From contig NZ_CP022221.1 of assembly GCF_004114935.1 (NCBI RefSeq), positions 8,825,001 through 8,889,000 of the forward strand: a stretch of DNA of 64,000 nt, written 5' to 3'. The first letter of the stretch is position 1; every line of letters begins with the position of its first letter. A model generated the notes under the pieces. It worked only from the letters and a program-made list of their open reading frames with translations, did no database searches and was not told where the DNA came from. This stretch comes from Bradyrhizobium zhanjiangense (lineage in GTDB: Bacteria > Pseudomonadota > Alphaproteobacteria > Rhizobiales > Xanthobacteraceae). The position numbers were made by a program, and so were the translations under genes. Positions 1 to 64,000 of the stretch are shown piece by piece.

Positions 1-303
1 CGGCAGGCAGTCTATTTTTTATGCAAATTTCCAATTCTGGCTAAATTTCCGGCATAAATATTTATGCACCGCAACCGCCGTTTGAGGCGAGCTTGCCTTG
101 AAAGCGCCCCTACGATGTTCCATATGAACGCCCGAGACTGCTTGCAAATCAAGCCGTCGTTGCGAGCTGCGTGTTCTTAAGCCCCTACGGGGCTCTGGCT
201 TGCCCCATATCTCCCAAGCCCATCCGACACCCCAAACACGCAGGTGTCTTCTCGACACCCTATGCGCGCGCCGCGCCGAATGCGCCGGGCGCCCGCTTTT
301 GAC
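1..303. other. Gene-free leader before the RNA helicase gene
   Basis: No convincing coding region is seen here. A T-run at 15-20 could be the tail of a terminator of a gene left of the window. A perfect 6-bp stem (AGCCCC 180-185, GGGGCT 189-194, loop TAC) lies about 110 nt before the helicase start and is not followed by Ts, so it is more likely a leader structure than a terminator. In-frame GTG (244) and ATG (262) codons precede the chosen helicase start. They would add an Arg-rich stretch that does not resemble the family N-terminus. Confidence 0.4.
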
Positions 304-1803
<1,500 letters not shown>

Positions 1804-1828
1804 TCGTCCACGACCTGGAGACAACCAC

Positions 1829-2119
1829 ATGGCCAAGGAAGAGCTGATCCAGTTCGAAGGACTGGTCACCGAAATCCTCCCCGACGCCCGCTACCGCGTG
1901 CAGCTCGACGCCGGACACGAGATCGTTGCCTACACCGCCGGCAAGATGAAGAAGAACCGCATCAAGACACTCGCGGGCGACCGCGTGACGGTGGAGATGT
2001 CGCCCTACGACCTCGAGAAGGGCCGACTGATTTTCCGTCACAAGGACGAACGTCCCTCGACGCCCGGCGGCCCGCCGCGGGGTGGGGCGCAGCGCGGCGG
2101 CCAGTTCCGCCGCCGTTAG
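1829..2119 (+). CDS. infA: Translation initiation factor IF-1 with RG-rich C-terminal extension
   Basis: S1/OB-fold factor that binds the ribosomal A site during initiation. 96 aa from ATG 1829 ([13 protein letters not shown]). The usual IF-1 body is visible, with the conserved [34 protein letters not shown] and GRLIFRH blocks. Classical IF-1 is about 72 residues. Here about 24 more follow, rich in Pro, Gly, Arg and Gln and ending in FRRR, which may add RNA affinity. The gene lies 25 nt after the helicase gene and is probably co-transcribed with it. An in-frame ORF extends upstream over the helicase end, but residues before 1829 do not match the family. Confidence 0.95.
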
Positions 2120-2387
2120 TCGCCTCCCGGCGCGCGAGCGCGGAAGTAAAGTTCTGACCTGTATGCTGATCCGCCGTGGGCATCACGGCGGATCAAAAAA
2201 TCGTGCGCGTCAGGATTGTTTTGAGGCCTTAATTCCGATAAAATGAATTAATCGATTTTCGGCCGGACGACATTAGCATCCACCGGTACAGCCGGTTCAG
2301 ACACGCTGACGACCCTTCCAAAAATTCGATCTAACCTGCCTGCGCGAGCAGGCTCTTACATTGTGCTATCTAGAAGGGACTACCCCA
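2120..2387 (+). promoter_or_regulatory. Long leader of the cold-shock gene with stem-loops
   Basis: 268 nt with no gene. It holds three inverted repeats. At 2167-2195 there is a 12-bp perfect stem (2167-2178 with 2184-2195) followed by A residues, so not a normal plus-strand terminator. At 2282-2296 there is a 5-bp stem ACCGG/CCGGT. At 2338-2353 there is a 6-bp stem GCCTGC/GCAGGC closed by a GCGA loop (GNRA type). The last lies 34 nt before the start codon. Long structured leaders are typical of cspA-type mRNAs, so a regulatory role is inferred; the transcription start is unknown. Confidence 0.45.
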
Positions 2388-2600
2388 GTGAGCATGGGAA
2401 CCGTGAAGTGGTTTAACGCGACCAAGGGTTATGGCTTCATCCAGCCCGACGACGGCGGCAAGGACGTGTTCGTTCACATCAGCGCCGTCGAGCGCGCGGG
2501 CCTCGGCTCGCTGCAGGAAGGTCAGAAGGTCTCCTATGAGATCGTGGCCGACCGCCGCTCCGGCAAGTCGGCAGCGGACAACCTCCGCGCCGCGGGCTGA
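2388..2600 (+). CDS. cspA: Cold-shock protein (CspA family)
   Basis: Single-stranded nucleic acid chaperone with one cold-shock domain. 70 aa. The RNP1-like KGYGFIQ and RNP2-like DVFVHIS motifs are clear, starting from [16 protein letters not shown] chose GTG 2388 because AGAAGGGA at 2372-2379 sits 8 nt before it; ATG 2394 would leave a 14-nt gap and lose two residues. The gene follows the helicase and IF-1 genes but is set apart by a 268-nt leader and followed by a strong terminator, so it is probably its own transcription unit. Several CspA paralogues are usual in these bacteria, so cspA names the family rather than a specific paralogue. Confidence 0.95.
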
Positions 2601-2660
2601 GCCTGCCGGGCCCCCGGATATTGACCCGGGCCGGCTCAGGCGAGCCAAGGAATTAAAAAA

Positions 2661-2685
2661 GGCCGTGCGCAACGCACGGCCTTTT
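2661..2685 (+). terminator. Rho-independent terminator after the cold-shock gene
   Basis: A 9-bp perfect stem GGCCGTGCG (2661-2669) with CGCACGGCC (2673-2681), CAA loop, then TTTT. Six A residues precede the stem, so it may also work for the minus-strand gene that ends at 2752. Confidence 0.85.
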
Positions 2686-2751
2686 CATGTTCGAAGACTT
2701 CTCCGTACGCGGCACGGATATCCTGCCCGGGCAGAGCGCCAATCGGTCCTG

Positions 2752-3249
2752 CTAGTTGGTCTTGGCGGCCCCGCCGGCAGCCCCGCTGGCATTGTTGCTC
2801 AGCGAGCCTGCCTGGGTCATCGTGTGGTTGAAGTAGGCGTCGCTGTCGCCGAGCGTCAAGCGACGCTGGCAAAGCGGCATGCAGCTGTAGGACTCGCGCT
2901 CGATCCCGCGATAGACGGTGACGAGCCGGTCGCTCGGACCTTCGACCTGGATCTGGCGGTCGACCAGGATCTCGCCGCCCCGGTCGAGCGCGATGAAATT
3001 GGTGGCACCATAACCCTTCCCGGTCACGACGATCATGCCGCCGGGCTGCAGCGTGACGTCCGCGATCAGGGGATTGCCGACCACGATGGTCGCGACCTTG
3101 CCGGGGAGCCGGACCAGCTTGGCCTGGTCGACATTGACGGCAATGGTGTCGGCGGTCGGCTCGGCAAGGCCGGCACCGGGCGATGCCAGCATCGCAGCCG
3201 CAACCAGAAGGCAGACGCGCGCCTGACGGCGCAGCAATTCTTTACGCAT
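2752..3249 (-). CDS. Secreted protein with a secretin-type N domain (pilus formation N-terminal family)
   Basis: 165 aa. A basic start (MRKELLRRQ) and a hydrophobic segment ending near AGLAEP form a probable signal peptide, so the product is periplasmic. The body (VNVDQAKLVRLPGKVATIVVGNPLIADVT and later TGKGYGATNFIALDRGGEILVD) matches the N-terminal domain of CpaC/RcpA-type secretins. Compare residues 50-110 of the CpaC protein in this window, which has the same ADPKIANAV and IIGATVGQTNIVFFD pattern. There is no secretin pore domain. The C-terminal third has two Cys (SCMPLC) and a Ser/Gly/Ala tail. It may assist pilus secretin assembly or be a free-standing periplasmic adaptor; that role is inference. 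Confidence 0.75.
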   Translation of the reverse strand: MRKELLRRQARVCLLVAAAMLASPGAGLAEPTADTIAVNVDQAKLVRLPGKVATIVVGNPLIADVTLQPGGMIVVTGKGYGATNFIALDRGGEILVDRQIQVEGPSDRLVTVYRGIERESYSCMPLCQRRLTLGDSDAYFNHTMTQAGSLSNNASGAAGGAAKTN

Positions 3250-3414
3250 ACACTTACCCCCGGGACGTCACAAACCGGCAGAAACGATCAGATACAGCGG
3301 AGCCGGTGCCCGACCCGGCTAACCTGCCCTTAATTCGTGAACGTTCCGCAAACTCGCCGACTATTGTTTGAAGGGACCGGCGCTTTGTAGCCCTCTGGAG
3401 ACGTTGACGCCGCC

Positions 3415-4242
3415 CTAGTGGCGGAACGGATAGGCGAGCTGGCCGCCGATTTCCTTGGGCATGGTCGCTTCGTCCTTGCCGTAATCCTGCGGCAGCCTGC
3501 CTTCTGGCATACGGAAGGTGCCAAACAGCACGTCCCAGATCGGGAACGTCCCGGCAAAATTGGTGTCGCCTCCCTCTTCCAGCGAGGTGTGGTGCCAGCG
3601 GTGGAACACCGGCGTCGCCAGCACGTATCTGAACGGTCCGAAGGTCCAGTTCAAGTTGGCGTGCACGAAGGCCGAATGGAAGGTGGTGAACGGGCCGACC
3701 CAGATCATGACGTTCGGGGAAATACCGGCCATCAGCAGCACGACGTCGACGCTGATCGTCCCGAGCACGAGATTGACGGGATGGAAGCGCGCCGCGGAAA
3801 TCCAGCCGATCTCCTCCGACGAATGATGGATTGCGTGGTACTTCCAGAACCCGCCGTCATGGAAAAGCCGGTGCAGCCAGTACAGCATGAAATCGGACAG
3901 CACCAGGAACAGCACGGCCTGCACCCACAGCGGCAGCTGTGACAGCGGGCCATGGCCATTGTCGTAGAAGGCGATGAGTTCGTCGGCCTCGTGGATGTTG
4001 AAGACGACGCCGGCGCCGACGATCAGCAGTCCGATCCGCATCGTGCGGGCGAACACCGGAACGAAGAACCAGTAGCAGATGTCTGTGATGATCTCCCGCT
4101 TGCGCCACCACGGCGCACCGGGATTGCAGGCCCAGAAATGCTCGAGCACGGTGAAGACTGCCGCGAGCACCAGGGTGACGGGGGCCACCTTCGCGATGGT
4201 CTCGCCGAGCATCAGGGCGACTTGCATGGGCAGGCTCGACAT
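3415..4242 (-). CDS. Sterol desaturase / fatty acid hydroxylase family membrane protein
   Basis: 275 aa, with several hydrophobic segments in the first half. The di-iron histidine boxes of the fatty acid hydroxylase superfamily are visible: HRLFH, HAIHHSSE, an isolated HANLNW and HRWHHTSLEEGG. The family inserts oxygen into, or desaturates, lipid chains at the membrane. Possible substrates here include fatty acids, hopanoids and carotenoids; the sequence does not decide. ATG 4242 gives a plausible start. The gene is divergent from flp (267 nt between) and has no obvious functional link to the pilus genes. Confidence 0.85.
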   Translation of the reverse strand: MSSLPMQVALMLGETIAKVAPVTLVLAAVFTVLEHFWACNPGAPWWRKREIITDICYWFFVPVFARTMRIGLLIVGAGVVFNIHEADELIAFYDNGHGPLSQLPLWVQAVLFLVLSDFMLYWLHRLFHDGGFWKYHAIHHSSEEIGWISAARFHPVNLVLGTISVDVVLLMAGISPNVMIWVGPFTTFHSAFVHANLNWTFGPFRYVLATPVFHRWHHTSLEEGGDTNFAGTFPIWDVLFGTFRMPEGRLPQDYGKDEATMPKEIGGQLAYPFRH

Positions 4243-4509
4243 CGTCGCCTCACTTCCGAATTGCTGGTCCCGCCTAGGCCTACTCCGCTAGATTTAAGGG
4301 AGGGTGAAGCCGGCCGGCGCGTGCGCTGCATTCGGAACCGGGCCGAATTCAACGGCCGCCTTAAGACGAAATTCACTCTGGCCAAAAGCATCGCGCGACA
4401 AGCGGATTTGCGCGATTGAATTAACGCTACCGAAAGAGCTCGGCTCTCATCTTCGTCGCGTCAAAGACAGCGCCGAACGAGGCGATCCCACCCAGAAGGA
4501 GTTTTGTTC

Positions 4510-4674
4510 ATGAAGAACTTGATTGCGCGTTTCGCGAAGGACGAATCCGGCGCCACCGCCATCGAATACGGTCTGATCGCCGCCGGCATCGCGTTGGCCA
4601 TCATCACGGTCGTCAACAATCTCGGCAGCTCGCTGAACACCAAGTTCGGCTCGATCAGCTCGTCGCTGAAGTAA
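4510..4674 (+). CDS. flp: Flp/PilA-type major pilin
   Basis: 54 aa: a short basic leader (MKNLIARFAKDESG) followed by the Flp signature ATAIEYGLIAAGIALAII. The prepilin is cut by the CpaA-type peptidase after the Gly, leaving a mature subunit of about 40 residues that polymerises into Tad pili. The Glu-Tyr pair of the Flp motif is present. AAGGAG at 4496-4501 lies 8 nt before ATG 4510. A strong terminator follows at once, as expected for a highly expressed pilin transcribed apart from the assembly genes. The gene is too short for many gene finders. Confidence 0.95.
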   Translation: MKNLIARFAKDESGATAIEYGLIAAGIALAIITVVNNLGSSLNTKFGSISSSLK

Positions 4675-4698
4675 GTACCCGAAGAGCGATTCGCAAAA

Positions 4699-4726
4699 GC
4701 CCCGGACCTCCGGGGCCTTTGTTTTT
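4699..4726 (+). terminator. Rho-independent terminator after flp
   Basis: A 7-bp stem GCCCCGG (4699-4705) with CCGGGGC (4710-4716), loop ACCT, followed by CTTTGTTTTT. Confidence 0.85.
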
Positions 4727-4745
4727 CTGAAGACGGCGAGTTCCA

Positions 4746-4892
4746 GTGGCGTTGCGCGAGTACAGAACCGATGCCGCGGTCGCGGCGAACGAGGCGAAGG
4801 CGGCGCAGACCGGCTCGCCGGCCTATTGGGTCTGCCTTGCGCTGCTGCTTGCGACGGTCACGCTCGCCGTGCGCATTGCCAGCCTCTGGTGA
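4746..4892 (+). CDS. Possible 48-aa single-pass membrane protein
   Basis: GTG 4746 to TGA 4892, between the flp terminator and cpaA. The N-terminal half is polar and Ala-rich (LREYRTDAAVAANEAKAAQ). The C-terminal half is one strong hydrophobic helix (AYWVCLALLLATVTLAVRIA) ending SLW. This arrangement is protein-like and its position inside a pilus locus is suggestive. No clear ribosome binding site is seen and no family is recognised, so it may be a chance ORF. Confidence 0.3.
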   Translation: MALREYRTDAAVAANEAKAAQTGSPAYWVCLALLLATVTLAVRIASLW

Positions 4893-5011
4893 GCACGCTC
4901 GCGGCGGAGCCAGCCTCGCCACTCGGCTGCCGTTGTCGGTTTGTTTAGCACTGCCGGCTAGCATCCGCGCCGCCAGCTTCGGCGACACAACCAGGCCTCA
5001 AGACGCAGCCC

Positions 5012-5536
5012 ATGATCCTCGACCTTGCGCGCCTTCTGCTCTTCCCGGCTCTCATGGCATTCGCCGCTGCGAGCGACCTCTTCACGATGACGATCTCGAA
5101 CCGCGTGTCGCTGGCATTGGTCGCCGGCTTCTTCGCCCTCGCTCTCGCCGGTGGCATGGCACCTTATGAGATGCTGAGCCATGTCGGTGCCAGCGCACTC
5201 CTGCTGGTCGTGGCCTTCACCTGCTTTGCGATGGGCTGGGTCGGCGGCGGCGATGCCAAGGTCGCGGCCTCCGTCGCACTCTGGTTCGGCTTTGCGCATC
5301 TGATGAACTTTCTGCTCTACGCCTCGCTGTTCGGCGGGGCGCTGACGCTGCTCCTGCTCCAGTTCCGGCAGTGGCCGCTGCCCTACGGACTGGCGGGCCA
5401 GGCCTGGCTCGCACGGCTGCACGCCAAGGAGAGCGGTATTCCCTACGGCATCGCGCTCGCACTGAGCGCGCTGATGGTTTACCCGGAGACCGAATGGGTG
5501 AAGGCGATCGATCTCGCTCATCTCGCGCTGCGCTGA
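5012..5536 (+). CDS. cpaA: Prepilin peptidase CpaA/TadV (A24 family)
   Basis: Membrane aspartyl protease that trims Flp prepilins. 174 aa, nearly all hydrophobic with about five or six membrane segments. The two catalytic Asp contexts of the family are present: AASDLFTMTISN near residue 22 and GWVGGGDAKV near residue 76. It lacks the N-terminal methylase domain of PilD, as CpaA/TadV enzymes do. It lies 128 nt before cpaB and 285 nt after the flp terminator. Confidence 0.93.
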   Translation: MILDLARLLLFPALMAFAAASDLFTMTISNRVSLALVAGFFALALAGGMAPYEMLSHVGASALLLVVAFTCFAMGWVGGGDAKVAASVALWFGFAHLMNFLLYASLFGGALTLLLLQFRQWPLPYGLAGQAWLARLHAKESGIPYGIALALSALMVYPETEWVKAIDLAHLALR

Positions 5537-5581
5537 ACGCACCGGGTAAACCCGGCGTTAAGGCGATTTAGATACGCCTCA

Positions 5582-5589
5582 TTAACCAT
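5582..5589 (+). promoter_or_regulatory. Candidate CtrA half-site before cpaB
   Basis: TTAACCAT, 75 nt upstream of the cpaB start. This octamer is a known CtrA-type half-site in alphaproteobacteria, and pilus genes are CtrA targets in Caulobacter. An 8-mer can occur by chance. Confidence 0.25.
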
Positions 5590-5664
5590 GCTTTGACGAA
5601 TAGCTGGTCAACTGCCGATCACGGCGGCGGCAGCGTCGCGGCGTTTTGTTGGAAAGTGAAGCGT

Positions 5665-6462
5665 ATGAATAGGGCACGCATTGTCGTCCTGACCGTCGCC
5701 ATCTGCGCCGGCGGCGTCGCCGCGTACCTGGCGAGCGGCACGGACAATTCTGCGCCGCCTCCGGCTCCGGTCGCACAGCTTCCGACCGTCGACGTCCTGG
5801 TCGCCAAGAACGACATCGGTCTCGGCCAGACCGTGAAGCCGGAAGACGTGCAATGGCAGACCTGGCCGGCCGCGACCGCCAGCGCCACTTTCATCCGCCG
5901 CAACGAGCGTCCCGAGGGCGTGACCCAGGTGACCGGCTCGATCGCGCGCGCTCCCTTCATTCAGGGTGAGCCAATCCGCGACCAGAAGCTGGTCAAGGCC
6001 GAGGGCTCCGGCTTCATGGCGGCCATCCTGCCGAGCGGCATGCGGGCGATCTCGACCGAGATCTCGCCGGAGACCGGCGCAGGCGGCTTCATCCTGCCCA
6101 ACGACCGCGTCGATGTGATCCTCACGCGCCGCCTCAAGAATCCGGACCAGAGCAACGGTGCTCCGGACATCGTCACCTCCGAGATCATCCTGACCAACAT
6201 CCGCGTCCTGGCCATCGACCAGGCGCCGAAGGAGAAGGACGGCCAGAACACGGTGGTCGGCAAGACCGTGACCTTGGAGCTCAATCCCGCGCAGACCCAG
6301 GCGCTTTCGTCGGCCCGCCAGGCCGGAACGCTGTCGCTGGCGTTGCGCAGCATAGCCGACGTCAAGATGAGCGAGATCACGCTCGACGAATCCGCACAGA
6401 AGCGCGACGGCGTTTCGATCATTCGCTACGGCATTCCAAGTCAGACGGCGAAAGCAAGATGA
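5665..6462 (+). CDS. cpaB: Flp pilus assembly protein CpaB (RcpC)
   Basis: 265 aa periplasmic protein, anchored by an N-terminal hydrophobic helix (IVVLTVAICAGGVAAYLA). An SAF-type domain follows (VDVLVAKNDIGLGQTVKPEDVQWQTWP), then the RcpC/CpaB core with GMRAISTEISPETGAGGFILPNDRVDVILT. It is thought to link the pilus secretin to peptidoglycan or the inner-membrane machine. ATG 5665 is preferred, with GGAAAG at 5651-5656 spaced 8 nt. The frame stays open upstream to 5593, but that part does not look like CpaB. The stop overlaps the cpaC start (ATGA), pointing to translational coupling. Confidence 0.95.
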   Translation: MNRARIVVLTVAICAGGVAAYLASGTDNSAPPPAPVAQLPTVDVLVAKNDIGLGQTVKPEDVQWQTWPAATASATFIRRNERPEGVTQVTGSIARAPFIQGEPIRDQKLVKAEGSGFMAAILPSGMRAISTEISPETGAGGFILPNDRVDVILTRRLKNPDQSNGAPDIVTSEIILTNIRVLAIDQAPKEKDGQNTVVGKTVTLELNPAQTQALSSARQAGTLSLALRSIADVKMSEITLDESAQKRDGVSIIRYGIPSQTAKAR

Positions 6463-7949
6463 AGGCAGTCGATATGAAATGCAGGGCAAATCTGGCGACG
6501 ATGCGAACCTCACTGGTTCGCGCCCTGTCGTTTTCGGCCGCCCTCGCGCTGACGCTCAACCCGGCCCTCAGCCCGGTGGTCGCCGCCGACTACCGTCCCA
6601 TGGCGCCGGTCGCGGCCGACGGCCAGATGAACGCGCGTTTCCTCTCGCTCGGCATCGGCAAGTCTGTCGTGATCGACCTGCCGCGCGACATCAAGGACGT
6701 GCTGGTCGCCGACCCCAAGATCGCCAATGCCGTGGTCCGCTCGGCGCAGCGCGCCTACATCATCGGCGCCACCGTCGGCCAGACCAACATCGTGTTCTTC
6801 GATTCCGCCGGCCAGCAGATTGCGGCCTATGACATCGCGGTCAAGCGCGACCTCAACGGCGTGCGGGCCGCGCTGAAGCAGATCCTGCCCAATTCCGACA
6901 TCCAGATCGACGGCCTCGGCGACGGCATCGTCCTGACCGGCACGGCGGCGAACCCGTTGGAAGCGCAGCAGGCCAACGATCTCGCCGCACGGCTCGCCGG
7001 CAGCGCCGACAAGGTGGTGAACTCGATCGTGGTCCGCGGCCGCGACCAGGTCATGCTGAAGGTGACGGTGGCCGAAGTCCAGCGCAACATCGTCAAGCAG
7101 CTCGGCATCGACCTCTCCGCGAACCTGAACTACGGCACCTCTGTGGTGAGCTTCTCCAACTCGAATCCGTTCACGGCTCTCGGCAAGAACCTCGTGGACG
7201 GCAACAACCTGACCACGAAGTTCGGCGCGACGCCGACCGTGCAGGCCACCCTGCGCGCGATGGAGACCGCGGGCGTGATCCGTACGTTGGCCGAGCCGAA
7301 CCTGACCGCGATCTCCGGCGAGTCGGCGACCTTCATTGCCGGCGGTGAATTCCCGGTGCCGGCAGGCTATGCCTGCGATCCCGTCACGCATGTCTGTACC
7401 ACCCAGATCAGCTTCAAGAAGTTCGGCATCTCGCTCAACTTCACCCCCGTGGTTCTGAGCGAGGGCAAGATCAGCCTGCGCGTGATGACCGAGGTCTCGG
7501 AACTGTCGAACGAAAATGCGATCACGCTGTCCCAGGCCGTGAGCGCGACGTCGGTGAACTCGCTGACGGTGCCCTCGATCCGGACCCGCCGCGCCGAGAC
7601 CTCGCTGGAAATTCCCTCGGGCGGCGCGATGGCAATGGCTGGCCTGATCCAGCAGCAGACCAAGCAGGCGGTCAGCGGGCTGCCGGGGCTGATGCAGCTC
7701 CCGGTCCTCGGCACGCTGTTCCGCAGCCGCGACTTCGTCAACAACGCAACCGAACTGGTCGTGATCGTGACGCCCTATGTCGTTCGCGCGGTCGCGCAAA
7801 AGGACCTGTCGCGGCCGGATGACGGCTTCGCCGCCCCGGCCGATCCGCAGGCCGAGTTGCTCGGCAACATCAACCGCATCTACGGCGTGCCTGGCCGGAC
7901 CGAACCGGCCAGGAATTACCGCGGCACCTACGGCTTCATCACCGACTGA
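6459..7949 (+). CDS. cpaC: Tad pilus secretin CpaC (RcpA)
   Basis: Outer-membrane secretin through which Flp pili exit. 496 aa from ATG 6459; ATG 6474 and 6501 are alternatives that leave the signal peptide intact. Order: signal peptide (LSFSAALALTLNPALSPVVAA), N-terminal pilus domain (residues about 50-120, SVVIDLPRDIKDVLVADPKIANAV), BON-like segment, then the secretin domain from about residue 190 with VMLKVTVAEVQRNIVKQLGID and the C-terminal SGGAMAMAGLIQQ and LPVLGTLFRS hallmarks. Two Cys in CDPVTHVC may form a disulfide in the pore domain. Confidence 0.95.
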   Translation: MKAVDMKCRANLATMRTSLVRALSFSAALALTLNPALSPVVAADYRPMAPVAADGQMNARFLSLGIGKSVVIDLPRDIKDVLVADPKIANAVVRSAQRAYIIGATVGQTNIVFFDSAGQQIAAYDIAVKRDLNGVRAALKQILPNSDIQIDGLGDGIVLTGTAANPLEAQQANDLAARLAGSADKVVNSIVVRGRDQVMLKVTVAEVQRNIVKQLGIDLSANLNYGTSVVSFSNSNPFTALGKNLVDGNNLTTKFGATPTVQATLRAMETAGVIRTLAEPNLTAISGESATFIAGGEFPVPAGYACDPVTHVCTTQISFKKFGISLNFTPVVLSEGKISLRVMTEVSELSNENAITLSQAVSATSVNSLTVPSIRTRRAETSLEIPSGGAMAMAGLIQQQTKQAVSGLPGLMQLPVLGTLFRSRDFVNNATELVVIVTPYVVRAVAQKDLSRPDDGFAAPADPQAELLGNINRIYGVPGRTEPARNYRGTYGFITD

Positions 7950-7969
7950 AGCGGAACGGGGACTTCACG

Positions 7970-8704
7970 ATGATCACAAGACCACCCCAGCTTCGCAGAC
8001 GCGCCATCCGCCTCGGTGGCGCGCTCGTCGGCATGGCGCTCGCGCTCGGCGGCTGCCAGCACGACGAAGCCGTCACCGCCTCCATTCCAGACGATTACAA
8101 GCAGCGCCATCCGATCGCGATCGAAGAGCAGGACCGCTCGATCGTCGTCTTCGTCGGCCACGCGCGCGGCGGCTTGACCGCTGCCCAGCGCGCCGACGTC
8201 ATGGGCGTCGCCTCGGCCTGGCTGCACGAGGGCACCGGCGCCATCCGGATCGACATGCCATCCGGCACGCCCAACGCGCGACCGGTCGCGGACACCATGC
8301 GAGAGATCCAGGCGATGCTGGCGGCGGCAGGCGTTCCGCCGCGCGGCATCAACGTTCACCCCTACCAGCCGGAAGACAGGCGCTTCCTGCCGCCAATCCG
8401 ACTCACTTACTCCAAGATCGCCGCGGTCGCGGGCCCCTGCGGCCTGTGGCCGGACGACATCGGCCCCTCGATCAAGAACAAGAGCTGGTTCGAGAACAAG
8501 GACTATTACAATTACGGCTGCGCCTATCAGCGCAACCTCGCGGCGATGGTCGACAATCCGTCGGACCTCGAGCAGCCGAGGGCGGAAACGCCGCCCTATA
8601 TAGCGCGTCGCACCACGGCCTTCGAGAAGTATCGCAAGGGGACGACGACGGCGACCCTCCATCCCGAAGCCGACAAGGCCAAACTCAGCGACACCGGCAA
8701 ATGA
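7970..8704 (+). CDS. cpaD: Pilus assembly lipoprotein CpaD
   Basis: 244 aa. The N-terminal hydrophobic stretch ends in a lipobox (LALGGC, Cys near residue 28), so it is a lipoprotein, as expected for CpaD, the helper that sits with the secretin. The CpaD-family core is visible: DDYKQRHPIAIEEQDRSIVVFV, GTPNARPVADTMREIQAML and a C-terminal CAYQRNLAAMVDNPSDLEQPR. ATG 7970 follows GGGGACTTCACG. The TGA overlaps the cpaE ATG (ATGA at 8701). Confidence 0.93.
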   Translation: MITRPPQLRRRAIRLGGALVGMALALGGCQHDEAVTASIPDDYKQRHPIAIEEQDRSIVVFVGHARGGLTAAQRADVMGVASAWLHEGTGAIRIDMPSGTPNARPVADTMREIQAMLAAAGVPPRGINVHPYQPEDRRFLPPIRLTYSKIAAVAGPCGLWPDDIGPSIKNKSWFENKDYYNYGCAYQRNLAAMVDNPSDLEQPRAETPPYIARRTTAFEKYRKGTTTATLHPEADKAKLSDTGK

Positions 8705-9969
8705 TCAGCTACGCTCGCCAGCCTCAAGAAGAGCAGCCGGAAACACCGCCCCCGCCGGTCGAGGAGCATATTGCGCCCTCGCCGCGTGTCTCGGTGCAGG
8801 CTTTCTGCGAGACCGTGGAGACCGCTGCCGCGGTGCAGTCGGCCGGCGAGGATCGCCGTCTCGGCAAGGCCCATCTGAAGATCCAGATGGGCGGCATGGC
8901 GGCGGCGATCGAAGCCTATCGCTCCGCCCCGACACCGAACGTAATCGTGCTCGAAAGCGACGGTCGCAGCGACCTCCTGGGCGGGCTCGATCAGCTCGCT
9001 ACCGTCTGCGATGCCGGCACCCGCGTGGTGGTGATCGGCCGCATCAACGACGTCATGCTCTACCGCGAGCTCGTGCGCCGTGGCGTCAGCGACTACGTGC
9101 TCGCGCCGGTCGGCGCGATCGACGTCGTGCGCTCGATCTGCAACCTGTTCTCGGCGCCGGAAGCCAAGGCGGTCGGCCGCATCATCGCCGTGGTCGGCGC
9201 CAAGGGCGGCGTCGGCGCTTCCACCATCTCCCACAATGTCGCCTGGGCGATCGCTCGCGATCTTGCGATGGATGCGGTCGTCGCCGATCTCGACCTCGCC
9301 TTCGGCACCGCCGGGCTGGACTACAACCAGGACCCGCCACAGGGCATTGCCGACGCCGTGTTCTCACCCGATCGCGTCGATACGGCCTTCATCGACCGCC
9401 TGCTATCGAAATGCACCGACCATCTCAGCCTGCTGGCGGCGCCCGCGACGCTCGACCGGGTCTATGACTTCGGCTCCGACGCCTTCGATTCCGTGTTCGA
9501 CACGCTGCGTTCCACCATGCCCTGCATCGTGCTCGACATCCCGCACCAATGGTCGGGCTGGACCAAGCGCGCCTTGATCGGAGCCGACGACATCCTGATC
9601 GTGGCCGCGCCCGATCTCGCCAATTTGCGCAATACCAAGAACCTGTTCGATCTGTTGAAGGCCTCGCGCCCCAACGACCGGCCGCCGCTCTACTGCCTGA
9701 ACCAGGTCGGTGTCCCGAAACGGCCCGAAATCGCCGCCACGGAATTCGCCAAGGCGATCGAGAGCCAGCCGGTCGCGTCGATCCCGTTCGAGCCGCAGAT
9801 CTTCGGCTCGGCGGCCAACAATGGCCAGATGATCGCGGAGATCTCGGCCAATCACAAGTCGATCGAGATGTTCCTTCAGATCGCCCAGCGCCTGACCGGC
9901 CGCAGCGAGACGAAGAAACAAAAGTCGTCCTTGTTTTCACCCCTGATTGAGAAGTTGCGGGGAAAATAA
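8701..9969 (+). CDS. cpaE: Pilus assembly/localisation ATPase CpaE (TadZ)
   Basis: 422 aa. Residues about 25-150 form a receiver-like domain (VIVLESDGRSDLLGGLDQLA, VSDYVLAPVGAIDVVRSI). A ParA/MinD-type ATPase domain follows, with a deviant Walker A AKGGVGASTISHN (Lys near residue 168) and the VVADLDLAFGT Walker A' region. TadZ proteins place the pilus machine at the cell pole. The frame is open far upstream over cpaD and cpaC, but ATG 8701 is the first codon giving a CpaE-like start and shows the ATGA overlap used across this operon. Confidence 0.94.
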   Translation: MISYARQPQEEQPETPPPPVEEHIAPSPRVSVQAFCETVETAAAVQSAGEDRRLGKAHLKIQMGGMAAAIEAYRSAPTPNVIVLESDGRSDLLGGLDQLATVCDAGTRVVVIGRINDVMLYRELVRRGVSDYVLAPVGAIDVVRSICNLFSAPEAKAVGRIIAVVGAKGGVGASTISHNVAWAIARDLAMDAVVADLDLAFGTAGLDYNQDPPQGIADAVFSPDRVDTAFIDRLLSKCTDHLSLLAAPATLDRVYDFGSDAFDSVFDTLRSTMPCIVLDIPHQWSGWTKRALIGADDILIVAAPDLANLRNTKNLFDLLKASRPNDRPPLYCLNQVGVPKRPEIAATEFAKAIESQPVASIPFEPQIFGSAANNGQMIAEISANHKSIEMFLQIAQRLTGRSETKKQKSSLFSPLIEKLRGK

Positions 9970-9990
9970 GCCGCCGCATGGAGTTGTTAA

Positions 9991-11460
9991 GTGTTCGGTA
10001 AGCGTAGCGGAACAGACACCGATTTTCGGGCTCCCAAGCCCGGCGCCGTGTTGCCCGAGCCTTCCCAGGCTCCGGCGGCGACGGTGTCGCGCGCCCCGCT
10101 CCCGCCGGCCGTCGCCTCACCATCGCTTGCCCCTGCCAAGGCGCCGCCGCCTCCCGCCATGGAGAGCCGGCGCTCGGACAATTATTACGAGGTCAAGGCG
10201 ACCATCTTCGGTGCACTGATCGAGGCCATCGACCTCGCCCAGCTCGCCAAGCTCGATTCCGAGTCCGCCCGCGAGGAAATTCGCGACATCGTCAACGAGA
10301 TCATCGCGATCAAGAACATCGTGATGTCGATCGCCGAGCAGGAGGAACTGCTCGACGATATCTGCAACGACGTGCTCGGCTATGGCCCGCTGGAGCCTCT
10401 GCTCGCGCGCGACGACATCGCCGACATCATGGTGAACGGCGCCGGCACCGTCTTCATCGAGGTCGGGGGCAAGATCCAGCGCACCGGAATCCGCTTTCGA
10501 GACAATCAGCAGCTCCTCAACATCTGTCAGCGCATCGTCAGCCAGGTCGGCCGGCGCGTCGACGAATCCTCGCCGATCTGCGACGCGCGCCTCGCCGACG
10601 GCTCCCGCGTCAATGCCATCGTGCCGCCGCTCGCGATCGACGGCCCCGCCCTCACCATCCGCAAATTCAAGAAGGACAAGCTGACGCTCGATCAGCTCGT
10701 CAAGTTCGGCGCGATCTCGCCGGAAGGCGCTGAGATCCTCCAGATCATCGGCCGGGTCCGCTGCAACGTGCTGATCTCCGGCGGCACCGGCTCGGGCAAG
10801 ACGACGCTGCTCAACTGTCTGACCAACTACATCGAGCACGACGAACGCGTCATCACCTGCGAGGACGCGGCCGAGCTCCAGCTCCAGCAGCCTCATGTGG
10901 TCCGGCTCGAAACCCGCCCGCCCAACATCGAAGGCGAAGGCCAGGTCACCATGCGCGAGCTGGTGCGCAACTGCCTCCGTATGCGCCCCGAACGCATCAT
11001 CGTCGGCGAAGTCCGCGGACCCGAGGCGTTCGACCTGCTTCAGGCCATGAACACCGGCCATGACGGCTCGATGGGGACGCTGCATGCCAACAATCCGCGC
11101 GAGGCGCTGTCGCGTTGCGAATCCATGATCACCATGGGCGGTTTCTCTCTGCCCTCGCGCACCATTCGCGAGATGATCTGCGCATCCATCGACGTCATCG
11201 TCCAGGCCGCGCGCCTGCGCGACGGCTCGCGCCGCATCACCCACATCACCGAAGTGATGGGCATGGAAGGCGACACCATCATCACCCAGGACATCTTCCT
11301 CTACGACCTGATCGGCGAAGACGCCAACGGCAAGATCATTGGCCGGCACCGCTCGACCGGCATCGGCCGCCCGAAATTCTGGGAACGCGCCCGCTATTAC
11401 GGCGAAGAGAAGCGCCTTGCCGCCGCGCTCGACGCCGCCGAATTGGCGCCGACAACGTGA
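9991..11460 (+). CDS. cpaF: Secretion ATPase CpaF (TadA)
   Basis: GspE/VirB11-type hexameric ATPase powering Flp pilus assembly and retraction. 489 aa from GTG 9991, with GGAG at 9980-9983. A Pro/Ala-rich leader of about 60 residues precedes the N-terminal domain ([20 protein letters not shown]). Walker A is GGTGSGKT at 264-271, the Asp box is [20 protein letters not shown], Walker [13 protein letters not shown], and the His box [19 protein letters not shown]. All catalytic parts are intact. The gene is 21 nt after cpaE and 13 nt before tadB. Confidence 0.96.
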
Positions 11461-11473
11461 GCAGGTCAGCGTC

Positions 11474-12451
11474 ATGAACATGCAGGTCCTCGCCCTCGCC
11501 TTTCTCGCCACGGCCGCCGTTGGCGGCATCGCCTGGGTCTTCCTCTATCCACTCCTGTCAGGGGAGCAAAAGGCCGAAAACCGCCGCGCTTCGATCGCGC
11601 GTGCCGACACGCCCGCAGCCAAGCAGACCGAGAAGAGCCAACGATCGCGCCGTGAGCAGGTCGAGACTTCGCTCAAGGATCTCGAGGCGCGGCGCCAGCA
11701 GGAGAAGAGAATCCCGCTCAGCGTCCGCCTCTCGCAGGCGGGGCTCGACTGGACCCCGCAGAAATTCTGGGTCGTGTCCGCCGTCGTGGCGGGCGTGCTG
11801 TTCGCGGCTGCTCTGTTCGTCGGAGGCGGCCTGCTCGGCGCCGCCGGCCTCGGCTTTGCCGGCGGCTTCGGCCTGCCGCGCTGGGCGCTGGGCTTCCTCA
11901 AGAAGCGTCGCGAGACCAAGTTCCTGGCGGCACTGCCCGATGCGGTCGACGTGATCGTCCGCGGAATCAAGGCCGGTCTGCCGCTGTTCGAGTCGATCAA
12001 GGTCGTCGCCGCCGATTCACCGGAGCCGCTGCGCAGCGAATTCCTCCAGATCATCGAGACGCAGGCGATCGGCATGCCGCTCGGCGAGGCCTGCTCGCGG
12101 CTGTATGACCGCATGCCGCTCCCAGAGGCGAATTTCTTCGGCATCGTGATCTCGATCCAGCAGAAGTCGGGCGGTAACCTCTCCGAAGCGCTCGGCAACC
12201 TCTCCAAGGTGCTGCGCGACCGCAAGAAGATGAAGGAGAAGATTCAGGCGATGTCGATGGAGGCCAAGGCCTCGGCCGGCATCATCGGCTCGCTGCCGCC
12301 GATCGTGATGTTCCTCGTCTATCTCACGACGCCGCACTATATCTCGCTGCTTTGGACCCACCCGACCGGCCAGCTGATGCTGGTCGGCTGCGTCGTCTGG
12401 ATGTCGATCGGCGTCATGGTGATGAAGAAGATGATCAACTTCGATTTCTGA
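11474..12451 (+). CDS. tadB: Tad platform protein TadB (GspF family)
   Basis: 325 aa inner-membrane platform protein paired with TadC and driven by CpaF. An N-terminal membrane helix is followed by a charged cytoplasmic stretch (residues about 35-90), two hydrophobic helices, then the T2SSF domain with ALPDAVDVIVRGIKAGLPLFESI and QQKSGGNLSEALGNLS, and two C-terminal helices. I chose ATG 11474 (MNMQVLALAFLATAAVGG), 13 nt after cpaF. Earlier in-frame codons lie inside cpaF and give no membrane-protein start. Confidence 0.94.
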   Translation: MNMQVLALAFLATAAVGGIAWVFLYPLLSGEQKAENRRASIARADTPAAKQTEKSQRSRREQVETSLKDLEARRQQEKRIPLSVRLSQAGLDWTPQKFWVVSAVVAGVLFAAALFVGGGLLGAAGLGFAGGFGLPRWALGFLKKRRETKFLAALPDAVDVIVRGIKAGLPLFESIKVVAADSPEPLRSEFLQIIETQAIGMPLGEACSRLYDRMPLPEANFFGIVISIQQKSGGNLSEALGNLSKVLRDRKKMKEKIQAMSMEAKASAGIIGSLPPIVMFLVYLTTPHYISLLWTHPTGQLMLVGCVVWMSIGVMVMKKMINFDF

Positions 12452-12460
12452 CGGTGCCGT

Positions 12461-13435
12461 ATGGTCGAGTTTCTCGTTTCGAAGCTACATGACGTCCGCT
12501 TCATGACCATGCTGCTGGCGGCCATTGCCGCCAGCGCCACCGTCTATACGCTGGTGATGCCGCTGTTTGCCGGCGAGGGACTCTCCAAGCGCATGAAGGC
12601 GGTGGCGAGCGAGCGTGAGCGCCTCCGGCAGCGCGAGCGCGAGCGCCTCAACAAGAGCGAGAAGGTGTCGCTGCGCCAGACGCCTAAGCAGCTCGTCTCC
12701 AAGGTGGTCGAGGACTTCAACCTCACCAAATGGCTCGCGCAGGAAGCCGCCCGCGACAAGCTCATCATGGCGGGCTACCGCGGCCAGGCACCCTACATCA
12801 CCTTCCTTTTTGCCCGCATGGTCGCTCCGATCGGGCTCTTCATCGGTGCCGCCGTCTACGTCTTCTTGATCGCGCACATGAAGCAGGCGATGCCGATCAA
12901 GATCGGCATCTGCGTCGGCGCGGCCTATCTCGGCCTGCAGGCCCCGATGCTGTTCCTCAAGAACGCGATCTCCAAGCGCCAGCTCTCGATCAAGCGCGCC
13001 TTTCCCGACGCGCTCGACCTGCTGTTGATCTGCATCGAATCCGGCATGTCGGTCGAAATGGCGTTCCGGAAGGTCTCCACCGAGATCGTCGGCCAGTCGA
13101 TTGCGCTGTCGGAGGAGTTCGCGCTGACCACGGCCGAGCTGTCCTACTTGCAGGACCGGAAGATGGCCTATGAAAACCTGGCGCGGCGCACCGGGCTCGA
13201 AGGCGTCAAGTCGGTCTGTCTCGCGCTTCAGCAGGCGGAGCGTTACGGTACGCCGCTCGGGCATTCGCTGCGCGTCATGGCGCAGGAAAACCGCGACATG
13301 CGCATGAATGAGGCCGAGAAGAAGGCCGCTGCGCTACCGCCGAAATTGACTGTGCCGATGATCCTGTTTTTCCTGCCAGTGCTGTTCGTCGTCATTCTCG
13401 GACCGACGGGCATCAAGATCACCGAGCTGCACTGA
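12461..13435 (+). CDS. tadC: Tad platform protein TadC (GspF family)
   Basis: 324 aa, second T2SSF-domain platform protein. The core FPDALDLLLICIESGMSVEMAF and the PLGHSLRVMAQENRDMRMNEAEKKAA region are typical of TadC. Four or so membrane helices are visible, and it ends LFVVILGPTGIKITELH. It starts 9 nt after tadB. The next gene, tadD, is on the other strand 54 nt away with no strong terminator between. No tadE/tadF pseudopilin or tadG gene follows, so these must lie elsewhere if present. Confidence 0.94.
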   Translation: MVEFLVSKLHDVRFMTMLLAAIAASATVYTLVMPLFAGEGLSKRMKAVASERERLRQRERERLNKSEKVSLRQTPKQLVSKVVEDFNLTKWLAQEAARDKLIMAGYRGQAPYITFLFARMVAPIGLFIGAAVYVFLIAHMKQAMPIKIGICVGAAYLGLQAPMLFLKNAISKRQLSIKRAFPDALDLLLICIESGMSVEMAFRKVSTEIVGQSIALSEEFALTTAELSYLQDRKMAYENLARRTGLEGVKSVCLALQQAERYGTPLGHSLRVMAQENRDMRMNEAEKKAAALPPKLTVPMILFFLPVLFVVILGPTGIKITELH

Positions 13436-13489
13436 TGCGAGAGACCGGCGCGCGGTCCGCCGGCGACGTCAAGTTCAAGATCAGGCCGT

Positions 13490-14302
13490 TCAATCGGGCT
13501 GGCTGAGCGAAGCGACCGGGGTCCGCTTCGGTGCGCCGCGCGGGGCGTCGTTGCGATTCAGCATTTCCTTGAGATAGGCGACGTTGGCCGCGGCTTGGTC
13601 CGGCGGCAGGTCCGCCTTGACGATGGTCTCGGCCTCGGCGAAGCGTCCTTGGAGGCCGACGACCAGAGCGAGATTCTGCCGCACCCGGGTGCTCGCGCGC
13701 GGCGAAGCGTAAGCCTGTCGCAGCGCCTCTTCGGCCTTGGGCAGGTTCCTCGTCAACATGTAGGACAGGCCGAGATTGGAGAGGACGCCGGGATCACCCG
13801 GCGCGATTTTCAGGGCGCTCGCATAATAGGAGCGCGCCTCCTCGTGCCGGCCCATCTGATCGAGCGCAGTACCCTGCACCGAGAGCAGATGCCAGTCCGG
13901 ATTGTCGGGCGAATGCGCCTTCGACAACACGTCGAAGGCCTGCTGGAAATTGCCGTTGTCGGCGAGCGCGCGGCCGTACTGGGCGAGCAGCGGCTTGTTG
14001 CCGGGATTGGCGATGGTCGCCTGCTCGAGCACGGCGACGGCTTGGGCGCGCTGCCCGTTGGCGCGCAAGGCCTGGCCATAGGCGAGCGCGGCGCCGGCAT
14101 CCTTGGGATTGGCACGATAGCGCTCGCCATAGACTTCGACAGCGCGCGCGGGATCGGCGGGAGCGGCTTCCGCCCGCGGCCCGACCGAGCCCGTGACCTC
14201 GGAGAGCTTCCACATGCCCGTGCAGCCGCCGAGGCCCATAGCCACTGCCGCGATCAGCGAGGTGGACGCAAGAAGCCGGGCAAGACTGAACCGTTGACGC
14301 AT
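13490..14302 (-). CDS. tadD: TPR lipoprotein TadD
   Basis: 270 aa with an N-terminal lipobox (AVAMGLGGCTG, Cys near residue 27) and about five TPR-like repeats (GAALAYGQALRANGQRAQAV, PLLAQYGRALADNGNFQQAF, PGVLSNLGLSYMLTRNLPKA). TadD is the outer-membrane pilotin-like helper for the pilus secretin. It is normally co-directional with the other tad genes; here it is convergent with tadC. That suggests separate control. Confidence 0.88.
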   Translation of the reverse strand: MRQRFSLARLLASTSLIAAVAMGLGGCTGMWKLSEVTGSVGPRAEAAPADPARAVEVYGERYRANPKDAGAALAYGQALRANGQRAQAVAVLEQATIANPGNKPLLAQYGRALADNGNFQQAFDVLSKAHSPDNPDWHLLSVQGTALDQMGRHEEARSYYASALKIAPGDPGVLSNLGLSYMLTRNLPKAEEALRQAYASPRASTRVRQNLALVVGLQGRFAEAETIVKADLPPDQAAANVAYLKEMLNRNDAPRGAPKRTPVASLSQPD

Positions 14303-14545
14303 GACGCTTTGACTCTCGAGCCGATTGATCGAGCCGAACGCGCCAGCAATAGACTGTTAACCCTAACGGCCAGTTAACATCGGCCAAGTCACGCCGCTCA
14401 CGGCAGCGTCTGCGGCGGCACCTTCCCGCCGGCCCCGAGATCGAGGCCGAGCACCTTCACCTGTTCGTTCAGGTCCCGCAGCAATTGCACTCTCCGTCGC
14501 GCAGTGAGTACGAGATCTGCCCGACGGCGGCTTCGTCCCGCCCGG

Positions 14546-14749
14546 TCAATATTCGATGGCGAGCCGCTTGCGGATTTCATCGATGCGCTTGTCCAGCGCA
14601 TCGAACCGCGCGTGGACGGAGCGGTCGTGGAGATAGAAGACGTAGCCGCCGGCGAGGAACGCGAAGATCCAATGATGGTGCTCGACATAGCCGAAGATCG
14701 CCTCGATGGCCTGGCCGATGAACGTGACCACGCTCCACACGAATTCCAT
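14546..14749 (-). CDS. Small membrane protein of unknown function
   Basis: 67 aa from ATG 14749, with a strong ribosome binding site (GGGAGGAA) just upstream. Two hydrophobic segments are visible (VWSVVTFIGQAIEAIFGYV and HWIFAFLAGGYVFYL) and a charged C-terminal helix (DRSVHARFDALDKRIDEIRKRLA). I do not recognise a family. A downstream stretch in another frame (about 14398-14520, minus) reads RRRVQLLRDLNEQVKVLGLD and looks protein-like but has no good start. Confidence 0.65.
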   Translation of the reverse strand: MEFVWSVVTFIGQAIEAIFGYVEHHHWIFAFLAGGYVFYLHDRSVHARFDALDKRIDEIRKRLAIEY

Positions 14750-14944
14750 TGCAATTCCTCCCGGCAGGCTCGCCGGCCGCCGGCGAACTCCAACAGCTGG
14801 CGGCCGTCCTCGGAACCTAGCATGGCCCCCGCACTGCGAGTAGCGGCTCGCTGACCGGTGACAGCTAAGCCGATTGCGGCGGCGGCGAAACTCTGCGAAG
14901 TCTCGTTCCTACGACCTGCTTGATCTGATGATCCGGACCCGCCA

Positions 14945-16318
14945 ATGCCTTCTGTCTTCGAGACGTCGCCCACCGCCATCCCGATCACCTTCGTTACCAA
15001 ATCGAGCTGGGATCAGGTCGCTGAGGCGCTGCCGCCGGCGCAACGCCAGTTCGCCACCGCGAGCGCCTTTGCCTCCAAGCCCGGCGGCTATCTCGCGCTG
15101 CCCGCGCCGGATGGCGCAATTGCACAGGTGCTGTTCGGCCTCGAGGACGAGGGCGCCAGATCGCGCGACCTGTTCCGGCCGGGCGCCCTGCCCGGCCTGC
15201 TGCCGCCGGGCACCTATCGCTTTGCCAATGTGCCGCACGACGCACGGCTGGCGGCGCTCGCCTTCGCACTCGGCAGCTACCGCTTTTCCCGTTACCGCAA
15301 GGCTGACAGGCCCGACGTCCGGCTGGTGCCGCCGGATGGCGTCGAGGCGACCGAAATCGATCGCATGGCAGATGCGGCGATGCTGGCGCGCGATCTCATC
15401 AACACACCGGCCAACGACATGGGACCGGAGCAGCTCGCCGCAGCCGCACAAGCGCTCGCCGCCGAATTCGGCGCAAGCTTCGCCTGCACCATCGGTGAGG
15501 ATCTGAAGACGAATTTTCCGCTGATCCACGCCGTCGGCATGGCCTCCAGCCGCGCGCCGCGGCTGATCGACATCGGCTGGGGCGATCCGGCTCATCCCAA
15601 GGTGACGCTGGTCGGCAAGGGCGTCTGCTTCGACACCGGCGGGCTCGACCTGAAGCCGTCGAGCGGCATGCTGATCATGAAGAAGGACATGGGCGGCGCC
15701 GCCAACGTGCTCGCGCTCGCACGCATGGTGATGGATGCGAAGCTGAAGGTGCGGCTGCGCGTGCTGATACCGGCCGTGGAAAACGCGGTCGCCGGCAATG
15801 CCTTCCGCCCGCTCGACATCTTCACCTCGCGCAAGGGCATCACGGTCGAGATCGGCAATACCGACGCCGAAGGCCGCCTCGTCCTCGCCGACGCGCTGGC
15901 GCTGGCCGATGAAGAGAAACCGGAGCTGCTGATCGACCTGGGCACGCTGACCGGCGCGGCGCGCGTTGCGCTGGGGCCGGATCTACCGCCCTTTTACACC
16001 AATGATGAGACGCTGGCTGCCGACGTTGCGCGCTGCGCGGTGAAGGAGAACGATCCGTTGTGGCGCATGCCGCTGTGGCCGCCTTACGATGCCTGGCTGG
16101 ACTCCAAGACGGCGACCATCACCAACGCGCCCTCCGGCGGCTTCGCCGGCTCGATCACCTGCGCGCTGTTCCTGCAACGCTTCGTCGAGCATGCCAAGAG
16201 CTGGCTGCATGTCGACATCTATGGCTGGACGCCGTCGGCGAAGCCGGCGCGGCCCGAAGGCGGCGAGTGCCAGGCCGCGCGCGCCATCTACGCACTCTTG
16301 AGCGAACGCTATGCATGA
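14945..16318 (+). CDS. M17 family leucyl aminopeptidase
   Basis: Two-metal cytosolic exopeptidase that removes N-terminal residues from peptides. 457 aa. The C-terminal catalytic domain is complete: metal and catalytic residues in VGKGVCFDTGGLDLKPS (Lys 225, Asp 230), IMKKDMGGAA (Asp 248) and the family signature NTDAEGRL at 305-312. The N-terminal domain is divergent, as in many alphaproteobacterial second PepA paralogues, so I do not assign pepA. The stop overlaps the following NlpC/P60 gene by 8 nt, which suggests coupled peptide or peptidoglycan-fragment turnover. Confidence 0.92.
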   Translation: MPSVFETSPTAIPITFVTKSSWDQVAEALPPAQRQFATASAFASKPGGYLALPAPDGAIAQVLFGLEDEGARSRDLFRPGALPGLLPPGTYRFANVPHDARLAALAFALGSYRFSRYRKADRPDVRLVPPDGVEATEIDRMADAAMLARDLINTPANDMGPEQLAAAAQALAAEFGASFACTIGEDLKTNFPLIHAVGMASSRAPRLIDIGWGDPAHPKVTLVGKGVCFDTGGLDLKPSSGMLIMKKDMGGAANVLALARMVMDAKLKVRLRVLIPAVENAVAGNAFRPLDIFTSRKGITVEIGNTDAEGRLVLADALALADEEKPELLIDLGTLTGAARVALGPDLPPFYTNDETLAADVARCAVKENDPLWRMPLWPPYDAWLDSKTATITNAPSGGFAGSITCALFLQRFVEHAKSWLHVDIYGWTPSAKPARPEGGECQAARAIYALLSERYA

Positions 16319-17153
16319 CCTGCGGCTGACGCCGGCGCGGGGCGACATCGCCGCGAAATATCTCGAAGGCAAGGTTGAGGCGGATCGCTTCGTCACCGGC
16401 GAGGAATTCGAGCTGGTCGAGGCGATCGCGCCGGTGCGCGAGCAGCCATCGTCGAACGCGATGCTGATGACGGAGGCGCTGCGCGGCGAGCGCGTCACCA
16501 TTTACGACCGCAACGGCGAAGGCTGGGCCTGGGGCCAGCTCAACGGCGACGGCTATGTGGGCTGGCTGCCGGATGCAGCGCTCATGAAGCCCGCGGCCGC
16601 CCCGACCCACGTGGTCAGCGCGCTGCGAACATTTGCCTTCCCCGGCCCCTCGATCAAATTGCCGCCGGCGGACACGCTGGTGCTGGGATCAAATCTCACG
16701 ATCGTGCGCGAGGACGGGCCCTTCGCTGTGACGCGCGAAGGAACGTTCTTACCGAAAACGCATCTTGCCCCGCTCGATCATCGCGAGCCGGATTTCGTCG
16801 CCGTCGCCGAGCGCTTCGCCGGCACGCCCTATCTCTGGGGCGGCAAGAGCAGTTTTGGCATCGATTGCTCGGGCCTCGTCCAGGTCTCGCTCACTGCTGC
16901 CGGCATCGGCTGCCCGCGCGACAGCGACATGCAGCAGGCCGGCCTCGGCCGCGCGCTGGAGCCGCATGAGTGGGGTAGCTTGGTGCGCGGCGATCTGATC
17001 TTCTGGAAGGGCCATGTCGCCATCGTCCGCGACGCCAGCTCCATGGTTCACGCCAATGCGCACCACATGGCGACCGTGATCGAGCCGATCGAGCCGGCGC
17101 TCGCGCGGATCACGCAAGCCGGCAGCGAGGTCGCCGCGATCAAGCGGCTCTGA
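16311..17153 (+). CDS. SH3-domain NlpC/P60 (C40) cysteine peptidase
   Basis: 280 aa. Residues about 25-150 hold two SH3b-like modules (GEGWAWGQLNGDGYVGWLPDAAL is the clearest). The C40 domain follows: TPYLWGGKSSFGIDCSGLVQ with Cys 186, and GDLIFWKGHVAIV with His 235. The family cleaves gamma-D-Glu-diaminopimelate bonds in cell-wall peptides. No signal peptide is seen, which fits a cytoplasmic enzyme acting on recycled muropeptides with the overlapping aminopeptidase upstream. ATG 16311 overlaps the upstream stop. Confidence 0.92.
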   Translation: MHDLRLTPARGDIAAKYLEGKVEADRFVTGEEFELVEAIAPVREQPSSNAMLMTEALRGERVTIYDRNGEGWAWGQLNGDGYVGWLPDAALMKPAAAPTHVVSALRTFAFPGPSIKLPPADTLVLGSNLTIVREDGPFAVTREGTFLPKTHLAPLDHREPDFVAVAERFAGTPYLWGGKSSFGIDCSGLVQVSLTAAGIGCPRDSDMQQAGLGRALEPHEWGSLVRGDLIFWKGHVAIVRDASSMVHANAHHMATVIEPIEPALARITQAGSEVAAIKRL

Positions 17154-17159
17154 CGAACG

Positions 17160-18797
17160 CTACGTCGCAACCGCCCCATTCCCGGCCGTCTCCAGCCGGA
17201 ACGCCGCGGCGAACAGCGCGCGGGTGTAATCCGTCTTCGGGTTCTTGAAGAGCTCGGCCGCCTGTCCCTCCTCGACCACCTTGCCGCCGCGCATCACGAT
17301 GAGATGGCTGGCGAGCGAGGCGACGACGCGCAAATCGTGCGAGATGAACATGTAGGTGAGGTCGCGCTTGCGCTGGAGCTCGCGCAACAGATCGACCATC
17401 TGCGCCTGGAACAGCATGTCGAGCGCGCTAGTCGGCTCGTCCAGCACGACGAAATCCGGCTCCAGCACGACCGCGCGCGCGATGCTGATGCGCTGGCGCT
17501 GGCCGCCGGAGAATTCATGCGGATAGCGGTAGCGGGTGTCCGGCTTCAGCCCGACATCCTCGAGTGCCTTGACCACGCGCGCCTCGCGCTCCTCGCGCGA
17601 GAGATTCGGCTGATGCACGGAGAGGCCTTCGGCGATGATGTCGGCGACCGACATGCGCGGTGAGAGCGAGCCGAACGGATCCTGGAACACGATCTGCATG
17701 TCGCGCCGGAAGGGCCGCATCTCCTTGAAGCGCAGGCCCTGGATGTCCTTGCCCAGAAACACGATGCGTCCGTTCGAGGAGATCAGCCGCAGCAGCGCGA
17801 GTCCCAGCGTGGTCTTGCCCGAGCCGGATTCGCCGACGACGCCGAGGGTCTCGCCCTTACGCACGGCGACGCTGACGCCGTCGACCGCCTTGATGTGGCC
17901 CACCGTCTTGCGCATCAAGCCGCGCTTGATCGGAAACCACACCTTCAGCTCATTGGCCGACATCACCACCGGCGCACCCGGCTGCGGCGGCGCTGGATCG
18001 GGCTTCGGCTCGGCCGCGAGCAGGTCGCGCGTATAGGGATGCTTCGGGCTCCTGAAGACCTGCTCGACCGGCCCCTGCTCGACGATCACACCGCCCTTCA
18101 TGACGCAGACGGTGTCGGCGATGCGGCGCACGATGCCGAGATCGTGGGTGATGAAGAGCAGGCTCATGCCGAGCCGCGAACGGATCTCGGCGAGCAGCGC
18201 CAGGATCTGCGCCTGCACGGTGACATCGAGCGCCGTGGTCGGCTCGTCCGCGATCAAGAGGTCGGGCTCGTTGGCGAGCGCCATTGCGATCATCACGCGC
18301 TGGCGCTGACCGCCGGAGAGCTGGTGCGGATAGCTCTTCAGCCGCGTCTCGGGCTCGGGAATGCCGACCTGGGTCAATAGCTCCAGCGTCCGCCTGCGCG
18401 CCTCGGCATTGCTGGTCGGGTTGTGCAGCTGGATGATCTCACCGATCTGCGCCTCGATCGTGTGCAGCGGATTGAGCGAGGTCATCGGCTCCTGGAAGAT
18501 GATGGAAATGTCGCTGCCGCGGACCTCCCTCATCTGCTGCTCGGACTGATCGATCAGCTCCTGGCCCTTGAAGCGGATGCTGCCCGAGGGATGCGAGGCG
18601 TTCGGATAGGGTAGGAGCTTGAGGATCGAGAGTGCGCTGACCGATTTTCCGGAGCCGGATTCGCCGACCAGCGCGACGCATTCGCCGCGCTTGATCTGGA
18701 ACGAGATCTTGTCGACCGCGAGCGTGGTGGAGCCGCCCTGGTGGAAGGTCACCGAGAGATCGCGCACGGCAAGCAGGGGCTGGTTGATCGCGTCCAT
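17160..18797 (-). CDS. yejF: Duplicated ATPase of a peptide/microcin-type ABC importer (YejF)
   Basis: 545 aa with two complete ABC ATPase halves in one chain: Walker A GESGSGKS near residue 46 and GESGSGKT near residue 325, LSGGQRQR and FSGGQRQR signatures, and [12 protein letters not shown] / [12 protein letters not shown]alker B motifs. Each half carries the oligopeptide-family C-terminal extension ([26 protein letters not shown]). This fused layout is typical of YejF. It starts 4 nt after yejE and ends the operon. Confidence 0.95.
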
Positions 18798-18801
18798 TGG
18801 T

Positions 18802-19980
18802 TTACCTGAACGTCTTGCGCGGATCGAAGGCGTCGCGCACGGCTTCGCCGATGAAGATCAAGAGCGACAGCATGATTGCGACCGAGAAGAAACCGGAGAA
18901 GCCGAGCCAAGGTGCTTGCACATTGGCCTTCGCCTGGGACAGCAATTCGCCCAGCGAAGGCGACCCCGGCGGCAGACCGAAGCCCAGGAAATCGAGCGCC
19001 GTCAGCGTCATCACCGAACTCGACACGATGAAGGGCAGGAACGTCATGGTCGCGACCATGGCGTTCGGCAGCAGATGGCGGAACATGATGACCGGATTGG
19101 AGACACCGAGCGCCCGCGCCGCCTGAATGTATTCGAAATTGCGCCCGCGCAGGAACTCGGCCCGCACGAGACCAACCAGCGAGACCCAGGAGAACAGCAA
19201 CAGGATACCCAGCAGCACGAAGAAGCCGGGCACGAGGACCGAGGACAGGATCAGGAGAAGGTAGAGCGAGGGAATAGCTGTCCAGATCTCGATGAAGCGC
19301 TGGAAGATGAGATCGACCCGACCGCCGAAATAGCCCTGCACCGCCCCCGCCGCGATGCCGATGACGGATGAGATGATGGTAAGGCACAGGCCGAACAGCA
19401 CCGAGATGCGGAATCCGTAGATCAGCCGCGCGACCACGTCGCGCCCCTGATCGTCGGTGCCAAGCCAGTTGTATTCGAGGTCGCGGCAGCTCTTCAGCCC
19501 CTTCTTCTCCACCACCGGCTTGCATTGCTTCTCGGTCAGCATCCAGGTCGGCGGCGACGGCGCCGGCGTCGGCAGATCGAGATTGTGGGTGTCGTAGGAA
19601 TAGCGGATCAGCGGCCAGACGATGCTGCCGCCCTTGTCCTTGATCAGCTTCTGCAAATAGGGGTCGCGGTAGTCGGCCGCCGTCTCGAAATCGCCGCCAA
19701 AGGTGGTTTCCGAGTAAGTCACGAAGGCGGGCCAATAGAGCCGGCCGTCGAACTTGATCAGGAAAGGCCGGTCGTTGGCGATCAGCTCGGCGAACAGCGA
19801 GACCACGAACAAAATTATGAAGATCCAGAACGACCAGTAGCCGCGGCGGTTCGCCCTGAAGTTCTGCCAGCGCCGCTTGTTGAGCGGCGAAGGGGCGAAC
19901 GACTTGCGCGTGATCGGAACGACCTCCCCCATTGGGGATTGAGTCGTGGTCTCGATGGGCGTCGGCGCGGTAATCGTCAT
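18802..19980 (-). CDS. yejE: ABC importer permease YejE
   Basis: 392 aa inner-membrane permease (BPD_transp_1/DppC-like). A hydrophobic helix after a basic NKRRWQNFRANRRGYWS segment, a long periplasmic loop, then five helices with an EAA-like loop (AARALGVSNPVIMFRHLLPNA). I chose ATG 19980 (MTITAPTPIE) because it overlaps the yejB stop in TGATG; a longer reading frame runs into yejB. The large loop between helices 1 and 2 is usual for YejE. Confidence 0.93.
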   Translation of the reverse strand: MTITAPTPIETTTQSPMGEVVPITRKSFAPSPLNKRRWQNFRANRRGYWSFWIFIILFVVSLFAELIANDRPFLIKFDGRLYWPAFVTYSETTFGGDFETAADYRDPYLQKLIKDKGGSIVWPLIRYSYDTHNLDLPTPAPSPPTWMLTEKQCKPVVEKKGLKSCRDLEYNWLGTDDQGRDVVARLIYGFRISVLFGLCLTIISSVIGIAAGAVQGYFGGRVDLIFQRFIEIWTAIPSLYLLLILSSVLVPGFFVLLGILLLFSWVSLVGLVRAEFLRGRNFEYIQAARALGVSNPVIMFRHLLPNAMVATMTFLPFIVSSSVMTLTALDFLGFGLPPGSPSLGELLSQAKANVQAPWLGFSGFFSVAIMLSLLIFIGEAVRDAFDPRKTFR

Positions 19981-21089
19981 CAGACCTCCCGCGCCTCGAA
20001 ATCGATCCGGGGGTCGATCCACATATAGGTCAGGTCGGAGATCAGGTTGATCACGAGGCCGACCAACGAAAAGATGTAGAGCGTGCCGAACACAACGGGA
20101 TAGTCGCGGTTAAGCACGCTCTCGAAACTGAGCAGCCCGAGCCCGTCCAGCGAGAAGATGGTTTCGATCAGCAGCGAGCCCGAGAAGAAGGCGTGGATGA
20201 AGGTCCCGGGAAAACCGGCGATCACGATCAGCATCGCATTGCGGAAGACATGGCCGTAAAGCACCCGGCCCTCGCCGCAGCCCTTGGCACGCGCGGTCAT
20301 GACATATTGCTTGCGAATCTCGTCCAGGAACGAGTTCTTGGTCAGGAACGTCATGGTGGTGAACGCGCCGAGCCCCATGGCGATCAGCGGCAGCGTCAGA
20401 TGCCAGAAATAATCGATGATCTTCCAGTACCAGGGGAACTGCGACCAGCCGTCGGAGGTCAGTCCGCGCAGGGGGAACCAGTTGAAGAAGGAGCCGCCGG
20501 CAAACAGGATGATGAGAAGGACAGCGAACAGGAAGCCGGGAATGGCATAGCCAAGCACGAGAACGGTCGACGTCCAGGTGTCGAAGCGCGTGCCGTCCTT
20601 GACCGCCTTGCGGATGCCGAGCGGGATCGAGATCAGATAGGTGATCAACGTAAGCCAGATCCCGAGCGAGATCGAGACCGGCAGCTTCTCCCTGATCAGC
20701 TGGATCACGCTGACGTCGCGGAAATAGCTCTTGCCGAAATCGAAGCGCGCGAAGTTCCACACCATCAGGAGGAAGCGTTCCGGCGCCGGCTTGTCGAAGC
20801 CGAACTGCGCTTCCAGCTTCTTGATGAAATCAGGATCGAGGCCCTGCGCTCCGCGATATTTCGAGTTGATGGCATCGCCGCCGCCCCCCAACTGCCCCGG
20901 GGCGCGTTGCGCGAAATCGCCGCCGCCCGAAATGCGCGAGCTGCCGCCGGTGTCCGCGCCCGAGAGCTGCGCGATCACGCGCTCGACCGGGCCGCCCGGC
21001 GCGAACTGCACGACGATGAAGGACACGAAGAGGATCCCCAGCAGCGTCGGGATCATCAAGAGGATGCGGCGGGCAATATAGGCGCTCAT
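19980..21089 (-). CDS. yejB: ABC importer permease YejB
   Basis: 369 aa DppB-like permease: first helix RRILLMIPTLLGILFVSFIVVQF, a Gly-rich periplasmic loop (residues about 40-75), and the EAA-like loop with YVMTARAKGCGEGRVLYGHVF. It ends in the typical SLVGLVINLISDLTYMWIDPRIDF helix. Spaced 2 nt from the upstream binding-protein gene and overlapping yejE, so clearly one operon. Confidence 0.94.
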   Translation of the reverse strand: MSAYIARRILLMIPTLLGILFVSFIVVQFAPGGPVERVIAQLSGADTGGSSRISGGGDFAQRAPGQLGGGGDAINSKYRGAQGLDPDFIKKLEAQFGFDKPAPERFLLMVWNFARFDFGKSYFRDVSVIQLIREKLPVSISLGIWLTLITYLISIPLGIRKAVKDGTRFDTWTSTVLVLGYAIPGFLFAVLLIILFAGGSFFNWFPLRGLTSDGWSQFPWYWKIIDYFWHLTLPLIAMGLGAFTTMTFLTKNSFLDEIRKQYVMTARAKGCGEGRVLYGHVFRNAMLIVIAGFPGTFIHAFFSGSLLIETIFSLDGLGLLSFESVLNRDYPVVFGTLYIFSLVGLVINLISDLTYMWIDPRIDFEAREV

Positions 21090-21091
21090 GA

Positions 21092-22966
21092 TTATTTCGC
21101 CTGCTCGAGCTTGGCCGCCTTGGCGCCATCATGCCACCAGATGTCGGGAGCACCGACGCCGTTGGCGTAACGCGGCAGCTTCTGGGGATGGCTGAACTGA
21201 TCCCAATACGCCAGCCGGTGCGTCTTGTTATACCATTGCGGCACCCAATAGCGGCCGGCGCGGAACAGGCGATCGAAGGCCCGACAGGCGATCGTCAATT
21301 CCTCGCGGCTGTCGGCCGCCATGATTTTCTCGATCATGGCATCGATCGCCGGGCTGGCGACGCCCGCGAGATTGTACGAGCCCTTGGTGTTGGCAACCTG
21401 CGACGAGAAGAACGCGCGCATGGCATCGCCCGGCGTCGCCGACATGCTGAAACGCTGGATCGTCATGTCGAAGTCGAAATCTTCCTGGCGCGCCTTGTGC
21501 TGCACGGCATCGACGACGCGCACGCTCGCCTCAATGCCGAGCGTCCCCAGGTTCTTGATGTAGGGCGCATGGTGCGGCTGGAAGGAGGGCTCGTCCAGCA
21601 GGAACTCGATCCTGAAGATCTCGCCATTCGGCAGCACCCGCTTGCCGTCCTTGATCGGTACGCCGGCCTCGTTCAGCAATTGCTGCGCCTTGCGCAACAG
21701 GCTGCGGTCCTGCCCGGAGCCGTCGGAGACTGGCGGCGTGAAGGGCGCCGCGAACACGTCGTCGGGAACCTGGCCGCGGAACGGCTCCAGCAGCTTCAGC
21801 TCTTCCGGCGACGGAGGCCCGTTGCCGGCCATGAGGTCCGAGTTCTGGAATGGCGACACCGTACGGGCATAGGCGCCGTACATGATGGTCTTGTTGGTCC
21901 ACTCGAAATCGAAGGCGTTGATCAGGGCCTCGCGCACGCGAGGGTCCTTGAATTTCTCGCGTCGCGTGTTGATGAACCAGCCCTGCGCACCGGAGGGCGT
22001 GTCGTCAGGCACGACCTCGAGCTTGACGCGACCATCTTTGGCGGCCGGAAAGTCGTAGCGCGTCGCCCAGATGCGCGAGGTGAATTCTTCACGGTAGAGA
22101 TAGTTCTTGCCGGTGAAACCTTCGAAGGCGACGTCGCGGTCGCGATAGAATTCATAGCGCACGACGTCGAAATTATAGCTGCCGCGGCAAACCGGCAGGT
22201 CGGCGGCCCACCAGTCCTTCACCCGCTCGAACTCGATGTAGCGATTGACCTCGAACCTGCCGACCTTGTACGGACCGGAGCCGAGCGGAATATCCAGCGT
22301 CGATTCATCGAACGGGCGGGACGAGTAGTACGCCTTCGAAAAGATCGGCAGTCCGGCGACATAGAGCGGCACGTCGCGGGCACGTCCCTTGGCAAAGGTC
22401 ACGACGAGCGTCGCATCGTCGATCGCTTCAGCGCTCACCACGTCGCGCATCTGCACGATGATCAATGGATGCCCTTTGGTCTTCAGCGCGTTCAACGAGA
22501 ACGCCGCATCGTGGGCGGTGAGCTTGCTGCCGTCATGGAATTTCGCCTCGGGCCGCATCGTGAAGCGATAGACCAGCCGGTCCGGCGATATCTGCACGGA
22601 TTGAGCGGCGAGCCCGTACATCGCGTCCGGCTCGTCATTTGCCCGCACCATCAGCGGCGCAAACGTCATGTCCATGCCTTGCGCGCCGTCACCCTTGAGG
22701 ATGAAGGCGTTGAGCGAGTTGAAGGTCTGGTAGGACTGATTATACGATTTCACCGACGGGATGAGCGAGAACGTGCCGCCCTTCGGCGCGCCCGGATTGA
22801 CATAATCGAAATGGTGGAAATCGGCGGGATATTTGAGATCGCCGAATGCCGAGATGCCGTGGGCCTCGGTCGGCCTTTCCGACGCCGTTGTGCCGCGCTG
22901 CCAGGCGGCACCGAGTGCGCCGGCGACACCCAGGGCAAGCACCTGCCGGCGTGAAAGCTGCGCCAT
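21092..22966 (-). CDS. yejA: Periplasmic binding protein of the Yej importer, second copy (SBP family 5)
   Basis: 624 aa extracellular solute-binding protein for peptides. It starts MAQLSRRQVLALGVAGALGAA, a twin-arginine (Tat) type signal with Arg-Arg. The family 5 core is visible (KYPADFHHFDYVNPGAPKGGTFSLI; FRFTMRPEAKFHDGSKLTAHD). ATG 22966 is chosen, with GGGAG upstream; the in-frame TTG 22984 overlaps the previous stop and would spoil the signal peptide. It is a paralogue of the gene directly upstream (same KYPADF..FDYVNP start after the signal). Confidence 0.93.
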   Translation of the reverse strand: MAQLSRRQVLALGVAGALGAAWQRGTTASERPTEAHGISAFGDLKYPADFHHFDYVNPGAPKGGTFSLIPSVKSYNQSYQTFNSLNAFILKGDGAQGMDMTFAPLMVRANDEPDAMYGLAAQSVQISPDRLVYRFTMRPEAKFHDGSKLTAHDAAFSLNALKTKGHPLIIVQMRDVVSAEAIDDATLVVTFAKGRARDVPLYVAGLPIFSKAYYSSRPFDESTLDIPLGSGPYKVGRFEVNRYIEFERVKDWWAADLPVCRGSYNFDVVRYEFYRDRDVAFEGFTGKNYLYREEFTSRIWATRYDFPAAKDGRVKLEVVPDDTPSGAQGWFINTRREKFKDPRVREALINAFDFEWTNKTIMYGAYARTVSPFQNSDLMAGNGPPSPEELKLLEPFRGQVPDDVFAAPFTPPVSDGSGQDRSLLRKAQQLLNEAGVPIKDGKRVLPNGEIFRIEFLLDEPSFQPHHAPYIKNLGTLGIEASVRVVDAVQHKARQEDFDFDMTIQRFSMSATPGDAMRAFFSSQVANTKGSYNLAGVASPAIDAMIEKIMAADSREELTIACRAFDRLFRAGRYWVPQWYNKTHRLAYWDQFSHPQKLPRYANGVGAPDIWWHDGAKAAKLEQAK

Positions 22967-22980
22967 GCGCAAAGGCTCCC

Positions 22981-24888
22981 TCAAGCGCGTTTTCCGTTCC
23001 GCGCCGCTTTTTCGGCGTCATACCACCACAGCGTCGGCAGGCCGGACCGTCCATATTTCGGCATTGGCTCGGCGTGGCTGAAGCGATCCCAACGGGCATA
23101 GCGTGCGAACGGATAGGTGAACTGAGGCACCACGTAGAAATTCCAGAGCAGCACGCGATCGAGCGCATGGGTGGCGGCGACGAGACCAGCGCGATCCTTG
23201 GCGAAGATCACCTTCTCGATCAAGGCATCCACAGCAGGGTTCTTGATGCCGATGGTGTTGCGCGCACCAGGCATGTCGGCGGCCTGCGAGCCCCAGAACT
23301 CGCGCTGCTCGTTGCCCGGCGAGAGCGACTCGCCCCACTGATCGATGATCATGTCGAAGTCGAAGCTGCGCAACCGGTTCTGGTACTGCGCATCATCGAC
23401 CGTACGAACCGACGCATTGACGCCGATCCGCTCCAGCGACGGCTTGTAGAACAGTGCGATTCGCTCGGATGAGGGATCCTGCACCAGGATTTCGACCGTC
23501 AGGACCTTGCCCGAGGCGTCCACCAGCTTGTGGTCGCGCACTTCGAAACCGGCCTCTTTCAGCAGCTTTGCCGCTTCGCGCAGATTGGCGCGCACGGCCT
23601 CCGAAGTGCCGCCGACTGGATTCTGGTAAGGCGTGGTGAAAACTTCCGGCGGCACCTTGTCCTTTACGGTTTCGAGGATCTGCAATTCCTCTCCCTGGGG
23701 CAGACCCGTCGCGGCAAGTTCCGTACCTTCGAAATAGCTGTTGATGCGCTTGTACTGACCGAAGAAGAGCTGCTTGTTCATCTCCTCGAAGTCGAAGGCA
23801 TAGTTGAAGGCGCGCCGCACCCGCGCGTCCTTGAACTGGGGGCGCCTGATGTTGACGACGAAGGCCTGCATGCGGCCGGAATCGTTGATCGGAAATTCTT
23901 CCTTGATCACCCGCTTCTCCGCGACCGCGGGGAAGTCATAGGCCGTCGCCCACTGCTTGGCGGAGTTTTCCGCGATCCAGTCGGCCTGGTCGGCCTTGAA
24001 GGCTTCCAGCGCCACGATGTTGTCGCGGAAGAACTCGAAGCGCAGCTCGTCGAAATTGTTGATGCCGATCTGGCTGGGGAGATTGGCACCCCAATGATCT
24101 TTCACCCGCTCCAGCTTGATCGAGCGTCCCGCCACGAATTCCTTGATCCGGTACGGGCCGGAGCCCAGCGGGATCTCCAGCGTGGTCGCGCTGACATCGC
24201 GCTTGCGGCCCTGCGCGTCGGTGCCTTCCCACCAATGCTTCGGCAGCACGATCAATTCGCCGACGATGGTCGGCAATTCGCGGTTGCCCGGCCCGTCGAA
24301 GCTGAACTTGACGTCACGCTCGCCGACCTTCTCCGCCTTGGTCACATGGCGATAGTAGGACGCGTACATCGGGCTCTGCTGCTTGAATGTCTCCAGCGAG
24401 AAGATAACGTCGTCCGGCGTCACCGGCTTGCCGTCATGCCAGCGGGCTTCCTTGCGTAAACGATAGATCACCCAGGAAAAATCGTCCGGATGTTGTGCGG
24501 CCTCGGCAAGTTCGCCGTACTCGGTCGCCACCTCGTCCTGCGCCCGGGTCATCAGCGTTTCGTAGATCATCGCCGCGGCTGGAGCGAGGGAGCCCTTGAT
24601 GCCGGCGACCGCGAGGTTGAAATTGTCGAAGGTGCCGATCGAGATCAGGCGGGCGACACCGCCCTTGGGCGCATCCGGATTGACGTAATCGAAGCGCTTG
24701 AAGTCGGCGGGATACTTGATGTCACCGAACAGCGACAGCGCATGGCGCCAGGGAAGCCCAGTCGAAGGCAGCTCACCCGATTGCGCCTGTGCCATGCCGA
24801 TGACGGAAACGCTGCCCACGGAACCGAGGGCGGGGAGCGCTGCGGCCGCAGTGCCGGTGAGCAGGAGATCGCGTCGGGTGATGGCCAA
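22981..24888 (-). CDS. yejA: Periplasmic binding protein of the Yej importer, first copy (SBP family 5)
   Basis: 635 aa, first gene of the yej-type operon. The N-terminus MAITRRDLLLTGTAAAALPALG is a Tat-type signal. The mature part begins with the same KYPADFKRFDYVNPDAPKGG block as its downstream paralogue and contains the family 5 motif YRLRKEARWHDGKPVTPDD. Having two binding proteins for one YejBEF core suggests two peptide ligand ranges. The 211 nt upstream, after cycM, probably hold the operon promoter; no specific operator was seen. Confidence 0.93.
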   Translation of the reverse strand: MAITRRDLLLTGTAAAALPALGSVGSVSVIGMAQAQSGELPSTGLPWRHALSLFGDIKYPADFKRFDYVNPDAPKGGVARLISIGTFDNFNLAVAGIKGSLAPAAAMIYETLMTRAQDEVATEYGELAEAAQHPDDFSWVIYRLRKEARWHDGKPVTPDDVIFSLETFKQQSPMYASYYRHVTKAEKVGERDVKFSFDGPGNRELPTIVGELIVLPKHWWEGTDAQGRKRDVSATTLEIPLGSGPYRIKEFVAGRSIKLERVKDHWGANLPSQIGINNFDELRFEFFRDNIVALEAFKADQADWIAENSAKQWATAYDFPAVAEKRVIKEEFPINDSGRMQAFVVNIRRPQFKDARVRRAFNYAFDFEEMNKQLFFGQYKRINSYFEGTELAATGLPQGEELQILETVKDKVPPEVFTTPYQNPVGGTSEAVRANLREAAKLLKEAGFEVRDHKLVDASGKVLTVEILVQDPSSERIALFYKPSLERIGVNASVRTVDDAQYQNRLRSFDFDMIIDQWGESLSPGNEQREFWGSQAADMPGARNTIGIKNPAVDALIEKVIFAKDRAGLVAATHALDRVLLWNFYVVPQFTYPFARYARWDRFSHAEPMPKYGRSGLPTLWWYDAEKAARNGKRA

Positions 24889-25048
24889 ATCAACATTCCT
24901 GTCTTGAAGGAGGCTACTCCTTTAAGTTCCCAATATAGGCGAGGTTTCGACCGAATATGTTGCTTTTTCCTCATCTTGGAAGCCCGGACTGCCTCTCAGA
25001 TGCGGCCAAAAGCCCCGATAACGTCGCCGCGAGGCCCGGATACGGAAA

Positions 25049-25072
25049 CGGCCAGGCTTTTCAGCCTGGCCG
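25049..25072 (-). terminator. Hairpin after cycM, probable terminator
   Basis: A perfect 10-bp stem CGGCCAGGCT (25049-25058) with AGCCTGGCCG (25063-25072). On the minus strand it is followed by GTTTCC, a weak T tract. It lies 28 nt past the cycM stop. Confidence 0.6.
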
Positions 25073-25099
25073 CGTATTCCAAGATAGGTTTTTGACGTC

Positions 25100-25654
25100 T
25101 TACTTCGACGCCGTCGGCAGCGGCTGCGGATGCTCCGACAGCGAATTCAGATAGGCAATGACGTCGGCGCGTTCGGAATCCTTCGGGATACCGGCGAAGC
25201 CCATCGCGGTGCCAGGGACGAAGCCCTTCGGATTGGCGATGAACTTGTTGAGGTCGTCGAACGTCCAAGTCCCGCCCTTGGCTTTCATGGCAGCCGAGAA
25301 GTTGAAGCCGCGGCCTTCGCCCTTCGGCTCGCCAACGACGCCATAGAGGTTCGGACCGACGCGATTCGGGCCGCCCTTCTCGAAGGTGTGGCAGGCGCCG
25401 CACTTCTTGGCGGCCGCCGCGCCCTTTTCGACGGAGGCGGCCTGGAGAAGCTTTTCGATCGGCTCGGACGGTGCGGCAGCGGCGCCGCCGCCTTCCTTGC
25501 CGTGGCTGGCATCTTCCTTTACTGCGATCTCGAAGCCCGGCTTTTCCGGCATCTTGGGGGAGAATAGCGCCTGGGCGGTGAAGCTCGTCACCAGCAGAAC
25601 GAGACAGGTGCCGAGCACGGCACCGAGAATCTTATTGAGTTCGAAAGAGTCCAT
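25100..25654 (-). CDS. cycM: Membrane-anchored cytochrome c (CycM type)
   Basis: 184 aa. An uncleaved N-terminal helix ([24 protein letters not shown]) anchors a periplasmic class I cytochrome c domain, with a Gly/Ala/Lys linker between. Heme motif CGACH at residues 85-89; the axial Met is Met 151 in [10 protein letters not shown]. In Bradyrhizobium CycM carries electrons from the bc1 complex to the aa3-type oxidase. The gene is divergent from kdsB across 219 nt. Confidence 0.94.
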
Positions 25655-25873
25655 TTCCGGCCAGGCCCCACCGCAACAAGGAAACAGCGGCCCAAGCGGC
25701 CGCCAGGACGAGCCTCGGGAGAATCAAAACGTTCCTTATTGTTTCCCCGAGTTTTGCCATTGAGATATCGGTTTGCCCGGGGTCTGGCAACCCGTATAAG
25801 CGACCCGGCTTTCAGCCCGTCCCCACTCCATTTCTCGGCGCGGAAAACGCACCGTTTCCAGGCCCTTGACCCA

Positions 25874-26614
25874 ATGATCGATCCCCGCATCCTGGTGCTG
25901 ATCCCGGCCCGCATGGCCGCCACCCGCCTGCCCGGCAAGCCGCTCGCCGATATCGCGGGATTGCCGATGATCGTACATGTGCTGCGCCGCGCAGAAGCCG
26001 CTGCAATCGGCCGGGTCGCGGTCGCAACCGACACGCCGGAGATCGCGTCCGTGGTGACCGCCCATGGCGGTGAGGCGGTGATGACCCGCCCGGACCACCC
26101 CTCGGGCTCGGACCGCATCCACGAAGCCATGCAAAAGCTCGATCCGGACGGCAAGGCCGAGATCGTGATCAATCTCCAGGGCGACTTCCCGACCATCACG
26201 CCTCAGGCTATCCGCGAGGTGCTGCCACCCTTTGCCGAGCCTGCGGTCGATATCGTGACTTTGGCCTCGCAGATCCACACCGAGGAGGAGGATCTCGCCC
26301 CGAGCGTCGTGAAGGCTGTGGGCTCGCCGATCGGGCCGCGGCGGCTACGGGCACTCTATTTCACCCGCGCAACAGCCCCATACGGCAACGGACCGCGTTA
26401 CCACCACATCGGCCTTTACGCCTACCGTCGCGCCGCGCTGGAACGGTTCGTGTCGCTGCCGCCATCGCCTCTGGAGCGCCAGGAGAGCCTGGAACAGCTC
26501 CGGGCGGTGGAAGCCGGCATGCGCATCGACATCATGATCGTCGACAGCGTGCCGCGTGGCGTGGACACGCCGCCCGATCTCGAAACCGCGCGTAGCATCC
26601 TTTCCAAATCCTGA
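25874..26614 (+). CDS. kdsB: 3-deoxy-manno-octulosonate cytidylyltransferase
   Basis: Activates Kdo with CTP to CMP-Kdo for lipopolysaccharide inner-core synthesis; cytoplasmic. 246 aa. The nucleotide-binding start [22 protein letters not shown] is typical, with later [19 protein letters not shown] and the [10 protein letters not shown] block. ATG 25874 gives the expected N-terminus; the frame is open upstream to 25739 but without similarity. pheA follows 21 nt later and is likely co-transcribed. Confidence 0.95.
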
Positions 26615-26635
26615 GCCGCTGTTACAAGGCCGACC

Positions 26636-27493
26636 ATGAGCAAGCTGAAAATCGCATTCCAGGGCGAGCCTGGGGCCAATTCCCACATCGCCATCGTCGA
26701 AGCCTATCCCGACGCCGAGCCGATGCCCTGCGCCACCTTCGAGGACGCGCTGTCGGCGATCTCGTCGGGCGATGCCGATCTCGGCATGATCCCGATCGAG
26801 AATTCGGTCGCCGGCCGCGTCGCCGACATCCATCACCTTCTGCCGGCCTCCGGCCTCTTCATCATCGGCGAATGGTTCCTGCCGGTCCGGCATCAGCTGA
26901 TGGCGGTGAAGGGCACCAAGATAGAAGACATCAAGAGCGTGGAGAGCCATGTCCATGCGCTCGGACAGTGCCGGCGCATCATCCGCAAGCTCGGCATCAA
27001 GCCGATCGTGCACGCCGACACCGCCGGCAGCGCCCGCGACATTTCCGAGCGCAAGGACAAGACCGTCGCGGCGATCGCCTCGCGCCTCGCCGCGAAGGTC
27101 TATGGGCTCGACATCCTCGCCGAGGACGTCGAGGACGAGGCCCACAACACCACGCGCTTTGTGGTACTGGCGCGCGAGCCGAAATGGGCCGCGCAAGGCT
27201 CGGGCCCGCTGGTCACGACGTTCGTCTTCCGGGTGCGCAATTTGCCGGCCGCGCTCTACAAGGCGCTCGGCGGCTTTGCCACCAACGGCGTCAACATGAC
27301 CAAGCTCGAAAGCTACATGGTCGACGGCAATTTCTTCGCCACGCAGTTCTACGCCGACGTCGACGGCCATCCCGATGACAAGGGCCTCGCCTTCGCGATC
27401 GAGGAGCTGAAATTCTTCTCGCGCGAATTCCGCATCGTCGGGGTGTATCCGGGGCACCCGTTCCGTGCGACGTTCAGCGAGGCGCAGGATTAG
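26636..27493 (+). CDS. pheA: Prephenate dehydratase
   Basis: Converts prephenate to phenylpyruvate in phenylalanine synthesis. 285 aa, mono-functional (no chorismate mutase part). The catalytic domain starts KIAFQGEPGANSHIA, with IPIENSVAG and the hallmark TTRF at 172-175. The C-terminal ACT domain (about 195-280) has the ESYMVDGNFFATQFYADVDG feedback site. It lies in a two-gene unit with kdsB. Confidence 0.96.
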   Translation: MSKLKIAFQGEPGANSHIAIVEAYPDAEPMPCATFEDALSAISSGDADLGMIPIENSVAGRVADIHHLLPASGLFIIGEWFLPVRHQLMAVKGTKIEDIKSVESHVHALGQCRRIIRKLGIKPIVHADTAGSARDISERKDKTVAAIASRLAAKVYGLDILAEDVEDEAHNTTRFVVLAREPKWAAQGSGPLVTTFVFRVRNLPAALYKALGGFATNGVNMTKLESYMVDGNFFATQFYADVDGHPDDKGLAFAIEELKFFSREFRIVGVYPGHPFRATFSEAQD

Positions 27494-27496
27494 CTT

Positions 27497-27608
27497 CGTG
27501 TCCCGGACGCGCGAAGCGCGAGCCGGGACCCAGCCCCACGATACTCAGACGTGCGATGGGCCCCGGCTCAGCAGCGCATCATTTCATGCTGCGCTGCGTC
27601 CGAGGCAC
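27497..27608. repeat. Pair of GC-rich palindromic repeats after pheA
   Basis: Unit one (about 27497-27535) has the core TCCCGG...CGCGCGAAGCGCG...CCGGGA. Unit two (about 27556-27608) is its inverted partner (CCCCGGCTCAGCAGCGCA then TGCGCTGCGTCCGAGG). They fill the gap between two convergent genes. A related family occurs at 46440-46530. Confidence 0.65.
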
Positions 27609-27611
27609 GAT

Positions 27612-28628
27612 CTAAGCCGCACTTTTCGCCAGCCCGAACGCCTCCGCCAGCAGTGAATACGACTTCTTGCGTGCCTCGTGATCATACACGGCGGTGATCA
27701 CCATCAGCTCGTCCGGCTTGCTCGCATAGATCAGCGGTTGAAGCTTCCTCTGCACGTTTGTCGGGCTGCCGACGAACAGGCGCGAGCGGTTGCGGAGGAT
27801 CGAGATGCGCTCAGCATCCGTATAGGGATAGGCCAGCGCCTCCTCGACGCTCGGCAGCGGAAGATATTGGCCGCGGTCGCGGCGAAGGCGGTTGAGGTCG
27901 AAGGAGCTGGCGAGCCTTTCGGCCTCCTCATCGGTGTCGGCCGTGATGGCCGCGACCGCGAGGATTGCGTGCGGGCGGGCGCGCCAGGCCGAGGGCTGGA
28001 AGCGGTTGCGGTAATGCACCATCGCATCGATCGCATCGTGTGAGGCGAAGTGATGGGCGAAGGCGAAGCCCATGCCGACCTCTGCGGCGAGCTCGGAGGA
28101 ATAATCGCTCGAGCCGAGCAGCCAGATCGGCGGCAGCCTGGTGTCGTCGGGCATGGCGACGACATTGTTGTAGGGGTGGCCCGAGGGGAATTCGCGGGTC
28201 TCCCACAAAATCAGCTCGTGCAGCCGCTCCAGGAAATCGTCGCCCTCGCGGCGATCGAGGCGGCTGCGCAGCGCGTAGGCGGTGGCGCCGTCGGTACCGG
28301 GGGCGCGGCCGAGACCGAGGTCGATACGACCAGGAAACAGCGCCTCCAGCATCTTGAAGCGCTCGGCCACCACCAGCGGCGCGTGGTTGGGCAGCATTAC
28401 GCCGCCGGAGCCGACGCGGATGTGTTTCGTCACCGCCGCGATCTGCCCGATCATCACGTCGGGCGCGGGGCTCGCGACGGACGCGAGGTTGTGATGCTCG
28501 GCGAGCCAGTAGCGGACATAGCCAAGCCCATCGACGTGGCGCGCCAGATCGATGCTGTTGCGCAGCGCCGCGGCGGGCTTGGTGCCGGTGGTGACGACCG
28601 AGAGGTCGAGGACTGAGAGCGGGATCAT
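27612..28628 (-). CDS. Luciferase-like (LLM class) flavin-dependent oxidoreductase
   Basis: 338 aa, TIM-barrel luciferase-like monooxygenase using reduced flavin. Typical blocks: [11 protein letters not shown] at the start, [62 protein letters not shown] and [26 protein letters not shown]. These match the MsnO8/YhbW-like branch. The substrate is unknown. It converges with pheA and is not in an obvious operon. Confidence 0.9.
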
Positions 28629-28998
28629 GGCGCGTTAACGTAATGGAGTGCCGGGCAGCGGCAACGGCAGGCTGCGCAGGCCTGACGTGTACGGACCGGC
28701 GGACACGCTGAGACGTCGAGTTGGGATAATTATTGCTTCTGCATAACTAAATTCGATCTGCCCACCGACGAAATCGGGATCGCCGAAGAGTCAACTATTT
28801 AAAATAGTCATTTTATATCAAAATACTATGTTCTCTCGACCTATTTCCCACCAAGATCGCAAATAGCAACGAAATTCCTTATGTTCACCCCGTAGTGGGC
28901 AATTTCCCATCATCGATGGGCTGTCGATCAAACGGGCTTTGCCGTATTTTTAGGTCTCTCAAGACGGATCGCCGCCTGAAATTGGAGTGAGTGGTGCC
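28629..28998 (+). promoter_or_regulatory. AT-rich upstream region of metF-metH
   Basis: 370 nt with no gene. Positions about 28730-28900 are much more AT-rich than the surroundings and contain a perfect 15-bp palindrome ACTATTTAAAATAGT at 28794-28808, a candidate operator. I looked for SAM-II and SAH riboswitch cores and found no convincing match. Promoters of both metF and the divergent LLM gene must lie here. Confidence 0.4.
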
Positions 28999-29919
28999 AT
29001 GACTGACGTGACGACGCCTGGCCAAGACAACAGGCAAGACGGGCACCTCAAGCGGCCTGCGATCTCGTTCGAGTTCTTTCCGCCCAAGACCGAGGAGATG
29101 GAGCGGAATCTTTGGGACGCCATCAACCGGCTGGCCCCGCTTGACCCGAAATTCGTCTCGGTGACCTACGGCGCCGGCGGCTCGACCCGCGAGCGCACCC
29201 ATTCCACCATCGCCCGCATCCTGAAAGAGACCGCGCTGCTGCCGGCGGCGCATCTGACCTGCGTCGGCGCCTCGCGCGGCGAGATCGACGAGATCGTCGA
29301 CCGCTATCACGAGGTCGGCGTGCGCCACATCGTGGCCTTGCGCGGTGATCCCGTTGGCGGCATCGGCACGCCCTACTTCAGCCATCCCGACGGCTACCAG
29401 AGCTCGGCCGAGCTCGTCGCGGGGATCAAGAAGCGGCACGGCGATATCGAAGTGAGCGTGTCGGCCTATCCCGAGAAGCACCCCGAGGCGCGCGACTTCG
29501 ACGCCGATATCGACACGCTGAAGGCCAAGGTCGATGCGGGTGCGACGCGCGCGATCACCCAGGTGTTCTTCGATAACGACCTCTACTTCCGCTACCTCGA
29601 CCGCGTCCGCGCCCGCGGCATCGACATCCCGATCGTGCCGGGCATCATGCCCATGCACAATTTCAAGCAGGCCCGTAATTTCGTCACCCGCGCTGGCACC
29701 ACCGTGCCGGACTGGTTCGCCGCGAAATTCGAAGGCCTCGACGACGACGCCGAGACCCGCAAGCTGGTGGCCGCAACCGTTGCGGCCGGCCAGGTGCAGA
29801 AGCTGGCGAAGCACGGCGTCGACACCTTCCACTTCTACACCATGAACCGCGCCGATCTCGTGTTCGCGATCAGCCATTTGCTCGGCATTCGCGCCAAGAG
29901 CGCACAGAAAGCTGCGTAA
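28999..29919 (+). CDS. metF: Methylenetetrahydrofolate reductase
   Basis: Reduces 5,10-methylene-THF to 5-methyl-THF, the methyl donor for MetH. 306 aa. Family motifs: ISFEFFPPKTEEME, FVSVTYGAGGSTRERT, HLTCVGASR, NILALRGDP-like HIVALRGDPV, and DFDADIDTLKAKVDAGATRAITQ. ATG 28999 is chosen over in-frame GTG 28987; GGAG lies at 28984-28987. It ends 6 nt before metH. Confidence 0.96.
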   Translation: MTDVTTPGQDNRQDGHLKRPAISFEFFPPKTEEMERNLWDAINRLAPLDPKFVSVTYGAGGSTRERTHSTIARILKETALLPAAHLTCVGASRGEIDEIVDRYHEVGVRHIVALRGDPVGGIGTPYFSHPDGYQSSAELVAGIKKRHGDIEVSVSAYPEKHPEARDFDADIDTLKAKVDAGATRAITQVFFDNDLYFRYLDRVRARGIDIPIVPGIMPMHNFKQARNFVTRAGTTVPDWFAAKFEGLDDDAETRKLVAATVAAGQVQKLAKHGVDTFHFYTMNRADLVFAISHLLGIRAKSAQKAA

Positions 29920-29925
29920 GATCAG

Positions 29926-33777
<3,852 letters not shown>

Positions 33778-33800
33778 GTCCGCTCAAGAACAAAAAGTGA

Positions 33801-33833
33801 GAAAACAACCCCATGCACAGTAGCGATGGGGTT
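33801..33833 (-). terminator. Probable minus-strand terminator downstream of the GST gene
   Basis: An 8-bp stem AACCCCAT (33807-33814) with ATGGGGTT (33826-33833). Read on the minus strand it is followed by GTTTTC, so it could end transcription from 34143; read on the plus strand there is no T tract, although it lies 29 nt after metH. Confidence 0.5.
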
Positions 33834-33974
33834 GAAAAGGCTGGACAATTTCGGTATTGCCGAAAACGAGTTGCGGCGTCGGGCAAAACAGGGGTAATAT
33901 TCCATCATCGGCTGCTGTGCCCGGTGACGCAACGCCAGCGGATATGTCCTTTCACTCTTCCTGCACCCCCGGTC

Positions 33975-34138
33975 CCCATCCTCCCCTGGAGGGGGAGGAT
34001 CGGTTCGCATGCAGCGAAGCGGAATGCGGACCGAGGTGGGGTGACGGTCTGTCCGCGCACGCACTGCCAGTGGTGAGAGACCACCCCACCCCGCTCGCGC
34101 TGCGCGCGATCGACCCTCCTCCTCCAGGGGAGGGTAAG
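33975..34138. repeat. Inverted pair of hairpin repeats (family R1)
   Basis: Unit a (33975-34044) runs from CCTCCCCTGGAGGGGGAGG to a GAGGTGGGGTGA end. Unit b (34082-34138) is the inverse, from CCACCCCACCCC to CTCCAGGGGAGGGTAAG. Each has a hairpin head CCCTGGAGGGG and a second GCGC-rich palindrome. The same family recurs at 38041-38099, 38179-38238 and 38661-38718. Between metH (stop 33777) and this repeat I see no gene in about 200 nt. Confidence 0.85.
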
Positions 34139-34142
34139 AAAC

Positions 34143-34772
34143 TCACCCCTTCGGCGGGGCCAGCGGCTGCACGATCTCCTTGAACGGCGCCAAGGCCTCG
34201 CAACGCTCGCTATGCGCCGCGAGCGCCGGATAGCGCGAAGCATCGAACAGCTGCGGGTGCGCCTCGCGGGTGAAGCGGACGACGCAGGCCACTGCGATAT
34301 CGGCGTGGCCGATGCGCGTCCCGAGCCAGTACGGCGTCGTCACCTTGGCGCGCTCGGCCTCCAGCAAGGCGAGCACATCCGCGATCTGCGCCTGGCAGCG
34401 CTCGACCCACAGCGCGAGCTGCTCCTTCCGCAGCACGCGCTCATAGAGCAGGCTCACCGCCTTGTCGCCGAGGCCGGAGGCGAGCGCGCAGATGCGCAAA
34501 TGCTTGCGCCGCTCGGCGCCGCTGCGCGGCAGCATCGCCTTGTCGGGACCAACGAGCTCGTCGAGATAATCGAGGATGATCGTGCTCTCGATCAGCGCCT
34601 CGCCGTCATCGAGCACCAGGGTGGGCACGCGGCGCAGCGGATTGTACGGCGCGATTCTGTCGGCATCGCCGAAGGTCGACCACGGCTTGTGCTCGAAGGC
34701 GAGGCCATAGAGCTTCAGCGCGATGGCGGCGCGGCGGACGAAGGGGGAATCATATTGGCCGATCAGGAACAT
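34143..34772 (-). CDS. Glutathione S-transferase family protein
   Basis: 209 aa. The N-terminal thioredoxin-like domain starts MFLIGQYDSPFVRRAAIALKL with the family cis-Pro region RRVPTLVLDDGEALIES. The C-terminal helical domain contains GTRIGHADIAVACVVRF. Likely a cytoplasmic glutathione-dependent enzyme; substrate unknown. ATG 34772 is chosen because upstream residues are not GST-like. Confidence 0.9.
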   Translation of the reverse strand: MFLIGQYDSPFVRRAAIALKLYGLAFEHKPWSTFGDADRIAPYNPLRRVPTLVLDDGEALIESTIILDYLDELVGPDKAMLPRSGAERRKHLRICALASGLGDKAVSLLYERVLRKEQLALWVERCQAQIADVLALLEAERAKVTTPYWLGTRIGHADIAVACVVRFTREAHPQLFDASRYPALAAHSERCEALAPFKEIVQPLAPPKG

Positions 34773-34925
34773 GGGGCTTGCTCTTCCCAGTGGTTGGACA
34801 CGGCAGGGCCGATCAGTGTCGACGACAAGACCGCTGCCGCGCAAGGAAGATCTTGGAAATGGAGCATTGCGCCGGCTGCAATAGCACCCGCGGCAGCACC
34901 ATTCGCAAAGGCACGCGCCGCGCGC

Positions 34926-35228
34926 TCAAAGGCCGTCCTGGATCGAGCGCTTGATGGCGGCGATCGCGGCCTCGTTGCGCTTGTACATCGTCCACTGCTT
35001 GACGCGCTTGGCGCGCACCAGCTTTGCGGCCGTCAGCACCCGCATGTGCTCGCTCACCGTCGGCGCGCTGACGCCGAGCTTCTCGGCGATCAGCAATCCG
35101 CAGACGCCGTCCTCGACCAGGTCGCCATCGGCCTGCTCGCGAAAATGCTTCCTGGGATCGCGCAGCCAGTCCAGGATTTGCAGGCGGCGCTCGTTGGCGA
35201 GCGCGCGCAAGGCGACGGCAAATTTCAT
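34926..35228 (-). CDS. ArsR-family winged-helix regulator
   Basis: 100 aa. It starts MKFAVALRALANERRLQILDWL and has the recognition-helix block IAEKLGVSAPTVSEHMRVLTAAKLV with a wing RAKRVKQWTMYKRNE. There is one Cys (GVCGLL) and no ArsR metal box, so it is probably not a metal sensor. It is divergent from the dehydratase gene with 63 nt between starts, and an inverted repeat in the gap suggests it controls itself and that gene. Confidence 0.9.
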   Translation of the reverse strand: MKFAVALRALANERRLQILDWLRDPRKHFREQADGDLVEDGVCGLLIAEKLGVSAPTVSEHMRVLTAAKLVRAKRVKQWTMYKRNEAAIAAIKRSIQDGL

Positions 35229-35246
35229 TTAGCCATTTTGCTAATT
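35227..35246. promoter_or_regulatory. Candidate ArsR operator
   Basis: Inverted repeat TTAGC (35229-35233), six nt, GCTAA (35240-35244), extended to 6 of 7 matching flanks (ATTTAGC / GCTAATT). It sits directly at the ArsR start codon and 46 nt before the dehydratase start. AT-rich spaced palindromes are typical of this regulator family. Confidence 0.45.
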
Positions 35247-35291
35247 ACCTAATTGATGTCAACCCTCCGATGCGCTATCAAGGACAGCATC

Positions 35292-36239
35292 ATGACAGCG
35301 ACAACGAACATCACACGGGAGCGAATTGCGGCGACCGAGGCCGTGATCCGCCCGCATATCAGGCGCACGCCACTCGTTCAGGCGGATCTTGCGGATTTCG
35401 GCCTGGCGGCCTTACCAGTCACGTTCAAGCTGGAGATGCTGCAGCATTCCGGATCGTTCAAGGCGCGGGGCGCCTTCGCCAACCTGCTGCTGCGGCAGGT
35501 GCCCGAGACGGGCGTCGTCGCCGCATCCGGCGGCAATCACGGTGCGGCGGTGGCCTATGCGGCGCAGCGGCTCGGCATTCCCGCCACGATCTTCGTGCCC
35601 GACATCACCTCGCCGGCCAAGGCCGAGCGGATCAGGGGCTATGGCGCCAAGCTCGTGATCGCAGGCAGCCGCTATGCCGATGCGCTCGCCGCAAGCGAAG
35701 CCCATGTCGCGCAGACCGGCGCGCTGGCCGTCCACGCCTACGACCAGGCCGAGACCCTGCTCGGCCAGGGCAGCGTCGGCCTGGAGCTGGAGCAGGATGC
35801 TCCCGGCATCGACACGCCGCTGGTAGCGGTCGGTGGCGGCGGGCTGATCGGCGGCATTGCGGCGTGGTATGCCGGCAGGACGCGCATCGTCGCGGTCGAG
35901 CCGGAGCAATCGCCGACCCTGCACGCCGCCTTCGAAGCGGGAGCCCCGGTCGATGCACCGGCGGGCGGTCTCGCTGCTGATAGCCTTGCGCCGCGACGCG
36001 TCGGCGAATTGATGTTTCCGATCGCGCGCGCTCATGTCGAGCGCGTCATCCTGGTCAGCGATGATGCGATCCGGCAAGCACAGGCCGCCCTGTGGTCGCA
36101 CCTGCGCCTGGTGGCCGAACCCGGCGGCGCAGCCGCCTTTGCCGCGCTGCTCTCCGGTCGCTACCGTCCCTCGCCCGGTGAGCGCGTCGCGGTCCTGGTC
36201 TGCGGCGCCAACACCACGGCGGTGAGTTTCGACGGCTAG
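35292..36239 (+). CDS. PLP-dependent threonine/serine dehydratase-like protein
   Basis: 315 aa, fold-type II PLP enzyme. The Schiff-base Lys is in HSGSFKARGAF near residue 52; the phosphate-binding Gly loop is VGGGGLIGGI; AASGGNHGAAVAYAA binds the substrate carboxylate. There is no C-terminal ACT domain, so it resembles catabolic dehydratases or serine racemases more than IlvA. ATG 35292 is chosen, with AAGGAC at 35280-35285. Likely controlled by the divergent ArsR protein. Confidence 0.9.
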   Translation: MTATTNITRERIAATEAVIRPHIRRTPLVQADLADFGLAALPVTFKLEMLQHSGSFKARGAFANLLLRQVPETGVVAASGGNHGAAVAYAAQRLGIPATIFVPDITSPAKAERIRGYGAKLVIAGSRYADALAASEAHVAQTGALAVHAYDQAETLLGQGSVGLELEQDAPGIDTPLVAVGGGGLIGGIAAWYAGRTRIVAVEPEQSPTLHAAFEAGAPVDAPAGGLAADSLAPRRVGELMFPIARAHVERVILVSDDAIRQAQAALWSHLRLVAEPGGAAAFAALLSGRYRPSPGERVAVLVCGANTTAVSFDG

Positions 36240-36312
36240 CTTCAGGGTGACATCATCGGGCCGCGCGCATTGATCTGCCAATTGCAAAAGCGGACGGCGG
36301 CGCTCACACTCC

Positions 36313-36397
36313 GTCATTGCGAGCGCAGCGAAGCAATCCAGTATCTTTCCGCGGAGACAGTCTGGATTGCTTCGTCGCAAGGGCTCCTCGCAATGAC
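36313..36397. repeat. Inverted pair of palindromic repeats (family R3)
   Basis: Unit a GTCATTGCGAGCGCAGCGAA... (36313-36341, ending GCAATCCAG) and its inverse (36361-36397, starting TCTGGATTGCTTCG, ending GCAATGAC) flank about 19 nt. This is the BIME-like layout of interspersed repeats. It fills the gap between the convergent dehydratase and glpK genes. Confidence 0.8.
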
Positions 36398-36448
36398 TGT
36401 GTGGAGGCAATCGATTGCGCTCCGCTCCATGCGAGTAGGGGGACGTGC

Positions 36449-37954
36449 CTACCCTTCCCCCTCGTCGCTCGCCAGCACGCCCTTGACCGCCCTTGCCCAT
36501 CCCGCGAGCTTCCGCTCCCGCGTCGCCTCGCTCATGTTCGGCTTGAAGCGGTGCTCGAGGCGCCAATTGTCGGCGAACTTTGTCGGCTCGGGATAGACGC
36601 TCGCCTGGAGGCCGGCGAGATAGGCAGCACCCAGCGCCGTGGTCTCCTGGATCACAGGGCGATCGACCGGCGCGTCGAGCAGATCGGCGAGGCGCTGCAT
36701 GGTCCAATCCGACGCTGTCATGCCGCCGTCGACGCGGAGCACGACGCTGGCGGTTTCCGAGCTCGGCCAGTCCGCGCGCATCGCCGCCCAGAGGTCGAAA
36801 GTCTGGTAGCAGACGCTTTCCAGCGCGGCGTGGGCGAGCTCGGCGGGGCCGGTGTTGCGGGTGAGGCCGAACAGCGCGCCGCGCACGCGCGGATTCCAAT
36901 AGGGCGCGCCCATGCCGACGAAGGCGGGGACGAGATAGACGCTCTGCATCGAGTCCGACTGATCGGCAAGAGGTCCGGTCTCGGCGGCATGCTTGATGAT
37001 GCCGAGGCCATCGCGCAGCCACTGCACCGCTGAGCCTGCGACGAAGATCGAGCCTTCCAGCGCGTAGGTGCGTTTTCCTCCGAGCTGATAGGCGACGGTG
37101 GTGAGCAGCTTGTTCTTCGACACCACAGGCGTGGTGCCGGTGTTGAGCAGCGCGAAGCAGCCGGTGCCGTAGGTCGACTTCATCATGCCCGGGCGGAAGC
37201 AGGCCTGGCCGATGGTCGCGGCCTGCTGGTCGCCGGCGATGCCGGAGATTGCGATGGCACCGCCGAACAGGTCCGGCGTGCTCTCGCCGAAGCGCGCGGA
37301 AGAATCCTTCACCTCCGGCAGCATCGAGCGCGGCACGCCGATGATCTCCAGCAGCTCGTCGTCCCACTGGCCGGTGTGGATGTTGAACAGCAGCGTGCGC
37401 GAGGCGTTGGTGGCGTCGGTGACGTGCACCTTGCCGCCGGTGAGGCGCCAGAGCAGATAGCAATCGACGGTACCGAACATCAATTCGCCGCGGGCAGCGC
37501 GCGCCCGCGCGCCGGGGACGTGGTCGAGGATCCAGGCCACCTTGGTGCCGGAAAAATAGGGATCGATGATCAGGCCGGTCTTCTGCGAGATCACGGGCTC
37601 GCGGCCATCGGCTTTCAATTTGGCACAGATGTCGGCGGTGCGGCGATCCTGCCAGACGATGGCGCGGTGCACGGCCTGCCCGGTGGCGCGGTCCCACACC
37701 ACGGTGGTCTCGCGCTGATTGGTGATGCCGATCGCAGCGATGTCCTTTGCGGTGATGCCGGCCTGCTCGATCGCCTCGCGGCACACCATCACGGTCGAGG
37801 TCCAGATGTCCTCGGGCTCGTGCTCGACCCAGCCCGAGGCCGGAAAATGCTGCGGAAACTCTTGCTGCGCTTTCGCCGCGATGGAAATGTCGCCGCGAAA
37901 CACGATCGCGCGCGAAGAGGTGGTGCCCTGGTCGATGGCGAGGACGAAAGACAT
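36449..37954 (-). CDS. glpK: Glycerol kinase
   Basis: Phosphorylates glycerol to sn-glycerol 3-phosphate. 501 aa, full length. FGGY-family blocks are clear: [62 protein letters not shown] and [20 protein letters not shown]. No glpD, glpF or transporter gene is adjacent, so it stands alone between repeats. Very long open frames on both strands in this region are shadows. Confidence 0.96.
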
Positions 37955-38040
37955 GGCGGCTTACCCTGGCGTTATCCCGGAGGGGATCATTGTGTCGCGC
38001 CAAAGGGAGCGGATTAGGGCGGCAAGGTCAAGGCGGCTCT

Positions 38041-38238
38041 CCTTACCCTCCCCTGGAGGGGGAGGGTCGACCGCGCGCAGCGCGGGCGGGGTGGGGTGAA
38101 GCCACAAAGGCGGTCTCACATTCGTTTCAGAAGGATCTTTGACACGCGTTCAGAAGCACCGCATTCGCGGATGGTCTGTCACCCCACCCCGCTGCGCATT
38201 ACATGCGCAGCGACCCTCCCCCTCCAGGGGAGGGTAAG
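38041..38238. repeat. Two facing copies of hairpin repeat R1 between glpK and the DUF559 remnant
   Basis: Unit c (38041-38099, CTTACCCTCCCCTGGAGG to GTGGGGTGA) and unit d (38179-38238, TCACCCCACCCC to AGGGGAGGGTAAG) are inverted to each other with about 80 nt between. They take up most of the 304-nt gap 37955-38258, in which I see no gene. Unit d begins about 20 nt after the restored end of the DUF559 frame. Confidence 0.85.
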
Positions 38239-38258
38239 AGAAGCGCCCCCTTGAAGCT

Positions 38259-38650
38259 TCAGGTTCGACGGTGCTTGAAGGGTGTCGTTTCCGCCTCGCG
38301 CGATCGATACAGCTCTACATAGATCCGTTCGAGCACGGCGGTCAGGTCGGCAGTAATCTTGAATTCCAGAATCGGATGACGCGGTAACCTTCGTTCTCGA
38401 GCCAGCGTTGGCGATCGAGGTCACGTGCTGCCGTATCATCTTCGTTGTGGTGTCCGCCGTCGAGCTCGATGATGAGGCGCTTGGCCGGACAGAAGAAGTC
38501 GACGACGTAGGGACCGATCGGCGCCTGCCGGCGGAAGTGCGAGCCGTCCATCGGAAGTTCTTTGAGGGCACGCCACAAGATCCGTTCATGCGGTGTCGTG
38601 TTAGCCCGGAGCTTCTTCGCGGCGGCGCGTCGGATCGATGTTGAGACCAT
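38259..38650 (-). pseudogene. Frameshifted DUF559 (Vsr-like endonuclease fold) gene
   Basis: From ATG 38650 the reading frame gives a DUF559 protein: TPHERILWRALKELPMDGSHFRRQAPIGPYVVDFFCPAKRLIIELDGG..., with the PD-(D/E)xK-like residues in VVDFFC and LIIELDGGHH. It stops early after YRVIRFWNSRLLPT (TGA at 38342, 102 aa). In the next frame the missing family tail continues at once as KITADLTAVLERIYVELYRS to a TGA at 38259. A one-base loss near 38357-38366 (AATTCAAG) explains this. The gene starts 10 nt after R1 unit e and its restored end is about 20 nt from unit d. The truncated product may still be made. Confidence 0.8.
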
Positions 38651-38660
38651 TTGCGTGGCT

Positions 38661-38718
38661 TCACCCCACCCCGCTCGCGCTTCGCGCGAACGACCCTCCC
38701 CCTCCAGGGGAGGGTAAG
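38661..38718 (-). repeat. Hairpin repeat R1, unit e, directly upstream of DUF559
   Basis: Same family and orientation as unit d: on the minus strand it reads TTACCCTCCCCTGG... to GTGGGGTGA and ends 10 nt before the DUF559 ATG. It may supply the ribosome binding site (GGGGTGA) or promoter for that gene. Confidence 0.85.
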
Positions 38719-38757
38719 GGAAGCGCAGCGTCGATGCAATTGTAAGTCGTGAGAACC

Positions 38758-39531
38758 CTACACCGCCGCCGTGGTCACGCCGCCGTCGATGACGATGGTC
38801 TGGCCGGTCATGAAGCTCGATGCGTCCGAGGCGAGGTAGGCGACGGCACCGGCGATTTCGTCGGGTTCGCCGATGCGGCGGAGCGGCGTGGTGGCGGTGC
38901 GGCGCTTGAGCATGGCTTCGTCTTCCCACAGCGCGCGGGCGAAATCGGTCTTGACGAGGCCTGGGGCGATGCAGTTGACACGGACGCCTTTCGGGCCCCA
39001 TTCGCCGGCAAGCGAGCGGCACAGCGCGAAGTCGGCAGCTTTCGAGATGCCGTAGGCGCCGATCACGGTGGAGCCGCGCAAGCCGCCGATCGAGGAGATG
39101 ATGATGACGGAGCCGCCTCCACGCTCGGCCATTTGCGGGATCGCAAGCGCGGAGAGCCAGATGTTGCTCTTGACGTTGCTGCCCATGATCTTGTCGAAGG
39201 CTTCGTCCGTGATGTCAAGCAACGGGCCGTAATACGGGTTCACCGCGGCGTTGCAGACGAGGATGTCGATCTTGCCGTAATGCTTGGTCGCACCCGCGAT
39301 CAACGCCTCGACCTCGGTCTTGCGTGCGATGTTGCAGGGAATGACGATGGCATCGCCGCCGGCCGCAATGATGCCGTCGGCGACCTCCTTGCAGGCGTCG
39401 GCCTTGCGCGAGGACACCACGACTTTTGCCCCGAGCTTTGCCAGGAGTTCAGCTGAGGAGCGGCCGATGCCGCGGCTGGAGCCGGTGACCACGGCGACCT
39501 TGCCGGTGAGATCGAACGGGGTGTTTTTCAT
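38758..39531 (-). CDS. Short-chain dehydrogenase/reductase
   Basis: 257 aa classical SDR with Rossmann motif TGSSRGIG (16-23), NAA near 94, catalytic Ser near 146-147 (IIISS) and Tyr 160-x-x-x-Lys 164 (YGISK). It ends ASSFMTGQTIVIDGG, common in 3-oxoacyl or 3-hydroxyacyl oxidoreductases. It lies downstream of the pim-like genes, in the place where pimE follows pimD in R. palustris, but I cannot say it is pimE. The IS element now separates it from pimD, so upstream read-through is probably broken. Confidence 0.9.
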   Translation of the reverse strand: MKNTPFDLTGKVAVVTGSSRGIGRSSAELLAKLGAKVVVSSRKADACKEVADGIIAAGGDAIVIPCNIARKTEVEALIAGATKHYGKIDILVCNAAVNPYYGPLLDITDEAFDKIMGSNVKSNIWLSALAIPQMAERGGGSVIIISSIGGLRGSTVIGAYGISKAADFALCRSLAGEWGPKGVRVNCIAPGLVKTDFARALWEDEAMLKRRTATTPLRRIGEPDEIAGAVAYLASDASSFMTGQTIVIDGGVTTAAV

Positions 39532-39579
39532 TGTTGGGCTCCGCTATGGCCGCACACTCGGTGTCATCGCCCGACTTGA

Positions 39580-40842
39580 TGTTCAGCCCGGGGACATGAC
39601 CGACGGGTGTTCGGGGACATAGCCGACACTTTCTCCGCTCGCCAAGTCGATGATAGCGATTTGGTGGGCGGCAAAGAAGATCCCGTATTGCGCATCGTTT
39701 GCCGAGGGGCGGATGGCGAGGCGCTCGCCACGGAAGGCCTGTGGCACTTTCCACAGACGTCCCTTGAAGCTGACATAGGCCTTGGTCGTGGAGACGCGGC
39801 GCACGATCTCATGGCTGTCGTATTCGACCTGTGGCAAGCGATCGGGCATTGGTCGCTGGCTGGGCCGATATCGACTGGCCGGGACCTGTTGTCCGAGCGC
39901 CTCGTGTGGCCGTTCGAAGTTGTAGACTTCCCGCCAGGCGTCGAAGGCACGCTGCGTCTCTGCGAGATCGCGGAACTGTCGCAGTGCGAACACCTCAGCC
40001 GCGAGGGTGCGGTGGAATCGTTCATTCTTGCCGCGGCTTTGCGGGTGATATGGGCGGCTGCGGATGACGGCGACGCCAAGCTTGAGCAGCCACACCGAGA
40101 ACCGTGTCCATCGCTCGCCGGAAGGATCACCCCAGGGCGAACCATTGTCGACGAAGAAGGCCTCCGGGAGCCCGTAGTGGCGAAAGGTCTTCTCCAGGCG
40201 GCTGCGCACGGTATCTGTGCGTTGATCGGCACAGGCCTGCAGACACAGATCATAGCGGGAGTGGTCATCCACCACCGTCAGAGGATGGCACTGGGTATCA
40301 TTGCCGAGCCGAACCCAGCCTTTGAAGTCCATCTGCCACAACAGATTGGGGGCCGGCATCTCGAAACGCTGGCTTGCCATCGGGCCGCCGATCGGAGGCT
40401 TGATGCGGCCAGACCGACGCAAGATCTGATGAACTGTTGAGACTGCTGGCGAACGCAAACCATTGCGCTCCAGGCAGTGAGCTATCTTGCGAGCTCCCCA
40501 TGCCGGATGGGCATCGCGCACCGCGAGAATACGTGCCTCGAGCTCGCAATCGGTCTGTCCCGGGCTCGCATGCGGTCGGCGCGAGCGGTCGTTGACATTC
40601 TGATCCGCTTGCCATCGTGCAAGCCACTTGTAGCCCGTGTCGGGATGGATATTGAACCGCCGGCAGAGCTCCCGCCGGTTCGCTCCCTCCTGCATCGCCA
40701 GCCGCACGAACTCCCGCCGCTGATCCATCACCGACACCTCTCGCCAGGGCATGGACTTGGCCTCCTTTACCGCCAAATCCCTGCACTATGATGTGTCGGC
40801 TATGTCCCCGAACACCCGTCGGTCATGTCCCCGGGCTGAACA
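39580..40842 (-). mobile_element. IS481-family insertion sequence, apparently complete
   Basis: 1263 bp from TGT to ACA ends, with perfect terminal inverted repeats of 49 bp (39581-39629 and 40793-40841; 50 bp counting the terminal T/A). A direct repeat CTTGA flanks it (39575-39579 and 40843-40847), or ACTTGAT if the ends are drawn one base inward. Each terminus holds two 16-bp near-repeats of CGGGGACATNNCCGAC spaced 23 bp (39589-39604 and 39612-39627). Perfect ends and an intact transposase suggest recent insertion. Confidence 0.92.
39583..40752 (-). CDS. IS481-family DDE transposase
   Basis: 389 aa from ATG 40752, with AGGAGG at 40761-40766 spaced 8 nt. N-terminal helix-turn-helix (RRELCRRFNIHPDTGYKWLARW), second HTH-like part (PAWGARKIAHCLERNG), then the rve DDE core: Asp in LLWQMDFKG, Asp in AFFVDNGSPWG and Glu in GKNERFHRT. 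The C-terminus has the IS481 SFKGRLWKVP block and runs into the terminal repeat (stop 39583). A TTG at 40776 is a possible longer start. Confidence 0.95.
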   Translation of the reverse strand: MPWREVSVMDQRREFVRLAMQEGANRRELCRRFNIHPDTGYKWLARWQADQNVNDRSRRPHASPGQTDCELEARILAVRDAHPAWGARKIAHCLERNGLRSPAVSTVHQILRRSGRIKPPIGGPMASQRFEMPAPNLLWQMDFKGWVRLGNDTQCHPLTVVDDHSRYDLCLQACADQRTDTVRSRLEKTFRHYGLPEAFFVDNGSPWGDPSGERWTRFSVWLLKLGVAVIRSRPYHPQSRGKNERFHRTLAAEVFALRQFRDLAETQRAFDAWREVYNFERPHEALGQQVPASRYRPSQRPMPDRLPQVEYDSHEIVRRVSTTKAYVSFKGRLWKVPQAFRGERLAIRPSANDAQYGIFFAAHQIAIIDLASGESVGYVPEHPSVMSPG

Positions 40843-40958
40843 CTTGATCGGGCGATCCAGTACTCTGCGGCTGAAGTTGCGTAAACGAATTGCCGCCGCG
40901 GAGTACTGGATGCCCCGGTCGAGCCGGGGCATGACAGTCTTCGTGTGGTCTAAATCAG

Positions 40959-42101
40959 TCAGATCAACCCGCCCGCGTCGGCGACGCGGCGCTGGTGGTA
41001 GTCGGTGTCGCCAAAGCTGTTCTCGATCATGGTGAGGCGCTTGAAGTAGTGGCCGATCTTCGCCTCCATGGTCATGCCGATGCCGCCATGGAGCTGGATC
41101 GACTGCTGGCCGACGAATTTCAGCGACTTGCCGATCTGCACCTTGGCGGCGGCGATCGCATTGCTGCGCTCCCTAGCGTTCTCGAAATCGTTCGCCATGG
41201 TCGCGAACATCGACATCGAGCGCGCCTGTTCGGCGGCGACGAACATGTCGGAGGCGCGGTGCTGCAGCGATTGGAACGAGCCGATCGCGACGCCGAACTG
41301 TTTTCGCGTCTTGATGTACTCGACGGTGGTCTTGAGCGATTCGTCCATCAGCCCGACCGCCTCGGCGCAGAGCGCGACACGGGCCTCATCGACGACGCGC
41401 TCGATCAGTGCGAGCGAATCCTCGGGATTGCCGAGCACGGCCTCGGGGCCGACCTCGACGCCGGTGAACGTGATGTCGGCAGCATGCAGGCCGTCCTGGG
41501 TCGGGTAGCCCTTCTTAGCTACGCCCTTTGCATTGGCGGGGACCAGGAACACGCCGATGCCGCCATGATCGCGGCGCTCGCCCTTGGTGCGCGCGGTGAC
41601 GATCAGGGTATCGGCATTCTCGCCGTTGAGCACGACGAACTTCTCGCCGTCGATCACGTAAGCGTCGCCCTTCTTCTTCGCGGTCGTCGAGACGTCGAAC
41701 AGATCGTAGCGCGAGTTCTTCTCAAGCTGGGCAAACGCCAGCGTCTTGCTGCCGTCGATAAGCGAAGGTACGTGCGCTGCCTTCTGCGCGTCGGTGGCGG
41801 CGTGGCGCAGGAAGCCGCCGCCGATCACCACCGTTGCCAGATAAGGCTCGAGCACCAGCGCCTTGCCGAGCGCCTCCATCACGATCATGGTCTCGACGCC
41901 GCCGCCGCCGAAGCCGCCATCGGCCTCGCTGAAGGGCAGGCCGAGCAGACCCTGCTCGGCGAGCTTGAGCCAGACGGCTTTGCTCCAGCCGCCCTTCTCC
42001 TTCATGTACTTCTTGCGGCTCTCGAAATCGTAGGAATCGGTCAAGAGGCCGTCGATGCTTTCCTTGAGAAGCCGCTGCTCCTCGGACAGATCAAAATCCA
42101 T
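40959..42101 (-). CDS. pimD: Acyl-CoA dehydrogenase (PimD-like, small subunit)
   Basis: 380 aa FAD enzyme for the first step of beta-oxidation. MDFDLSEEQRLLKESIDGLL start, substrate/FAD middle domain, C-terminal TRKQFGVAIGSFQSLQHRASDMF and GGIGMTMEAKIGHYFKRLTM. I chose ATG 42101 with GAGGAA 7 nt upstream; longer frames run through the upstream repeat. It follows a larger acyl-CoA dehydrogenase as in the R. palustris pimCD pair, whose product oxidises pimeloyl-CoA. Pathway assignment rests on gene order. Confidence 0.85.
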   Translation of the reverse strand: MDFDLSEEQRLLKESIDGLLTDSYDFESRKKYMKEKGGWSKAVWLKLAEQGLLGLPFSEADGGFGGGGVETMIVMEALGKALVLEPYLATVVIGGGFLRHAATDAQKAAHVPSLIDGSKTLAFAQLEKNSRYDLFDVSTTAKKKGDAYVIDGEKFVVLNGENADTLIVTARTKGERRDHGGIGVFLVPANAKGVAKKGYPTQDGLHAADITFTGVEVGPEAVLGNPEDSLALIERVVDEARVALCAEAVGLMDESLKTTVEYIKTRKQFGVAIGSFQSLQHRASDMFVAAEQARSMSMFATMANDFENARERSNAIAAAKVQIGKSLKFVGQQSIQLHGGIGMTMEAKIGHYFKRLTMIENSFGDTDYHQRRVADAGGLI

Positions 42102-42150
42102 TTCTGTTTCCTCAAGTAACGAGTGTGTGCGTTGCGTGGGGCCCTTCTTC

Positions 42151-42312
42151 ACCTCTCCCCGCCTGCGGGGGAGAGGTCGGATCGCCTCGGCGATGCGAAG
42201 CATCGTCCGGTGCGATCCGGGTGAGGGGGTACCGCTCTCTCGACGATCTCAAGCTCGGAGAGAGGCACTCACCCCGACCCTCTCCCCGCAAGAGCGGGGC
42301 GAGGGAGAAGGG
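42151..42312. repeat. Inverted pair of hairpin repeats (family R2) between pimC and pimD
   Basis: Unit a (42151-42230: ACCTCTCCCCGCC... to CCGGGTGAGGGGGT) and unit b (42267-42312: ACTCACCCC... to GCGGGGCGAGGGAGA) are inverted to each other. Unit a also holds a GATGC/GCATC stem. They make up nearly all of the 214-nt gap inside the operon. Same family as 51294-51412. Confidence 0.8.
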
Positions 42313-42315
42313 AGA

Positions 42316-43506
42316 TCACAGCCCCAGCACCGCCTTGGCGATGATGTTGCGCTGGATCTCGTTGGAGCCGCCGTAGATCGAGACCTTGCGGTTGTTGAAG
42401 TAGCTCGGCGCGATCTGGGCGGTCCAGTCCATGGCTTCGTTCGAGCCGTCGTCGCCGTGCACGTCGTAGGGCGCGGCGAACGGGCCGATCACTTCCATCA
42501 AGAGCTCGGTGGTGGTCTGCTGGATCTCGGAGCCCTTGATCTTCAGCACGGACGAAGCCGGATTGGGCTTGCCCTTGCCATGCTTGCCCTCGTCGGCGAC
42601 GACACGGAGCTGGGTCAGCTCGAGCGCCTTCAGCTCGATCTCGCAGGCGGCGAGCTTCTCGCGGAAGGCGGGGTCCTGGATGATCGGCTTCCCAGCGGAT
42701 TCCACCTTGGAGGCGAGATCCCTGATGCGGCGGATGCGTTCCTTGGAGACGCCGACGCGGGCGATGCCGGTGCGCTCATTGCCGAGCAGGAATTTTGCGT
42801 AATCCCAGCCCTTGTTCTCCTCGCCGATCAAATTCTCGATGGGCACCTCGACGTCGTCGAAGAACACCTCGTTGACCTCATGGCCGCCGTCGATGGTCTG
42901 GATCGGGCGCACGGTGACGCCTTTCGACTTCATCGAGAACACGATGAAGGAGATGCCCATCTGCTTCTTGGCGTTGTTGTCGGTGCGGCAGAGGCAGAAG
43001 ATCATGTCGGCGTGCTGGGCCAGCGTGGTCCAGGTCTTCTGGCCGTTGATGATCCATTTGTCGCCCTTGCGCTCGGCCTTGGTCTTGAGCGAGGCGAGGT
43101 CGGAGCCGGAGCCGGGCTCGGAGAAGCCCTGGCACCACCAATCGTCGACATTGGCGATGCGTGGCAGGTACTTCTTCTTCTGCTCCTCGTTGCCGAAGGT
43201 GTAGATGACCGGGCCGACCATGCTGACGCCGAAGGCGAGCGGCTGCGGCGCCGGATAGGACTGCAGCTCCTCGTTGAAGATGTAGTGCTGCACGCTGGTC
43301 CAGCCGGTGCCGCCATATTGCTTGGGCCAGTGGCTGACGCCCCAACCCTTCTTGTTGAGGATGCGCCACCACGTCACCATCTCGTCCTTGCTGAGGTGAC
43401 GGCCCTCGACCAGCTTGCGCCGCGTATCCGGCGGCACGTTGTCGCGGAAGAACTGCCGCACTTCCTCGCGAAACGCCTGCTCTTCTTTCGTGAATGCGAG
43501 ATCCAT
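42316..43506 (-). CDS. pimC: Acyl-CoA dehydrogenase (PimC-like, large subunit)
   Basis: 396 aa. MDLAFTKEEQAFREEVRQFF start; FAD motif WCQGFSEPGSGSDLASLKTKAERKGD and WIINGQKTWTTLAQHAD; it ends RKVSIYGGSNEIQRNIIAKAVLGL. These are standard acyl-CoA dehydrogenase blocks, including the usual RxxxYGGxxEI-like end. Order and strand match pimC of the dicarboxylate cluster. A start at ATG 43506 is preceded by CAGGAGGATCCG, a good ribosome binding site. Confidence 0.88.
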   Translation of the reverse strand: MDLAFTKEEQAFREEVRQFFRDNVPPDTRRKLVEGRHLSKDEMVTWWRILNKKGWGVSHWPKQYGGTGWTSVQHYIFNEELQSYPAPQPLAFGVSMVGPVIYTFGNEEQKKKYLPRIANVDDWWCQGFSEPGSGSDLASLKTKAERKGDKWIINGQKTWTTLAQHADMIFCLCRTDNNAKKQMGISFIVFSMKSKGVTVRPIQTIDGGHEVNEVFFDDVEVPIENLIGEENKGWDYAKFLLGNERTGIARVGVSKERIRRIRDLASKVESAGKPIIQDPAFREKLAACEIELKALELTQLRVVADEGKHGKGKPNPASSVLKIKGSEIQQTTTELLMEVIGPFAAPYDVHGDDGSNEAMDWTAQIAPSYFNNRKVSIYGGSNEIQRNIIAKAVLGL

Positions 43507-43547
43507 CGGATCCTCCTGTGAGCGATTTTATGTTGTCGTGACGGCAG

Positions 43548-44735
43548 CTACTGCAGCACCTCGAACAGCCCGGCAGCGCCCATGCCGCCACCGACGCACA
43601 TGGTGACGACCACATATTTGGCCTTGCGGCGGCGGCCTTCGATCAGGGCATGGCCGGTGAGGCGCGCGCCCGACATGCCGTAGGGATGGCCAACCGCGAT
43701 CGCGCCGCCATCGACGTTGATCTTGTCGGGGTCGATGCCGAGCTTGTCGCGGCAATACAGCACCTGCACGGCGAAGGCCTCATTGAGTTCCCAGAGGCCG
43801 ATGTCGTCAACGGTGAGGCCGTGACGCTTGAGTAGGCGCGGCACGGCGAAGACCGGGCCGATGCCCATCTCGTCCGGCTCGCAGCCGGCGGAGACGAAGC
43901 CGCGGAAGATGCCGAGCGGCGCAAGGCCGCGCTTGGCGGCTTCCTTGTCGCTCATGATGACGGAGGCGCTGGCGCCGTCGGAGAGCTGGCTGGCATTGCC
44001 GGCGGTGATGGTGAAACCTTCGCCGCGCACGGCCTTGAGGCCGGCAAGGCCTTCGGCCGTGGTCTCGGGGCGCGGACCCTCGTCTTGCGACAGCGTGACC
44101 TCTTTCATCGACACGGCACCGGTGGCCTTGTCGATCACCGCCATCTGCGTGGTGATCGGCGCGAGCTCGTCCTTGAATTTGCCACCCTGTTGGGCTGCGG
44201 CAGTGCGGCGCTGGCTCTCCAGCGAATACTCGTCCTGCTTCTCGCGCGAGATGCCGTAGCGCTTGGCGACGACCTCGGCGGTGTCGATCATGGGCATGTA
44301 GACCTCGCCCTTGATCTTGAGCAGCGCCGGATCTTGCGCGTGGAAGCCGTTCATCTTGTCGTTCTGCACGAGGCTGATCGACTCGCCGCCGCCGCCGACC
44401 GCGATCTCGACGCCATCGAAGATCACCGAGCGTGCGGCGAGCGCGATCGCCTGCAGGCCCGAGGCACATTGCCGGTCGATGGTGGTGCCGGCGACGGTGA
44501 CGGGCAGGCCGGCGCGCAGCAGCGCCTTGCGCGCGATGTTGCCGCCGGTCGCGCCCTGCTGAAGGGCTGCGCCCATCACAACGTCCTCGATCTCCTTGGG
44601 GTCGACCTTGGCGCGGGCGACGGCCTCTCGAATCGCGTGGCCGAGCAGGGTTGCGCCCTCGGTGGCGTTGAGCGCGCCGCGATAGGCCTTGCCGATCGGA
44701 GTGCGGGCGGTGGAAACGATGACGGCGTCGGTCAA
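43548..44735 (-). CDS. pimB: Acetyl-CoA C-acyltransferase / thiolase (PimB-like)
   Basis: 395 aa. Acyl-accepting Cys 90 in [12 protein letters not shown], His 350 in [11 protein letters not shown] and Cys 380 in CVGGGMG: all three catalytic residues present. It cleaves 3-oxoacyl-CoA to acetyl-CoA and a shortened acyl-CoA. The start codon is TTG 44735, backed by a perfect AGGAGGT at 44741-44747 spaced 5 nt, and it overlaps the ligase stop (TTGA). Position matches pimB. Confidence 0.9.
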
Positions 44736-46414
44736 GAGCGACCTCCTGATGCGGTTTTGGTGGATTGTGACGATTTCTGCTGCTGGCGCAATTCGTGGCG
44801 CGACAGCTTTCCGACCGGCGTGCGCGGCAGATCGTCGACGAATGCGACCGCGGCCGGCAGTTCATGCTTGCCGAGCTTCCCGGTGAGCTGGGTGCGGAGC
44901 TCGTCGAGCGAGAACGGTTTTGCGTCGGGCCTCAGCTTGATGAAGGCTTTTGCGGCCTCACCGCGATACTGGTCGGGGATGCCGAGCACGATCACCTCGT
45001 GCACGCCCGGAATGGTGTAGATCGCCTGCTCGATCATCTGCGGATAGACGTTGAAGCCGCCGGAGATGATCATGTCCTTCTTGCGATCGACCAGGAAGAA
45101 ATAGCCGTCGGCATCCATGTAGCCGATGTCGCCGGTGAGGAAGCGGCCGTCGACGAAGGCATCAGTCGATCCCTCCGGCTTGTTCCAGTAGCCCTTGGTG
45201 ACGTTCGGGCCCTTGATGCGGATCTCGCCGACGTCGCCCGGCGGCAGCACGCGTCTCGGATCGTCCAGCGCGACGACGTCGAGCTCGATACCGGGCAGCA
45301 TCAGGCCAATCGAGCCGGGCTTGTCCGGGCCCGTGGGCGGATGGCCGGTGCCGGGCGAGCAGGTCTCGGTCATGCCCCAGCCGCTGCGCAGCTTCTTGCC
45401 GACCTTGCGCTCGAAGAAATTCGCGATCTCCACCGGCAACGGCGCACCGCCGGAGCCGATGGTGACGAGCGAGGAGAAGTCGCGCTTGTCGAGATCGGGC
45501 AGCGCGGCGATCGCAATCCACATCGTCGGCACACCCGGAAAATATGTCGCGCGCTTGACCTCGATGTCGCGCATCACGGCTTCGACGTCGAAGCGCTGAT
45601 GCAGCGAGATCAGATTGCCGCGGCGGAGCGAGGACAAGAGCACGACGGTGAGCGCATAGATGTGGAACAGCGGCAGCACGCAGATCACGCGCTCGACGAC
45701 ATCGCCGCGCGCGGCGCGCGCCGGCTTGCCCCAGACGTCGTAGATCGACACCGCGGAGGTGAGATTGCCGTGGGTCAGCATCGCGCCCTTGGGCAGCCCG
45801 GTGGTGCCGCCGGTATATTGCAGCAGCGCGACGTCGTCGGCCGTGACGGATGGCCACTCTGCCGGTGCGGCCGCGCCCTCGACGAAGGCTTTGAACGTGA
45901 CGATGCGGGGATCCCTGGAGATCGCGGCCTGCGGCGTACCGACCTTGCCCCAATCATCGTCCTCGCAGACGACCAGGCGATCGATCAACCCCTTCTCCAA
46001 AAATTTCAGCGCCGTCGGCAGCAGCGCTGCGAGGTTGGAGGTGACCAGCAGGCGCGAGCCTGAGTCTGACACCTTGTGCGTCAGCGCGATCTCGCCGTCG
46101 AGCGGGGACAGATGCGCGACGCGGGCGCCGGCCTTGAGCGCGCCGAAGAAATTGATGGGATGATCGGGCGTGTTGCCGAGGAACAGCGCGACGGAAGAGT
46201 TCTTGCCACAGCCGGCGCGCAGGAACGCCGCGGCAGCGCGCTCGGCCATCGCGGCGAGCTCGGTGTAACTGATCGGACGGTCTCGGAACTCCAACGCGGT
46301 GCGCGGACCGTAGTCAGCGGCGGCCTTTGCGAGCAAGTCCGGAAGCGTGCCCTGGACGATGGTGTCGTCCCACCGCACGCCATCGGGATAAAACTGTTCG
46401 CCGGGATGGGTCAT
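44732..46414 (-). CDS. pimA: Long-chain acyl-CoA ligase (PimA-like)
   Basis: 560 aa AMP-forming ligase that activates acids to CoA thioesters. The P-loop-like motif is [21 protein letters not shown], with A5 [15 protein letters not shown]7 [24 protein letters not shown] and the C-terminal Lys in [17 protein letters not shown] 46414 is chosen, with AAGGA just before it. R. palustris PimA acts on C7-C14 dicarboxylic and fatty acids; a similar range is inferred here from gene order only. It overlaps the thiolase gene by 4 nt. Confidence 0.88.
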
Positions 46415-46439
46415 TGCTTCCTTGAAACCACATGAACCG

Positions 46440-46552
46440 TCATTCCGGGACGCCTGAAGGGCGAGCCCGGAATCCATTTGGCAGCGCACTCAGCGGCGAG
46501 ATGGATTCCGGGCCTGGCCCTGCGGGCCATCTAGGTTGCGCAATTGCGCAAC
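46440..46552. repeat. Palindromic repeat pair (family R4) plus an 18-bp perfect palindrome between pimF and pimA
   Basis: Unit a (46440-46476, TCATTCCGGGACGCC to CCCGGAATCCAT) and unit b (46500-46530, GATGGATTCCGGG...) are inverted. Directly after lies GTTGCGCAATTGCGCAAC (46535-46552), a perfect palindrome. These fill the 168-nt gap within the operon. Confidence 0.8.
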
Positions 46553-46582
46553 GGAGAATGACGCCGAGAGTGCAAGCCTCCA

Positions 46583-48679
<2,097 letters not shown>

Positions 48680-48723
48680 GGTGTCCCTCCTTGGTGAGGA
48701 TTTAATTTTGTTCGATTTCGCGG

Positions 48724-48742
48724 TGCGGAATTTAATTCCGCA
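48724..48742. promoter_or_regulatory. Candidate IclR operator between pimF and the regulator gene
   Basis: Perfect 19-bp palindrome TGCGGAATTTAATTCCGCA (arms 48724-48731 and 48735-48742, centre TTA), 45 nt before pimF and 68 nt before the regulator start. IclR-family sites are commonly AT-centred palindromes of this size with GGAA/TTCC arms. It could control both genes. Confidence 0.65.
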
Positions 48743-48809
48743 TCTTGACGGCAGGGTTATTTTGAAGCACGGACGTTGTCAACGACTCCGCGCAAGAAGC
48801 AGATCAGGG

Positions 48810-49676
48810 ATGAAGCGTACAGGAAAGAAGACCGCGACTGATCGGAATTTCGTCGTCGCGCTTTCCCGCGGACTGGACGTATTGCGCGCATTCCAACCCA
48901 ATGACGGCCTTCTCGGCAATCAGGAGATCGCGGCGCGGACAAATCTGCCCAAGCCGACCGTGTCGCGGCTGACTTATACGCTGACGAAGCTCGGTTATCT
49001 GACGCCGGTTCCCCGTTTCGAGAAGTACCAGCTCGCACCCGCGGCGATGTCGCTTGGTTACGCCGCGCTCGCCAATCTCGGCGTTCGGCATTTGTCCGAG
49101 CCGTTCCGCGAGGAAGTGATGCGCGCGACCGGCGGGGCGGTTGCCGTCGGCGGCCGCGACCGTCACAGCATGATCTATTTCGGGCAGAGCCGCGGCAGCG
49201 AGACGGTCGGCGTTCAACTTGACGTCGGCTCGCGCGTGCCGATTGCAACCAGTGCGATGGGTCGCGCCTATTTCTGGGCGCTCGACGCCGACGATCGCGC
49301 AGAGCTCTCGCGTCTCTTACGCGAGCATTACGGCAGCCGCTGGCCAAAGATGCGCGATGGATTGGAACGCTCCGGCGAGACCGTGGCGAAATACGGCTTT
49401 GCGATTTCCGTCGGCGACTGGCACGACGACATCGGCGCCGCCGGTGTCGCGCTCAAGCTCAACGACGGAACCGGACCCTACGCATTCAATTGCGGCGCGC
49501 CCGCATTCCGCTTCACGGAAGAGCGTTTGATCAACGACATTGGACCGCGTCTGCTTGCGATGGTAAGGAACATCGAAGCGGCACTCGGGGGTCTGATGCC
49601 GCATTCAAAAAAAGACGTCAGCAAAAAGCTGAAATCAGGAGGAAAAGTTGCGCGTGTGGCCGAGGGATTCAGATAG
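48810..49676 (+). CDS. IclR-family transcriptional regulator
   Basis: 288 aa. N-terminal winged helix (RGLDVLRAFQPNDGLLGNQEIAARTNLPKPTVSRLTYTL, helix-turn-helix about residues 30-55), then the IclR effector domain (about 100-265) with PIATSAMGRAYFWAL and a C-terminal IGPRLLAMVRNIEAAL. The tail is Lys-rich. ATG 48810 gives the family N-terminus; the open frame upstream crosses the operator region. Divergent from pimF and 66 nt before livG, so it may control degradation and uptake together; CoA-thioester or aromatic ligands are common in the family. Confidence 0.92.
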   Translation: MKRTGKKTATDRNFVVALSRGLDVLRAFQPNDGLLGNQEIAARTNLPKPTVSRLTYTLTKLGYLTPVPRFEKYQLAPAAMSLGYAALANLGVRHLSEPFREEVMRATGGAVAVGGRDRHSMIYFGQSRGSETVGVQLDVGSRVPIATSAMGRAYFWALDADDRAELSRLLREHYGSRWPKMRDGLERSGETVAKYGFAISVGDWHDDIGAAGVALKLNDGTGPYAFNCGAPAFRFTEERLINDIGPRLLAMVRNIEAALGGLMPHSKKDVSKKLKSGGKVARVAEGFR

Positions 49677-49742
49677 CCTTTGTCATCATCGGGAGCGGTC
49701 CGCATCGCCCCTGCGCCCACTGCTCAGTGTGGGCGAGACGAG

Positions 49743-50536
<794 letters not shown>

Positions 50537-50540
<4 letters not shown>

Positions 50541-51250
50541 CGACGCTGCTCAACGTCAAGGACCTGCGCGCCTATTACGGCCAGGTCCAGGCGCTCCATG
50601 GCCTGTCCTTCTCGCTCAACGAGGGCTCGCTGACGACGCTGCTGGGTGCCAACGGCGCCGGTAAGACCACGACGCTGCGCGCGATCTGCAACATGGTGCG
50701 CTCGACCGGCGGCATCGAGTTCGACGGCAAGCCGCTGAACAACCGCTCGACCGAGAACATCGTGCGGTTCGGCATCGCCCATGTGCCGCAGGGCCGCGGC
50801 ACCTTCACCAACATGACGGTGGAGGAGAACCTCCAGCTCGGGGCCATTACCCGCAAGGACAGTGCCGGCATCGTCTCCGACATCGAGCGCATGTATGCGC
50901 ATTTCCCTGTGCTGAAGCAGCGGCACACCCAGCAGGCCGGCACGCTGTCCGGCGGCGAGCAGCAGATGCTCGCGGTGGCCCGCGCGCTGATGCTGAGGCC
51001 ACGGCTGATGCTGCTCGACGAGCCCTCCTTCGGCCTTGCGCCGCTGGTGGTCCGCGACCTCTTCGGCATCCTCGGCAAGATCAACCGCGAGGACAAGGTC
51101 ACGATCCTGGTGGTCGAGCAGAACGCCCAGCTCGCGCTCGAACTCGCCGACCATGCCTATGTGATCGAGACCGGCCGCATCGTGATGTCGGGCAAAGCCA
51201 AGGACATCGCGAACAACGAAGAAATCCGCAAATCCTATCTGGGTTACTGA
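50537..51250 (+). CDS. livF: Branched-chain-type ABC importer ATPase (LivF family)
   Basis: 237 aa. Walker A GANGAGKT at 37-44, VPQGRGTFTNMTVEENL, signature TLSGGEQQMLAVARAL, Walker B LMLLDEPSFGLAP. It ends IVMSGKAKDIANNEEIRKSYLGY as LivF proteins do. ATG 50537 overlaps the livG stop by 4 nt. A repeat-filled gap of 221 nt separates it from livH. Confidence 0.94.
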
Positions 51251-51293
51251 GGGAGCGGATGATGGCAATGAATTATCCGCGCTCTCCGCATAT

Positions 51294-51412
51294 CTCTCCC
51301 CGCAGGGGAGAGGTCGATTTGCGCAGCAAATCGGGTGAGGGGCCGCAGCTTCACCGTGAGACCAAGACCCCTCACCCGCGCCTTCGGCGCGACCTCTCCC
51401 TAAGGGAGAGGT
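51294..51412. repeat. Inverted pair of hairpin repeats (family R2) between livF and livH
   Basis: Unit a (51294-51342: CTCTCCCCGCAGGGGAGAGG ... TCGGGTGAGGGG) and unit b (51367-51412: ACCCCTCACCC ... CTCCCTAAGGGAGAGGT) face each other. Each has a hairpin head plus a second palindrome (GATTTGC/GCAAATC; GCGCC/GGCGC). Same family as 42151-42312. Confidence 0.85.
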
Positions 51413-51471
51413 GGACCTACGACGCCGTCGCAGTTCACATCACATCGGGCAAGTTTTAGGGAGCCAGGACA

Positions 51472-52350
51472 ATGGAGCTGTTCACCAACCAGGTCCTGGC
51501 CGGGATTGCCACCGGCGCGATCTATGCCTGCATGGCGCTCGCCGTGGTCATGATCTACCAGGCGATCGACCATCTCAACTTCGCGCAAGGCGAGATGGCG
51601 ATGTTCTCGACCTTCATCTCCTGGCAGTTGATGCAATGGGGCGTGCCCTATTGGGTCGCTTTCGTCCTTACGTTGGCTTTCGCGTTCGCAGGCGGCATCG
51701 CCATCGAGCGCATCCTGTTCAAGCCGCTCGCCAAGGCGCCGATCCTGACCAATGTCGCCGGCTTCATCGCGCTGTTCGCCATCATCAACTCCTCGGCCGG
51801 CCTGATCTGGGATTTTACCATCAAGCAGTACCCGACCCCGTTCGGCTCCTCGCCGTTCCTGGGTAGTCAGCTGATCTCGACCCACCAGGCCGGCATGATC
51901 GGTGTCACCCTGCTGCTCCTGGTCGCGCTCTACTTCTTCTTTCAGTACACGCGGATCGGGCTCGCAATGCGGGCGGCCGCCTCGCTACCTGAATCGGCGC
52001 GGCTCGTCGGCATCAACACGAGCTGGATGATCGCGCTCGGCTGGGGCATGGCTTCTGCCATCGGCGCGATTGCCGGCATGCTGATCGCGCCGGTCGTGTT
52101 CCTGGAGCCCAACATGATGGTCGGCGTCCTGCTTTACGGCTTTGCTGCGGCGGTACTGGGCGGTCTGTCGAGCCCGTTCGGCGCTGTGGTCGGCGGCTTC
52201 CTGATGGGGATCTTCGAAAACCTCGTCGGCACCTACATTCCCGGCGTCGGCAATGAACTAAAACTTCCGATCGCGCTTGCGCTGATCATTTCCGTCCTGG
52301 TCGTCAAACCCGCTGGCCTGTTCGGCCGGCACATCGTCAAGCGAGTTTGA
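51472..52350 (+). CDS. livH: Branched-chain-type ABC importer permease (LivH family)
   Basis: 292 aa, about eight membrane segments. LivH blocks: GIATGAIYACMALAVVMIYQAIDHLNFAQGEMAM at the start and the cytoplasmic coupling stretch LAMRAAASLPESARLVGINTSWMIALGW. ATG 51472 with GGGAG upstream. livM follows 2 nt later. Confidence 0.94.
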   Translation: MELFTNQVLAGIATGAIYACMALAVVMIYQAIDHLNFAQGEMAMFSTFISWQLMQWGVPYWVAFVLTLAFAFAGGIAIERILFKPLAKAPILTNVAGFIALFAIINSSAGLIWDFTIKQYPTPFGSSPFLGSQLISTHQAGMIGVTLLLLVALYFFFQYTRIGLAMRAAASLPESARLVGINTSWMIALGWGMASAIGAIAGMLIAPVVFLEPNMMVGVLLYGFAAAVLGGLSSPFGAVVGGFLMGIFENLVGTYIPGVGNELKLPIALALIISVLVVKPAGLFGRHIVKRV

Positions 52351-52352
52351 TC

Positions 52353-53372
52353 ATGAGCGCAGCAGAAGAAGTCGTCGCGGAAGGCCACGAGACGGTCGAA
52401 GCCGTTCCGAAGCGGGCCATGACGCTGGGCACGACCACCTCGCTGGTGGTGGTCGCGGCGCTGCTAATCGCACCCGTCTTCGTCAAGAACTTCATCATCT
52501 TCCAGATGACGATGCTGCTGATCTACGGGCTTGCGGTGCTGGCGCTGAACATCCTGACCGGCGGCTCCGGCCAGTTCTCGCTCGGCCAGAGCGCCTTCTA
52601 TGCCGTCGGCGCCTATACGACCGCGGTGTTGATGGAGTACTTCAACGTCAACTACGCGCTCACGCTGCCGATCGCCGGAGTAGTCTGCTTCGGCTTCGGC
52701 TTCCTGTTCGGGCAGCCGGCGCTGCGGCTTTCCGGCGTTTACCTCGCGCTCGCGACCTTCGCGCTCGCCACAGCTATGCCGCAACTGCTCAAGCTTAACT
52801 TCCTCGAGCATTGGACCGGCGGCGTGCAGGGCCTCGTCGTCACCAAGCCGGACGCGCCGTTCGGGCTGCCAATGTCGCAGGACATGTGGCTCTATTACTT
52901 CACGCTTGCGGTCACGCTCGCGATCTACGTCTTCTCGGTGAACCTGCTGCGCTCCCGCTCGGGACGCGCCTTCATGGCGATCCGCGACAACGAGATCGCG
53001 GCGTCCTCGATGGGCGTCAACGTCGCGCTCTACAAGACGCTGGCGTTTGGCGTGTCCGCCGGCATCACCGGCATCGCCGGCGCCTTGGGGGCGATCGCGG
53101 TGCAGTTTGTGGCGCCGGACAGCTTCACGATCAACCTCGCGATCTCGCTGTTCCTCGGCATGGTCGTCGGCGGCGTGGGCTGGCTGCCCGGCTCCTTCGT
53201 CGGCGCGGCCTTCATCATCTTCGTGCCGAACATCGCGGAGGGCATCTCCAAAGGCCTCTCCGGCGCTGTGTTCGGCGTGCTCCTGTTCCTCGTCATCTAC
53301 CTCGTGCCGCATGGCGCAAGGCAGCTCGCGATCCTGGGCCAGCAACTTTCCGGCAAGCTCAGAAAGACCTGA
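52353..53372 (+). CDS. livM: Branched-chain-type ABC importer permease (LivM family)
   Basis: 339 aa with eight to ten membrane helices. Family blocks: LNILTGGSGQFSLGQSAFYAVGAYTTAVL, and the coupling loop SRSGRAFMAIRDNEIAASSMGVNVALYKTLAFGVSAG. ATG 52353 is preferred; an in-frame TTG at 52347 overlaps the livH stop. The first binding-protein gene follows 41 nt later. Confidence 0.93.
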   Translation: MSAAEEVVAEGHETVEAVPKRAMTLGTTTSLVVVAALLIAPVFVKNFIIFQMTMLLIYGLAVLALNILTGGSGQFSLGQSAFYAVGAYTTAVLMEYFNVNYALTLPIAGVVCFGFGFLFGQPALRLSGVYLALATFALATAMPQLLKLNFLEHWTGGVQGLVVTKPDAPFGLPMSQDMWLYYFTLAVTLAIYVFSVNLLRSRSGRAFMAIRDNEIAASSMGVNVALYKTLAFGVSAGITGIAGALGAIAVQFVAPDSFTINLAISLFLGMVVGGVGWLPGSFVGAAFIIFVPNIAEGISKGLSGAVFGVLLFLVIYLVPHGARQLAILGQQLSGKLRKT

Positions 53373-53413
53373 ATACCTCTCATCACGACAGTCGTTTAAC
53401 GAAGGAGACCGAA

Positions 53414-54649
53414 TTGCTTTTTGGAAGAACACTGCGAGCCGCCGCGCTGGTCACGGCAACGGCGGCCATTGCCCTCACCTCCGGCGCTGCACTCGCCCAA
53501 AAGAAATACGACGCCGGCGCGTCCGATACCGAGATCAAGATCGGCAACATCATGCCGTACAGCGGTCCGGCGTCGGCCTATGGCATCATCGGCAAGACCG
53601 AAGAAGCCTATTTCAAGATGATCAACGACAAGGGCGGCATCAACGGCCGCAAGATCAACTTCGTCACCTATGACGATGCCTATTCGCCGCCGAAGGCGGT
53701 CGAGCAGGTCCGCAAGCTCGTCGAGAGCGACGAGGTGCTGGCCGTGTTCAACCCGCTCGGTACGCCGTCGAACAGCGCGATCCAGAAATACCTGAACGCC
53801 AAAAAGATCCCGCAGCTCTTCGTCGCCACCGGCGCCACCAAGTGGAACGACCCGAAGAACTTCCCCTGGACCATGGGCTGGCAGCCCTCCTACCAGAGCG
53901 AAGCGCAGATCTATGCGAAATGGCTAATGAAGGAAAAGCCGGACGCCAAGATCGCGATCCTCTACCAGAATGACGATTTCGGCAAAGACTACCTCAAGGG
54001 CACCAAGGACGGCCTCGGTGCCAAGGCCTCGTCCATGATCATCATGGAAGAGAGCTATGAGGTGTCCGAGCCGTCGATCGACGGCCATATCGTCAAGATC
54101 AAGGCCGCCAATCCCGACGTGCTGCTGATCTATGCGACGCCGAAGTTCGCGGCCCAGACCATCAAGAAGACCGCCGAGCTCAGCTGGAAACCGCTCCAGA
54201 TCCTCACCAACGTGTCGATCTCGGTCGGCAGCGTGATGAAGCCGGCTGGCTTCGAGAACGCTCAGGGCGTGCTGTCGGCTGCCTATGCCAAGGACTCGAC
54301 GGATCCGCAGTGGAACAACGACCCCGGCATGAAGAAGTGGAACGAGTTCGTCGACAAGTACATGCCGGGTGCCGACAAGACCGACACCGCCATGGTCTAC
54401 GGCTATGGCGCAGCGTCGACTCTGGCCAAGGTCCTGGAACTGTGCGGTGACGATCTGACCCGCGCCAACCTTATGAAGCAGGCGGCGTCGTTGAAGGACT
54501 TTGCTCCGGACACGTTGCTGCCGGGCGTCAAGATCAACACCAGCACCACCGACTTTGCTCCGATTGCGCAGCTCCAGATGCAGCGCTTCAAGGGCGAGAA
54601 GTGGGAACTTTTCGGCGAGATCATCAGCGGCGACGTCGCCTCCGAATGA
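53414..54649 (+). CDS. ABC transporter substrate-binding protein, array copy 1 (LivK-like)
   Basis: 411 aa periplasmic binding protein. The signal peptide ends ALA before QKKYDAGASDTEIKIGNIMP. Type I periplasmic fold with KTEEAYFKMINDKGGINGRKI and YQNDDFGKDYLKG. The start is probably TTG 53414: AAGGAG at 53402-53407 sits 6 nt upstream and no ATG is suitably placed. Closest to the permease genes and probably co-transcribed with them, ending at a strong terminator. Ligand unknown; dicarboxylic or fatty acids are inferred from the neighbouring pim cluster. Confidence 0.9.
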   Translation: MLFGRTLRAAALVTATAAIALTSGAALAQKKYDAGASDTEIKIGNIMPYSGPASAYGIIGKTEEAYFKMINDKGGINGRKINFVTYDDAYSPPKAVEQVRKLVESDEVLAVFNPLGTPSNSAIQKYLNAKKIPQLFVATGATKWNDPKNFPWTMGWQPSYQSEAQIYAKWLMKEKPDAKIAILYQNDDFGKDYLKGTKDGLGAKASSMIIMEESYEVSEPSIDGHIVKIKAANPDVLLIYATPKFAAQTIKKTAELSWKPLQILTNVSISVGSVMKPAGFENAQGVLSAAYAKDSTDPQWNNDPGMKKWNEFVDKYMPGADKTDTAMVYGYGAASTLAKVLELCGDDLTRANLMKQAASLKDFAPDTLLPGVKINTSTTDFAPIAQLQMQRFKGEKWELFGEIISGDVASE

Positions 54650-54678
54650 CACGCTGACGCAATAATTCAAGTCGATAA

Positions 54679-54707
54679 GCCCCCGCGGGCGACCGCGGGG
54701 GCTTTTT
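54679..54707 (+). terminator. Rho-independent terminator after binding-protein copy 1
   Basis: A 10-bp stem GCCCCCGCGG (54679-54688) with CCGCGGGGGC (54693-54702), loop GCGA, then TTTTT. Confidence 0.93.
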
Positions 54708-54768
54708 GTTGACGCCGAGCGCCAATCTTGTTCAATGCGGCGCCGATCCAGCTCGGGGTAGGAGAACA

Positions 54769-55995
54769 ATGACTGCCGTTCGTTTTCAGGTTGCGGCCTT
54801 TTTTGCCGCACTCGCGTTGTGCACTGCAATGAGCAGCGAGGCGCTGGCGCAAAAGAAATACGACATCGGCGCGTCCGATACCGAGATCAAGATCGGCAAC
54901 ATCATGCCCTATAGCGGCCCCGCCTCCGCCTATGCCGCGATCGGCAAGACCGAGGAGGCCTATTTCAACAAGATCAATGCCGAGGGCGGCATCAACGGCC
55001 GCAAGATCAAGTTCATCTCCTATGACGACGCCTATTCGCCGCCGAAGACGGTGGAGCAGGCACGCAAGCTGGTCGAGAACGACGGGGTGCTGCTGATCTT
55101 CGGCTCGCTCGGCACCTCCACCAACAGCGCAATCCGCAAGTACATGAACGAGAAGAAGGTGCCGCAATTGTTCGTGGCGAGCGGCGCCTCCAAGTGGAAC
55201 GATCCCAAGCAATATCCCTGGACCATGGGCTGGCAGCCGAGCTACGTCAGCGAGGCGCGGATCTACGCCAAATACATCATGAAGGAGAAGCCGGACGGAA
55301 AGATCGGCGTGCTCTATCAGAACGACGATTTCGGCAAGGACTATCTGAACGGATTGAGGGACGGCTTGGGGTCCAGGGCCTCGATGATCGTGCTGGAAGA
55401 AGCCTACGATACCTCCGAGCCGGCGATCGACGAGCACGTCGTAAAGCTGAAGGCGGCTGGCGCCGACATCTTCATCAGCATCACCAGCCCGAAATTTGCC
55501 GCGCAAGGCATTAAGAAGGCGGCGGAGATCAATTGGCATCCGATGCACATCATCTCCAACGTCTCGGCTTCGGTCGGCGGCGTGATCGAGCCGGCGGGCC
55601 TCGAGATCTCGCAAGGCATCCTGTCGGCGAGCTATACCAAGGACGGCTCCGACCCGCAGTGGAACGTCGATGACGGCATGAAGAAGTTTTATAACTTCCT
55701 CGCCCAGTACGCGCCCAAGGCGAACAAGCTCGATGCCGGTGTGGTGTTCGGCTATGCCGCCGCGCAGACCATGGTGAAGGTGCTGCAAATGTGCGGCGAC
55801 GACCTCACCCGCGAGAACGTCATGAAGCAGGCCGCGAGCCTGAAGGATTTCGAACCCGATACGCTGCTGCCCGGGATCAAGATCAACACCGCGCCGGACA
55901 ATTTCGCTCCGATCGAGCAGCTCCAGATGATGCGCTTCAAGGGCAAGAAGTGGGAGCTGTTCGGCGACATCATCTCCAGCGAGATCGGACACTGA
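54769..55995 (+). CDS. ABC transporter substrate-binding protein, array copy 2 (LivK-like)
   Basis: 408 aa. ATG 54769 with AGGAGA just before it. Signal peptide FQVAAFFAALALCTAMSSEALA, then QKKYDIGASDTEIKIGNIMP, nearly the same mature start as its three neighbours. Differs in the ligand-facing regions: VLLIFGSLGTSTNSAIRKYM and FVASGASKWNDP where copies 1, 3 and 4 have NPLGTPSN/NSLGTPPN and FVATGATKWNDP. No domain is missing. It has its own upstream region behind a terminator. Confidence 0.92.
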   Translation: MTAVRFQVAAFFAALALCTAMSSEALAQKKYDIGASDTEIKIGNIMPYSGPASAYAAIGKTEEAYFNKINAEGGINGRKIKFISYDDAYSPPKTVEQARKLVENDGVLLIFGSLGTSTNSAIRKYMNEKKVPQLFVASGASKWNDPKQYPWTMGWQPSYVSEARIYAKYIMKEKPDGKIGVLYQNDDFGKDYLNGLRDGLGSRASMIVLEEAYDTSEPAIDEHVVKLKAAGADIFISITSPKFAAQGIKKAAEINWHPMHIISNVSASVGGVIEPAGLEISQGILSASYTKDGSDPQWNVDDGMKKFYNFLAQYAPKANKLDAGVVFGYAAAQTMVKVLQMCGDDLTRENVMKQAASLKDFEPDTLLPGIKINTAPDNFAPIEQLQMMRFKGKKWELFGDIISSEIGH

Positions 55996-56112
55996 GCGTC
56001 GCAAACGCGCAATTCAAAATAGCCTACATTTAACAAGACAACTTCCGCGCAGCTGGTTAACAGCGCATCCCATCTCAAGCGCCGGAATATTCCACGTCCT
56101 CTCAAAAAAGAT

Positions 56113-56141
56113 CGCCTCGCGGCGGCAGCTCCGGCGGGGCG
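56113..56141 (+). terminator. Weak hairpin after binding-protein copy 2
   Basis: CGCCTCGC (56113-56120) pairs with GCGGGGCG (56134-56141) with one T-G pair; followed by TTCTCCTT, a poor T tract. It lies 118 nt after the stop, so termination here is doubtful. Confidence 0.3.
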
Positions 56142-56251
56142 TTCTCCTTGCTGGCCGCCCGGGAAGGGTATTGAATGCTTACCAGAGCGACGCGCAACGA
56201 TCGCTTCCGATCAAGAACACGGCACATTCAAACCTACCTAGGGAGATCAAG

Positions 56252-57478
56252 ATGCCTGCAATGCATGTGCGATTGGGGGCCTTCTCGGCTGCCCTCGTGC
56301 TGGCTGCCACCCTGTCCACGACAGCCCTGGCGCAGAAGAAATACGACACCGGCGCATCCGACACCGAAATCAAGATCGGCAACATCATGCCCTATAGCGG
56401 GCCAGCCTCCGCTTACGGCGTGATCGGCAAGACCGAGGAGGCCTATTTCCGCAAGATCAACGCCGAGGGCGGCATCAACGGCCGCAAGATCAATTTCGTC
56501 ACCTATGACGACGCCTACTCGCCGCCGAAGACGGTGGAGCAGGCGCGCAAGCTCGTCGAGAGCGACGAGGTGCTGCTGATCTTCAACTCGCTCGGCACAC
56601 CGCCGAACACCGCGATCCAGAAATACATGAACCAGAAGAAGGTGCCGCAGCTGTTCGTCGCCACTGGCGCCACCAAATGGAACGATCCGAAGGACTTCCC
56701 CTGGACCATGGGCTGGCAGCCCAACTACCAGAGCGAGTCGATCATCTACGCCAAGTACATCCTGAAGAACCATCCGAACGCCAAGATCGCCGTGCTCTAC
56801 CAGAACGACGATTACGGCAAGGACTATCTGAAGGGCTTCAAGGACGGGCTCGGCGCCAAGGCCTCGATGATCGTGGTGGAGGAAAGCTACGAGGTATCGG
56901 AGCCGACCATCGACTCCCACATCGTCAAGATGAAGGCGACTGGCGCCGACGTGTTTTTCAACATCACGACGCCGAAATTCGCGGCACAGGCAATCAAGAA
57001 GAATGCCGAGATCGGCTGGAAGCCGCTGCACTTCCTCAACAACGTATCGGGTTCGATCGGCAGCGTGATCAAGCCGGCCGGCTTCGAGAACGCCCAGGAC
57101 ATCATCTCCTCGCAATATTTCAAGGACCCGACCGACGCACAATGGAAGAGCGATCCGGCGATGATCGCCTGGAACGAATTCCTGGATAAGTACTATCCGG
57201 AAGCCAACCGCGCCGACGCCTCGGTGATGTACGGCTACATCGTCGCGCAAGGCCTGGTGCACGTGTTGAAATCCTGCGGCGACAATCTGACCCGCGAAAA
57301 CATCATGAAGCAGGCCGCCAATATCAAGGACTACGAGCCGGCCGGCCTGTTGCCGGGCATCAAGGTCAACACCTCGGCCACCGATTTCGCGCCCCTCTCG
57401 CAGCTGCAACTGATCCGCTTCAAGGGCGAGCATTGGGAGCGATTTGGTGACATCTTGAGCGGCGACGTCGGCGGCTGA
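56252..57478 (+). CDS. ABC transporter substrate-binding protein, array copy 3 (LivK-like)
   Basis: 408 aa. ATG 56252 preceded by GGGAG. Signal peptide GAFSAALVLAATLSTTALA then QKKYDTGASDTEIKIGNIMP. Contains VLLIFNSLGTPPNTAIQKYM and YQNDDYGKDYLKGFKDGLG; very close to copy 4 over the middle (ITTPKFAAQAIKKNAEIGWK is shared). An in-frame extension to 56171 has no signal-like start. 256 nt separate it from copy 2, so it may have its own promoter. Confidence 0.92.
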   Translation: MPAMHVRLGAFSAALVLAATLSTTALAQKKYDTGASDTEIKIGNIMPYSGPASAYGVIGKTEEAYFRKINAEGGINGRKINFVTYDDAYSPPKTVEQARKLVESDEVLLIFNSLGTPPNTAIQKYMNQKKVPQLFVATGATKWNDPKDFPWTMGWQPNYQSESIIYAKYILKNHPNAKIAVLYQNDDYGKDYLKGFKDGLGAKASMIVVEESYEVSEPTIDSHIVKMKATGADVFFNITTPKFAAQAIKKNAEIGWKPLHFLNNVSGSIGSVIKPAGFENAQDIISSQYFKDPTDAQWKSDPAMIAWNEFLDKYYPEANRADASVMYGYIVAQGLVHVLKSCGDNLTRENIMKQAANIKDYEPAGLLPGIKVNTSATDFAPLSQLQLIRFKGEHWERFGDILSGDVGG

Positions 57479-57522
57479 CCTTAACCAATCGCTAAAGGCG
57501 TACCCCGATCGACTAAAGACGA

Positions 57523-57552
57523 AGCCCCTGCGGCCTTGCCGCAGGGGCTTTT
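57523..57552 (+). terminator. Rho-independent terminator after binding-protein copy 3
   Basis: An 11-bp stem AGCCCCTGCGG (57523-57533) with CCGCAGGGGCT (57539-57549), loop CCTTG, then TTT. Confidence 0.9.
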
Positions 57553-57655
57553 CCTTGAAGCTCTTGGGCAAATCGTATTGAATTGCGGGCTGCGTCACCA
57601 AAAACGATCAAGCCAAGAAGAAGGACGCACACATCAAGAAAATAGGGAGATTGGA

Positions 57656-58885
57656 ATGCCTGCTGTCACCGGCAAACTTGCGGCCGCGTCACTGGCGCTC
57701 GCGCTCATTGCGGCCTCGGCCTCCACTGCATCGGCCCAGAAAAAGTACGATACCGGCGCGACCGACACCGAGATCAAGATCGGCAACATCATGCCCTATA
57801 GCGGACCGGCCTCCGCCTACGGCATCATCGGGCGGACCGAAGCCGCCTATTTCAAGAAGATCAACGACGAGGGCGGCATCAACGGCCGCAAGATCAATTT
57901 CGTTTCCTACGATGACGCATATTCGCCGCCGAAGACGGTTGAGCAGGCGCGTAAGCTGGTCGAGAGCGACGAGGTGCTGTTCATCTTCAACTCGCTCGGC
58001 ACGCCGCCGAACACGGCGATCCAGAAATACATGAACTCGAAGAAGGTACCGCAGCTGTTCGTCGCCACCGGCGCCACCAAATGGAACGATCCGCAGAACT
58101 TCCCCTGGACCATGGGCTGGCAGCCCAATTACCAGAGCGAGACGCAGATCTACGCGAAGTGGCTGCTCAAGAACAAGCCGGATGCCAAGATCGCCGTGCT
58201 CTACCAGAACGACGACTACGGCAAGGACTATCTGAAGGGCCTCAAGGACGGCCTAGGGGCGAAAGCCGCCTCGATGATCGTCATCGAGGAGAGCTACGAG
58301 ACCTCCGAGCCGACCATCGACAGCCACATCGTCAAGATGAAGTCGACCGGTGCCGACGTCTTCATGAACATCACCACGCCGAAATTCGCCGCGCAAGCGA
58401 TCAAGAAGAACGCCGAGATCGGCTGGAAGCCGCTGCACTTCCTCAACAACGTCTCGGCCTCCGTCGGCAGCGTAATGAAGCCCGCTGGCTTCGAGAACGG
58501 CCAGGACATCATCTCGGCCGATTATCTGAAGGACGTGTCGGATCCGGAATGGAGCAACGATGCCGGCATGAAGGAGTTTCTGGCCTTCATGACCAAGTAC
58601 TTCCCCGACGGCGACAAGCTCGACAAGGGCACCATCGTCGGCTACGCGGTGGCGCAGACGCTGGTTCAGGTGCTGAAGCAGTGCGGCGATAATCTCACGC
58701 GCGAGAACCTCATGAAGCAGGCCGCCAGCCTGAAGAACTTCCGCACGGAGGCACTGCTGCCGGGCATCCAGATCAACACCGGATCGAACGACTTTGCGCC
58801 AATCAGCCAGCTCCGCCTCGAGAAGTTCAAGGGCGAGCGCTGGGAACTGTTCGGCGAGGTGATCAGCGCCGACGCCGGCGGCTAG
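57656..58885 (+). CDS. ABC transporter substrate-binding protein, array copy 4 (LivK-like)
   Basis: 409 aa. ATG 57656 preceded by AGGGAGATTGGA. Signal peptide LAAASLALALIAASASTASA then QKKYDTGATDTEIKIGNIMP. Most like copy 3 in the ligand-domain blocks. As in the other copies, one Cys lies in the C-terminal QCGDNLTRENLMKQAASLK block. Terminated directly downstream. Confidence 0.92.
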   Translation: MPAVTGKLAAASLALALIAASASTASAQKKYDTGATDTEIKIGNIMPYSGPASAYGIIGRTEAAYFKKINDEGGINGRKINFVSYDDAYSPPKTVEQARKLVESDEVLFIFNSLGTPPNTAIQKYMNSKKVPQLFVATGATKWNDPQNFPWTMGWQPNYQSETQIYAKWLLKNKPDAKIAVLYQNDDYGKDYLKGLKDGLGAKAASMIVIEESYETSEPTIDSHIVKMKSTGADVFMNITTPKFAAQAIKKNAEIGWKPLHFLNNVSASVGSVMKPAGFENGQDIISADYLKDVSDPEWSNDAGMKEFLAFMTKYFPDGDKLDKGTIVGYAVAQTLVQVLKQCGDNLTRENLMKQAASLKNFRTEALLPGIQINTGSNDFAPISQLRLEKFKGERWELFGEVISADAGG

Positions 58886-58907
58886 CAGCCTGACGCAACG
58901 ACAACAG

Positions 58908-58936
58908 CCCCCCGCGAACCATCGCAGGGGGTTTTT
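58908..58936 (+). terminator. Rho-independent terminator after binding-protein copy 4
   Basis: Stem 58908-58916 with 58923-58931 (CCCCCCGCG / CGCAGGGGG, one C-A mismatch), loop AACCAT, possibly closed further by A58917-T58922, followed by TTTTT. Confidence 0.85.
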
Positions 58937-59074
58937 GCTTGCGCGCCGATTGTGATTACGCGATTGCATAATCGAATGATCGCAAAGCCTGCTTACGCTT
59001 TTGCACCTGATGCGGTAGGCATGTAACTGGCGGCGCATGCCGCCGATCTCCCCTGTCTGCCCAAGGCCTTCGTC

Positions 59075-60358
59075 ATGATCGACCGACGTCCCCTGCTCCG
59101 CGCGCTCTACGACGCCGCCGTTGCCGCCGCCCATCCGAGCACAATTCTGGCGCCGCACTTAAGGCCCGCGCCCAAAGGACGCGTGATCTGCCTCGCCGCC
59201 GGCAAGGGCGCGGGCGCCATGGCCGCGGCCGCCGAACGGCATTATCTCGACACCTTGAAGCTGGCGCCGGAGCGGCTGCTCGGCGTCGCCACCACGCGCC
59301 ACGGCTACGGCGTGCCGACGCGCCGCATTCGCGTGGTCGAGGCCGGCCATCCCGTGCCTGACGAGGCCGGCCTGAAGGGCGCGGCCGACACGCTCGCGCT
59401 CGCAGGCGAGGCCGGCCCTGACGATCTCCTCCTGGTGCTGCTCACCGGCGGCGGTTCGGCGAACTGGATCGCGCCGGTCGACGGCATCAGCTTCGCGCAG
59501 AAGCAGGCGGTCAACAAGGCGCTGCTCCGCTCCGGCGCGCCGATCGGCGAGATGAACACGGTCAGAAAGCATCTGTCGCGGATCAAGGGCGGCCGGCTGG
59601 CGCGCGCCGGCAAAAACGCCGCCGAGATCGTGACGCTGGCGATCTCCGACGTGCCGCATGACGACCCTTCCGCGATTGCCTCCGGCCCCACCGTGCCGGA
59701 TCCGACCACACTGGCCGATGCGCGTGCGATCGTGGCGAAATACAAGCTCGCCATCGACGAAGCCGTGCGCCGCGCGCTCGACGATCCCGCCAATGAAAGC
59801 TGCAAGCCTGCCGACGCCGCTTTCGCGCGCGCGCATTTCGAGCTGATCGCGCGGCCCAAGCAGTCGCTCGAGGCGGCGGTGAAGCTCGCGCGCGAGTCCG
59901 GTTACGAGACCATCGACCTCGGCGCCGATCTCGAAGGCGAGGCCCGCGAGGTCGCCGCCGATCATGCCAAGCTCGCGCTGCAAGCGCGCGCGCAAGGCAA
60001 GCGCGTCGCGATCCTGTCCGGCGGCGAGCTCACGGTCACGGTGCGCGGCAATGGGCGCGGCGGACCGAACCAGGAATACGCACTGGCGCTCGCCAGCCTC
60101 TTGAAGGACACGGCTGGCATCTCGGCGCTGGCCGGCGACACCGACGGCGCCGATGGCGGCGCCGGCCATCCCACCGACCCCGCCGGCGCGCTGATCGACG
60201 CGGCCACCTTCGCCAAGGTGAAGGCGCAGGGGCTTAAGCCGCAGGCCTATCTCGACAACAACGACGCGACCACCTTCTTCGAGGCGACCGGCGATCTGCT
60301 CATGCCGGGACCGACGCTGACCAACGTGAACGATATCAGAGTGATCTTGGTGGATTAG
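59075..60358 (+). CDS. Glycerate 2-kinase (MOFRL family; also annotated hydroxypyruvate reductase)
   Basis: 427 aa. The N-terminal DUF4147 domain has AAGKGAGAMAAAAER and LLTGGGSANWIAPVDGISF; the C-terminal MOFRL domain has ILSGGELTVTVRGNGRGGPNQEYAL and GDTDGADGGAGHPTDPAGA. The family phosphorylates D-glycerate to 2-phosphoglycerate; older annotation as TtuD hydroxypyruvate reductase reflects the same family. It follows the binding-protein array but behind a terminator, and converges with the hyf-like genes, so no functional link is shown. Confidence 0.92.
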   Translation: MIDRRPLLRALYDAAVAAAHPSTILAPHLRPAPKGRVICLAAGKGAGAMAAAAERHYLDTLKLAPERLLGVATTRHGYGVPTRRIRVVEAGHPVPDEAGLKGAADTLALAGEAGPDDLLLVLLTGGGSANWIAPVDGISFAQKQAVNKALLRSGAPIGEMNTVRKHLSRIKGGRLARAGKNAAEIVTLAISDVPHDDPSAIASGPTVPDPTTLADARAIVAKYKLAIDEAVRRALDDPANESCKPADAAFARAHFELIARPKQSLEAAVKLARESGYETIDLGADLEGEAREVAADHAKLALQARAQGKRVAILSGGELTVTVRGNGRGGPNQEYALALASLLKDTAGISALAGDTDGADGGAGHPTDPAGALIDAATFAKVKAQGLKPQAYLDNNDATTFFEATGDLLMPGPTLTNVNDIRVILVD

Positions 60359-60429
60359 CGCTCGCCCTGCTCGACACCATCGCAGCTTGGCCTGACCATG
60401 ACCGCCTCGGGGGAGTGTGTGGGTGCGGC

Positions 60430-60954
60430 TTAGCGCTTGCCGCTGACGTGCTCCAGCAGCGCGAGCAGGCCCTTCAACAAGTCCGTCGGCGACGGCGGGC
60501 AGCCCTTGATGTGCAAATCCACCGGAATTGTCTCGGACACGCCGCCAACGCAGGCGTAGCTGCCCCTGAAAATACCGCCATCGATCGCGCAGCCGCCGAC
60601 CGCGACGACCCATTTCGGATCGGGCGTCGCGTTGTAGGTCCGCTCCAGCGCCTGTCGCATGTTCTTCGTCACCGGACCCGTGACCAGCAGCACGTCGGCG
60701 TGGCGCGGCGAGGCGACGAAGCGCAGGCCGAAACGTTCGATGTCGTAGAAGGCGTTGGACAGCGCGTGGATCTCCAGCTCGCAGCCGTTGCAGGACCCGG
60801 CATCGACCTCGCGAATGGCGAGAGAACGCCCAAGCCTGGCCTGGGCAGCGCGGTTGACTTTCGTTGCAAGCTCCGCCAGCGCCGACTCGTCCGGCGCCGG
60901 CGCGGGCTCCGTCAGCGAACCATGAGTGAGACTTTCGAGCAGGGTCTTGCGCAT
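60430..60954 (-). CDS. hyfI: NuoB/HyfI-like iron-sulfur subunit
   Basis: 174 aa. Four Cys fit one [4Fe-4S] cluster: Cys 55 and Cys 58 (GSCNGCELE), Cys 122 (VGGCAIDGG) and Cys 152 (GCPPSP). This matches small subunits of group 4 hydrogenases and complex I (the N2-type cluster). The pairing C-x-x-C follows hydrogenase-4 rather than the Cys-Cys of NuoB. It ends the minus-strand operon, 3 nt after the large-subunit gene. The partner lacks nickel ligands, so the name hyfI is only by similarity. Confidence 0.85.
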   Translation of the reverse strand: MRKTLLESLTHGSLTEPAPAPDESALAELATKVNRAAQARLGRSLAIREVDAGSCNGCELEIHALSNAFYDIERFGLRFVASPRHADVLLVTGPVTKNMRQALERTYNATPDPKWVVAVGGCAIDGGIFRGSYACVGGVSETIPVDLHIKGCPPSPTDLLKGLLALLEHVSGKR

Positions 60955-60957
60955 GGT

Positions 60958-62472
60958 TTAGAGGTCCGCACCCGAATAGGAACAGTTGAACGACTTATTG
61001 CAGAGCGGAAAGTCGGCAATGATGTTGCCCTCGATCGCGGTTTCCAGCAGCGGCCACTGGAACCACGACGCGTCGCGCAGGTGGCAGCGTTCGACGCGCA
61101 ACTCGTCATCGAGCCGCAGCCACACCAGAACGTCGCCGCGGAAGGCCTCGGTGAGCGCCATGCCTTCACAGGCACCGTGGCCGATCCTGGGAGGCAGCGC
61201 GGTTGCGAGCTCTCCCGGCCCAAGTCGGTCGAGGATCTGCTCGATCAACCCGACGCTCTGCTCGACCTCGCGGATTCGGATCCAGACCCGCGCGTTCACG
61301 TCACCGGCCTGTAGTACCGGCACCTCGAACGATAACGCGTCGTAAGGCGGGTAGGCCATCGCCCGCCGCGCATCGAAATCGCGGCCCGAGGCGCGGCCGA
61401 CATAACCGCCGGCGCCAAACTGGCGCGCATATTCCGCCTTCACGATGCCCGTGGTGACGGTGCGATCCTGCAAGGACGCCGTGTTGTCATAGAGCTCGAT
61501 CAAGCGCGGAAAGACCTTTCGTAGCTCCGCGAGCAGCGCGCGCAGCGCGGCAACGCCGTCCGGCGCGATGTCACGCGTCACACCACCGGGCACGATGACG
61601 TCCATCATCAGGCGATGGCCGAACGCGACATTCGCAGCGCGCAAGCAGCGCTCACGCAAAATGCCGGTCTGGGCATGCATCAGCGCGAACGAAGCGTCGT
61701 TGCAGATGGCCCCGATGTCGCCCAAATGATTGGCGAGGCGCTCCAGTTCCGCCATCAGCGCCCGCAAGAGCGTCGCTCGCCGAGGCGCCTCGATCTGCAG
61801 CGCCGCTTCCACGGCACACGCAAAGGCGAAGGCATAGGCGACGGCGCTGTCGCCGGAGGTGCGGTTGGCGAGCTTTGCCGCGGCCTCGAGGCTCGCGCCC
61901 TGCATCAGCGACTCGATACCCTTGTGGGTGTAGCCGAGCCACTGCTCCAGCCGCACCACATGCTCGCCATTGGCGGTGAAGCGGAAATGGCCGGGCTCGA
62001 TGGTCCCGGCATGGACGGGGCCGACCGCCACCTGGTGCAACGCCTCGCCCTCGGCCGGTAGGAACTGGTATGGCCGCACGTCGCGCGATGCGTTGCGGCC
62101 CGAGAGTGGATAGGATTTTCCCCAGACATAGTGATCGAGCCATGGCCGCAGATCGTCAGCGACGGTTGGAACAAGCCCGAACAGATCATGAATAGTCCGC
62201 TCCAGCCGAAGCGCCGGCCGATGACGGCTGGCGACGCTTGGAAACGTGCCGGCCGTACACTCGTAGGTCACGACCGCGATCTCGGCCGAGCCGCCATCGA
62301 GCATCGCCATATGCACCGCGGTCGGCTCGCCCCAGAAGCCAAGCAGTGTGAGGCTTCCCTCGACCAGTCGATCGATCGCCGCCTGCCAGCCTGCCTCCGT
62401 CACGACCGCGCGCGGCCAGGGCCGATGCGACGACACCGTATGGATATGGGAGATGCTGTCGAGGATGCCCAT
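60958..62472 (-). CDS. hyfG: HyfG/NuoCD-like large subunit without the N-terminal nickel-binding cysteines
   Basis: 504 aa. Residues about 1-140 resemble the NuoC-like domain (ERTIHDLFGLVP); the rest resembles NuoD or hydrogenase large subunits (GPVHAGTIEPGHFRF, EQWLGYTHKGIESLM). Where [NiFe] enzymes have R-x-C-G-x-C, this protein has RTSGDS at 204-209, with Ser in place of both Cys. The C-terminus DFPLCNKSFNCSYSGADL has no DPCxxC. It is therefore unlikely to bind nickel or activate hydrogen and fits the energy-converting-hydrogenase-related (Ehr) group. Confidence 0.85.
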   Translation of the reverse strand: MGILDSISHIHTVSSHRPWPRAVVTEAGWQAAIDRLVEGSLTLLGFWGEPTAVHMAMLDGGSAEIAVVTYECTAGTFPSVASRHRPALRLERTIHDLFGLVPTVADDLRPWLDHYVWGKSYPLSGRNASRDVRPYQFLPAEGEALHQVAVGPVHAGTIEPGHFRFTANGEHVVRLEQWLGYTHKGIESLMQGASLEAAAKLANRTSGDSAVAYAFAFACAVEAALQIEAPRRATLLRALMAELERLANHLGDIGAICNDASFALMHAQTGILRERCLRAANVAFGHRLMMDVIVPGGVTRDIAPDGVAALRALLAELRKVFPRLIELYDNTASLQDRTVTTGIVKAEYARQFGAGGYVGRASGRDFDARRAMAYPPYDALSFEVPVLQAGDVNARVWIRIREVEQSVGLIEQILDRLGPGELATALPPRIGHGACEGMALTEAFRGDVLVWLRLDDELRVERCHLRDASWFQWPLLETAIEGNIIADFPLCNKSFNCSYSGADL

Positions 62473-62475
62473 GGC

Positions 62476-63915
62476 TTACCCCAGGAGCTTCGCGACGTTC
62501 TGGAAGCCGGTGACCAGCACCGGCGGCAGATAGATGCCGGCCATCAGCACCAATCCGAGGTGCGTGAACATCGGCACGTAGGAGGCTTCCGCGGGCGCGG
62601 TCTTGCCTTTGGGCTCGCCGAACATCACCGCGCCGATCCGCAACCAAAGCCCGCCGAGCGCGATGATGATGCCGAGCACCAGGATTACCGTCAGCCAGGG
62701 CGCGCGGGCGAAAGTCGAGCTCACCACTAGAAACTCGCTCATGAAGATGCCGAGCGGCGGCAGCCCGACGATGGCGATGACGCCGAGCATCAGGCCCCAG
62801 CCGAGCGCGGGGTTGGTCACCGTGAGCCCGCCGATATCGGCGATTTTCTGTGTGCCCTTGACCTGTGCGATATGGCCGACCGCGAAGAAGATCGCCGACT
62901 TGGTCAGCGAATGCATGGTCATATGCAACAGCCCTGCGAAATTCGCGAGCGGCCCGCCCATGCCGAAGGCGAAGACGATGATGCCCATATGCTCGATCGA
63001 GGAATAGGCGAACATCCGCTTGATGTCACGGCGCCGGTACAGCATCAGCGCGGCGAAGATCACCGAGATCAGACCCATGGTCACCATCAACGGACCCGGC
63101 GCGATCGCCGCGGAGTTGACCGCGAGCATCATCTTGAAGCGCAGCAGCGCATAGAGCGCGACATTGAGCAACAGGCCGGACAGCACCGCCGAGATCGGCG
63201 TCGGGCCCTCGGCATGCGCATCGGGCAGCCAAGCATGCAGCGGTGCGAGACCGACCTTGGTGCCGTAGCCGAGCAGGAGGAAGGCGAAGGCGACGTTGAG
63301 CAACTCCGGGTCGAACTGTGCGGCGTGCTTCACCAGCACCGTCCACACCATGCCGTCAAGTCCCTCGCCCACCACGGGGCGCGCCGCCATATAGACCAGG
63401 ATCGTGCCGAACAGCGCGAGCGCGATGCCGACGCTACCGAGGATGAAATATTTCCAAGCCGCTTCCAGCGCCTCATGGGTGCGGTAGATGCCGACCATCA
63501 GGACGGTCGTCAGCGTCGCCACCTCAACCGCGACCCACATCAGGCCGATATTGTTGGCGACGAGCGCGAGGTTCATCGCGAACATCAGCGTCTGATACAT
63601 CGCGTGATAGAAGCGCAGGAACGCCGGCGCCAGGCGCCCGATCTCGATCTCGTGCTGGATGTAGCTTGCGCTGAACACCGATGTGGTGAGGCTGACGAAG
63701 GTGGTCAACACGATGAAGACCTTGTTGAGATCGTCCATCAGCAGATACTGCCCCGATACCGGTTCGACCACGAACAGCGAGAGCGAGGTAAGGAAGGTCG
63801 CGAGCGCTGCCACTACGTTCAGCTTCGCCGTGAGTCGGTAGCCGGGCAAAATTGCCAGCACCGCCGCCGAAAGGGCCGGGATCAAGAGGATGGCGCTGAG
63901 GGCGTCGACGCTCAT
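62476..63915 (-). CDS. hyfF: HyfF/NuoN-like proton-translocating membrane subunit
   Basis: 479 aa, about 14 membrane helices. The antiporter-like core has a Glu in GLMWVAVEVATLTTV and Lys/His in GTKVGLAPLHAWLPDAHAEG, the charged residues used for proton movement in complex I-type subunits, and SSIEHMGIIVFAFGMGG. It overlaps the preceding partial gene (ATGA) and lies 3 nt before the large-subunit gene. Confidence 0.9.
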   Translation of the reverse strand: MSVDALSAILLIPALSAAVLAILPGYRLTAKLNVVAALATFLTSLSLFVVEPVSGQYLLMDDLNKVFIVLTTFVSLTTSVFSASYIQHEIEIGRLAPAFLRFYHAMYQTLMFAMNLALVANNIGLMWVAVEVATLTTVLMVGIYRTHEALEAAWKYFILGSVGIALALFGTILVYMAARPVVGEGLDGMVWTVLVKHAAQFDPELLNVAFAFLLLGYGTKVGLAPLHAWLPDAHAEGPTPISAVLSGLLLNVALYALLRFKMMLAVNSAAIAPGPLMVTMGLISVIFAALMLYRRRDIKRMFAYSSIEHMGIIVFAFGMGGPLANFAGLLHMTMHSLTKSAIFFAVGHIAQVKGTQKIADIGGLTVTNPALGWGLMLGVIAIVGLPPLGIFMSEFLVVSSTFARAPWLTVILVLGIIIALGGLWLRIGAVMFGEPKGKTAPAEASYVPMFTHLGLVLMAGIYLPPVLVTGFQNVAKLLG

Positions 63916-64000
63916 CGCCGCTCTCCGCGAAAACGATCAAGCTCCTGCACGTCCACGCTGTCAAAACGCTCGCGGATGCGGAACAGGAAGACGCCGATCA
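63912..64000 (-). CDS. hyfE: HyfE-like membrane subunit, 3' end only
   Basis: Only the last 28 or so residues are in the window: IGVFLFRIRERFDSVDVQEL then DRFRGERR and TGA (63912-63914). The RIRERFDSVDVQEL ending resembles hydrogenase-4 component E. The stop overlaps the next ATG. The 5' part lies beyond the right edge. Confidence 0.7.
   Translation of the reverse strand, partial: IGVFLFRIRERFDSVDVQELDRFRGERR

Follow-up and report, generated by a model that had tools for sequence, protein, structure and literature searches.

DUF559 genes usually adjoin a triplex-type repeat, across many kinds of bacteria, and we consider it probable that gene and repeat together make up a selfish or semi-selfish unit, with nuclease-driven spread as the best explanation of how they are distributed. 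The repeat was known beforehand as the TM/PIT motif (PMC4666352), with no function given in the text available, and DUF559 is annotated as a domain of unknown function. What is new is a candidate nuclease partner for the TM/PIT repeat, in an arrangement that resembles REP/RAYT systems and has a predicted Vsr/homing-endonuclease fold.

A decaying DUF559 gene lies between R1 repeats

The window (the whole 64,000-nucleotide stretch of DNA analysed) holds a DUF559 gene and five copies of a repeat, R1, each where the original prediction had placed it:

33973..34002, plus strand: left-arm head of a gene-less R1 doublet; its presence varies among relatives
34082..34138, minus strand: right arm of the gene-less R1 doublet of 33973-34138
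38042..38098, plus strand: outer downstream R1 unit, of inverted polarity to the gene; pairs as outer arm with the upstream unit
38042..38238, no strand: long R1 doublet without a gene; inner edge GTGAAGCCAC..GGTCTC, like the 5' edge of the DUF559 gene
38182..38238, minus strand: R1 unit downstream of the DUF559 gene, with the gene's polarity; right arm of the long R1 doublet
38342..38650, minus strand: DUF559 (PF04480) Vsr-like nuclease gene, a decaying copy with start and catalytic core kept
38662..38718, minus strand: R1 unit that immediately precedes the DUF559 start; hairpin, second hairpin, and GGGGTGGGGTGA toward the gene

The domain scores 111.6 bits in a profile search against a curated cut-off of 20.6, which places the gene in DUF559. 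The reading frame begins at an ATG near 38650 on the minus strand and breaks after ..RFWNS. This ATG lies about 10 nt inside of the R1 copy at 38662-38718 and, read along the gene, the order is R1 unit, gene, R1 unit of the same polarity and inverted R1 unit, as first described. Over 83 nt the outer arms, 38036-38118 and 38642-38724, show 87% complementarity. Of 11 DUF559 genes examined from relatives at this site, eight have an uninterrupted frame and three (L149, L150, and L156) are damaged. The genome has three other DUF559 matches, of which L001 and L002 have such repeats on both sides; the third (L004) is a weak match whose orientation the motif did not reveal, and it stayed outside the flank test.

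Two further features were seen in the window. Positions 36313-36400 contain a palindromic repeat that is not R1, with arms at 36329-36351 and 36352-36374 that are 83% complementary. A 397-aa open frame near the SDR gene (39583-40776) looks by eye like an IS481-type transposase.

The repeat is a published triplex motif

The R1-type repeat is the intrastrand triplex motif (TM, earlier PIT motif) of Holder et al. 2015 (PMC4666352). According to the available text of that article, the motif is G/C-rich and consists of a hairpin and a mirror third strand, occurs in more than 260 genomes with function and partner unreported, and has 23 intergenic copies in E. coli MG1655, including five inverted pairs, at loci that are unstable in E. 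coli. Its flanking genes are described there as having no common function, and no link of the motif to transposons, phages, or plasmids was found. The single strand folds as a triplex in vitro, and neither duplex DNA nor in vivo footprinting gave a triplex signal (PMC4666352, same text). The words DUF559 and endonuclease do not occur in this text, which names no protein partner. The original prediction had called the link between DUF559 and the repeat undescribed, and we found no published link in the open-access literature searched; the repeat itself, however, was already in print as a triplex motif.

The repeats described here share with TM/PIT a pyrimidine arm, a loop, a purine arm, a short second loop (TTA, CCG), and a mirror third strand. 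They are likewise intergenic and occur in inverted pairs, and TM deletions that leave a hairpin resemble the relic at locus L163 (see below). R1 differs in having an extra hairpin in the second loop. Across 324 units, mirroring of the purine arm by the third strand (G to G, A to A or T) has a mean score of 0.595, compared to 0.479 for shuffled units (highest of 200 shuffles, 0.501) and 0.493 for a non-mirror reading; the score holds for the set of 324 units rather than unit by unit. Inverted TM pairs would be expected to combine a type A with a type B motif; when 47 flank pairs were split by short or long second loop, a cruder division than these types, 25 were long-long, 11 short-short, and 11 mixed.

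DUF559 genes are flanked by triplex-type units in many bacteria

PF04480 was found by profile search in 145 of the 146 genomes of the genus. We sampled 34 loci (four from the window's own genome and the best 30 of the genus), of which 33 were oriented by motif, L004 being excluded. A regular expression recovered the upstream unit in 28 of these 33. The exceptions are L023, L027, and L031, where the repeat upstream runs in the opposite direction, L028, which has none upstream, and L006, where one is visible by eye.

In the class as a whole, 126 of 387 genomes contain PF04480. Eighty loci outside the window's genus were hand-picked for contig room from at least 150 matches, and in 37 of them the 220 nt upstream and downstream of the gene matched as inverted repeats better than every control of the same geometry from the same locus. 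An inverted-repeat score of at least 13 was reached by the flanks of 44/80 DUF559 genes and 14/807 other ORFs, and a score of at least 20 by 25/80 and 2/807, respectively (0/243 among ORFs with a spacer of at least 60 nt on both sides). Reading of the 36 low-scoring class loci revealed that many keep the upstream unit but have no copy downstream, in many cases since the following gene starts at the DUF559 stop codon.

A first polarity test identified upstream units of the gene's polarity at 50/80 class DUF559 genes compared to 18/812 other ORFs, and units on both sides at 27/80 compared to 2/812. We also used a set of named loci, the best 80 among 583 confirmed loci that share one conserved peptide pattern (some are Bradyrhizobium); 78 of these entered the third-strand test, as L246 and L261 lie too close to contig ends. 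Two loci are common to the class and named sets (L252 = L076 and L310 = L083) and are counted in both. A hairpin with a mirror third strand, upstream and of the same polarity, is present at 52/80 class and 58/78 named DUF559 genes, but at just 21/812 and 6/187 other ORFs, or 6/244 and 3/61 of those bounded by spacers. For an upstream hairpin alone the counts are 61/80 and 73/78, against 53/812 and 22/187, and an upstream unit of opposite polarity was found at 20/80 and 21/78 DUF559 genes. The enrichment of R1-like repeats originally predicted for DUF559 genes was therefore recovered by reading in the genus and against controls in the other two sets, and DUF559 genes are flanked by the repeat far more often than other genes are.

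Titles of the named loci include Bradyrhizobium, Caulobacter, Sphingomonas, Mesorhizobium, Dyella, Variovorax, Gallionella, Mariprofundus, and bins of Chloroflexi and Nitrospirae. Among those read, upstream units are visible in Chloroflexi (L249, L260, and L285) and Nitrospirae (L259), with lineage labels that are uncertain because many are metagenome bins.

In the loci read, the G-rich edge of the unit is often no more than about 30 nt away from the start codon, and the polarity is fixed. This is what would be expected if the upstream unit were a leader of the gene, acting in ribosome binding or autoregulation, and the downstream unit an end structure, with all other copies causally unrelated. 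We consider such cis-regulation quite unlikely, as there are up to hundreds of repeat copies per genome against a handful of DUF559 genes, inverted copies lie behind the gene, and a T-run follows the hairpin in just 8/324 units. Work cited in the available text of PMC4666352 also found no promoter or terminator activity for the motif.

In different families, DUF559 elements recur directly before carB, ruvA, metH, murB, pheT, and recF, as read from unannotated downstream DNA (L073, L074, L079, L086, L105, L113, L144, L275, L294, L110, and L264, and in the genus between pheS and pheT and between dnaN and recF). Such housekeeping genes are possibly preferred sites. Some DUF559 frames run on into the downstream unit, which gives them C-terminal tails of translated repeat such as PHPTLSP or SPSPQPSP (the L007 C-terminus, L314:4408-4761, and L313:1715-2080).

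Repeat type and presence vary between relatives

At 62% identity, 44 genus loci grouped into five DUF559 clades, with one damaged gene standing alone. The unit was recovered by regular expression in 35 of the 44, and each clade has its own repeat type (types were compared by eye). Members of clade 0 and of clade 4 are found between pheS and pheT, yet with different repeats, and clade 4 keeps its type elsewhere, at L034; this cross-site comparison covers three loci, with sites judged by eye. In genomes with several sampled DUF559 genes, the two flanks of one gene matched with a median of 15 (32 genes), compared to 9 for flanks of different genes (46 comparisons). Repeat type tracks DUF559 clade in the genus, although across sites the evidence for this is thin. 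Several DUF559 clades are found at one conserved site genus-wide, as expected of stable host genes.

We compared two sites between relatives, glpK-SDR and a GST gene, using the best 30 of 140 and of 134 genomes with a match, respectively, the window's own genome included. The glpK-SDR spacer contains a DUF559 element in 13 loci, none in 13, and four were not judgeable. Both flanks were found in 12 of the 13 elements, and L169 was recognised by spacer match. The 13 loci without the element comprise a gene-less R1 doublet (L161), a fused relic of the two outer hairpins (L163), six second-type doublets (interrupted in L159), two third-type doublets, and three other sequences. The two arms of the third-type doublets have the left-right layout of the elements at L005-L007 and L016. 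At the GST site, where the GST gene adjoins the window doublet 33973-34138, an R1 doublet is present in 12 of the 30 best loci (own included). Of the empty sites anticipated in relatives, gene-less states at the same site were thus found, but no clean pre-insertion site was recognised at either site among the 30 best loci each. A target-site duplication was not recognised by eye at glpK-SDR, at the GST site, or at aligned doublets, comparisons that offered no clean empty site.

Quite different repeats occupy the same spacers in some relatives (L204-L206, L208, L232, L153, L157, and L165), which indicates that these spacers accept several repeat families.

R1 is dispersed as an inverted doublet

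The 21-base head of R1 has 65 matches in the 9.34 Mb genome at up to three mismatches, compared to none for the reversed control, and a generic hairpin of the R1 kind has 152 copies. Many heads occur in facing pairs about 135 bp apart, giving a doublet of about 157 bp. Twenty facing pairs were fetched and 18 aligned (175-184 bp including 12 nt of flank per side) together with the two window doublets. All align over their full length and end at the hairpins, with unrelated flanks. Two facing pairs are longer, L319 (434 bp) and L333 (251 bp). L319 and the long window doublet (38042-38238) have an internal stretch resembling the 5' edge of the DUF559 gene, with 19/20 bases identical in L319. A GTAG or CTAC within about 10 nt of the hairpin foot was found at just 1/40 R1 hairpins.

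Repeat abundance follows DUF559 and not RAYT transposases

Among the 387 class genomes, at least five copies of the hairpin pattern are present in 66/98 genomes with a strong DUF559 match (E <= 1e-14) and in 16/261 without a match (odds ratio 32, Fisher p 3e-32). Absence of a match refers to the first pass of the profile search, which gave no PF04480 match in the E. coli control, although MG1655 ycjD is annotated as DUF559, and so can miss real members. The repeats are therefore not equally abundant in genomes without DUF559. Of the genomes with weak matches only, 3/28 have at least five copies. In the 31 families containing both strong and no-match genomes, 24 have a higher mean hairpin count with DUF559, five a lower one, and two an equal one (p 0.0005); this all-family result is preferred to a first test on 19 hand-picked families, which split 16 against 3. 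There are exceptions, in that seven genomes without a match hold at least 20 copies and 32/98 strong-DUF559 genomes hold fewer than five, some of these carrying other repeat sequences.

REP elements and REPINs are palindromic repeats paired with RAYT (Y1 HUH) transposases. The DUF559 genes could be passengers in repeat-rich spacers, with another transposase such as a RAYT moving the repeats, and the presence of other palindromic repeats in the same spacers of relatives would fit this. However, the window's own genome has no match to a Y1 HUH transposase at E <= 1e-3. Y1 transposases of the RAYT family occur in 80 of the 387 genomes, and at least five hairpins are found in 17/80 genomes with one and 68/307 without (odds ratio 0.95, p = 1), whereas in the same genomes the figures for DUF559 are 66/98 with a strong match and 19/289 for all others. 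Spacer-bounded genes other than DUF559 also rarely have an upstream unit. We regard the passenger explanation as very unlikely. The resemblance to REP elements and RAYTs that was initially proposed holds for the anatomy and fails for the RAYT.

Hairpins are plentiful in G+C-rich genomes, and a chance association or composition artefact might be suspected. This is contradicted by the same-locus, other-ORF, and reversed-pattern controls, and the association persists in genomes of at least 3 Mb (at least five hairpins in 55/79 with strong DUF559 compared to 12/106 without), so that we give chance next to no credence.

DUF559 proteins as predicted nucleases

DUF559 proteins are predicted PD-(D/E)XK nucleases with a Vsr/homing-endonuclease fold: the model has a Vsr-type fold with a conserved acidic/His core, in line with the fold originally suggested. 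In model comparison the closest characterised fold outside DUF559 is that of a homing endonuclease, which favours spread by cutting and repair. A homing endonuclease gene would lie within its own cleavage site, with occupied and empty alleles; at one site (glpK-SDR), gene-bearing and gene-less states were observed. The window gene differs from Vsr and the EDxHD homing endonucleases (1cw0; 3r3p, I-Bth0305I) in lying in a spacer between repeats and not in an intron or intein.

The best rival explanation, if an unlikely one, is that DUF559 is a host repair nuclease that processes repeat structures, adjoins the repeats because it acts there or is under their regulation, and limits damage without spreading them. 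The Vsr-like fold, stable sites, and strong purifying selection computed for DUF559 genes agree with this, as does the instability of triplex loci in E. coli (PMC4666352, available text). It also fits work on Caulobacter VsrA, a DUF559 protein described in the accessible part of PMC12907096 as tied to methylcytosine repair; VsrA has the behaviour of a repair enzyme there, and when active it can set off the SOS response. Such a guard would, however, have no need of its own repeat variant on both sides of its gene. Repeat type also tracks the gene clade, and gene-less doublets are laid out like gene-bearing elements.

A nuclease-driven model

We return to the preferred explanation, in which the units are probably acted on by the DUF559 nuclease and so spread or maintained. 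The core of the system would be a Vsr-like PD-(D/E)XK gene of about 110-120 codons, preceded immediately by one unit and often followed by an inverted one, and units would also spread as gene-less inverted doublets. The nuclease would most likely recognise the folded unit (hairpin and third strand) when it is exposed in single-stranded or supercoiled DNA and nick at or near it. Repair or replication would then copy units, doublets, and sometimes the gene elsewhere, as with homing endonucleases or REP/RAYT pairs. Nuclease action would be the simplest cause both of a clade-specific repeat next to the nuclease gene and of gene-less doublets of that type. The sequences show the association, its polarity and specificity, the clade match in the genus, the sharp-ended dispersed doublets, presence or absence between relatives where sites are shared, the Vsr/homing-endonuclease fold in a model, purifying selection, and no association with RAYTs; binding, nicking, and a causal role of the nuclease in spread are what we infer. 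The adjacency of gene and repeat in many bacteria suggests that the two form one mobile or repeat-maintaining system.

Several observations count against this explanation. No target-site duplication or clean pre-insertion site was recognised, many loci have the upstream unit alone, 16/261 DUF559-negative genomes have at least five hairpins, 32/98 strong-DUF559 genomes have fewer than five, and five families run contrary. Several clades keep to one conserved site genus-wide, and DUF559 is rare in plasmids and phages (44/72,556 plasmid records and 4/50,697 phage records). The missing triplex signal in duplex DNA and in vivo (PMC4666352) and the tie of VsrA to methylcytosine repair (PMC12907096), as given in the available parts of these articles, also weigh against it.

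The system works in a REP/RAYT-like way but is not a REP/RAYT member. The likeness lies in a small nuclease gene flanked by its own palindrome variant, which is dispersed as REPIN-like inverted doublets. The differences are a PD-(D/E)XK rather than an HUH nuclease, a triplex-type third strand, the near absence of a GTAG foot (1/40 R1 hairpins), and the Y1 HUH transposase, which has no match in the window's genome at E <= 1e-3 and no association with the repeats over 387 genomes. Short gene-less elements with inverted ends alongside a gene-bearing form also recall MITEs, but no target-site duplication was recognised and the gene is not a DD(E/D) transposase. REP-type systems are known with HUH transposases, and the tie of DUF559 to TM/PIT would extend them by a nuclease that folds differently. 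This tie gives both TM/PIT and DUF559 a testable role and offers a cause for the reported instability of the repeat.

DUF559 and TM repeats in E. coli

On a wider reading, DUF559 would be the dedicated nuclease of bacteria-wide mobile triplex-forming repeats, an HUH-independent REP-type system that works by structure-guided nicking and homing and accounts for the abundance and instability of TM/PIT, including in E. coli. We find this plausible and lean slightly against it. E. coli ycjD, annotated as DUF559, and Caulobacter vsrA allow direct tests in laboratory strains; YcjD and VsrA have the same domain as the window gene. The accessible parts of PMC12817139, PMC1189080, and PMC12907096 contain no link of YcjD or VsrA to TM.

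ycjD is present in 3365 of 5426 E. coli genomes, as a single chromosomal gene in most. In the available text of PMC12817139, ycjD and another operon are alternatives at one site, and in ST69 and ST182 ycjD is extended by 12 nt at the 3' end. The stop codon of ycjD in E. coli ET201 falls inside the loop of a complete inverted TM unit; behind ycjD in K-12 MG1655, the hairpin is present and the third-strand stretch absent. A further TM begins 165 nt past the ycjD stop codon in both ET201 and MG1655. Between ycjD and fabI in the E. coli locus L314, a stretch resembling the tail of a second DUF559 gene (METVLENIRQGLNRP) lies between the two repeat units.
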